33,613 nucleotides of DNA from Bacillus sp. ISL-37. Its GTDB lineage: Bacteria; Bacillota; Bacilli; Bacillales; Cytobacillaceae. The translations under genes and the position numbers were made by a program. The stretch is taken from the NCBI RefSeq assembly GCF_018613315.1, contig NZ_JAGGQL010000058.1, positions 1 through 33,613 of the forward strand. Reading direction: 5' to 3'. The notes below the pieces were generated by a model. It saw only the letters and a list, made by a program, of their open reading frames with translations. It made no database searches and was not told the origin of the DNA. Shown in pieces: positions 1 through 33,613 of this stretch (positions are counted from its first letter, which is position 1; every line of letters starts with the position of its first letter).

Positions 1-230
1 GATTTTGCTGAAAATGTCCGAAGTCACCCCATGTTCGGACAAAACATCGAGTGATTTTGCTGGAAATGTCCGAAGTCATCTCGTGTTCGGACAAAACACC
101 GAGTGATTTTGCTGAAAATGTTCGAAGTCACCCCATGTTCGGACAAAACACCGAGTGATTTTGCTGAAATGTCCGAAGTCACCCTGTGTTCTGACAAAAC
201 AGCGTGTAATCTTGCTTGAAATGTCCGAAG
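1..230. repeat. Tandem array of 52-bp units (about 4.4 copies)
   Basis: Units start at 1, 53, 105, 157 and 208 (the fourth is 51 bp), and the last copy is truncated near 230. The array may extend left of the window. Each unit holds an inverted pair, TGTCCGAA and TTCGGACA, about 10-11 bases apart, so each copy can form an 8-bp hairpin on either strand. The period is not a multiple of three, which argues against coding use. The array ends about 70 bp before the fxsA promoter. It resembles in design, but not in sequence, the array at 31156-31612. Function unknown. Confidence 0.9.
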
Positions 231-301
231 TGGTTGTGCAATAGGTACTGTCCGTTTTTTCAATCCCGTTTTACCTTTAGGAATCTCCACCAATCATATT
301 A

Positions 302-331
302 TTGTATTCTCGTCACCTCGCCACGTATAAT
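302..331 (+). promoter_or_regulatory. Probable sigma-A promoter of fxsA
   Basis: A perfect TATAAT lies at 326-331, with TTGTAT at 302-307 and an 18-bp spacer. The -10 is 36 bp before the fxsA ATG. The -35 match is moderate. Confidence 0.6.
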
Positions 332-367
332 AGAAGGACACGCTATTTCAAAATATTGAGGTGGAGA

Positions 368-754
368 ATGAAATATATTTTTTTGTTTTTAGTTATTGTT
401 CCGGCTGCTGAGATTGGTGTCCTGCTTCTTTCTGGTCAGACGATCGGCATTTGGCCGACGATCCTGATTATCATCCTAACAGGTTTCCTTGGGGCTTTTT
501 TGGCAAAGCAGCAAGGTTTGGAAACGATAAGAAGAACTCAGGACCAGTTAGGCAGAGGCATGATGCCAGGAGATGTCATCCTGGATGGAATCAGCATCCT
601 AGTTGGCGGTACTCTTCTTCTGACACCGGGCTTCATTACTGACACTCTGGGATTTTTACTTCTGGCACCACCGACCAGGAAGTTTTTCAAAGCATTAATG
701 CTCAGATTATTCCGTAACTGGATTGATAAAGGTACGATCAAAGTAATTCGTTAA
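368..754 (+). CDS. fxsA: FxsA family cytoplasmic membrane protein
   Basis: A 128-residue integral membrane protein of the FxsA family (named for suppression of F-plasmid exclusion of phage T7 in E. coli; its own biochemical role is unknown). Start: the ATG at 368 follows the purine-rich GAGGTGGAG. The open frame reaches back to 302 but has no ribosome site there. A hydrophobic N-terminal segment (about residues 2-20) is followed by the family pair PAAEIGVLLL and a GxWPT turn, then a second segment rich in small residues (ILTGFLGAFLAKQQG) and a third around the conserved LLLTPGFITDTLGFLLL. The C-terminus is basic (RLFRNWIDKGTIKVIR) and should face the cytoplasm. The gene is monocistronic, with its own promoter and a terminator at 762-793, and converges on ytvI. 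Confidence 0.9.
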   Translation: MKYIFLFLVIVPAAEIGVLLLSGQTIGIWPTILIIILTGFLGAFLAKQQGLETIRRTQDQLGRGMMPGDVILDGISILVGGTLLLTPGFITDTLGFLLLAPPTRKFFKALMLRLFRNWIDKGTIKVIR

Positions 755-761
755 CATAGAA

Positions 762-793
762 AACACCAACTCATTGGAGTTGGCGTTTTTTTT
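762..793. terminator. Terminator between fxsA and ytvI
   Basis: A stem CACCAACTC/GAGTTGGCG with a short loop is followed by an eight-T run, and an A-run precedes it. It can serve fxsA forward and ytvI, which ends 50 bp further right, in reverse. Confidence 0.85.
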
Positions 794-841
794 GTAAAAT
801 CTGTTTCAGGTAGCGCCTTACATTACAGCCTGACGACAATC

Positions 842-1969
842 TTATTTTATAATTACTTCATCTTTGCCTTTAATGAATGTCCAAATATCCCGGAACACAT
901 TCGCGCGTTGCAGTGTATTGAAAATCACCAGGATGACTGGACCGACAATCAGCCCGAGGAAGCCGATGGTCTTGAAGCCGACGAACAGAGCAATTAAGGT
1001 TGCGAGCGGGTCAAGCCCAATGCTTGATGAGAGTATTTTTGGCTCCATGATCTGCCTTTGGACCAATACAACAACATACAAGACGCCTAAACCGATTGCA
1101 GTACTCATTTCACCGGCAATCGCCTCATAGATGATCCACGGGACAAATACAGCGCCCGTACCGAGATATGGAATGATGTCAACTATACCGGTAACCAGGG
1201 CAATCGTGATGGCATAATCAATACGTAGGATCAGCAAACCAATCAGGATGATGACGGTAGTGATCGAAACCAGTGTAGCCTGGGCCCTCACAAAACCGAA
1301 TAATGCCTTTTTTAAATCGTCAAAAACGGTCTTGCTGCTCGTCCTTGCGCGATTAGGCAAAAACCTGGTACCCATTGCCGATAATCTATACCAGTCTTTA
1401 CTTATGAAGAAGGTCCCTAATAATGAGAAAATGAGGACAGTTGCTGCATTCGGAAACCAGGACAGAATGTTGGGGATTTTCTCAAAAAAGTCTTTTATAA
1501 AATTCCCTGTCGTTGTCCCTATGGTCGCGCCGACGTTTTGGATATTATCCATTATCGTATCCTGCTGCCCCGATTCAAGGCTTTGGAACATGCCTGTTAG
1601 CTGATTGTAAAGTGGAATTAGTTGAGCAGCAAATAAATGTTCAATATAATCAATCAAAGTAACCAGGTGTTCAGGAACAACTTTCGCAAGGTATTCAGCT
1701 CCGGAAGCGATCTCGACAACAAGCAATGTAATCAGCCCTGCGAACACCAACATGATCAACACAAGGGAAATGAGTACCGCCAGAGACCTGGGCATTTTTG
1801 CCCGCGTCTGGAAAAAGTTGACGAGCGGATTCATCATAAAAGCAATCAGGAAGCCGATGATGAATGGGTAAGTTACTTTGGAAACGAAAAAAAGTGCAAG
1901 TGCGCCGGCCACAACGATACCAATGACGAAAATAAAACGTAATGTCCTATGTAGATATACTAGATTCAA
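842..1969 (-). CDS. ytvI: YtvI, sporulation-associated AI-2E transporter family membrane protein
   Basis: A polytopic membrane protein of the AI-2E transporter/PerM family, 375 residues from the preferred start. The closest named relative is B. subtilis YtvI, annotated as a sporulation integral membrane protein; its transported substrate is not established. Visible features are two N-terminal hydrophobic segments, a third after MPRSLAVLIS, a long amphipathic stretch (about 100-180), then C-terminal segments containing the family signature IVDIIPYLGTGAVFVPW and the conserved LGLIVGPVIL near the end. Start: the TTG at 1969 sits about 6 bases after a strong AAAGGAGG on the reverse strand. The ATG at 1996 lies upstream of that site and would have no ribosome site of its own. 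It is transcribed alone, convergent with fxsA. Confidence 0.85.
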   Translation of the reverse strand: MNLVYLHRTLRFIFVIGIVVAGALALFFVSKVTYPFIIGFLIAFMMNPLVNFFQTRAKMPRSLAVLISLVLIMLVFAGLITLLVVEIASGAEYLAKVVPEHLVTLIDYIEHLFAAQLIPLYNQLTGMFQSLESGQQDTIMDNIQNVGATIGTTTGNFIKDFFEKIPNILSWFPNAATVLIFSLLGTFFISKDWYRLSAMGTRFLPNRARTSSKTVFDDLKKALFGFVRAQATLVSITTVIILIGLLILRIDYAITIALVTGIVDIIPYLGTGAVFVPWIIYEAIAGEMSTAIGLGVLYVVVLVQRQIMEPKILSSSIGLDPLATLIALFVGFKTIGFLGLIVGPVILVIFNTLQRANVFRDIWTFIKGKDEVIIK

Positions 1970-2334
1970 ACAGGTTCCTCCTTTTGGAATGGCCAACTGG
2001 ATGCTAATACTGTTTGTATATCTTAAAAGCTTGATGCCAGTCCTGAAAGTTTCCTAAAATATACGGCCTATAATTTTAAAAGATTCGATTTAATTTTTAA
2101 AAATCCTTTAAAATATAAAATATCTCAGAGGAAGACTTCTTTGATATGCTGATATGAAAACAGAATTATATTATTAGCGCCCGGGTGATTTTTGAAATGG
2201 AATTCGTAAAAAGGTTGTCAAAATATAAATAATGAATTCTGCTCAAAGCAGTTTATTCAAAAGTGAAATTGTGCATTTAAACAATCATCTAAAGCGTATA
2301 ATCAGTACGTGCAACAACCTTTAATCCTACCTAT
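1970..2334. other. AT-rich divergent intergenic region with no gene found
   Basis: The region between the divergent ytvI and ytwI starts. It holds the ytvI ribosome site (1976-1985, reverse strand) and a TATAAT at 2297 without a good -35. I see no convincing small gene, stable RNA or repeat. An isolated GC-rich patch (GCGCCCGGG near 2178) stands out from the AT-rich surroundings but does not form a structure I can define. Confidence 0.5.
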
Positions 2335-2364
2335 TTGGTGTAATATTTTTAATTATGTTACAAT
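2335..2364 (+). promoter_or_regulatory. Probable sigma-A promoter of ytwI
   Basis: TTGGTG at 2335-2340, an 18-bp spacer and TACAAT at 2359-2364, 30 bp before the ytwI start. Confidence 0.55.
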
Positions 2365-2393
2365 AGTTTTAACCGTGGAAGGATGACAAATTT

Positions 2394-2852
2394 ATGCTTG
2401 AGCCTATGCTTTTTTTACTAACTTTATTGGCGATTGCTTTTCTGGCGAAAAACCAATCGTTAATTATTGCGGTCCTGGTCCTGCTTGTGATGAAGATTGC
2501 TGGTGTTGAAGCCAAAACATTTTCGCTTCTCCAGGGTAAAGGTATAAACTGGGGAGTAACGGTTATCACTATTGCTGTCCTGGCGCCCATTGCCAGCGGT
2601 GATATTGGCTTCAAAGATTTAGGTGGTGCTTTCAAGTCACCCTATGCATGGATTGCCCTGATATCCGGGATGGCAGTTGCTCTGCTTGCGAAAGGCGGAG
2701 TTACCTTGCTGGCCGAAGATCCCCATATAACGACCGCTCTTGTCCTGGGAACAATTCTGGCCGTATCATTATTCAAAGGAGTAGCAGTTGGTCCTTTGAT
2801 TGGTGCCGGCATTGCATTTGCGGCTATGAAAATCTTTGAATTATTTAAATAG
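2394..2852 (+). CDS. ytwI: YtwI, DUF441 membrane protein
   Basis: A 152-residue, four-to-five-helix membrane protein of the DUF441 family; function unknown. The family core is present: an N-terminal helix ending in AKNQSLIIAVLVLL, the highly conserved block KGINWGVTVITIAVLAPIA, then SGDIGFKDLG, a helix around YAWIALISGM, the motif DPHITTALVLGTILAVSLFKG and GVAVGPLIGAGIA near the end. Start: the ATG at 2394 follows GGAAGGA at 2378-2384; an ATG at 2383 is in another frame. Like its B. subtilis counterpart it sits between ytvI and citZ. It looks monocistronic, since a separate promoter for citZ follows. Length and conservation match the family closely. Confidence 0.9.
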   Translation: MLEPMLFLLTLLAIAFLAKNQSLIIAVLVLLVMKIAGVEAKTFSLLQGKGINWGVTVITIAVLAPIASGDIGFKDLGGAFKSPYAWIALISGMAVALLAKGGVTLLAEDPHITTALVLGTILAVSLFKGVAVGPLIGAGIAFAAMKIFELFK

Positions 2853-2896
2853 CTTTTTTGTAAAATAATATTTTATATTGATTTAAGTTGTTTTCA

Positions 2897-2925
2897 TTCA
2901 CAAATGTCAGATAATTGTTTATAAT
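2897..2925 (+). promoter_or_regulatory. sigma-A promoter for citZ
   Basis: TTCACA at 2897-2902 (one mismatch to consensus), a 17-bp spacer and TATAAT at 2920-2925. The predicted start near 2932 leaves a leader of about 290 nt before citZ. An AT-rich dyad overlaps the -10, but I could not match the CcpC spacing known from B. subtilis. Confidence 0.7.
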
Positions 2926-2931
2926 AGGACT

Positions 2932-3222
2932 TGTAACTGCTTCCATCGCCCTGTATAGGCCTGGGGATTAGAAGAGTATCCACGGTTTTTTAATTTAACA
3001 AAATGTAAGCATTTTCTTTTTTGCCGGTTGCCTGAGCAAGCGCTCGATACCCATCGTATTTAGGGCATTTCGGCTGGAATCGGTCTGTCGCCGGCGTATG
3101 GTCCGGCTTTTCGCATAAAGTGTCAGAAATTTCTTTTTTTCTGATATCGCTGTTTTTAACAGCAATTCAACATACAGACAAAATGGGATATGGGGAAATT
3201 AACTACAAAGGAGAGATTGAGT
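2932..3222 (+). promoter_or_regulatory. Long structured 5' leader of citZ
   Basis: About 290 nt of untranslated leader with three hairpins near its end: GCCGG/CCGGC followed by four T (3090-3111), TCAGAAA/TTTCTGA (3123-3144) and GCTGTT/AACAGC (3149-3163). The first resembles a weak terminator. An upstream GCCGG near 3023-3029 could compete for the CCGGC arm, which would be an attenuator layout. This is inference from base complementarity. I do not recognise a known riboswitch class. Confidence 0.45.
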
Positions 3223-4338
3223 ATGACAGTAACACGTGGTCTTGAAGGGGTAGTGGCAACAACATCTTCTATCAGCTCTATTATTGATGACACGCTTACT
3301 TATGTAGGCTATGACATTGACGATCTAGCTGAAAATGCTAGTTTCGAAGAAGTGATTTACTTATTATGGCACCGCAAGCTTCCTACAGCAGCAGAATTGG
3401 ACGAATTGAAAAAGCAGCTTGCAGAGAATGCGGCTTTGCCGAAAGAAGTTCTTGAGCATTTCAAGATGTACCCTATTGATAAAGTCCATCCGATGGCTGC
3501 AGTTCGCTCGGCTGTATCTCTTTTAGGATTATATGATGATGAATCAGATGTAATGGAAAAAGAAGCGAATTACCGCAAAGCGATCCGCCTCCAGGCTAAG
3601 ATGCCAGCTATCGTTACGGCTTTCGCAAGAGTAAGGAAAGGTCTTGAGCCAATCGCTCCAAGAGAAGATCTTAACTTCGCGGCAAACTTTCTTTACATGC
3701 TGACTGGGGAAGAGCCAGATGATATAGCAGTAGAAGCAATGAACAAGGCGCTAGTGCTTCATGCTGACCATGAGCTTAACGCTTCAACATTCACTGCACG
3801 TGTCTGCGTTGCAACACTATCTGATGTGTATTCTGGTGTTACAGCTGCGATCGGTGCATTGAAAGGCCCTCTTCATGGAGGAGCAAATGAAGCAGTTATG
3901 AAAATGCTGACTGAAATCGGCACTCTTGAAAATGTTGAGCCGGCAATCCGCGGAAAGCTTGCGAACAAAGAAAAGATCATGGGCTTTGGACACCGCGTAT
4001 ACCGCCTGGGAGACCCACGTGCAAAACATTTAAGAGAAATGTCCAAGAGGCTGACTGGGCTGACTGGTGAACCTCATTGGTACGAAATGTCCACTAAGAT
4101 TGAAGAAATCGTTACTGGCGAAAAGAACCTTCCGCCAAATGTGGACTTCTACTCAGCATCTGTATACCACAGCCTTGGCATCGACCATGACCTGTTCACG
4201 CCGATCTTTGCTGTAAGCCGTGTTTCCGGTTGGCTTGCACATATCCTTGAACAGTATGACAACAACCGCCTGATCCGCCCTCGTGCAGACTATACAGGTC
4301 CTGGCAAGCAAGAATATGTTGCCATTGAAATGAGATAA
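3223..4338 (+). CDS. citZ: Citrate synthase
   Basis: Condenses acetyl-CoA and oxaloacetate to citrate, the entry step of the TCA cycle. The protein has 371 residues, near-identical in layout to B. subtilis CitZ. Catalytic residues are visible: His218 in GPLHGGANE, His257 in GFGHRVY and Asp308 in NVDFYSASVY. The CoA and substrate-binding stretch DPRAKHL and the C-terminal NRLIRPRADYTGP are also present. Start: the ATG at 3223 lies 9 bases after AAAGGAGAG. The frame is open back to an ATG at 3190, but that would add an 11-residue extension absent from the family and lies upstream of the ribosome site. It heads citZ-icd-mdh, behind its own promoter and a long leader. Confidence 0.98.
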   Translation: MTVTRGLEGVVATTSSISSIIDDTLTYVGYDIDDLAENASFEEVIYLLWHRKLPTAAELDELKKQLAENAALPKEVLEHFKMYPIDKVHPMAAVRSAVSLLGLYDDESDVMEKEANYRKAIRLQAKMPAIVTAFARVRKGLEPIAPREDLNFAANFLYMLTGEEPDDIAVEAMNKALVLHADHELNASTFTARVCVATLSDVYSGVTAAIGALKGPLHGGANEAVMKMLTEIGTLENVEPAIRGKLANKEKIMGFGHRVYRLGDPRAKHLREMSKRLTGLTGEPHWYEMSTKIEEIVTGEKNLPPNVDFYSASVYHSLGIDHDLFTPIFAVSRVSGWLAHILEQYDNNRLIRPRADYTGPGKQEYVAIEMR

Positions 4339-4353
4339 TTATTAGAGATAAAG

Positions 4354-4491
4354 GAGCAATATTTTACTTTTTAGTGAAAAATTGTTCTAATAGGAGAGTG
4401 AAGGAAGCTGGTTATCCAAACAATTTTTTATAAATCGATGGATACACGGCTTCCCAAAAGAAGGTTAGTGGCAATCTCGCCTGCTAACCTT
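4354..4491 (+). promoter_or_regulatory. Three consecutive hairpins in the citZ-icd spacer
   Basis: Hairpin 1 (4354-4388) pairs GAGCAAT with ATTGTTC and continues along an A/T-rich stem. Hairpin 2 (4403-4454) pairs GGAAGC with GCTTCC and, after a small internal loop, TATCCA with TGGATA. Hairpin 3 (4461-4491) is a perfect 8-bp stem AAGGTTAG/CTAACCTT. None has a proper T-run, so they look like RNA processing or stability elements rather than terminators. Confidence 0.6.
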
Positions 4492-4533
4492 TGATTCTGT
4501 TAATGAATTAGGATTTTGGAGGGAGAGAATAAT

Positions 4534-5802
4534 ATGCAAGGTGAAAAAATTACAGTTAAAGATGGAGTTTTAAACGTACCAAACAATCCAATCGTTCCTT
4601 TTATCGAAGGTGACGGTACAGGTCCGGACATCTGGGCAGCTTCTGTCCGCGTTCTTGATGCAGCAGTTGAAAAAGCATACAAGGGTGAGAAAAAGATTGT
4701 CTGGAAAGAAGTTCTTGCTGGAGAAAAGGCATTTAACCAAACTGGTGAGTGGCTTCCAAGCGAAACTTTAGAATTAATCAATGAATACTTAATCGCGATT
4801 AAGGGGCCTTTAACAACACCAATCGGTGGCGGAATCCGCTCTCTTAACGTTGCATTGCGTCAAGAACTTGACCTATTCGTCTGCCTGCGTCCTGTTCGCT
4901 GGTTTGAAGGTGTTCCTTCTCCTGTAAAGCGTCCTCAAGACACTGACATGGTTATTTTCCGTGAAAACACTGAAGATATCTATGCTGGTATCGAGTATGC
5001 AAGCGGATCTGACGAAGTCAAAAAGCTTATTGGATTCCTGCAAAACGAAATGGGTGTAAATAAAATCCGTTTCCCTGAAACTTCAGGTATCGGTATCAAG
5101 CCTGTTTCCAAAGAAGGAACAGAGCGCCTTGTACGTTCAGCGATCAATTACGCCATCACAGAAGGCCGTAAATCATTAACGCTTGTACATAAAGGCAATA
5201 TCATGAAATTCACAGAAGGCGCGTTCAAAAACTGGGGTTATGAACTTGCTGAAAAAGAATTCGGTGATAAGGTATTCACTTGGGCTCAATATGACAAGAT
5301 TAAGGAAGAACAAGGTACGGATGCAGCAAACAAAGCTCAGTCTGACGCAGAGGCTGCTGGCAAGATCATCGTTAAAGATGCGATTGCTGATATCTTCCTT
5401 CAGCAAATTCTTACACGTCCGAAAGAGTTCGATGTTGTTGCAACAATGAATCTTAACGGAGACTACATTTCTGATGCACTTGCAGCACAGGTAGGCGGTA
5501 TTGGTATCGCTCCTGGAGCAAACATCAACTATGAAACTGGCCACGCTATTTTCGAAGCGACACATGGTACTGCTCCGAAATATGCTGGTTTGGATAAAGT
5601 TAACCCATCTTCTGTTATCCTTTCAGGCGTTCTTATGCTTGAGCACCTTGGTTGGACTGAAGCAGCTAACTTGATCGTCAAGTCAATGGAAAAATCAATC
5701 GCATCTAAGGTTGTAACATATGACTTTGCTCGTTTGATGGATGGCGCTACAGAAGTCAAGACCTCTGAGTTCGGTGATGAACTGATCAAGAACATGGGCT
5801 AA
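4534..5802 (+). CDS. icd: NADP-dependent isocitrate dehydrogenase
   Basis: Oxidatively decarboxylates isocitrate to 2-oxoglutarate with NADP, in the cytosol. The protein is 422 residues, one fewer than B. subtilis Icd, and aligns along its whole length. It shows [12 protein letters not shown] near the N-terminus, the phosphate/substrate loop [13 protein letters not shown] (Ser103, Arg109, with Arg119 after it), [13 protein letters not shown], the catalytic lysine region [11 protein letters not shown], and the Asp-rich metal site in [18 protein letters not shown]. The C-terminal cofactor loop [14 protein letters not shown] is intact. Start: the ATG at 4534 is 10 bases after GGAGGGAG. A TTG at 4516 is open but lies before the ribosome site. 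It is probably co-transcribed with citZ through the hairpin-rich spacer. Confidence 0.98.
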
Positions 5803-5812
5803 AAATGTGCGG

Positions 5813-5842
5813 AAGGCTATCCTTTTTAAGGATAGCCTTTAC
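5813..5842 (+). terminator. Hairpin after icd (weak terminator or processing site)
   Basis: A perfect 10-bp stem AAGGCTATCC/GGATAGCCTT has only three T after it. That suggests partial termination, letting some transcription continue into mdh. Confidence 0.55.
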
Positions 5843-5892
5843 ATAAATAACATATATTTTTAAAAATATATTCGTTCTGAGGAGGAAGCCTT

Positions 5893-6831
5893 ATGTCATT
5901 GAAACGCAAAAAGATTTCAGTCATTGGTGGAGGATTCACAGGAGCAACAACAGCATTCTTGCTAGCACAGAAGGAACTTGGGGATGTAGTATTAGTCGAT
6001 ATCCCGCAAATGGAAAACCCTACAAAGGGTAAGGCGCTTGATATGCTTGAAGCGAGCCCAGTCCAAGGCTTTGACGCGAACATTACCGGTACTTCGAGCT
6101 ATGAAGATACGAAAGACTCAGATATTGTTGTTGTTACAGCTGGTATTGCGCGCAAACCTGGCATGAGCCGTGATGACCTTGTCCAGACGAACCAAAAAAT
6201 CATGAAAAGTGTAGCCCAGGAAATCGCCAAGCACTCCCCTGATAGTTTCATCGTTGTATTGACTAATCCAGTTGATGCGATGACTTATACTATTTTCAAA
6301 GAGTCCGGCTTTCCTAAAAATCGCGTAATCGGCCAATCGGGCGTATTGGACACTGCTCGTTTCCGTACATTCGTAGCTCAGGAATTAAACCTGTCTGTTA
6401 AAGACGTTACAGGTTTCGTTCTTGGAGGCCACGGCGATGACATGGTTCCACTTGTGCGTTATTCATATGCAGGGGGCATTCCTCTTGAAACACTTATTCC
6501 AAAAGAACGCCTTGATGCCATCGTTGAACGCACTCGCAAAGGCGGCGGCGAAATCGTCAACCTACTTGGGAATGGCAGCGCTTACTATGCGCCGGCAGCT
6601 TCCCTGGTTGAAATGTGTGAAGCGATCTTGAAGGATCAGCGACGCGTATTGCCATCCATTGCATATCTAGAAGGAGAGTATGGTTACGAAGGAATTTACC
6701 TTGGAGTTCCAACAATCCTTGGCGCTGGCGGAATCGAGAAAGTAATCGAGCTTGAATTGACTTCAGAAGAAAAAGCAGCACTTGATAAGTCTGCAGAAGC
6801 AGTCCGCAACGTTATGGCTGTACTTGCTTAA
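5893..6831 (+). CDS. mdh: Malate dehydrogenase
   Basis: An LDH-like malate dehydrogenase that interconverts malate and oxaloacetate with NAD. The protein is 312 residues, the length of Bacillus Mdh. The Rossmann motif is GGGFTG (12-17), with the NAD-specifying acid in VLVDIPQ at Asp36. Substrate arginines are Arg87 and Arg93 in the loop [13 protein letters not shown] (the Arg at the specificity position fits malate, not lactate) and Arg156. Asp153 and His180 ([10 protein letters not shown]) form the proton relay. Start: the ATG at 5893 follows GAGGAGGAAG. It lies 90 bp after icd and ends in a strong terminator at 6861-6888. Confidence 0.98.
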
Positions 6832-6860
6832 TCGTTAGCATATTACTAGTAAATAAAAAA

Positions 6861-6888
6861 AATCGGGGAATATTCCCCGATTTTTTTA
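6861..6888. terminator. Strong terminator after mdh
   Basis: An 11-bp perfect palindromic stem (AATCGGGGAAT and its complement) is followed by seven T and preceded by an A-run, so it can work in both directions. It closes the citZ-icd-mdh unit. Confidence 0.9.
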
Positions 6889-6969
6889 CAAAAATTATAA
6901 AGTATATGAATTTGGGACAAGAGATGGGAATGAACATTCCTGAACTTCTATTGCAAAGGGGTAAATGCT

Positions 6970-7446
6970 ATGCTGCTTGGAAGAAAACGTAAGCTTGGCA
7001 GGAAAATAGAAGAAATCACTGTCGGAGAAAAATTAACATTAACAGAAAAGATCGAAGATAAAGACCTTCTCTTATATTTGGGATTGACGAATGATGCCAA
7101 TCCTTTGTATATTCAGCATGATTACGCGTCACAGACACCTTATGAAAAACCGATTGTGCCGGCAATCATGCTGAATGGGATTATCACTTCAGCTGTTTCA
7201 AAATATCTCCCAGGACCAGGGAGCAATATTCTAAAGCAGGATATTGAGTATGTGAAGCCTGTATACCATTATGGTACAGTCCAATTCCTTTTTGAAGTAA
7301 CCGAAGTGATCAGGAGTAAGCATAATATTGAAATTTCGGTTACAGGAAAAAATGAAGAAGATGAGACAGTTGTAAAGGGGCTGCTGCTCGTCTGTCCTCC
7401 ATATCCAGTCCAGCGTATGGAAGGAAAAGCATTAGAAAACTTTTAA
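6970..7446 (+). CDS. MaoC-like hot-dog fold dehydratase domain protein
   Basis: A single-domain 158-residue protein of the MaoC/(R)-specific enoyl-CoA hydratase superfamily. The hydratase-2 core is readable at about residues 38-70: LTNDANPLYIQHDYA, where Asp and the downstream His/Tyr positions match the D-x-N-P-h-H-x-D-x-x-YA pattern, then PYEKPIVPAIMLNGIITSAVSKYLPGPG. The usual catalytic His of the N-P-[LI]-H motif is Tyr here, so hydratase activity is uncertain. VEVTE- and V-K-G-type strands follow as in the family. The real substrate is unknown. Start: the ATG at 6970 follows AAAGGGG at 6956-6960. It has its own unit between the mdh terminator and the phoP region, and no fatty-acid gene is nearby. 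It is absent from this spot in B. subtilis as I remember it. Confidence 0.75.
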   Translation: MLLGRKRKLGRKIEEITVGEKLTLTEKIEDKDLLLYLGLTNDANPLYIQHDYASQTPYEKPIVPAIMLNGIITSAVSKYLPGPGSNILKQDIEYVKPVYHYGTVQFLFEVTEVIRSKHNIEISVTGKNEEDETVVKGLLLVCPPYPVQRMEGKALENF

Positions 7447-7493
7447 ATTTTTTCGGGATGTACAATAACTGTGCATCTCTTTTTGTTTATCAT

Positions 7494-7524
7494 TTGATTT
7501 TATCGGTTGGGTTGATATTATAAT
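7494..7524 (+). promoter_or_regulatory. Possible phoP promoter upstream of the MITE
   Basis: TATAAT at 7519-7524 with TTGATT at 7494-7499; the 19-bp spacer is long. It is the only promoter-like pair I found before phoP. If it is used, the whole repeat at 7547-7728 is transcribed as phoP leader. Confidence 0.35.
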
Positions 7525-7546
7525 GTAAATAGAGCTATTGGATGAA

Positions 7547-7728
7547 GGCTGTTTTCGTAAGATTGTTGTTAAAATCCTAAAACCGATTTTAACGTGATTA
7601 AAAGCCAATTTGCAGGTCGGTATTAAGTTTGCAAGCTCTTTTCTCATGATTAGCTTTAATTTTGTAGAGAAACATTGGTCATTCAATCAAATTTTGTAGT
7701 CACTAGCAACAAAGTTTGAGAAAAGAGC
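7547..7728 (+). mobile_element. MITE-like element, family A, copy 1 (upstream of phoP)
   Basis: A ~182-bp non-coding element. Its ends are imperfect inverted repeats: GGCTGTTTTCGTAA at the left and, on the other strand, GCTCTTTTCTCAAA at the right. The similarity runs about 26 bp (roughly 20 matches when measured on copy 2). It is flanked by an exact 8-bp direct repeat TGGATGAA at 7539-7546 and 7729-7736, the mark of a transposition event. A third copy of the end sequence, AGCTCTTTTCTCA, lies inside at 7634-7646. A second copy of the element is at 29412-29593 in opposite orientation. GGCT-type ends and 8-bp duplications are typical of ISL3-family elements, so a transposase of that type may have moved it (inference). 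Confidence 0.8.
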
Positions 7729-7766
7729 TGGATGAAACAGGGGTAATAACTTTTTTGGAGGCTTAT

Positions 7767-8483
7767 ATGAACAAGAAGGTCTTGGTTGTGGATGATGAAC
7801 AATCTATTGTGACACTGCTGAAGTATAATCTCGAACAGGCTGGTTATTCAGTGGTAACCGGTATGGACGGCGAGGAAGGAATCCGCCTTGCAGCTGATGA
7901 AAGACCGGATTTGATGATTTTGGATTTGATGCTTCCGAAGCTCGATGGCATGGAAGTATGCAAGCAGCTCAGGCAGCAGAAAATCAATGTGCCGATTCTG
8001 ATGCTGACGGCAAAAGATGACGAATTTGACAAAGTGCTTGGTTTGGAGCTTGGCGCTGATGATTACATGACTAAGCCGTTCAGTCCGCGTGAGGTAGTAG
8101 CAAGGGTAAAAGCCATTCTCAGAAGGACGCAGACACAGCCAGAAACAGTGGAGGAAAAGCCGGAAGAAGAGGGACAAATAAAAATTGGCGATGTTAGGAT
8201 CATCCCGGATTTCTATGAAGCTTATTTTATGGAAAACTTGCTTGAATTGACTCCGAAAGAATTCGAGCTGCTCCTTTACCTGGCAAAGAATAAAGGCAGG
8301 GTGCTGACTCGTGACCAGCTGCTCAGTGCTGTGTGGAATTATGACTTTGCAGGCGATACAAGAATCGTAGATGTACATATTAGCCACTTACGGGAAAAAA
8401 TAGAACAGAATACGAAAAAGCCATCCTATATCAAAACAATACGAGGCCTGGGATATAAGCTGGAGGAACCAAAGGGAGAATGA
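7767..8483 (+). CDS. phoP: Phosphate-limitation response regulator PhoP
   Basis: An OmpR-family response regulator that activates or represses Pho genes under phosphate starvation. The protein is 238 residues (B. subtilis PhoP has 240). The receiver domain (about 2-120) shows the acidic pair in VVDDEQS, the phosphoacceptor Asp in LMILDLMLPKLDG, the conserved Thr in ILMLTAKD and Lys in DDYMTKPF. A variable linker rich in Glu (PETVEEKPEEEGQ) precedes the winged-helix domain with LTPKEFELLLYLAKNKGRVLTRDQLLSAVWNY and the recognition helix DTRIVDVHISHLREKIE. Start: the ATG at 7767 follows TTTTGGAGG (7753-7761). The frame is open back into the MITE at 7716, but that extension is repeat-derived. Its last four bases overlap the phoR start. 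Confidence 0.97.
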   Translation: MNKKVLVVDDEQSIVTLLKYNLEQAGYSVVTGMDGEEGIRLAADERPDLMILDLMLPKLDGMEVCKQLRQQKINVPILMLTAKDDEFDKVLGLELGADDYMTKPFSPREVVARVKAILRRTQTQPETVEEKPEEEGQIKIGDVRIIPDFYEAYFMENLLELTPKEFELLLYLAKNKGRVLTRDQLLSAVWNYDFAGDTRIVDVHISHLREKIEQNTKKPSYIKTIRGLGYKLEEPKGE

Positions 8484-10246
8484 CAAAGTACCGGACACGT
8501 CTCTTGTTTGCCCTCATTACCCTGATCATCATCGTGTTGGTGGGCTTGGGCCTGCTTTTAGGGCAATTATTCAAGAATTACTACATTAATTCATTCAATG
8601 AACGGTTGAAGATCGAAATGAACCTTTTAACCTCCAATATCGAACAAAATGGAGGACTCACATCGTTGGACACCGAAGAAATTTCGCGGATGAGCGAGTT
8701 GCTTAACGGAAGGATCACCATCGTTGATCTTGAGGGTGATATCCATTATGACACGGGTGAACTATCAAGCACGAAAATCAACAGGCACAGGGATATTATT
8801 GGCGACATCGTTGAAGGGACTCCTGAAGAGCAGAGTGACCTTGAAGTAGGCGGAGGTTTTGACCTGCATTATTATTGGAAACCGCTCATTCATGATGGCG
8901 AAAAAGAAGGCTATGTTTTTTTAACAACAAAGATTGATGAACTGCAGAAAGCTTATCGACAAATCTGGTGGATTCTTACCGTTAGCCTTGGCATGGCATT
9001 AATGGTCATCATCCTTCTTGGCACAAGGATCACCAACCGCTATACGAAACCGATCGAGTCTGCGACAAACGTCGCGATCGAGCTGGCAAAAGGAAATTAT
9101 CGGGCCAGGACATATGAGGATCATATTGATGAAACAGGCATGCTGAGTTCGTCGATCAATATCCTTGCCAGAAATCTTCAGGAACTGATGAAGCTGAAAG
9201 AATCCCAGCAAGACAGATTGTCCACACTGATTGAAAATATGGGCAGCGGTTTGATTCTGATTGACAGCAGGGGCTTTATCAACTTGATTAATAAGCCTTA
9301 CAAAGAAATTTTTAATGTGGAGTCTTCTGAATACCTCTACAAACTTTACTATGAAGTAATTGACCATGAGGAAATTACCCAGATGGTCGAAGAGATTTTC
9401 ATGACAGAACAAAAAGTCCGGAAGCAAGTTGTTTTGCCATTGGAAATCGAACGACGCCATTTCGAAGTTTATGGAGTGCCGATTATCGGGACAAACAATG
9501 TCTGGAAGGGAATCCTTCTCGTTTTCCATGATATTACTGAACTCAAAAAACTGGAACAGATGAGGAAGGACTTTGTGGCAAATGTCTCGCATGAACTTAA
9601 GACACCAATTACCTCGATTAAGGGTTTTTCGGAAACGCTGCTGGATGGTGCGATGCATGATAAGGCAACACTTGAAGCATTCCTCGAAATCATTTTAAAG
9701 GAAAGTGACCGTCTTCAGGTATTGATCCAGGAATTGCTGGACCTTTCGAAGATTGAGCAGCATGGTTTCCGGCTGACTATAGGGACAGTTGATCTCGTAA
9801 AAGAAGCCAATGAAGTTATTGAGATTTTAAAAAGGAAAGCGGCACAAAAGGATATTATGCTGAAGCTCAGTCAGCCAAGCGAAGAGGCGGTCATTGAAGG
9901 AGACCCAGACAGGCTCAAGCAGGTGCTGATCAACCTTGTCAGCAATGCAATTACCTACACTCCAAATGGAGGCAGTGTAGAGATTTCTTTAACTGATCAG
10001 GAAGATTCCGTTTCAATTGTGGTCAAGGATTCAGGTATAGGGATCGAGAAGAGCGAAATAACGAGGATCTTTGAACGATTTTATCGGGTGGACAAGGCAA
10101 GAAGCCGGAACTCCGGCGGAACAGGGTTAGGCCTCGCCATCGTCAAACACATTGTTGAAGCACATAAAGGACATATCGAAGTTGACAGCCAGATTGGCAA
10201 AGGTACAGCGTTTACAATCAAGCTCTTTAAAAAGTTGCCTCAATAG
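8480..10246 (+). CDS. phoR: Phosphate-sensing histidine kinase PhoR (PnpS)
   Basis: A 588-residue membrane sensor kinase, the partner of PhoP. The order is TM1 at about 8-30, an extracellular PAS/PDC-like sensor (31-161), TM2 at about 162-182, HAMP (185-240), a cytoplasmic PAS domain (about 245-350, LSTLIENMGSGLILIDSRG), then HisKA with the phosphoacceptor His371 in FVANVSHELKTPITSIKGF. The ATPase domain carries the N box (QVLINLVSNAITYTP), G1 (VKDSGIGIEKSE), F box (IFERFYRVDKARSR) and G2 (GGTGLGLAIVKHIV). The start ATG at 8480 overlaps the phoP stop in ATGA, implying translational coupling. Length and domain order match B. subtilis PhoR (579 residues). It is followed by a terminator at 10290-10320. 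Confidence 0.97.
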   Translation: MTKYRTRLLFALITLIIIVLVGLGLLLGQLFKNYYINSFNERLKIEMNLLTSNIEQNGGLTSLDTEEISRMSELLNGRITIVDLEGDIHYDTGELSSTKINRHRDIIGDIVEGTPEEQSDLEVGGGFDLHYYWKPLIHDGEKEGYVFLTTKIDELQKAYRQIWWILTVSLGMALMVIILLGTRITNRYTKPIESATNVAIELAKGNYRARTYEDHIDETGMLSSSINILARNLQELMKLKESQQDRLSTLIENMGSGLILIDSRGFINLINKPYKEIFNVESSEYLYKLYYEVIDHEEITQMVEEIFMTEQKVRKQVVLPLEIERRHFEVYGVPIIGTNNVWKGILLVFHDITELKKLEQMRKDFVANVSHELKTPITSIKGFSETLLDGAMHDKATLEAFLEIILKESDRLQVLIQELLDLSKIEQHGFRLTIGTVDLVKEANEVIEILKRKAAQKDIMLKLSQPSEEAVIEGDPDRLKQVLINLVSNAITYTPNGGSVEISLTDQEDSVSIVVKDSGIGIEKSEITRIFERFYRVDKARSRNSGGTGLGLAIVKHIVEAHKGHIEVDSQIGKGTAFTIKLFKKLPQ

Positions 10247-10289
10247 GGGAAAACAATCAAGAGTCAAATAAGTAAAATATCAATTAGCA

Positions 10290-10320
10290 AGTCCAATTCG
10301 TAACAGAATTGGGCTTTTTC
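10290..10320 (+). terminator. Terminator after phoR
   Basis: A 7-bp stem CCAATTC/GAATTGG with a GTAACA loop, followed by a GCTTTTT tail. Confidence 0.75.
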
Positions 10321-10327
10321 AAATTGA

Positions 10328-10376
10328 TTCCTCCGGAAAGCGAAGCAACTGGTACTAAAATCGACAGTCAATTTTG
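10328..10376 (+). repeat. Decayed remnant of repeat family B end
   Basis: The stretch CCGGAAAGCGAAGCAACTGG, followed by an AAAATCGACAG-like segment, matches the right part of the element at 12659-12839 (GCGGAAAGCGAAGCGCCTGG then AAAATCAACAG) with several changes. No left half is present, so this is a remnant. Confidence 0.55.
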
Positions 10377-10389
10377 AAAAAGTCCCAAA

Positions 10390-10443
10390 TTTACATTCAC
10401 TTAACAAAAGGTTTATTTTTCCTTAACACTGCCTTGCTAAAAT
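10390..10443 (+). promoter_or_regulatory. PhoP-type promoter with four phased boxes
   Basis: Four TT[AT]A[CT][AT]-type boxes sit at exactly 11-bp intervals: TTTACA 10390-10395, TTAACA 10401-10406, TTTATT 10412-10417, TTAACA 10423-10428. The last ends 9 bp before an extended -10, TGC-TAAAAT (10435-10443). This is the core layout of PhoP-activated B. subtilis promoters: four direct repeats at about -20 to -60, 5-bp gaps, poor -35. The predicted transcript start is near 10451. It is well placed for a PhoP target immediately downstream of phoPR. Confidence 0.8.
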
Positions 10444-10450
10444 CATTAGT

Positions 10451-10512
10451 GAAAACCCCTTCATCCAAGGAGCTAGAAAAAAGCACAAGCCGACCCCGCT
10501 TGTGCTTTTTTC
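10451..10512 (+). ncRNA. Candidate PhoP-dependent small RNA (or remnant leader), about 62 nt
   Basis: The PhoP-type promoter is followed only by ~30 nt and a strong terminator (10477-10512). No ATG, GTG or TTG with a usable frame exists between start and terminator. A ribosome-site-like AAGGAG at 10467-10472 has no start codon after it. It is therefore either a small regulatory RNA or the stub left when a Pho gene, for example a pst operon, was lost. Untested. Confidence 0.5.
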
Positions 10513-10513
10513 A
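10477..10513. terminator. Strong bidirectional terminator
   Basis: A perfect 10-bp stem AAGCACAAGC/GCTTGTGCTT with a 7-base loop, flanked by A-run and T-run that extend the stem. Confidence 0.9.
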
Positions 10514-10572
10514 TATGTCATGTATACAAAAACCACCATTGTAACAAAACTGTATTTCATTTATCATTCTTT

Positions 10573-10598
10573 TGAAACTTTTACTGTTTATAAACGTA
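10573..10598 (+). promoter_or_regulatory. sigma-W-type promoter of hflK-hflC
   Basis: TGAAAC at 10573-10578, exactly 16 bp, then CGTA at 10595-10598, 40 bp before the hflK start. This is the full B. subtilis sigma-W consensus. Other Bacillus SPFH/flotillin genes are known sigma-W targets, which fits. Confidence 0.8.
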
Positions 10599-10638
10599 AA
10601 AACAAACATAGACAAAAGCATAGGAAGAGGGGAATGAG

Positions 10639-11607
10639 ATGGTGAGCTTAAAGCAAATTTACGTGACGGGCGGAATTGTTGTCCTGGCCATTATTTTAGG
10701 TGTTTCGGCGTTCACTACATGGTATACGGTCGATGAATCTGAACAGGCTGTGATTTTGACGTTTGGAAAAGTGGAGGAAGGGATTAGCGAACCGGGGTTG
10801 CACTTTAAGCTGCCTTGGCCAATCCAGAGTGTCGAGAAATTATCGAAAGAAACTTTCAGCCTCCAGTTTGGTTATGAGGAAAAGAATGGGAAAATCCAGG
10901 AGTTCCCTGATGAAACAAAGATGATTACCGGCGACGAAAACATCGTGCTTGCCGACCTGGTTGTACAATGGAAAATAACCGACCCGGAAAAATACTTATA
11001 TAACGCCGATAATCCGAGGGAAATCTTGTATGACGCTACTTCAGCGTCAGTAAGAAGCATTATCGGAAGTTCTCTAATCGATGATGCATTGACTTCAGGT
11101 AAAGCTGAAATCGAAGCAGAGGTCCGTGACTTATTGTCCTCATTGATTGAAAAGTATGATATGGGTGTATCCGTCCTAGGTGTAAAGCTACAGGATGTTG
11201 AATTGCCAAATGAAGAAGTGCGAAAGGCTTTTACCGATGTTACGGATGCGCGTGAAACAATGAACACGAAAATCAATGAGGCAAAGAAATACCGCAACCA
11301 GAAGTTGAACGAAGCCCAGGGGGAAAAGGATGCGCTGATCTCAAGAGCGGAAGGGGAAAAAGCTGCGAGGATTGAACGGGCTAGAGGTGACGTGGCGGTA
11401 TTCAATAAACTGCTTGTTGAATACAAAACTAATCCGGACATCACAAGACAGCGTTTAATTCTAGAAACGCTTGAGCAAGTTCTGCCGGGAACAGAAATTT
11501 ACATCATGAATGATGATGGCAATACAATGAAGTATTTCCCGATTCGTCCGCTTGAAGCAGATAAACCGAAGTCAGAGAAGGAAGGCAGTGAAAAGAATAA
11601 TGGTTGA
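10639..11607 (+). CDS. hflK: HflK, SPFH/band-7 membrane protein (FtsH modulator)
   Basis: In characterised bacteria HflK and HflC form a large membrane cage that encloses and modulates the FtsH protease. This protein has 322 residues. A single N-terminal signal anchor (about 6-28, IYVTGGIVVLAIILGVSAF) puts the rest outside the membrane. It is followed by the band-7 domain beginning TVDESEQAVILTFGKVEEGISEPGLHFKLPWPIQ, then a charged coiled-coil arm rich in Glu/Ala/Arg (about 195-260, including AEGEKAARIERARGD) and a C-terminal part with ETLEQVLPGTEIYIMNDDG. Start: the ATG at 10639 follows GAAGAGGGG; an ATG at 10634 is in another frame. It overlaps hflC by 8 bases. B. subtilis has no hflKC here. 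Confidence 0.93.
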   Translation: MVSLKQIYVTGGIVVLAIILGVSAFTTWYTVDESEQAVILTFGKVEEGISEPGLHFKLPWPIQSVEKLSKETFSLQFGYEEKNGKIQEFPDETKMITGDENIVLADLVVQWKITDPEKYLYNADNPREILYDATSASVRSIIGSSLIDDALTSGKAEIEAEVRDLLSSLIEKYDMGVSVLGVKLQDVELPNEEVRKAFTDVTDARETMNTKINEAKKYRNQKLNEAQGEKDALISRAEGEKAARIERARGDVAVFNKLLVEYKTNPDITRQRLILETLEQVLPGTEIYIMNDDGNTMKYFPIRPLEADKPKSEKEGSEKNNG

Positions 11608-12529
11608 TCAAAACGTGATTGATATAAATGAACGCGGCGGTGGATCTTGGAAAAAGTACACCAAATTCGGAATCCTCCTAGTCATCCTTATTGCACTGCT
11701 TGTCTTTATTTTTACGAATGTTTTCATCGTAAAGCAAGGCGAGTATAAAGTGGTCAGGCAATTTGGAGAGGTCGTAAGGATCATCAAAGAACCTGGCTTG
11801 AATTACAAAGTTCCGTTTATCCAGAGTGTAACGACACTGCCTAAATACCAGCTGACATATGATGTTTCCCAGGCAGAAATCAACACGAAGGATAAAAAGA
11901 GAATGTTGATCGACAATTATGCTATCTGGCGAATTGAAGACCCTAAAAAGATGATCTCCAATGCCCGGACGCTGGAGGGTGCGGAATCAAGAATGGAGGA
12001 ATTCATCTATTCCGTTGTCCGTTCTGAGCTTGGTAAGCTGGACTATGATGAAATCATCAATGATGAAAAGTCATCTCGTGGTTCATTGAATGACAGGGTA
12101 ACCGAAAAGGTCAATGAGCTGCTAGATGGCGGTAATTATGGTGTCGTTGTGACCGATGTTCGCATGAAGAGAACCGATCTACCGGCAGAAAACGAAATGT
12201 CGGTATTTACGAGAATGATTTCCGAGCGTGAATCAAAGGCGCAGGAATACCTTTCCATGGGGGATGCAGAGAAAAACAGAGTCATCGCCCAGACGGACAG
12301 GGAAGTGAAAGAGCTTCTCGCAAAGGCATCAGCAGACGCTGAGACCATCCGAGGCGAAGGGGAAGGGGAAGCTGCTAAAGTATACAACCAAACATTCTCC
12401 AAAGACCCAGAATTCTATTCAATGTTCCGCACACTGGAATCTTATAAAAAGACAATCAACGGCGAAACCGTCATTGTCCTCCCATCTGATTCACCATACG
12501 CAAGAATGCTGATGGGTTACACAAATTAA
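11600..12529 (+). CDS. hflC: HflC, SPFH/band-7 membrane protein (FtsH modulator)
   Basis: Partner of HflK, 309 residues from the ATG at 11600. After a short basic cytoplasmic tail (ending WKKYTKF) comes one transmembrane anchor (about 20-40, GILLVILIALLVFIFTNVFIV). The HflC hallmark VKQGEYKVVRQFGEVVRIIKEPGLNYKVPFIQSV follows, then NTKDKKRMLIDNYAIWRIEDP, and a long alanine/glutamate-rich coiled-coil arm with MGDAEKNRVIAQTDREVKELLAKASADAETIRGEGEGEAAKVYN. The start overlaps the last 8 bases of hflK, so the two are translationally coupled. The open frame begins earlier, at 11552, but that would deeply overlap hflK. A large-loop terminator follows. Confidence 0.93.
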   Translation: MVDQNVIDINERGGGSWKKYTKFGILLVILIALLVFIFTNVFIVKQGEYKVVRQFGEVVRIIKEPGLNYKVPFIQSVTTLPKYQLTYDVSQAEINTKDKKRMLIDNYAIWRIEDPKKMISNARTLEGAESRMEEFIYSVVRSELGKLDYDEIINDEKSSRGSLNDRVTEKVNELLDGGNYGVVVTDVRMKRTDLPAENEMSVFTRMISERESKAQEYLSMGDAEKNRVIAQTDREVKELLAKASADAETIRGEGEGEAAKVYNQTFSKDPEFYSMFRTLESYKKTINGETVIVLPSDSPYARMLMGYTN

Positions 12530-12540
12530 TAGAGCCAACC

Positions 12541-12608
12541 AAAAGGCCGTTATTTTTCTTTCTATCATCTCTCATGATAAAATAGGAAGGAATCTAACGG
12601 TCTTTTTT
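12541..12608 (+). terminator. Terminator after hflC
   Basis: The arms AAAGGCCGTTA (12542) and TAACGGTCTTT (12595) pair across a ~42-base loop, with one G-T, followed by a T-run. The large loop is unusual but the arms are clear. Confidence 0.65.
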
Positions 12609-12658
12609 CTAAATAAAATCATGCATCGAAAATCTGCATGAAATTGGATTTTCTTTTA

Positions 12659-12839
12659 GGCTCTGTTCATGCCAATGATGTTTTTACTCCTGTTGATTGT
12701 AGTGGAAGGCGCGAAGACTCCTGCGGGATCAGCTGGACAGGTGAGACCCCACAGGAGCTTGCTCCGAGGAGGCTCACCGCCAGCCCCGCGGAAAGCGAAG
12801 CGCCTGGAACGAAAATCAACAGCCTTGATAAACAGAGCC
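12659..12839 (+). mobile_element. MITE-like element, family B, copy 1 (upstream of polA)
   Basis: A 181-bp non-coding element with perfect 9-bp terminal inverted repeats GGCTCTGTT/AACAGAGCC, extending to 12 of 13 bases. It is flanked by an exact 8-bp direct repeat TTCTTTTA (12651-12658 and 12840-12847). A GC-rich core (about 12690-12800), itself largely an inverted repeat, contains blocks such as GGATCAGCTGGACAGGTGAG and GAGGAGGCTCACCGCCAGCC. I recall this core as a common intergenic repeat of Bacillus-like genomes. The right end lies 25 bp before the polA ATG, just upstream of its ribosome site. Other copies or remnants are at 19514-19724, 31096-31140 and 10328-10376. Confidence 0.8.
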
Positions 12840-12864
12840 TTCTTTTAAATAGAGGAGGAATAAC

Positions 12865-15495
12865 ATGTCTAAAAAGCTTGTTTTGATAGATGGAAACAGT
12901 ATTGCATACCGTGCGTTTTTTGCACTGCCGCTGTTGAATAATGAAAAAGGAATACATACCAATGCCGTTTATGGTTTTACGATGATGCTGATGAAAATTC
13001 TCGAGGATGAAAAGCCTACCCATATTCTTGTTGCGTTTGATGCCGGGAAAACGACGTTCAGGCATAAAACCTTCAGTGAGTACAAGGGAGGAAGGCAAAA
13101 AACTCCGCCTGAGCTTTCTGAGCAGTTTCCGTTTATCCGTGAACTGCTAACGGCTTATGGTATCTCGCAATACGAGCTGGAGAACTATGAAGCCGATGAC
13201 ATTATCGGTACATTAAGCTTGCAGGCTGAAAAAGAAGGATTCGAAACAAAGGTCATTTCAGGGGATAAGGACTTAACCCAGTTGAGTTCTGAAAAAACGA
13301 CAGTCAATATCACAAGAAAAGGAATCACCGATATTGAAGAATATACGCCTGAGCATATCAAGGAGAAATATGGTCTCACAGCGGAACAAATCATTGATAT
13401 GAAAGGTCTCATGGGCGATGCATCCGATAATATTCCAGGAGTTCCTGGAGTAGGGGAAAAAACAGCAATCAAGCTATTGAAGGAATACGGCACACTTGAG
13501 AATCTTTTGGATTCAATTGATCAAGTCAGCGGGAACAAGCTTAAGGAAAAGTTAGAGGAATTCAAAGACCAGGCCGTCATGAGCAAGGAACTCGCAACCA
13601 TCACGCGGGAAGCACCTGTGGGAGTAGAGTTGAGTGAGCTTGAGTATGAAGGAGAAGAGAACGAAAAGCTCGTGAAAATGTTCAAGGAACTTGGGTTCAA
13701 TTCCCTGCTGGACAAGCTGGGATTAGTTACGGAAGCAGAAAATGTAGAACTTGAAGACATTGAGTTCAAGCAGCTGGATCAGATTGAGAAAGATATTTTT
13801 GCCAAAGACAATGGCTTTTATGTTGAGGTGCTAGAAGATAATTACCATTATGCCGATATTATCGGCTTTGCTGTTGTAAATGAAAATGGCAGCTTCTACC
13901 TGCCTGTAAAAATAGCACTGGAATCTGAAGAGTTCAAGAAATGGGCCGAGGATGAGTCCAGCAAAAAAACAGTCTATGATGCGAAACGTTCCGAGGTTTC
14001 ATTGCGGCATCACGGTATCCATCTGAAGGGTGCCGACTTCGATGTGTCACTTGCATCCTATATCATCAATCCTTCGGAGTCACCAGATGACCTGTCTGCC
14101 ATTGCAAGACAGCATGGATTTACGAGTGTGCAGGCTGACGCAGCTGTCTATGGAAAAGGTGCAAAACGGAAAATACCTGATGATAATATCCTTGGAGAGC
14201 ATCTAGTCCGCAAGGCAGATGTACTTTTGTCATTAAAAGAAAAGCTTGAGCAGGAGCTATGGGACAATGACCAACATGATCTGTTCAGAAGTCTTGAAAT
14301 GCCGCTATCATTGGTGCTTGCTGATATGGAATATCAGGGCGTTAAGCTTGATATGAATCGCCTGGATAATATGGGTGAAGAAATCAAAGGTCGTCTAGCC
14401 GATATCGAAACCAGGATTTTTGAAATGGCAGGAGAACAGTTCAATATCAATTCTCCTAAACAATTAGGTGTCATCCTTTTTGAAAAACTGGGACTGCCTG
14501 CCGTGAAAAAGACGAAAACAGGCTATTCTACCTCAGCGGATGTCCTTGAAAAATTGGCGCCGAAACATAAAATCATTGAAGAAATTCTTAACTATCGCCA
14601 GCTAGGAAAATTGCAATCAACATATATCGAAGGCTTGCAAAAGGTCGTCAATAAAGAGACAGAAAAAGTGCATACAAGATTCAACCAGGCGCTAACAGCG
14701 ACAGGAAGATTGAGCTCGACGGATCCGAACCTGCAGAACATCCCAATCAGGTTAGAAGAAGGTCGGAAAATCAGGCAGGCATTTGTTCCATCCGAAAAAG
14801 GCTGGGTCATCTTTGCAGCGGACTATTCGCAAATTGAACTTCGTGTTCTCGCCCATATTGCGGGCGATGAGAAACTGATTGATGCTTTCCAGAATGACAT
14901 GGATATCCATACCAAGACGGCAATGGAGGTATTTAATGTAGGGAAAGATGAAGTCTCCTCCAATATGCGCCGACATGCAAAAGCAGTTAACTTCGGAATT
15001 GTTTACGGAATCAGCGATTATGGATTATCCCAGAGCCTGAACATTACAAGGAAGGAAGCTGGCGAATTCATTGAGCGCTACCTTGAAAGCTATCCTGGTG
15101 TCAAAGAATATATGGATGAAATCGTTAAGGATGCAAAAGCGAAGGGCTATGTCCAAACATTATTACATCGCCGCAGATATATCCCTGAAATTACGGCACG
15201 AAACTTCAACCTAAGGAGTTTTGCGGAACGGACGGCTATGAATACTCCGATCCAGGGAAGTGCCGCAGATATTATCAAGAAGGCAATGATTGATATGGCA
15301 GAGAGACTCCGCGAAGAGGGCATAAAGACAAGACTGCTGCTTCAGGTACATGATGAATTGATTTTTGAAGCACCTGAGGATGAAATTGAGTTATTGAAAA
15401 AGATCGTGCCAGAAGTCATGGAAAATGCCATTGAATTGAAGGTGCCGTTAAAGGTGGACTTCTCATATGGCCCGACTTGGTATGACGCAAAGTAG
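12865..15495 (+). CDS. polA: DNA polymerase I
   Basis: Repair and Okazaki-fragment-processing polymerase, 876 residues. The 5'-3' exonuclease domain (1 to about 290) starts LVLIDGNSIAYRAFFALP and includes FDAGKTTFRHK, ADDIIGTL and GDASDNIPGVPGVGEKTA. The middle domain (about 300-465) lacks the acidic DxE triad, so proofreading is inactive, as in other Bacillus Pol I. The polymerase domain has motif A with Asp653 (FAADYSQIELRVLAHIAGD), motif B RRHAKAVNFGIVYGIS and motif C with Asp830 (LLQVHDELIFE); these residue numbers coincide with those of B. stearothermophilus Pol I. Start: the ATG at 12865 follows AGAGGAGG. It is 39 bp upstream of mutM and probably in one transcript with it. A MITE sits directly before its ribosome site. 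Confidence 0.98.
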   Translation: MSKKLVLIDGNSIAYRAFFALPLLNNEKGIHTNAVYGFTMMLMKILEDEKPTHILVAFDAGKTTFRHKTFSEYKGGRQKTPPELSEQFPFIRELLTAYGISQYELENYEADDIIGTLSLQAEKEGFETKVISGDKDLTQLSSEKTTVNITRKGITDIEEYTPEHIKEKYGLTAEQIIDMKGLMGDASDNIPGVPGVGEKTAIKLLKEYGTLENLLDSIDQVSGNKLKEKLEEFKDQAVMSKELATITREAPVGVELSELEYEGEENEKLVKMFKELGFNSLLDKLGLVTEAENVELEDIEFKQLDQIEKDIFAKDNGFYVEVLEDNYHYADIIGFAVVNENGSFYLPVKIALESEEFKKWAEDESSKKTVYDAKRSEVSLRHHGIHLKGADFDVSLASYIINPSESPDDLSAIARQHGFTSVQADAAVYGKGAKRKIPDDNILGEHLVRKADVLLSLKEKLEQELWDNDQHDLFRSLEMPLSLVLADMEYQGVKLDMNRLDNMGEEIKGRLADIETRIFEMAGEQFNINSPKQLGVILFEKLGLPAVKKTKTGYSTSADVLEKLAPKHKIIEEILNYRQLGKLQSTYIEGLQKVVNKETEKVHTRFNQALTATGRLSSTDPNLQNIPIRLEEGRKIRQAFVPSEKGWVIFAADYSQIELRVLAHIAGDEKLIDAFQNDMDIHTKTAMEVFNVGKDEVSSNMRRHAKAVNFGIVYGISDYGLSQSLNITRKEAGEFIERYLESYPGVKEYMDEIVKDAKAKGYVQTLLHRRRYIPEITARNFNLRSFAERTAMNTPIQGSAADIIKKAMIDMAERLREEGIKTRLLLQVHDELIFEAPEDEIELLKKIVPEVMENAIELKVPLKVDFSYGPTWYDAK

Positions 15496-15534
15496 CATTT
15501 GCAACAGGATTTTTACAGAGAAAGGCGGGATAAA

Positions 15535-16365
15535 ATGCCTGAACTACCAGAGGTCGAAACCGTCAGACGGACATTAGAAGTTCTGACGATAGGCAAAAAA
15601 ATTAAAGAAGTCTCTGTTTTTTGGCCAAAGATGATTAAGCGTCCGACTGAGGTCGAGCAGTTCAATGATGCTCTGAAAGGCCAGACGATAAAAGATGTTG
15701 GCCGGAGAGGTAAATTCCTGATCCTTTACACGGAATTTTTCGCGCTTGTTTCCCACTTACGGATGGAAGGGAAATATGGAGTATTCAATACTGATGAACC
15801 TGTGGATAAGCACACGCATGTCATTTTCCATTTTACCGATGGAACAGAATTGCGCTACAAGGATGTCAGGAAATTCGGCACGATGCACCTTTATGAAAAA
15901 GGGAAAGAGTTTGAAACGCAGCCTCTTGCCGATTTAGGTCCGGAACCTTTTTCAGAAGATTTTTCAGTGGAATGGCTGTCTGAAAAACTAAAAAAAACCA
16001 ATAGAAAAATAAAGCCGGCACTGCTTGACCAAAAAATCCTTGTTGGCCTGGGGAATATCTATGTAGATGAGGCACTTTTCCGGGCGAAGATCCATCCCGA
16101 AAGGATTGCTAATTCTCTGACTCCAGATGAGGAGGCAGTGCTTTATAAGGAAATAGTCAGTACTCTGTCTGAAGCTGTTGAGAAAGGTGGCAGCACGATC
16201 CGTTCCTATGTGAACTCCCAAGGACAGATTGGCATGTTCCAGCTTCAGCTTTATGCATACGGACGCAAGGGTGAACCATGCAAGGTTTGCAGCACTCCAC
16301 TGGAGAAAACCGTTGTAGGCGGACGTGGTACTCATTATTGCCCGTCGTGCCAGAAACTTAAATAA
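15535..16365 (+). CDS. mutM: Formamidopyrimidine-DNA glycosylase (Fpg)
   Basis: Bifunctional DNA glycosylase/AP lyase that removes 8-oxoguanine and formamidopyrimidines. The protein is 276 residues, the length of B. subtilis MutM. The catalytic N-terminus PELPEVETVRR (Pro2 nucleophile, Glu3) is intact, provided translation starts at the ATG at 15535 after AAAGGCGGGA. A TTG at 15499 would bury Pro2 behind 12 extra residues and cannot be right. A conserved Lys60 is in RRGKFLIL. The helix-two-turn-helix region has LLDQKILVGLGNIYVDEALF. The C-terminal zinc finger has two CxxC pairs (CKVC and CPSC) with GRGTHYCPSCQ. It follows polA by 39 bp, as in other Bacilli. Confidence 0.97.
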   Translation: MPELPEVETVRRTLEVLTIGKKIKEVSVFWPKMIKRPTEVEQFNDALKGQTIKDVGRRGKFLILYTEFFALVSHLRMEGKYGVFNTDEPVDKHTHVIFHFTDGTELRYKDVRKFGTMHLYEKGKEFETQPLADLGPEPFSEDFSVEWLSEKLKKTNRKIKPALLDQKILVGLGNIYVDEALFRAKIHPERIANSLTPDEEAVLYKEIVSTLSEAVEKGGSTIRSYVNSQGQIGMFQLQLYAYGRKGEPCKVCSTPLEKTVVGGRGTHYCPSCQKLK

Positions 16366-16400
16366 TAATATCAGAATTTATATCATTTCAACTTCGAGAA

Positions 16401-16712
16401 TTGTCCAGCTCCAGCGCCTAGCCTCTCGAGACGTTTGTCTAGCTACGGCTCCTAACTCCTCGAGACGCTTCGGTCCTGCCAATGAAGTCAAAGAACGACT
16501 TCACTGTCAGGCCCTCCAGCGCTTGTCGGAGTTGGGCAGTCGCCTACGCTTTTCGAGTTCGGTCCGCCCAATGAAGTCAAAGAACGACTTCACTGGTCGG
16601 CCCTCTGAAGCACAGGACGTGCCAGACCCGCCAGCCACACGAAGTGGCGTTATAGGCGGGCAACGCTTGTCGGGGCTTACCAAGGCGCTTGCGCTTTTCT
16701 TGTATATTGGCT
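16401..16712 (+). repeat. GC-rich palindromic repeat family C, expanded copy
   Basis: About 310 bp starting TTGTCCAGCTCCAGCGCCTA and ending GGCGCTTGCGCTTTTCTTG. It is the reverse complement of the repeat at 27307-27469 but longer. An internal block is duplicated, giving two identical hairpins TGAAGTC-N7-GACTTCA at 16483-16503 and 16572-16592. An extra segment near 16615-16665 has its own hairpin. The rich G+C contrasts with the flanks. Open frames through it are accidental. It fills most of the 419-bp gap between mutM and ytaF. Confidence 0.8.
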
Positions 16713-16731
16713 TGTTGATTTTCTCACCATA

Positions 16732-16782
16732 ACTGGGCTCCTTCCATATACTAACGTAGCGATTGACAGGAAGGAGCTCAGT
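16732..16782 (+). promoter_or_regulatory. Hairpin that sequesters the ytaF ribosome site
   Basis: ACTGGGCTCCTTCC (16732-16745) pairs with GGAAGGAGCTCAGT (16769-16782) in a 14-bp stem with one G-U pair. The right arm contains the ytaF Shine-Dalgarno AAGGAG and ends 2 bp before its ATG. If the transcript begins upstream of 16732, the ribosome site is buried. It could also act as a poor terminator-like structure, but no T-run follows. Confidence 0.7.
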
Positions 16783-16784
16783 TT

Positions 16785-17417
16785 ATGGCACAAACAATCT
16801 CGCTGCTTTTACTTGCATTCGCTGTCAGCCTTGACAGTTTCAGTGTAGGGTTAACGTATGGATTGAGGAAAATGAAGATCCCGATTAAATCTATTTCTGT
16901 AATAGCCGTTTGTTCGGCTGTCGTCCTGATGGCAGCCATGATGATCGGGCATTTTCTTGAGAGCTTTTTTTCACCAGGAATGGCAGAGACACTGGGTGGC
17001 GCTGTCTTGATCGTTTTAGGCGGATGGGTACTATTCCAATTTTTCCGTGAAGACAAAACAGAATTGCTCTGTCACGAAAAAATAATCCTTAATCTTGAAA
17101 TCAAATCACTTGGTATCGTCATCAATATTTTGAAAAAACCAATGACAGCCGATTTTGACCGGTCGGGTACAATCAATGGAATTGAAGCTGTCATGCTCGG
17201 GCTTGCCCTTTCGCTTGATGCATTTGGTGCAGGGGTAGGGGCGGCGTTTTTAGGATTTTCTCCAGGATACCTGGCCTTGACAGTCGCCTGCATGAGTTCA
17301 TTATTTGTGTATGCAGGGATGAGGATGGGAAGTTATTTTTCGGAGAGCGGCTGGATGCAAAAATTTTCTTTTGTACCGGGAATATTATTGATCATAATTG
17401 GGTTGATGAAAATTTAA
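16785..17417 (+). CDS. ytaF: YtaF, sporulation membrane protein
   Basis: A 210-residue, roughly six-helix membrane protein of the YtaF family, annotated as sporulation-related and distantly like the MntP manganese exporters; substrate unproven. The two halves look like repeats: LLLAFAVSLDSFSVGLTYGL near the N-terminus and MLGLALSLDAFGAGVGAAFLG in the second half, each with a membrane-embedded Asp. Between them is a hydrophilic loop with DFDRSGTINGIE (about 125-136), which fits a canonical EF-hand calcium-binding loop (Asp1, Asp3, Ser5, Gly6, Ile8, Glu12). Start: the ATG at 16785 follows AAGGAG, which lies inside a hairpin. It ends 25 bp before coaE, so the two are likely co-transcribed. Confidence 0.88.
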   Translation: MAQTISLLLLAFAVSLDSFSVGLTYGLRKMKIPIKSISVIAVCSAVVLMAAMMIGHFLESFFSPGMAETLGGAVLIVLGGWVLFQFFREDKTELLCHEKIILNLEIKSLGIVINILKKPMTADFDRSGTINGIEAVMLGLALSLDAFGAGVGAAFLGFSPGYLALTVACMSSLFVYAGMRMGSYFSESGWMQKFSFVPGILLIIIGLMKI

Positions 17418-17442
17418 CAGGCCCTTGAAAGGATAAAATGGG

Positions 17443-18051
17443 ATGTCATTAGTTATCGGATTGACAGGAGGTATAGCAAGCGGAAAAAGCACGATATCAG
17501 CAATGTTCACTGACTTGGGCATCACAGTGATTGACGCAGATATCGAAGCCAGGCTTGCTGTGGAGCCAGGAGAAAAGGCATACAATGATATTGTCAGCCA
17601 TTTTGGCACTGAAATTTTAGCGGATGACCGAACGATAAACCGTTCTATGTTGGGTGAGATCATTTTTAACAATGAAGAAAAGCGCTTGCTGCTTAATTCG
17701 ATTGTCCATCCAGCAGTAAGGGAACGGATGGCACAGAAGAGAGCGAAAGCTGAAGAGGCGAATGAAAAAGCCGTTGTCCTGGACATTCCGCTTCTGTTTG
17801 AAAGCAAGCTGACAGGACTGGTCGAAAAAATCATCGTGGTATATGTGGATGAGAAAACCCAGTTGAAAAGACTGATGAAGCGAAACGGATTCTCGGAAGA
17901 AGAAGCATATTCCAGGATCAAATCACAAATGCCACTGAAGGATAAAGTCAGTTTGGCAGACGCAGTTATTGATAACAGCGGCAGCATCGAGCAATCAAGG
18001 CAGCAACTGAAGGTTATATTAAATAAATGGGAAATCTTAAGAGCCGAGTAG
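17443..18051 (+). CDS. coaE: Dephospho-CoA kinase
   Basis: Last step of coenzyme A synthesis: ATP-dependent phosphorylation of the ribose 3'-OH of dephospho-CoA. The protein has 202 residues. The P-loop is GLTGGIASGKST (6-17), followed by the substrate-binding DADIEARLAVEPG region, and the lid with VHPAVRERM and VLDIPLLFESKL. The C-terminal helix carries DAVIDNSGSIEQSRQQL, typical of the family. Start: the ATG at 17443 follows GAAAGGAT; an ATG five bases earlier runs into a stop at once. The stop codon TAG at 18049-18051 lies inside the terminator hairpin. Confidence 0.96.
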   Translation: MSLVIGLTGGIASGKSTISAMFTDLGITVIDADIEARLAVEPGEKAYNDIVSHFGTEILADDRTINRSMLGEIIFNNEEKRLLLNSIVHPAVRERMAQKRAKAEEANEKAVVLDIPLLFESKLTGLVEKIIVVYVDEKTQLKRLMKRNGFSEEEAYSRIKSQMPLKDKVSLADAVIDNSGSIEQSRQQLKVILNKWEILRAE

Positions 18052-18063
18052 GCTCTTTTTTTG
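18040..18063 (+). terminator. Terminator overlapping the coaE stop codon
   Basis: The stem AGAGCC/GGCTCT (18040-18045 and 18051-18056) is followed by eight T. Its left arm is coding sequence and the stop codon sits in the loop and the first base of the right arm. Confidence 0.85.
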
Positions 18064-18099
18064 TGGCTTGAACCGACTCATTTTTGATTAAGCATGTCG

Positions 18100-18204
18100 T
18101 AATTCCGGTATCGGACGGTTTATTCCTGGTTTTACTCGATTTAATCCCGGTTTCTAAAGTTTTAATCCAAGTTTCATAAGATATAATCCTAGTCAGGCTA
18201 AGAT
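18100..18204. repeat. Tandem array of five degenerate 21-bp units
   Basis: Units begin at 18100, 18121, 18142, 18163 and 18184, exactly 21 bp apart. Each opens with TA[AT]TCC or TAATTCC and most continue with GGTTT-like sequence. The later part of each unit is variable. It lies between the coaE terminator and the gapB promoter. The same period and copy number occur at 33386-33490 with a different unit. Confidence 0.75.
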
Positions 18205-18300
18205 TGTTGGCGTCTTTGAATTTACCGCTAAACGATTATTATTATCAGAATTATTTTATATTTTAAATGTGTGCATTTATTTATCACAAATAAAATTTAA

Positions 18301-18345
18301 TATGTTATACTAATACCATACAAAGGGGTTATTAAGTATAACACT
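18301..18345 (+). promoter_or_regulatory. gapB promoter with two CcpN-like operators
   Basis: TATGTTATACT at 18301-18311 matches the CcpN operator consensus TRTGHYATAYW at every position and contains an extended -10 (TGT-TATACT). AGTATAACACT at 18335-18345 is the same motif inverted, with one mismatch. CcpN represses gapB and pckA on glucose in B. subtilis, so glycolytic repression of this gapB is likely. I see no good -35. Confidence 0.75.
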
Positions 18346-18365
18346 AATTCGGAAGGGGCCGTACA

Positions 18366-19403
18366 ATGAAGGCGAGAATTGCGATTAACGGTTTTGGGAG
18401 AATTGGAAGAATGGTGTTCAGAAGAGCCATTCTTGAAGAGAATCTTGAGGTTGTAGCGATTAATGCGAGCTACCCAGCTGAAACACTGGCGCATTTAATA
18501 AAATATGATTCTACTCATGGACAATTTGCTGGTGAAGTCATTCCAGCTGATGATCATCTTATTGTAAACGGAAAGACAGTTAAGCTATTAAGCAATCGAA
18601 ATCCTGCTGAGCTTCCATGGAAGGAAATGAAGATTGATATTGTTATAGAAGCTACAGGAAAGTTTAATTCCCGTGAAAAGGCTGCACCTCATCTTGATGC
18701 TGGTGCAAAGAAGGTCATTTTGACAGCACCTGGTACGAATGAGGATATCACTATTGTTATGGGAGTAAATGAAAGCGCATTAAATATTGAAGAGCATGAT
18801 ATCATTTCGAATGCATCATGCACAACAAACTGCCTTGCACCGGTTGCGAAAGTGCTGGATGATACTTTCGGAATTGAAAATGGTTTGATGACAACTGTTC
18901 ATGCTTATACAAATGATCAGAATAATATCGATAACCCGCACAAGGATTTGCGCAGGGCGCGTTCTTGCGGCCAATCCATCATTCCAACTTCAACTGGGGC
19001 AGCAAAGGCACTTTCTCTTGTGCTTCCTCAGCTTAAAGGAAAGCTGCATGGTATGGCGCTAAGGGTACCGACTCCAAACGTCTCGCTTGTTGACCTTGTT
19101 GTCGACCTGAAGCGTGAGGTAACAGTGGACGAAATCAATGATGCATTCTATTCAGCATCTAAAGGAAGGCTCAAGGGCGTCCTTGATATCACAACAGATC
19201 CGCTTGTTTCAATCGACTTTAACACCAATGAACATTCGGCGATCATTGACGGCCTGTCTACAATGGTCATCGGTGCTAACAAAGTAAAGGTTCTTGCATG
19301 GTATGACAATGAATGGGGTTATTCAAGCAGGGTTGTAGACCTGACAAAGCATGTTGCCCACGCAATGTCCAATTCCAATTCAGCAACGGTAAGAGTAGGG
19401 TAA
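18366..19403 (+). CDS. gapB: Glyceraldehyde-3-phosphate dehydrogenase, gluconeogenic GapB type
   Basis: Runs the GAPDH reaction in the gluconeogenic direction, preferring NADP, as B. subtilis GapB does. The protein has 345 residues. The nucleotide motif is INGFGRIGR (7-15); the NAD-specifying Asp seen in glycolytic GapA is replaced (AINASYPAE, Ala34-Ser35). The catalytic Cys152 is in SNASCTTNCLAP and its partner is His179 in TTVHAYTNDQN. The family block PHKDLRRARSCGQSIIPTSTGAAKA and the C-terminal AWYDNEWGYSSRVVDL are present. Assignment to GapB rather than GapA also rests on its place between coaE and speD and on the CcpN-like operators. Start: the ATG at 18366 after GGAAGGGG. A strong terminator follows. 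Confidence 0.95.
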   Translation: MKARIAINGFGRIGRMVFRRAILEENLEVVAINASYPAETLAHLIKYDSTHGQFAGEVIPADDHLIVNGKTVKLLSNRNPAELPWKEMKIDIVIEATGKFNSREKAAPHLDAGAKKVILTAPGTNEDITIVMGVNESALNIEEHDIISNASCTTNCLAPVAKVLDDTFGIENGLMTTVHAYTNDQNNIDNPHKDLRRARSCGQSIIPTSTGAAKALSLVLPQLKGKLHGMALRVPTPNVSLVDLVVDLKREVTVDEINDAFYSASKGRLKGVLDITTDPLVSIDFNTNEHSAIIDGLSTMVIGANKVKVLAWYDNEWGYSSRVVDLTKHVAHAMSNSNSATVRVG

Positions 19404-19413
19404 TTTTCATAAC

Positions 19414-19447
19414 GCAAAAAGCTTGCTTACCGGCAAGCTTTTTTTAT
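19414..19447. terminator. Terminator after gapB
   Basis: A perfect stem AAAAAGCTTGC/GCAAGCTTTTT with a TTACCG loop and T-run. Confidence 0.9.
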
Positions 19448-19513
19448 TTCTGGTTGTGATAGGAATTGAAATTCACATTTTTTAATTTTTCTTAAAGGCT
19501 TATATATTTTTAA

Positions 19514-19724
19514 AGCTCCGTTGATTGAAGTGGAAGGCGCGCAGACTCCTGCGGGATCAGCTGGACAGGTGAGCCCCACAGGCGCCAACGGCGGCGAGGA
19601 GGCTCACCGCCAGCCCCGAGGAAGAATTGCTTATGAAAAAAGACGGCAAGTGGTCTTTTTCATATTCTTCCCGCGGAAAGCGAAGCGCCTGGAACGAAAA
19701 TCAACAGCCTTGTTTACCAGAGCC
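19514..19724 (+). mobile_element. MITE-like element, family B, copy 2, with internal hairpin insertion
   Basis: Shares the GC-rich core of the element before polA: GGATCAGCTGGACAGGTGAG, GAGGAGGCTCACCGCCAGCC and the right part GGAAAGCGAAGCGCCTGGAACG. Its ends are less intact: AGCTCCGTT at the left and AGAGCC at the right. Flanks ATTTTTAA and TTTTTCAA agree at 6 of 8 bases, a possible aged duplication. Between the core and the right part (about 19619-19670) is an insert absent from copy 1. That insert is itself a long hairpin: GAAGAAT/ATTCTTC, then ATGAAAAAAGAC against GTCTTTTTCAT with one bulge. Confidence 0.7.
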
Positions 19725-19841
19725 TTTTTCAAATTAGTTGAGATCCCCATGTAAAAATCCCAACAGTTTTTATAGCTAGATCCCCCCTAAAAGCCTATGG
19801 AATAGCTATCTCCCAAACTACAAAAATCGAAGCATAAAAAT

Positions 19842-19895
19842 CATGAAAAAAATTTGATTTCATGTGTTGCAAAAAAAATATAAACAAAGTATACT
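19842..19895 (+). promoter_or_regulatory. speD promoter with adjoining inverted repeat
   Basis: TTGCAA at 19867-19872, a 17-bp spacer and TATACT at 19890-19895. Just upstream CATGAAA (19842-19848) and TTTCATG (19858-19864) form a 7-bp inverted repeat that could be an operator. The start near 19902 leaves a leader of ~137 nt. Confidence 0.7.
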
Positions 19896-19904
19896 AGTCA
19901 TCGT

Positions 19905-20024
19905 GAACTTCTTAATAACGGTACCAATTGGCTACTTAAAGGGTTAGGACCTCTCTGGACTAACTTTCCCCCGTGGTAGTTAAGATACCATTGAAGCTAA
20001 GGAATTCATTCTAATATTGTTAGA
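19905..20024 (+). ncRNA. Structured RNA leader of speD, candidate riboswitch
   Basis: Nested pairings form one rod. P1 is GAACTTCTTA (19905-19914) with TAAGGAATTC (19998-20007), 9 of 10 pairs. P2 is 19917-19923 with 19986-19992, 6 of 7. P3 is TTGGCTAC (19928-19935) with GTAGTTAA (19976-19983), 8 pairs including two wobbles. P4 is 19940-19947 with 19960-19967, 8 pairs. A separate small hairpin TCTAA/TTAGA (20010-20024) runs into the Shine-Dalgarno AGAGGGGG. No terminator is present, so any control would be translational. I cannot match it to a named RNA family from memory. Confidence 0.6.
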
Positions 20025-20038
20025 GGGGGAAATTGAAT

Positions 20039-20419
20039 ATGGAAACAATGGGTCGTCATGTAATTTCTGAACTTTGGGGTTGCGATTTTGAAAAATTAAA
20101 TGATATGGATTTTATTGAACAAACTTTTGTTGGAGCAGCATTGAAATCAGGTGCTGAAATCCGCGAAGTGGCTTTCCACAAATTTGCGCCACAAGGCGTT
20201 AGCGGAGTTGTCATTATTTCTGAATCTCATTTAACTATTCATAGCTTCCCGGAACACGGATACGCCAGCATCGATGTTTACACTTGCGGTGATCTGGATC
20301 CTAACATTGCAGCTGACTATATTGCAGAAGCTCTTGGCGCTCAAACTCGTGAGAATATCGAAATTCCACGCGGCATGGGTCCTGTGCATGTGAAGCAAGC
20401 ACAAGCTAAAGCTCTATAA
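20039..20419 (+). CDS. speD: S-adenosylmethionine decarboxylase proenzyme (class 1B)
   Basis: Decarboxylates S-adenosylmethionine to give the aminopropyl donor for spermidine. The protein is 126 residues, the same length as B. subtilis SpeD. It is a proenzyme cleaved between Glu62 and Ser63 in [26 protein letters not shown]; Ser63 becomes the catalytic pyruvoyl group. His68 and Cys83 in that block are the usual proton-transfer residues. Start: the ATG at 20039 ([16 protein letters not shown]) is 9 bases after AGAGGGGG. A TTG two codons earlier is less likely. No spermidine synthase gene is adjacent. The gene is monocistronic, with its own promoter, a structured leader and a terminator. Confidence 0.97.
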
Positions 20420-20437
20420 TTGAAAATATGAAAATTC

Positions 20438-20469
20438 ACAAGAGGTGTAGCGATACACCTCTTTTTATT
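20438..20469 (+). terminator. Terminator after speD
   Basis: A stem AAGAGGTGTA/TACACCTCTT with a four-base loop, followed by a T-rich tail. Confidence 0.88.
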
Positions 20470-20497
20470 TTGCCGTAAAATACGGTAGAATGATAAT
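20470..20497 (+). promoter_or_regulatory. Weak candidate promoter for the 20524 gene
   Basis: TTGCCG at 20470-20475, a 16-bp spacer and GATAAT at 20492-20497. A dyad CCGT/ACGG lies in the spacer. Confidence 0.4.
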
Positions 20498-20523
20498 AGA
20501 AATAACTTGCAGGAGGATTTTTG

Positions 20524-20928
20524 ATGTCTTTATTAAAATCCATAACAGGACGATACGAAAAATTCAGTGGAACAAGTGAAAACAATAGGGATGAGCAGCT
20601 GAAGACTCGTTATTATAAAACGAACTTTAACCAGATGTTCCAGACGGTCGAAGACTTGCTGAAGGCTGACCCTTCGCTTAAGATAACGAGTGTTTCCAAA
20701 GAACATGGAGAAATATCAGCCGAATTGAAGGGGAAGGTGCCCGCCTTTTTAACAGCGACAGTTATAACTACTAAAGCATTTGAGACAGCAGTCGACTTAC
20801 ATATCTCTACGGAAAAGTTTTCATTAGCAGGCATCAACCCGGCTTTAAAGCAGGAGTTGGTGAAGATTTATGAGAAACTGGACTCCGTACACTCGTTTAT
20901 TGGTTCAGGCAAGTATGGAAATCAATAG
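20524..20928 (+). CDS. Conserved hypothetical cytosolic protein
   Basis: A 134-residue soluble protein with no signal peptide or membrane segment. I cannot assign a function. It has a basic N-terminus (SLLKSITGRYEKF), the aromatic-rich segment TRYYKTNFNQMFQTVEDLL, then alternating beta-like strands (LKITSVSKEHGEISAEL, FLTATVITTKAFETAVDLHIST) and a C-terminal helix (LKQELVKIYEKLDSVHSF). This could be a small alpha/beta lipid- or ligand-binding-like fold, but that is speculation. Its position between speD and nrdR suggests the B. subtilis gene ytcF, which I cannot confirm. Start: the ATG at 20524 follows GCAGGAGG; a TTG directly before it is a less likely start. Confidence 0.8.
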   Translation: MSLLKSITGRYEKFSGTSENNRDEQLKTRYYKTNFNQMFQTVEDLLKADPSLKITSVSKEHGEISAELKGKVPAFLTATVITTKAFETAVDLHISTEKFSLAGINPALKQELVKIYEKLDSVHSFIGSGKYGNQ

Positions 20929-21054
20929 TTCCTCTTGTCGCGTCACCATCTTTTTAATAAGATAATACTATGATAATGCTTATGGACGTATTGGTGGAAC
21001 AAGCGAATGGTCCTTCGCTCATACTATATTTCAAAATATTCGGAGCTGATCGAA

Positions 21055-21516
21055 ATGAAATGTCCAACTTGCCAAAATAACTCTACCCGGGTTCTTGATT
21101 CAAGACCGGTTGACGATAGCCGATCAATTCGACGCAGACGCGAATGCGAAGCTTGCGGATTTCGCTTTACCACCTTCGAGAAGGTTGAAGAAATTCCTTT
21201 GATTGTCGTGAAAAAAGAAGGTACTCGTGAAGAGTTCAATCGGGAAAAACTCCTTCGCGGTTTAATAAAAGCTTGTGAAAAGCGGCCCGTCGCTTTGAAA
21301 GAGCTCGAGGATTTGGTTTCCGAAGTAGAAAAAGAACTTCGAAGCCATGGAGTTTCTGAAGTTAAGAGCGAAGCCGTTGGGGAAATGGTGATGGACAGGC
21401 TGGCGAAGATTGACGAAGTCGCCTATGTCCGGTTCGCGTCTGTTTACCGTCAGTTTAAGGATATCAATGTCTTTATTGATGAATTGAAAGAGTTGTTGAA
21501 AAAAGAGCAATCATAA
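21055..21516 (+). CDS. nrdR: Transcriptional repressor NrdR
   Basis: Nucleotide-sensing repressor of ribonucleotide reductase genes, 153 residues. The N-terminal zinc ribbon has two pairs, CPTC (Cys3, Cys6) and CEAC (Cys31, Cys34), with the DNA-binding [15 protein letters not shown] between. The ATP-cone domain (about 45-135) begins [39 protein letters not shown] and binds ATP or dATP in the family. The C-terminal helix ends [12 protein letters not shown]. Start: the ATG at 21055 gives the canonical MKCPTC; the open frame from 21007 would add 16 residues and has no ribosome site. It lies directly upstream of dnaB, as in other Bacilli. Confidence 0.97.
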
Positions 21517-21548
21517 CACCTGGGGTCTTGTGGGTTACAGTAAACTTA

Positions 21549-21577
21549 AGGAGCTGAAGGGAACTTCAGCTCTTTTT
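21549..21577 (+). terminator. Terminator between nrdR and dnaB
   Basis: A perfect 9-bp stem GAGCTGAAG/CTTCAGCTC with a GGAA loop and a T5 tail. Confidence 0.85.
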
Positions 21578-21652
21578 AATAAAAAAGAGCTCAAATAGCG
21601 GTTAATTATGTAAAAGCAGTTCTTTTTAACGATTCAGAATGGAGGGAAAAGG

Positions 21653-23068
21653 ATGGCTCAGCATTGGCAAGAGACTTTGCCTGTAGACCAATATATTGTT
21701 GCATCCGGTGGGTTATTGCATGACTACGATCGCAAGGTGCTCACTTTCTTGTACCAGCCTTTGATTGGGCCAGCTTGCTTAAGCCTTTATATGACCTTAT
21801 GGGCTGAACTGGAAGAGAACCGGCTTTGGTCACAGTCTGGGACACACCATAACTTGATGACAATCATGGACATGAACCTGAAGGATATTTACCAGGCTCG
21901 CCAAAAGCTCGAAGGCATGGGGTTGCTGAAGACCTATGTAAAAAACAGCGAGGAAGGCCGTTCATTTATTTATGAATTGCAACCGCCTTTGACTCCTGAA
22001 CAATTTTTCCTTGATGGCATGTTGAATGTCTATTTGTATCGAAAAGTCGGCAAGAACCAATTTTTGCGGCTTAAACGATTTTTCAGCGATAAATCTGCTG
22101 AATCAGAGTCCGGATATGAGGAGATTACGAAGGCATTCCAGGATGTGTTCTTGTCTGTACCAACTCAGGCACTCATGCATAATGAAGATTCAGCTGCTGA
22201 CCTTGAGGTGGAGGAAGGGAATTCCTTTATCAGCAGAGGAGAAACTTCCAAAATACAGATTGATCCTGCGGAGTTCAACTTCGATTTGCTTTTGGGAGGG
22301 CTACAGGAATCACTCATACCTAAAAAAGCATTTACATCTAAGGTTAAGGAAGCAATCAGCAATCTTGCCTTCCTATATGGTATTGATGCCTTGAAGATGA
22401 AGAATATCGTCTTAAGTGCTGTAACCGCTGAAAATGAAGTAGATATAGAAGAATTGAGGAAGGCTGCCCGGGACTGGTACCAATTTGAACATCAGGACCA
22501 GCTGCCAGCACTTCTGGACCGGACCCAGCCCTTCCAGCATAAAGCCGGAATCGAGAAACCAAAAACGCAGGAAGAAGAACTGGTGGTGTATTTTGAAAAA
22601 ACATCCCCGCGCCAGCTTTTGATTGATCTGTCTGGCGGGGCGGAACCATCGAAGGCAGACTTGCAGATCATCGAAGAGGTAATGTTCAAGCAAAAGCTGC
22701 TGCCGGGAGTCGTGAATGTTTTAGTTCAATATGTTATGCTCAAAACGGATATGAAGCTGGCAAAGGGTTATATTGAAAAGATTGCCGGCCACTGGTCCAG
22801 GAAAAAAATATCGACCGTCAGAGATGCAATGCAGCTGGCTAAAAGCGAGCACAGGCAGTATCTTGAATGGGCAGAAGGGAAAAAAGCACCTTCTTCATCA
22901 TCTGGAAAAAGAAAGCCTGTTCGTAAAGAAGTTCTGCCGGATTGGTTTGGCAAAAAGACCGATGGCGAGTCTCAGCAGCAAAAAAATGCTACAGATGTGG
23001 ATCCTGATTTTGAAATAGAAAAGAAAAAGCTTGAAGAAGAATTGAAGAAATTCAAATCTGGGAGGTGA
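21653..23068 (+). CDS. dnaB: Replication initiation and membrane-attachment protein DnaB
   Basis: The Firmicutes DnaB is not the helicase. It is a membrane-associated co-loader that works with DnaD and DnaI to place the DnaC helicase at oriC and at restart sites. The protein has 471 residues (472 in B. subtilis). An N-terminal winged-helix domain is visible (VASGGLLHDYDRKVLTFLYQPLIGPACLSLYMTLWAELEENRL). A middle DDBH2-type region runs at about 200-300, and the second DnaB/DnaD domain contains FEKTSPRQLLIDLSGG and VMFKQKLLPGVVNVLVQYVMLKTDMKLAKGYIEKIAGHWSRKKI. The tail is basic and then highly charged. Start: the ATG at 21653 after GGAGGGAAAAGG. The dnaI ribosome site lies within its last codons. 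Confidence 0.96.
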   Translation: MAQHWQETLPVDQYIVASGGLLHDYDRKVLTFLYQPLIGPACLSLYMTLWAELEENRLWSQSGTHHNLMTIMDMNLKDIYQARQKLEGMGLLKTYVKNSEEGRSFIYELQPPLTPEQFFLDGMLNVYLYRKVGKNQFLRLKRFFSDKSAESESGYEEITKAFQDVFLSVPTQALMHNEDSAADLEVEEGNSFISRGETSKIQIDPAEFNFDLLLGGLQESLIPKKAFTSKVKEAISNLAFLYGIDALKMKNIVLSAVTAENEVDIEELRKAARDWYQFEHQDQLPALLDRTQPFQHKAGIEKPKTQEEELVVYFEKTSPRQLLIDLSGGAEPSKADLQIIEEVMFKQKLLPGVVNVLVQYVMLKTDMKLAKGYIEKIAGHWSRKKISTVRDAMQLAKSEHRQYLEWAEGKKAPSSSSGKRKPVRKEVLPDWFGKKTDGESQQQKNATDVDPDFEIEKKKLEEELKKFKSGR

Positions 23069-23073
23069 TTCAG

Positions 23074-24006
23074 TTGCAAAACATTAATGAAACATTAAAG
23101 AAGCTGGCGAATAACCAGAATTTCCAGGAGCGCTATGAAGCTATTAAGAGGCAGGTCATGCAGGATCAGCATATCAAGGGATTCCTCGATGAGAATGCTG
23201 AGTATATCACCAGGGAAATGCTCGACGGCAGTATGTCAAAGCTGTATGAGTTCTCCAACCAGAGCAAAGGCTGTGAAGATTGCGAGAGTCTCGCAGGCTG
23301 CAAGAACATGATCAAGGGTTATGAGCCAGAGCTTTTCATAAAAGGGAACTTCATTGACATAAAATATGACCGTTGCAAGAAGAAGGTCATGCATGATGAA
23401 CAGCAAAAGAATGCAGGCCTGATCAATAGTATTTTTGTGCCTAAAGAAATCTTGAAGGCATCTTTCGGTGATATCGAGCTGGATGACGCCGGAAGGTTCA
23501 AGGCAATCAAGATGGCAAAAGACTTTGTTGAGAATTATGAGCCGGGCCGAAAGCAAAAGGGTTTATTCCTTCATGGACCGTTCGGGACAGGCAAATCATA
23601 TTTGCTTGGCGCGATCGCGAATGAACTTGCACAGAAACAGATTAGTTCATTGATTGTATATGTACCCGAATTTTTCAGGGAAATGAAAAATGCGATCGGT
23701 GACCATACCGTCAATGACAAGCTGGAAGCAATCAAAAAGGCGAATGTACTCATGCTTGATGACATCGGAGCAGAAACGATGAGCAGCTGGGCGAGGGATG
23801 AAATCCTCGGGACGATCCTGCAATTCCGCATGCTTGAGAACCTTCCGACCTTCTTTACCTCGAACTTCGACCTAAAAGGACTGGAGCATCATTTGACGCA
23901 CAGCCAGCGGGGAGAAGAAGAACAATTGAAGGCAGCAAGAATCATGGAGCGGATTAAATATCTAGCCGAGCCGGTAAAAGTAGAAGGCAAGAATCGCAGA
24001 ATATAA
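23074..24006 (+). CDS. dnaI: Primosomal protein DnaI, helicase loader
   Basis: AAA+ ATPase that loads the replicative helicase DnaC together with DnaB. The protein is 310 residues (311 in B. subtilis). The N-terminal helicase-binding domain has a zinc site made by Cys67, Cys70, Cys76 and Cys101 (CEDCESLAGC). The AAA+ domain carries Walker A GPFGTGKS (168-175), Walker B VLMLDD (225-230), a sensor 1 Asn in FFTSNFDLKGL, and an arginine near ARIMERI. Start: the TTG at 23074 lies 6 bases after GGAGGTG. The GTG at 23065 is part of that ribosome site and overlaps the dnaB stop, so it is not the start. It is coupled to dnaB with only 5 bases between. Confidence 0.94.
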   Translation: MQNINETLKKLANNQNFQERYEAIKRQVMQDQHIKGFLDENAEYITREMLDGSMSKLYEFSNQSKGCEDCESLAGCKNMIKGYEPELFIKGNFIDIKYDRCKKKVMHDEQQKNAGLINSIFVPKEILKASFGDIELDDAGRFKAIKMAKDFVENYEPGRKQKGLFLHGPFGTGKSYLLGAIANELAQKQISSLIVYVPEFFREMKNAIGDHTVNDKLEAIKKANVLMLDDIGAETMSSWARDEILGTILQFRMLENLPTFFTSNFDLKGLEHHLTHSQRGEEEQLKAARIMERIKYLAEPVKVEGKNRRI

Positions 24007-24046
24007 AAAATGTGCCGCAGTTAATCAAGCTGCGGCACATTTTTTT
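24003..24046. terminator. Terminator after dnaI
   Basis: A 13-bp stem AAATGTGCCGCAG and its complement, with a loop of about 9 bases and seven T. It overlaps the dnaI stop region. Confidence 0.9.
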
Positions 24047-24140
24047 GCACTTTTAACCAGTTATCGACCATATGGACACTTCTAAATTGTCCAAGTCCCC
24101 CATATATATAATCAGGGATTATTTAAGAGGGGGGATATGG

Positions 24141-25016
24141 TTGATTGAAATCATCTTCCAAAAAAAGCAGGATGCCTGGAATTTGTATCAACATTTAGTC
24201 GCCAGGCTTGCTTCGTGGCAGGAAACGAATTCAATTCTTCTTAATGAAGATCGAAATAGAGTGCTTATTCCAGAAGAGTTTTACAGAAATGAAAAGGTGC
24301 ATGTACTCAAGAAAAGTGTTTATGATTTTATTTTAAAGGTGAAACGTGATGACTGGCTAAGAGCCATCTTGGCAGAATCGTATTTTTATAATGACAGTGA
24401 GGAACAGGATCAAATCCTTGATATCATCTACTCCGTCATAGAAGGCAACCGTAAAGATCTGGCTCCTTTCATGGAAGGTGTCGGGGAACAAGGCGTGATC
24501 CAGAATTCGATTAATGAAATCTTTAATGAAAGGGTCTCATTCTCTTTTGATTCCTTTGTCATGTTCAGGCTGAAAGCCTATACTGAGCAGCTCTCCCAAT
24601 GGGTAGAGATTGCGATAGACGAGTATAAAATGGAACAGGAGTACCAGGTTTTCCTGCATACCCTGAGGGATTTTCTAGAGGACAGGAAACCGCAGATGTC
24701 CCATTTATATCTGGTGATTGACGAGAATATGGTCTTTTATAATCAGCAATTCACAGAAATGAAACGGAGTGATCTGTTTAAAACGATTGACCGCAAGCTG
24801 CTTGTCAACCATCCTGTCTATGTGGACTCCGGGACGATTGCGCCGTTGCTGTCAATTGCGCCTGAGACCATTTACTTGTACACGGATGATCCTCACCAGC
24901 CATTAGTGAGGACGATCATCAATCTTTTTGAAGAACGTGTGAAAGTCAGTCCAGTTTCCGCTTTTCATGACGAAAAAGTAAACTTTTTTAAAGAGGATCG
25001 TGAAAATATACAATAG
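24141..25016 (+). CDS. ytxC: YtxC, putative sporulation protein
   Basis: A soluble protein of the YtxC family, 291 residues from the preferred start, annotated as sporulation-related with unknown mechanism. There is no membrane segment. The sequence is rich in charged and aromatic residues. Recognisable stretches are the central FEERVSF-type segment (NEIFNERVSFSFDSFVMFRLKAYTEQLSQWVEIAIDEYKMEQEYQVFLHTLRDFLEDRKP) and a C-terminal half ending with the repeated FxEERVKV-type helix. Start: the TTG at 24141 follows AAGAGGGGGG by about 6 bases. The ATG at 24072 in the same frame has no ribosome site, and the 23 residues it would add look non-native. It sits between dnaI and thrS, as in B. subtilis (which also has ytxB there). 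Confidence 0.82.
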   Translation: MIEIIFQKKQDAWNLYQHLVARLASWQETNSILLNEDRNRVLIPEEFYRNEKVHVLKKSVYDFILKVKRDDWLRAILAESYFYNDSEEQDQILDIIYSVIEGNRKDLAPFMEGVGEQGVIQNSINEIFNERVSFSFDSFVMFRLKAYTEQLSQWVEIAIDEYKMEQEYQVFLHTLRDFLEDRKPQMSHLYLVIDENMVFYNQQFTEMKRSDLFKTIDRKLLVNHPVYVDSGTIAPLLSIAPETIYLYTDDPHQPLVRTIINLFEERVKVSPVSAFHDEKVNFFKEDRENIQ

Positions 25017-25021
25017 CCCAC

Positions 25022-25050
25022 TTGATTTTCAAAACATTACAAACTATAAT
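25022..25050 (+). promoter_or_regulatory. sigma-A promoter of thrS
   Basis: TTGATT at 25022-25027, exactly 17 bp, then a perfect TATAAT at 25045-25050, just upstream of the T-box leader. Confidence 0.8.
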
Positions 25051-25059
25051 TACGTACAT

Positions 25060-25335
25060 ACTAAATCAATAGTGAATGTAATGATGAGGACATGGGCATT
25101 CTTGAAAGGTTTCCAGAGAGGGAAGGCTTGGCTGAAAACTTCCTAACACTAAAGAAACGCTTACCACCTCTGAACTCCAGCTGTGAACGCCCATAGGGCA
25201 AGTATTGGCTGGCGGCAGAAGCCGTTACCGCAACCAGAGCCATTCCTGCGTTATTTTTGCGCAAGAGTGGGAATTGGGTGGAACCACGTGTGATCAAACT
25301 CGTCCCTGTTTCAGGGACGGGTTTTTTTATTTTTC
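25060..25335 (+). promoter_or_regulatory. T-box riboswitch of thrS
   Basis: A ~270-nt tRNA-sensing leader. The AGAGAGGGAAGG segment belongs to stem I, and the T-box sequence TGGGTGGAACCACG is at 25275-25288. It ends in a terminator with stem CGTCCCTG/CAGGGACG (25298-25323) and seven T. The specifier is probably ACC (Thr) at 25163-25165 or 25166-25168, just before the CTCTGAACTCC that closes stem I. Uncharged tRNA-Thr should stabilise the antiterminator and raise thrS expression. Confidence 0.95.
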
Positions 25336-25375
25336 GCGCAAAAATTGCGCCACATTTTAAAAGGAGGAAAAGCCA

Positions 25376-27307
25376 ATGGCAGACATGTTAAAAATATCGT
25401 TTCCAGATGGAGCAGTGAAGGAGTTTCCGGCAGGCACAACGACTGAAGATATCGCCAGCTCGATCAGCCCGGGCCTAAAGAAGAAAGCCATTGCCGGTAT
25501 GGTCAATGGACAGCCGTATGATCTCAAGAGAGCGATCGAGGAGGACGCAGCGATCGAAATCGTCACTCCTGACCATCCAGAAGCACTAGAAATCCTGCGC
25601 CACAGCTCAGCTCACTTGATGGCACAGGCAATCAAGCGTCTATATAGAGATGTTAACCTCGGAGTAGGGCCAGTAATTGAAGGCGGCTTCTACTATGATA
25701 TCGATATGGAGCATTCTTTATCTCCAGAAGATTTGCCGGAGATTGAAAAGGAAATGAAGAAAATCATCAATGAGAACATTGAGATTGTCCGTAAAGAAGT
25801 AAGCCGTGAGGATGCAGTCAAGTTTTTCAAGGAGCTTGGTGACCCTTATAAGCTTGAATTGATTGAAGCGATCCCGGCGGATGAGAAGGTCACTCTTTAT
25901 GAACAGGGAGACTTTGTCGACCTTTGCCGCGGGGTACACGTCCCATCAACTGGAAAACTGAAGGAATTCAAATTGTTGAGCATTGCTGGTGCATACTGGC
26001 GCGGCGACAGCGACAACAAGATGCTCCAACGAATTTACGGTACAGCTTTCTTCAAGAAGGAAGATTTGAAGGAGCACTTGAGGCTGCTTGAAGAAGCGAA
26101 AGAACGTGATCATCGCAAGCTTGGCAAGGAACTTAACTTATTTACAAACTCCCAGAAGGTTGGACAGGGACTTCCGCTTTGGCTTCCAAAAGGTGCGACG
26201 ATCCGCCGCATCATCGAACGCTATATTGTTGATAAAGAAGTCAGCCTTGGATATGACCATGTCTACACTCCGGTAATGGGAAGTGTCGACCTTTATAAAA
26301 CTTCCGGACACTGGGACCACTATCAGGAAAACATGTTCCCGGTCATGGAAATGGAAAATGAACAGCTTGTTTTAAGACCGATGAACTGCCCGCACCATAT
26401 GATGGTGTACAAAAACAGCATCCACAGCTACAGGGAACTTCCAATCAGGATTGCCGAGCTTGGAACAATGCACCGTTATGAAATGTCCGGCGCGTTGGCT
26501 GGGTTGCAGCGTGTGCGCGGCATGACTCTGAACGATGCTCACCTCTTTGTCCGCCCTGACCAGATCAAGGAAGAGTTCAAGCGTGTAGTAGAGCTTGTGC
26601 TTGAAGTCTACAAGGATTTCGATATGAATGATTACTCGTTCCGTCTATCCTACAGAGATCCTGAGGATAAAGAGAAATATTTCGATGATGACCAGATGTG
26701 GGAAAAGGCTCAATCCATGCTAAAAGAAGCAATGGATGAGATGGGACTGGAATATTTCGAGGCAGATGGCGAAGCAGCATTCTACGGACCGAAGCTTGAT
26801 GTCCAGGTCAAAACTGCTCTTGGCAAAGAGGAGACTCTTTCAACAGTCCAGCTTGACTTCTTGCTTCCTGAGCGCTTTGACCTGACTTATATCGGCGAAG
26901 ACGGCAAGCACCATCGTCCTGTCGTTATCCACCGTGGTGTCGTATCGACTATGGAACGCTTTGTTGCCTTCCTGATCGAAGAGTACAAAGGGGCATTCCC
27001 GACTTGGCTGGCTCCAGTACAGGCACAGATCATCCCGGTATCTCCATCAGTCCACTTTGACTATGCAAGAGAAATCAAGGAAAAGCTTAAGGCAGACGGC
27101 TTCCGCGTTGAAATCGATGGCCGCGACGAAAAAATCGGCTATAAGATCCGCGAAGCGCAAATGCAAAAGGTTCCTTATATGCTCGTAGTCGGTGACAATG
27201 AAGTAGCAGACAAAGCAGTCAACGTCCGTAAATACGGCGAACAGAAATCCGAGACAATTTCATTTGATGAATTCCTGGAGTCATTCAGGAAAGAAGCGAA
27301 GAAATAA
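25376..27307 (+). CDS. thrS: Threonyl-tRNA synthetase
   Basis: Charges tRNA-Thr with threonine. The protein has 643 residues and the full bacterial architecture. A TGS domain covers about 1-62. The editing domain has the HSSAH motif (His76, His80) and CRGVHV, which clears Ser-tRNA-Thr. The class II catalytic core has [11 protein letters not shown] (zinc-binding Cys), [12 protein letters not shown] (motif 2) and [20 protein letters not shown] (motif 3). The C-terminal anticodon-binding domain begins [11 protein letters not shown] and contains [28 protein letters not shown]. Start: the ATG at 25376 follows AAAAGGAGG. Expression is controlled by the T-box leader. The stop codon abuts a family C repeat, which lies before the terminator. 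Confidence 0.98.
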
Positions 27308-27469
27308 GAAAAGCGCAAGCGCCTTGGTCAGCCCCGACAAGCGGTGGAGGGCCTGACAGTGAAGTCGTTCTTTGACTTCATTGGCAGGACCGAAGCGACT
27401 CGAGGGGCTAGGCGCTGGAGCTGGACAAAGAAAAGCGCAAGTGTCTCAATGGGCTAGGCGCTGGACATG
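27307..27469 (-). repeat. GC-rich palindromic repeat family C, short copy
   Basis: The reverse complement of the element at 16401-16712 in its basic form, with one hairpin TGAAGTC-N7-GACTTCA (27360-27380). It begins GAAAAGCGCAAGCGCCTTGG at the thrS stop codon. A second partial copy of the ends (AAAAGCGCAAG then GGGCTAGGCGCTGGACA) follows at 27429-27469. It is transcribed as part of the thrS 3' region. Confidence 0.8.
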
Positions 27470-27503
27470 AAAATAAGAGGGGCCGCTGGCTCCTCTTATT
27501 TTA
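27470..27503. terminator. Terminator of thrS, shared with the reverse-strand gene
   Basis: The stem AAATAAGAGG/CCTCTTATTT flanks a loop of about 11 bases, with A/T-rich sequence on both sides, so it can work in either direction. Confidence 0.8.
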
Positions 27504-27509
27504 TAGCTA

Positions 27510-27746
27510 TTATTCAATGGGTTTGGAACAGGTTGGACAGAGGTTTTTTGTATAGCTGCGCTGAATTCTCTGGCCGCAGTTCCGGCATGATTTCATGTTA
27601 ACAGGTTTATTATCAATGTCATTTGAAAAACCATAGCCAGTCCTGAAATACTTTAATGCAGTGCCTGCGAGTAATCCGGTGGTCACACCTGTGATGATAA
27701 TCGCAATCAACATATGTACACCAGCTTTCTTGTCTATTTCTACCAT
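27510..27746 (-). CDS. Small membrane protein with C-terminal zinc ribbon
   Basis: A 78-residue protein, or 67 if it starts at the internal Met (27713). A single transmembrane helix, about LIAIIITGVTTGLLAGTAL, is followed by a short linker. The C-terminal zinc-ribbon-like segment CRNCGQRIQRSYTKNLCPTCSKPIE has two CxxC pairs 14 residues apart. Such membrane-plus-ribbon proteins are common in Bacilli, and I cannot name a function. Neither start has a strong ribosome site: upstream of 27746 there is none, while 27713 has GCTGGTG nearby. It converges on thrS, with a shared terminator, and diverges from the infC leader. It could be expressed at low level. Confidence 0.6.
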   Translation of the reverse strand: MVEIDKKAGVHMLIAIIITGVTTGLLAGTALKYFRTGYGFSNDIDNKPVNMKSCRNCGQRIQRSYTKNLCPTCSKPIE

Positions 27747-27855
27747 GAATTATAGCAAGAAATAAGGAATTTAGCTGTGACAATTTAATCATGAAGATAG
27801 TATTCTACAGGGTTTGGTCATAAATTTTGAAGATAAATTTAATATGTACCTTTTA

Positions 27856-27899
27856 AAAAAAAGTATTGCAGCCTGTATTTCTATCTGATACAATACTTT
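27856..27899. terminator. Hairpin upstream of the infC promoter
   Basis: AAAAAGTATTG and CAATACTTTTT pair perfectly (11 bp) across a ~22-base loop. The A-run and T-run flanks make it a possible bidirectional terminator, isolating the infC operon from upstream transcription. Confidence 0.6.
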
Positions 27900-27926
27900 T
27901 TGTTGCAGTTAACGAAAGTGATTCGT

Positions 27927-27955
27927 TTGACACATCAATTTCTTTATGCTATATT
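27927..27955 (+). promoter_or_regulatory. Strong sigma-A promoter of infC-rpmI-rplT
   Basis: A perfect TTGACA at 27927-27932, a 17-bp spacer with TGC before the -10, and TATATT at 27950-27955. Confidence 0.9.
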
Positions 27956-27961
27956 AGCAAG

Positions 27962-28103
27962 AGTGAACTGAATACAAGTTTTAGGAAAGAAGAAGCACCC
28001 GCTTCTCACCTGGTTGACGCAATTGTGCTGTTGGCAGGTAATACGTAAACGTCTAATTATTTTGTTTTCGTAAGTGTGGGTGTTGTCGCCTGCACTTTTT
28101 TTA
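27962..28103 (+). promoter_or_regulatory. L20 leader (autoregulatory attenuator)
   Basis: A leader of the L20 type. It has AGAAGC/GCTTCT (27991-28006), then ACCTG/CAGGT (28008-28039), and finally a terminator GTGTGGGT/GCCTGCAC (28074-28095) with seven T. In B. subtilis ribosomal protein L20 binds this leader and causes premature termination, balancing L20 and L35 supply. Order, position and terminator agree with the Rfam L20 leader as I remember it. About 120 nt of further leader follow before infC, with no clear structure except CATTG/CAATG arms around 28136-28171. Confidence 0.85.
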
Positions 28104-28222
28104 TTGCAAAATAAAAATGGACTATATCGTATGTCATTGTGTGAGCAAGATGCGGCTTCGGCCTGGCAATGTACTTCTTCTCCTTGACAATGTATTCGAC
28201 AATACCCTGGAGGTGGCTAATT

Positions 28223-28741
28223 ATTAGCAAAGATGCGATGTTACTAAACGAGGGAATTCGTGCTCGCGAAATTCGTCTGATCGATCAAAATGGCGAGCAA
28301 TTAGGAATTAAATCCAAAGCTGAGGCTCTTGAGATCGCAACGCGTGTAAATCTTGATCTTGTGCTTGTTGCTCCGAACGCGAAACCTCCTGTAGGCCGAA
28401 TTATGGACTACGGAAAATTCAAGTTTGAACAGCAAAAGAAAGAAAAAGAAGCACGTAAGAACCAAAAAATCATCACAACTAAAGAAGTCCGTCTTAGTCC
28501 GTCAATTGATGAGCATGACTTTAACACTAAGTTGCGCAATGCTATCAAGTTCCTGGAAAAAGGCGATAAGGTTAAAGCATCAATCCGTTTTAAGGGCCGT
28601 GCTATAACCCATAAGGAAATCGGTCAGCGTGTTCTTGATCGCTTCTCTGAAGCTTGCAAAGAAGTAGCGACAATCGAATCACATCCAAAAATGGATGGCC
28701 GAAGCATGTTCCTAGTTCTAGCACCTAAAACTGAAAAGTAA
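28223..28741 (+). CDS. infC: Translation initiation factor IF-3 (AUU start)
   Basis: Binds the 30S subunit, keeps it free of 50S and checks start-codon pairing. The protein is 172 residues from an ATT start at 28223 (then [31 protein letters not shown]), as in B. subtilis InfC. The ribosome site TGGAGGTGG at 28209-28216 is correctly spaced for this ATT and too far from the first ATG (28238). An in-frame ATG at 28169 lies before the ribosome site. The N-domain is followed by the lysine-rich linker ([15 protein letters not shown]) and the C-domain with [18 protein letters not shown] and [18 protein letters not shown]. It is the first gene of infC-rpmI-rplT, under L20 control; the AUU start also allows IF-3 autoregulation. 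Confidence 0.96.
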
Positions 28742-28757
28742 CGAGGAGGAAGTCCCT

Positions 28758-28958
28758 ATGCCAAAAATGAAAACTCACCGCGGCACTGCCAAGCGTTTCA
28801 AGAAAACTGGAACTGGCAAGCTTAAGCGTTCACACGCTTACACTAGCCACTTATTTGCTAATAAGTCTACAAAGGCTAAGCGTAAGCTTCGCAAATCTGC
28901 AATTGTTTCAAAAGGCGATTTCAAACGCATTCGTCACATGCTTGACAACATTAAGTAA
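28758..28958 (+). CDS. rpmI: Large-subunit ribosomal protein bL35
   Basis: A 66-residue, very basic ribosomal protein. It starts [46 protein letters not shown], the bL35 signature, and ends [10 protein letters not shown]. The ATG at 28758 follows GAGGAGG with only 16 bases after the infC stop, so the two are co-transcribed. A short perfect hairpin AAATCGAG/CTCGATTT (28958-28977) separates it from rplT. Confidence 0.98.
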
Positions 28959-28996
28959 AAATCGAGCGATCTCGATTTATATAGGAGGGTAATTAA

Positions 28997-29356
28997 ATGC
29001 CACGTGTAAAAGGCGGTACAGTTACGCGCAAGCGTCGTAAAAAAGTCATTAAATTAGCTAAAGGTTATTACGGTTCAAAACATACATTATACAAGGTTGC
29101 TAACCAACAGGTTATGAAATCCCTAATGTATGCATTCCGCGACCGTCGCCAGAAGAAGCGCGACTTCCGCAAACTTTGGATTGCTCGTATCAACGCAGCA
29201 GCTCGCATGAACGGTCTTTCATACAGCCGTATGATGCACGGCCTAAAGCTTGCTGGTATTGAAGTAAACCGCAAGATGCTTGCTGAACTTGCAGTAAGCG
29301 ATGCTCAAGCATTCGCTCAATTGGCTGAAACAGCTAAGCAACAATTCAACAAGTAA
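28997..29356 (+). CDS. rplT: Large-subunit ribosomal protein bL20
   Basis: A 119-residue ribosomal assembly protein and, in B. subtilis, the repressor of this operon through the leader RNA. The sequence shows the N-terminal basic tail [42 protein letters not shown], the [23 protein letters not shown] helix, and the C-terminal globular part [26 protein letters not shown] that binds both 23S rRNA and the leader. The ATG at 28997 follows ATAGGAGGG. A terminator at 29374 ends the operon. Confidence 0.98.
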
Positions 29357-29373
29357 TCAAACCTAAAAGATGG

Positions 29374-29407
29374 ACCATTCTCATATTGAGAGTGGTTTTT
29401 TCTTTTT
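29374..29407 (+). terminator. Terminator of the infC operon
   Basis: The stem ACCATTCTC/GAGAGTGGT (one G-T) is followed by a T-rich tail. Confidence 0.87.
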
Positions 29408-29411
29408 ATAA

Positions 29412-29593
29412 GGCTCTTTTCTCAAACTTTGTTGCTATTGAATACAAAATAGGATTTAATGACCGTTTTTCCTCGTAAAGTTGACGCTTCTTATGTGAAA
29501 AGAGCATGCAAACTTAATACCGACCTGTAAAATGGGTATATTACGTTAAAAATCGGCTTTAGGATTTTAACAACAATCTTTACGAAAACAGCC
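29412..29593 (-). mobile_element. MITE-like element, family A, copy 2 (upstream of ysdA)
   Basis: A 182-bp non-coding element, the reverse-oriented homologue of 7547-7728. It shares long blocks such as AGGTCGGTATTAAGTTTGCA and TAGCAACAAAGTTTGAGAAA, when read on the reverse strand. Its ends GGCTCTTTTCTCAAAC (left) and, on the other strand, GGCTGTTTTCGTAAAG (right) match each other at about 20 of 26 positions. Flanks TTTTATAA and ATTAATAA agree at 6 of 8, a possible degraded duplication. It ends 49 bp before the ysdA start. A short AGTAGCAACAAAG near 29942 may be a further fragment. Confidence 0.78.
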
Positions 29594-29642
29594 ATTAATA
29601 AAGATATAATGATTTTATAGCACTTAAAGAGGACGTGGAGAT

Positions 29643-29918
29643 GTGGGGATATGGAGTTTGGCTGGCTTGATTGCAGTCATGAATCTTGCGGGCTTTTTTA
29701 TCATGGGAATGGATAAAAAGCGGGCAAGAAACAATCATTATCGAATAAGCGAAAAAACACTATGGAATGTTGCTTTTTTTGGAGGTGCAATCGGGGTAAC
29801 AGCTGGTATGAAGCATTACAGGCATAAGACGAAGCATGCCCAGTTTAAGTATGGATTGCCGGTCCTTGCTATTATAGAGATTGGCATATTTACATATTTA
29901 TTTAAGCTTTTGGCATAA
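29643..29918 (+). CDS. ysdA: YsdA, DUF1294 family membrane protein
   Basis: A small 91-residue membrane protein of the DUF1294 family; function unknown. It has two or three hydrophobic helices: SLAGLIAVMNLAGFFIMG at the N-terminus, NVAFFGGAIGVTAGM in the middle and LPVLAIIEIGIFTYLFKLL at the end. The family motifs are MDKKRARNNHYRISEKTLW after the first helix and GMKHYRHKTKHAQFKYGLP before the last. Start: the GTG at 29643, 8 bases after AGAGGA. The ATG two bases earlier is out of frame and stops within 10 codons. It follows the infC operon as in B. subtilis, but here a MITE separates the two. A TATAAT at 29605 may be its promoter; its -35 would fall inside the MITE end. Confidence 0.88.
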   Translation: MGIWSLAGLIAVMNLAGFFIMGMDKKRARNNHYRISEKTLWNVAFFGGAIGVTAGMKHYRHKTKHAQFKYGLPVLAIIEIGIFTYLFKLLA

Positions 29919-29976
29919 CAGCTTGTATGATTCTATAAGCTAGTAGCAACAAAGACTTAGCAGGCAGGTGACAAGA

Positions 29977-30549
29977 ATGGATGATGCGTGGTCAATGCTG
30001 CTGATCATTGTGGAATCTGGAGGCTGGTATGCACCAGTATTGTTCATATTGTTTCATGTTTTCCGCCAATTTGTGTTCATACCTCCTGCGGTTGTCTGTA
30101 TCGCTGGAGGATTAATGTTTGGGGTCATACCGGGAATCGTATATTCGCTGCTTGGTTTGTCAGGGGCAAGTATATTATTCTACTTTTTAATGAGACAGAT
30201 ACCAGAAATGATGAACAAGCTAAGCAGGCTGAAAAAAAGGCTGGTAGGACGCTTCCGGGATCTGACCGTCGGCCAGGTTGCGCTGTTGAGGCTTGTGCCG
30301 GTGATTCATTATCAGCTGCTAAGCTTTTGCCTTTACGAGCGAAAAAGTAGTTTTAAAGACTTTATGTTTGCATCATTTCTCGCGAATATCCCATTCGTCA
30401 TCTTTTATACAATATTCGGGGAGTATGTCGGAGAATTTGACTCATTTACAGGACTCTTTCTGATGATTGTATTTTTGCTGTTAGCCTATTTGTTGCGTGA
30501 GAAAATTACCTTCATTAAATGGCGTGAATTTTTTGATAGAACCACATAA
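29977..30549 (+). CDS. TVP38/TMEM64 (VTT domain) family membrane protein
   Basis: A 190-residue polytopic membrane protein of the SNARE-associated/VTT family, related to DedA. The substrate is unknown; the wider superfamily includes lipid transporters or scramblases. Visible are an N-terminal helix, the re-entrant signature FRQFVFIPPAVVCIAGGLMFGVIPGIVYSLLGLSGASILFYFLMRQ, a cytoplasmic basic segment (LSRLKKRLVGRFRDLT), the second signature QVALLRLVPVIHYQLLSFCLYERKSSFKDFMFASFLANIPFVIFYTIFGEYVG, and a last helix. Start: the ATG at 29977 after GCAGGTG; the GTG at 29968 is less likely. It sits 58 bp after ysdA. It could correspond to B. subtilis ytxB, which lies between dnaI and ytxC there, but I cannot confirm this. 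Confidence 0.82.
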   Translation: MDDAWSMLLIIVESGGWYAPVLFILFHVFRQFVFIPPAVVCIAGGLMFGVIPGIVYSLLGLSGASILFYFLMRQIPEMMNKLSRLKKRLVGRFRDLTVGQVALLRLVPVIHYQLLSFCLYERKSSFKDFMFASFLANIPFVIFYTIFGEYVGEFDSFTGLFLMIVFLLLAYLLREKITFIKWREFFDRTT

Positions 30550-30584
30550 GAAAAAGCGTCCGGAATCTTTCGGACGCTTTTACA
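30550..30584. terminator. Bidirectional terminator between the VTT gene and ysdB
   Basis: A perfect 10-bp stem AAAGCGTCCG/CGGACGCTTT with a loop of about 7 bases and A- and T-runs on the two sides, lying between convergent genes. Confidence 0.9.
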
Positions 30585-30586
30585 TT

Positions 30587-30988
30587 TTATATCTCATCAT
30601 CCTTGTCATGGTTTGCCATGAATTCCTTAATTGGGCTTTTCCAGTCGATTTTGGCCACCGGATAGCTCTCACGGATTTTTCGTTCAATGAATTGGAAATC
30701 CTCTAGGACAAGCCCCTTCAAGGCCGACGTTTTTTTAGGCCAAATGAAAATGGAAACAACCTCAAAAGCAGACGGAGTTGTGCCTAAATACTTTTCACCC
30801 TCAAATAAAACACCTTTGTATGTTAATAAAAAATTCTTGCGGACATTGTCTGGATCATCCAATAAGAAAAAGCGCTTCTGCTCATGAGCAAGCTCCAGCT
30901 TCCGTTTCGGATGGAATAAATATTTCACCGCGCTGTATATTAGAAAAATGAATAACAGTAATAAAATAAGACGTAAAAGCAGGATCAT
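30587..30988 (-). CDS. ysdB: YsdB, sigma-W-regulated membrane-anchored protein
   Basis: A 133-residue protein matching B. subtilis YsdB closely over its length; biochemical function unknown. An N-terminal hydrophobic helix (ILLLRLILLLLFIFLIYSAVKYLF) anchors it, followed by the conserved cytosolic part KRKLELAHEQKRFFLLDDPDNVRKNFLLTYKGVLFEGEKYLG, FEVVSIFIWPK and YPVAKIDWKSPIKEFM. Start: the ATG at 30988 (reverse strand) follows TTGGAGGGG. A perfect sigma-W-type promoter lies 32 bp upstream, as expected for this gene. It is antisense in direction to its neighbours and monocistronic. Confidence 0.95.
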   Translation of the reverse strand: MILLLRLILLLLFIFLIYSAVKYLFHPKRKLELAHEQKRFFLLDDPDNVRKNFLLTYKGVLFEGEKYLGTTPSAFEVVSIFIWPKKTSALKGLVLEDFQFIERKIRESYPVAKIDWKSPIKEFMANHDKDDEI

Positions 30989-31019
30989 GACTGCCCCTCC
31001 AATGCGAACTTTCCTTATT

Positions 31020-31045
31020 TACGGATGAGATTCCAAATAGTTTCA
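31020..31045 (-). promoter_or_regulatory. sigma-W-type promoter of ysdB
   Basis: On the reverse strand TGAAAC (31045-31040), 16 bp, then CGTA (31023-31020). It is identical in layout to the hflK promoter in this window. ysdB is a known sigma-W target in B. subtilis. Confidence 0.88.
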
Positions 31046-31095
31046 ACAAATTTATAATTGATTTATACTTTTTTTAAGGCATGATTCTAACTTTA

Positions 31096-31140
31096 ATGGA
31101 AGGGAAGCGCATGGAACAAAATCAACAGCCGAGTTTAACA
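31096..31140 (+). repeat. Remnant of repeat family B (right end)
   Basis: GGAAGGGAAGCGCATGGAAC followed by AAAATCAACAGCCGAG resembles the right end of the family B element. The left part and core are missing. Confidence 0.5.
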
Positions 31141-31155
31141 GCGCTATTATTTAAA

Positions 31156-31612
31156 ACCTGTCGGAATTCCATCAATGGTTGAAAAGATCGGAATTGTGAC
31201 AGGTTTGTTAGGAGAGAGAGTAAAGTTGTCAAAAAAGGACCGGAGTTGTGACAGGTTTGAAGGGAATGCAAGAAAAGCTGTCAAGATAAAGCCGGAATTG
31301 TGACGGGTTGGAAGTGAACACAAGAAAAGCTGTCAAGAAAAGGCCGGAATTATGACAGGTTTGAGGGAAACACGAGAAAAGCTGTCAAGAAAAGGCTGGA
31401 ATTGTGACAGGTTTGATGGGAACACGAGAAAAGCTGTCAAGAAAAGGCCGGAATTATGACAGGTTTGATGGAAACACGAGAAAAGCTGTCAAGAAAAGGC
31501 TGGAATTAAGACAGGTTGGAAGTGAATACGAGAAAAGCTGTCAAAATACCCGTGGAATTAAGACAGCTTTTAAGAAAGACCACGGAGAGCTGTCAAAATC
31601 AAAGCTGCTTAA
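31156..31612. repeat. Tandem array of 52-bp units (about 8.5 copies)
   Basis: The anchor AAAAGCTG, or a variant, recurs at 31221, 31273, 31325, 31377, 31429, 31481, 31533 and 31585, always 52 bp apart, with a degenerate unit before the first. Each unit holds CTGTCA and, 16-18 bases later, TGACAG, an inverted pair, with GGCCGGAATT-like sequence between. Central copies are most alike and the edge copies are degenerate. It fills the gap between divergent ysdB and the dUTPase gene. The period is not a multiple of three, so open frames in it are accidental. Confidence 0.92.
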
Positions 31613-31639
31613 TTTTAAAATTACAGATGGAGCTGAAAA

Positions 31640-32131
31640 ATGAATACTAATACCCTTTTTAAAATGCAAAAAGCACTCGATAGTCATATTGAATCCCAAC
31701 ATGGTCTCGGGAATGAAGATTTATTTGATCGAAAGGTCCTCGCGTTGCTTGTTGAAATCGGCGAGCTTGCAAATGAGACGAGGTGTTTCAAGTTTTGGAG
31801 TGTGAAGCCATCCTCCGAAAAAGATGTCATTCTCGAGGAGTTTGTGGATGGAGTCCATTTTATCCTGTCGCTGGGTATTGAATGTGGATATGAAGATCTT
31901 GAGTCGATCACCCAAAATAAAACTGACGAAATCGACATCAGCAATCAGTTCCTCGCAATATACGAGAGCGTGCAAAAATTCAGGAACAGCCGCAGCAAAG
32001 ATGACTACGTTCATTTGTTTGAAAGCTATATGGAGCTTGCGCTGCTGCTTGGAATGAATGACAATCAAATTGAACGGGCATATATTAAGAAAAATGAAGT
32101 AAATTATGATAGGCAGCGAAAAGGTTATTAG
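31640..32131 (+). CDS. dUTP diphosphatase, dimeric (type 2/MazG-like) family
   Basis: Hydrolyses dUTP to dUMP and pyrophosphate, keeping uracil out of DNA. The protein is 163 residues, all-alpha. The metal-binding acidic motifs of the dimeric dUTPase family are present: LLVEIGELANETRCFKFW (ExxE, about 37-54) and, later, EEFVDGVHFILSLGIECGY (ExxxD, about 68-86). A further conserved FESYMELALLLGMNDNQIERAYIKKNEVNYDRQR closes the domain; the K-N-x-x-N-x-x-R end is typical. It is unrelated in fold to the trimeric dUTPases of the B. subtilis phage SPbeta region. Start: the ATG at 31640 with a weak ATGGAG site. It is immediately after the 52-bp array and 75 bp before ysdC. Confidence 0.88.
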   Translation: MNTNTLFKMQKALDSHIESQHGLGNEDLFDRKVLALLVEIGELANETRCFKFWSVKPSSEKDVILEEFVDGVHFILSLGIECGYEDLESITQNKTDEIDISNQFLAIYESVQKFRNSRSKDDYVHLFESYMELALLLGMNDNQIERAYIKKNEVNYDRQRKGY

Positions 32132-32141
32132 GCAGAATTTT

Positions 32142-32171
32142 TTGTACAATACCCCGCATGTTTAGTATAAT
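32142..32171 (+). promoter_or_regulatory. Possible ysdC promoter
   Basis: A perfect TATAAT at 32166-32171, with TTGTAC at 32142-32147 and an 18-bp spacer, 36 bp before the ysdC start. Confidence 0.5.
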
Positions 32172-32206
32172 AGGTTTCGAAACTACATATTAAGGGAGTC
32201 GAAATA

Positions 32207-33292
32207 ATGGCGAAATTAGATGAAACATTAACAATGCTAAAAGATTTAACCGATGCCAAAGGCATTCCCGGCAACGAGCGTGAGCCAAGAGAAGTAATGA
32301 AGAAATACATAACTCCATTTGCTGATGAAGTATCGACTGACGGCCTTGGCAGTCTGGTTGCCAAGAAAGTTGGCAATGAGAATGGACCGAAAATCATGGT
32401 TGCCGGTCATCTTGATGAAGTTGGTTTCATGGTTACAAGCATCGATGACAAAGGATTCATCCGCTTCCAGACAGTTGGCGGCTGGTGGAGCCAGGTTATG
32501 CTTGCGCAACGCGTGACAATCGTTACACGCAAAGGTGAAATCACTGGAGTAATCGGATCTAAACCGCCTCACATTCTTCCTGCGGAAGCGCGCAAAAAGC
32601 CAGTGGATATCAAGGATATGTTCATTGATATCGGTGCTTCAAGCCGTGATGAAGCGAAGGAATGGGGAGTAACTCCTGGGGACATGGTAGTTCCTTACTT
32701 CGAATTCACTGTCATGAACAATGAGAAAATGCTTCTTGCTAAAGCATGGGATAACCGCATCGGCTGTGCGATTGCTATCGATGTCCTTAAGGGGCTTAAA
32801 GATGCAGAACATCCAAACGTCGTATATGGCGTTGGAACAGTTCAGGAAGAAGTTGGCCTTCGCGGCGCGAAAACTTCCGCTCAAATGATTCAACCTGACA
32901 TCGCTTTCGGCGTTGATGTAGGGATCGCTGGAGACACTCCTGGCGTTACCGAAAAAGAAGCGTTAAGTAAAATGGGTGATGGACCACAGATCATCATCTA
33001 TGATGCATCAATGGTATCCCACAAGGGACTTCGTGACTTTGTGACAGACCTGGCTGATGAATTGAACATTCCATACCAGTTTGATGCAGTAGCAGGCGGA
33101 GGAACAGACTCTGGAGCTATCCACCTGACACACCGCGGTGTACCAGCGTTGTCCATCACGATTGCGACACGCTACATCCACTCACACGCAGCAATGCTTC
33201 ACCGTGACGACTACGAAAACGCTGTAAAGCTGATCGTAGAAGTCATCAAGCGTCTTGATAAAGAAACAGTTGAAAAGATTACTTTTGAATAA
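32207..33292 (+). CDS. ysdC: M42 family metallo-aminopeptidase YsdC
   Basis: A cytosolic two-metal aminopeptidase of family M42 (TET/glutamyl-aminopeptidase type), 361 residues; family members assemble into large tetrahedral dodecamers that trim peptides. Metal ligands are His68 in [10 protein letters not shown] (Asp70 is the usual catalytic acid), Asp in KAWDNRIGC, the Glu pair in [11 protein letters not shown] (general base and ligand), Asp in [12 protein letters not shown] and His in [15 protein letters not shown]. The start region [21 protein letters not shown] is the standard substrate-pocket helix. Start: the ATG at 32207 after AAGGGAG. Closest to B. subtilis YsdC in place and sequence. 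Monocistronic, or read with the dUTPase gene. Confidence 0.96.
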
Positions 33293-33305
33293 GATTTAGT
33301 ATGTG

Positions 33306-33350
33306 GTTGTCCAGAAATCAGTAAAAACTGGTTTTCTGGACAATTTTTTT
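33306..33350 (+). terminator. Terminator after ysdC
   Basis: TTGTCCAGAAA (33307) pairs with the downstream TTTTCTGGACAA across a loop of about 14 bases, followed by seven T. Confidence 0.87.
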
Positions 33351-33385
33351 ATCTTTATTAAACGTTTTGTCTACAACTTTTTAGA

Positions 33386-33490
33386 TAATCACTACGCTTT
33401 TGAACATAACCACTACAAAATCACCATTAATCACTCCGAAAACAGCCTTGATCACTACGAAATTGAGCTTAATCACTACTTTATCCAATT
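33386..33490. repeat. Tandem array of five 21-bp units
   Basis: Units start at 33386, 33407, 33428, 33449 and 33470, exactly 21 bp apart. The constant part is TAATCACTAC (variants TAACCACTAC, TAATCACTCC, TGATCACTAC), and the other half varies. It has the same period and number of units as the array at 18100-18204 but a different core. It lies just after the ysdC terminator. Confidence 0.85.
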
Positions 33491-33524
33491 GATGGAAAAA
33501 AAGGGGGCAAACCAGCACAAAAAT

Positions 33525-33602
33525 AAAAGAACTCCTCAAAATGGAGGAGTTCTCAGCTTGTGGAGAAAGGGTACTATTTTTTCTTCCACAAGCTTTTTTA
33601 TT
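33525..33602. terminator. Two terminator-like hairpins at the right edge
   Basis: The first is AGAACTCCTC/GAGGAGTTCT (33529-33554), which has its T-rich tail on the reverse strand and so would stop a leftward gene outside the window. The second is AGCTTGTGGA/TCCACAAGCT (33556-33595) with T6 forward. Together they are a convergent terminator pair. The last bases hold no recognisable gene. Confidence 0.7.
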
Positions 33603-33613
33603 TGGTTTAATCC

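Follow-up and report, generated by a model that had tools for sequence, protein, structure and literature searches.

A PhoP-box small RNA gene downstream of phoR in Bacillus sp. ISL-37, very probably phoS, and its conservation across the order

We analyzed a 33,613-nt stretch of Bacillus sp. ISL-37 DNA (the window) and found that the block following phoR appears, from its sequence, to be a real and functional gene. It is very probably phoS, which lies between phoR and hflK/polA and would encode a PhoP-activated, trans-acting small RNA of about 64 nt that likely acts on the phoP leader. The preliminary description of this DNA had offered two readings of the block: a previously unnoticed small RNA induced by phosphate starvation, or the stub of a lost Pho operon. 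The small RNA of the first reading agrees with the order-wide occurrence of the block, whereas its novelty does not stand, as excerpts of two later papers place the first report of PhoS, for B. velezensis and B. subtilis, in 2024 (Li et al., in PMC13001227 and PMC12101431). What is new here is the spread over 20 families, the absence from Rfam and the uneven pairing with phoP, although the original PhoS paper may hold some of this.

Results

Genomic context and promoter

All features described below lie on the forward (+) strand. The order in the window is phoP (7767..8483, ATG at 7767), the likely PhoS target; phoR (8480..10246), identified from sequence; a terminator-like hairpin of the phoPR operon (10289..10316; predicted at -14.7 kcal/mol, with a T run behind it); the PhoS block; and three genes that we take to be hflK (10639-11607), hflC and polA (12865-15495) on the basis of sequence and gene order. 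Because phoPR upstream has its own hairpin, PhoS looks like a separate unit. A TGAAAC...CGTA sequence, presumably the ECF-sigma-like promoter motif of hflK, is found at 10573-10598, upstream of that gene, and recurs before hflK at other genus loci.

Four PhoP-type boxes occupy 10390..10428, namely TTTACA (10390), TTAACA (10401), TTTATT (10412) and TTAACA (10423), at steps of exactly 11 bp. Against the PhoP-box consensus TTWACA the third box agrees at only 4 of 6 positions and the array as a whole scores 22/24. The only other place in the window scoring at least 19 is the same array shifted by one box (10401), and none of 60 Markov-simulated windows contained a site of 22 or more, the top simulated score being 20. 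Boxes scoring at least 19/24 at 11-bp steps were present in 174 of 178 distinct PhoS upstream regions (drawn from 205 loci, with some genomes present twice) compared with 1 of 2,000 random 90-mers, and in 118 of the 178 the array stood exactly 20 nt ahead of the RNA. Downstream of the boxes is an extended -10, TGC-TAAAAT (10435..10443), which could be aligned in 17 genus sequences; there the hexamer is TACAAT in 12/17 and TATCAT in 4/17, with TAAAAT in the window. The boxes, their spacing and the extended -10 are exactly where the preliminary description had put them, and its view that the promoter is too well preserved for a relic is borne out by the boxes kept in the distinct upstream regions. 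A simple consensus scan did not list the PhoS terminator and paired the first box with a hexamer other than the TAAAAT -10. Judged by sequence only, the RNA has a PhoP-box promoter of its own, apart from that of phoPR, as is characteristic of PhoS.

The RNA and its terminator

The predicted RNA is about 64 nt long (10449..10512), its start being placed from the -10, and matches RNA model R1 with 97.1 bits, the window sequence being among those used to build that model. Near its 5′ end, alignments of relatives reveal a conserved core, AACCCCTTCATCCAAGGAG (10454..10472). This core includes the AAGGAG at 10467-10472, which had been suspected to be an orphan ribosome-binding site and turns out instead to be part of the conserved RNA. 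The core CCCCTTCATCC (= CCCCUUCAUCC) was exact in 100 of 117 distinct RNAs, a conservation that is partly ascertained because the model that retrieved those RNAs had itself been built on the core; neither synteny nor the boxes depend on it. In the genome of the window, ACCCCTTCATCCAAGGAG occurs once and the next best places have 3 mismatches. Across the genus AACCCCTTCATCCAAGG is nearly unchanging, while the spacer preceding it is free and holds whole genes in some genomes.

The RNA ends in an intrinsic terminator (10476..10512), GAAAAAAGCACAAGC-CGACCCC-GCTTGTGCTTTTTTC, with a perfect stem and ACCCC in the loop, in agreement with the terminator claimed about 60 bp past the promoter. The core is C-rich, and a second ACCCC is found in the terminator loop in many lineages. 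The window RNA folds at -24 kcal/mol (z -6.4), which none of 200 shuffles equaled. The terminator stem covaries, with both-side changes in 14 of 15 pairs and a covariation score reached by 0 of 500 shuffles, although the alignment used for this count had been fitted to the structure. For a small 5′ hairpin, CCUU/AAGG, both-side changes were seen in 2 of 4 pairs, 7 of 500 shuffles equaled its covariation score, and a higher score was obtained when the partner was shifted by one column. Support for this hairpin being weak, we took the core to be mostly single-stranded. We also rejected a coding role, since any frame is broken by indels and start-codon changes between relatives (alignment A3), which upholds the absence of a coding frame noted earlier; a Shine-Dalgarno-like string with a start codon occurred in 9 of the 53 RNAs of that alignment and was judged non-conserved.

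Conservation from genus to class

Twenty-one genus genomes were brought in via PhoR, and the spacers 3′ of phoR were read for 20 loci, phoR being truncated in the other (L023). The core was present in 17 of the 20 spacer stretches used, and a fuller inspection raised this to 18 of 21 loci. The RNA model matched 20 of the 21 genomes. In 19 of these the match follows phoR on one contig, whereas in G010 the two are split between separate short contigs. The model had no match in G001, whose contig stops 244 nt past phoR. The spacer between phoR and the RNA turns over freely in the genus, even with inserted genes. In some members of the genus, extra genes separate phoR from phoS (L015, L017-L019, L020); by eye, one ORF is common to four of these loci (L015, L017-L019) and L020 has a uridine-kinase-like ORF. 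Also by eye, the PhoS terminator of L008 (G005) is split within its loop by an apparent insertion sequence.

At the family level, model R1 matched 122 of 193 genomes at E ≤0.01, weak matches including chance terminators. Among 40 regions inspected, chosen from the stronger matches, 37 had the RNA between phoR and hflK/polA, downstream of phoR on its strand; the other three (L104, L107, L109) were rejected as chance terminators. A second model, R2, built from 53 RNAs, matched 196 of 397 genomes of the order at E ≤0.001 and left 201 without a match. A subset of these matches was inspected, and in all 59 loci, from 20 families, the RNA was downstream of phoR on its strand (3 of the 59 belong to the family of the window). 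In the class, using search filters that lose weak matches, 14 of 299 genomes matched at E ≤1e-5; 12 were of the same order, and the other two (G591, G693) were chance terminators, with phoP, phoR, hflK and polA not found on the stretches examined.

A scan for the exact 19-nt core returned at least 119 stretches. All 80 named loci examined carry phoR, hflK or polA, with phoR upstream on the same strand in 75 of them. The names include B. velezensis, B. mojavensis, Priestia, Peribacillus, Metabacillus, Rossellomorea, Sutcliffiella, Cytobacillus and Anoxybacillus, and further B. pumilus and B. spizizenii. Thus the comparison of the phoR-polA interval in relatives, which had been proposed as a check, shows a conserved block in which boxes and terminator are kept rather than drifting freely. 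A variant core, GAAACCCTTTCATCCAAGGTGTTTTC, was seen at the same place after phoR in L153, L159, L167 and L169 (families f7 and f37). For these four, the phoP match was weak in three (L312, L318 and L326, equaled by 55, 27 and 13 of 100 shuffles) but good in L328 (1 of 100).

Predicted pairing with the phoP leader

The preliminary description had suggested a search for complementary mRNA targets, and phoP is the likely one. In the window, duplex prediction places a PhoS-complementary site, TGGATGAAACAGGGG, at 7729..7743, 24-38 nt upstream of the ATG, with a predicted duplex of -23.2 kcal/mol that 1 of 100 shuffles matched. A 183-bp MITE-like repeat (7548..7730), recognized from genome matches and with TGGATGAA on both sides, is inserted right in this site, splitting and duplicating it. 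The left site copy and the end of the inserted repeat form a second, longer complementary stretch (7532..7558; predicted duplex -28.6 kcal/mol). The repeat has at least 41 matches in the genome (40 of 133 candidates scored), and 9 of the 21 genus loci carry it in their phoP leader. It has imperfect terminal inverted repeats and, by eye, target duplications of about 8 bp; in one genome (G016) another copy lies in the phoR-phoS spacer.

We then considered 150 distinct leader/RNA pairs, obtained by merging duplicates from 181 loci with a phoP start, 174 of which have the core on the same locus. The mean best duplex was -19.9 kcal/mol for the phoP leader versus -13.6 for phoR, -14.9 for polA and -14.3 for hflK of the same loci, and the phoP leader was better than that of phoR in 120/141, polA in 73/93 and hflK in 63/69 comparisons. 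For 90 of the 150 phoP pairs, the window's among them, no more than 5 of 100 shuffles did as well (42 of these pairs were better than all 100); for 22 pairs the number was 6-20, and for the other 38 it exceeded 20. Across the 90 well-matched pairs, the median distance from the end of the site to the start codon downstream was 23 nt. The site is thus usually clear of the ribosome-binding site, a position more in keeping with activation than with simple blocking.

In a simple folding test on 126 of the 150 leaders (24 dropped), blocking the site showed no general release of the ribosome-binding site, its mean unpaired value being 0.58 versus 0.58. A gain above 0.1 was seen in 30 leaders with the site blocked and in 17 with a control block. 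In the window the value went from 0.47 to 0.42, while in eight genus leaders, with and without the repeat, it rose from 0.40-0.48 to 0.64-0.78.

Discussion

The sequence features described above would fit the following course of events. When phosphate runs out, PhoP~P would bind the four boxes and switch on transcription of phoS, which would halt at its terminator. By computed complementarity, the 5′ core ACCCCUUCAUCCAAGG would pair with GGAUGA(A)(N0-3)GGGG, a motif that the phoP leader carries immediately ahead of its ribosome-binding site. Pairing would raise PhoP translation and close a positive loop, the direction being that published for PhoS: the excerpt of PMC13001227 describes PhoP-activated expression of PhoS in B. 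velezensis and B. subtilis, and PhoS raising PhoP translation via the phoP 5′ UTR. PhoS thus probably helps to switch on PhoP.

Alternatively, PhoS may mainly repress G-rich ribosome-binding sites in the manner of FsrA and RsaE/RoxS, which are C-rich small RNAs of Firmicutes, with phoP a minor or lineage-specific target. We consider this unlikely. The C-rich core and the ACCCC of the loop would suit such a role, as would the 38 pairs in which the core is kept although the phoP match is weak. However, a scan of 12 genomes with TTGGATGAAGGGG, restricted to near-perfect matches (at most 1 mismatch), turned up no further leader that recurred; of its 144 matches 60 were inspected, the phoS locus read on the other strand being one of them. 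With TGGATGAAN{0,3}GGGG in the genus, the phoP leader (4 of 31) was the sole recurring one before a gene among the 31 of 168 matches inspected. The account of phoP activation in excerpts of the reviews (PMC13001227, PMC12101431) also argues against it. Returning to activation of phoP by PhoS, the pairs with a kept core and a weak phoP match, which include several Anoxybacillus, the B. licheniformis group and several Cytobacillus, suggest further targets. PhoS could be an ancient, order-wide RNA of the Pho regulon for which the phoP loop is one lineage-variable output, the 16-24-nt core being held by at least one further ancient target; we see the case for this as evenly balanced. The contrast between a near-invariant core and a patchy phoP site predicts a second target, which is testable in B. 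subtilis.

A role in cis, as an attenuator or leader for hflKC or polA whose terminator would set read-through into the next gene, seems very improbable to us. The terminator is strong and hflK or polA comes next on the same strand in 58 of the 59 inspected order loci, as one would expect of such an element; yet the next gene is inconstant (hflK in 36/58, polA in 22/58) and lies 59-937 nt away, or up to about 1500 nt among the named exact-core loci. In addition, the best-conserved part looks like a linear core rather than a switchable structure, and hflK presumably has an ECF-sigma-like promoter of its own. The notion of a relic promoter of a lost Pho operon followed by a chance terminator, to which the short promoter-terminator distance and the absence of an ORF had lent some appeal, can practically be dismissed, refuted as it is by the promoter-RNA-terminator block, which follows phoR in every one of the 59 order loci inspected (20 families), with its near-invariant core, covarying terminator and kept boxes.

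What had looked like a puzzling promoter stub would thus be a regulatory gene missing from Rfam: a scan of the window at the gathering score gave an L20 leader as its sole match and left the PhoS RNA uncovered. The promoter, core and target site together provide a comparative map for the RNA-based arm of this order's phosphate response.

Our identification of the RNA as a PhoS orthologue rests on position, size, own promoter and an exact core common with B. velezensis, read together with the reviews. Reportedly, PhoS also promotes biofilm formation. In the excerpts available, PhoS is described as lying in the 3′ UTR of phoPR in B. velezensis FZB42, active in B. subtilis too and stimulated by PhoP (PMC13001227), and as a 66-nt RNA with its own promoter that prevents an inhibitory structure (PMC12101431). 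The work is cited in the introduction of PMC13340098, and the relevant parts of PMC12421985 and PMC12029170 merely cite the PhoS paper. The portions seen of PMC3542257, PMC3871023, PMC13403408 and PMC4634765 make no mention of an RNA locus adjacent to phoR; in the last of these, FZB42 sRNAs are named 'Bas' plus a number and phoR is absent from the main text.

Homology was judged against genome copies of the B. velezensis and B. subtilis group, not the published PhoS sequence, and the exact AACCCCTTCATCCAAGGAG was found at the same place in B. velezensis (L243), B. mojavensis (L236) and B. spizizenii (L277). The B. velezensis copy measures 68 nt with its T run included in full versus about 64 nt in the window, both starts being inferred. 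PhoS of FZB42 and B. subtilis and the window RNA are alike in lying 3′ of phoR behind a PhoP-type promoter, in size (about 66 and 64 nt) and in a predicted site in the phoP 5′ UTR. They differ in that the terminator sequence is not that of B. velezensis, with ACCCC in the window loop, that hflK rather than polA comes next, and that a repeat lies inside the window's phoP leader. FsrA and RsaE/RoxS resemble the window RNA in being short and terminator-ended with a C-rich seed, but are encoded at another place and answer to another regulator.
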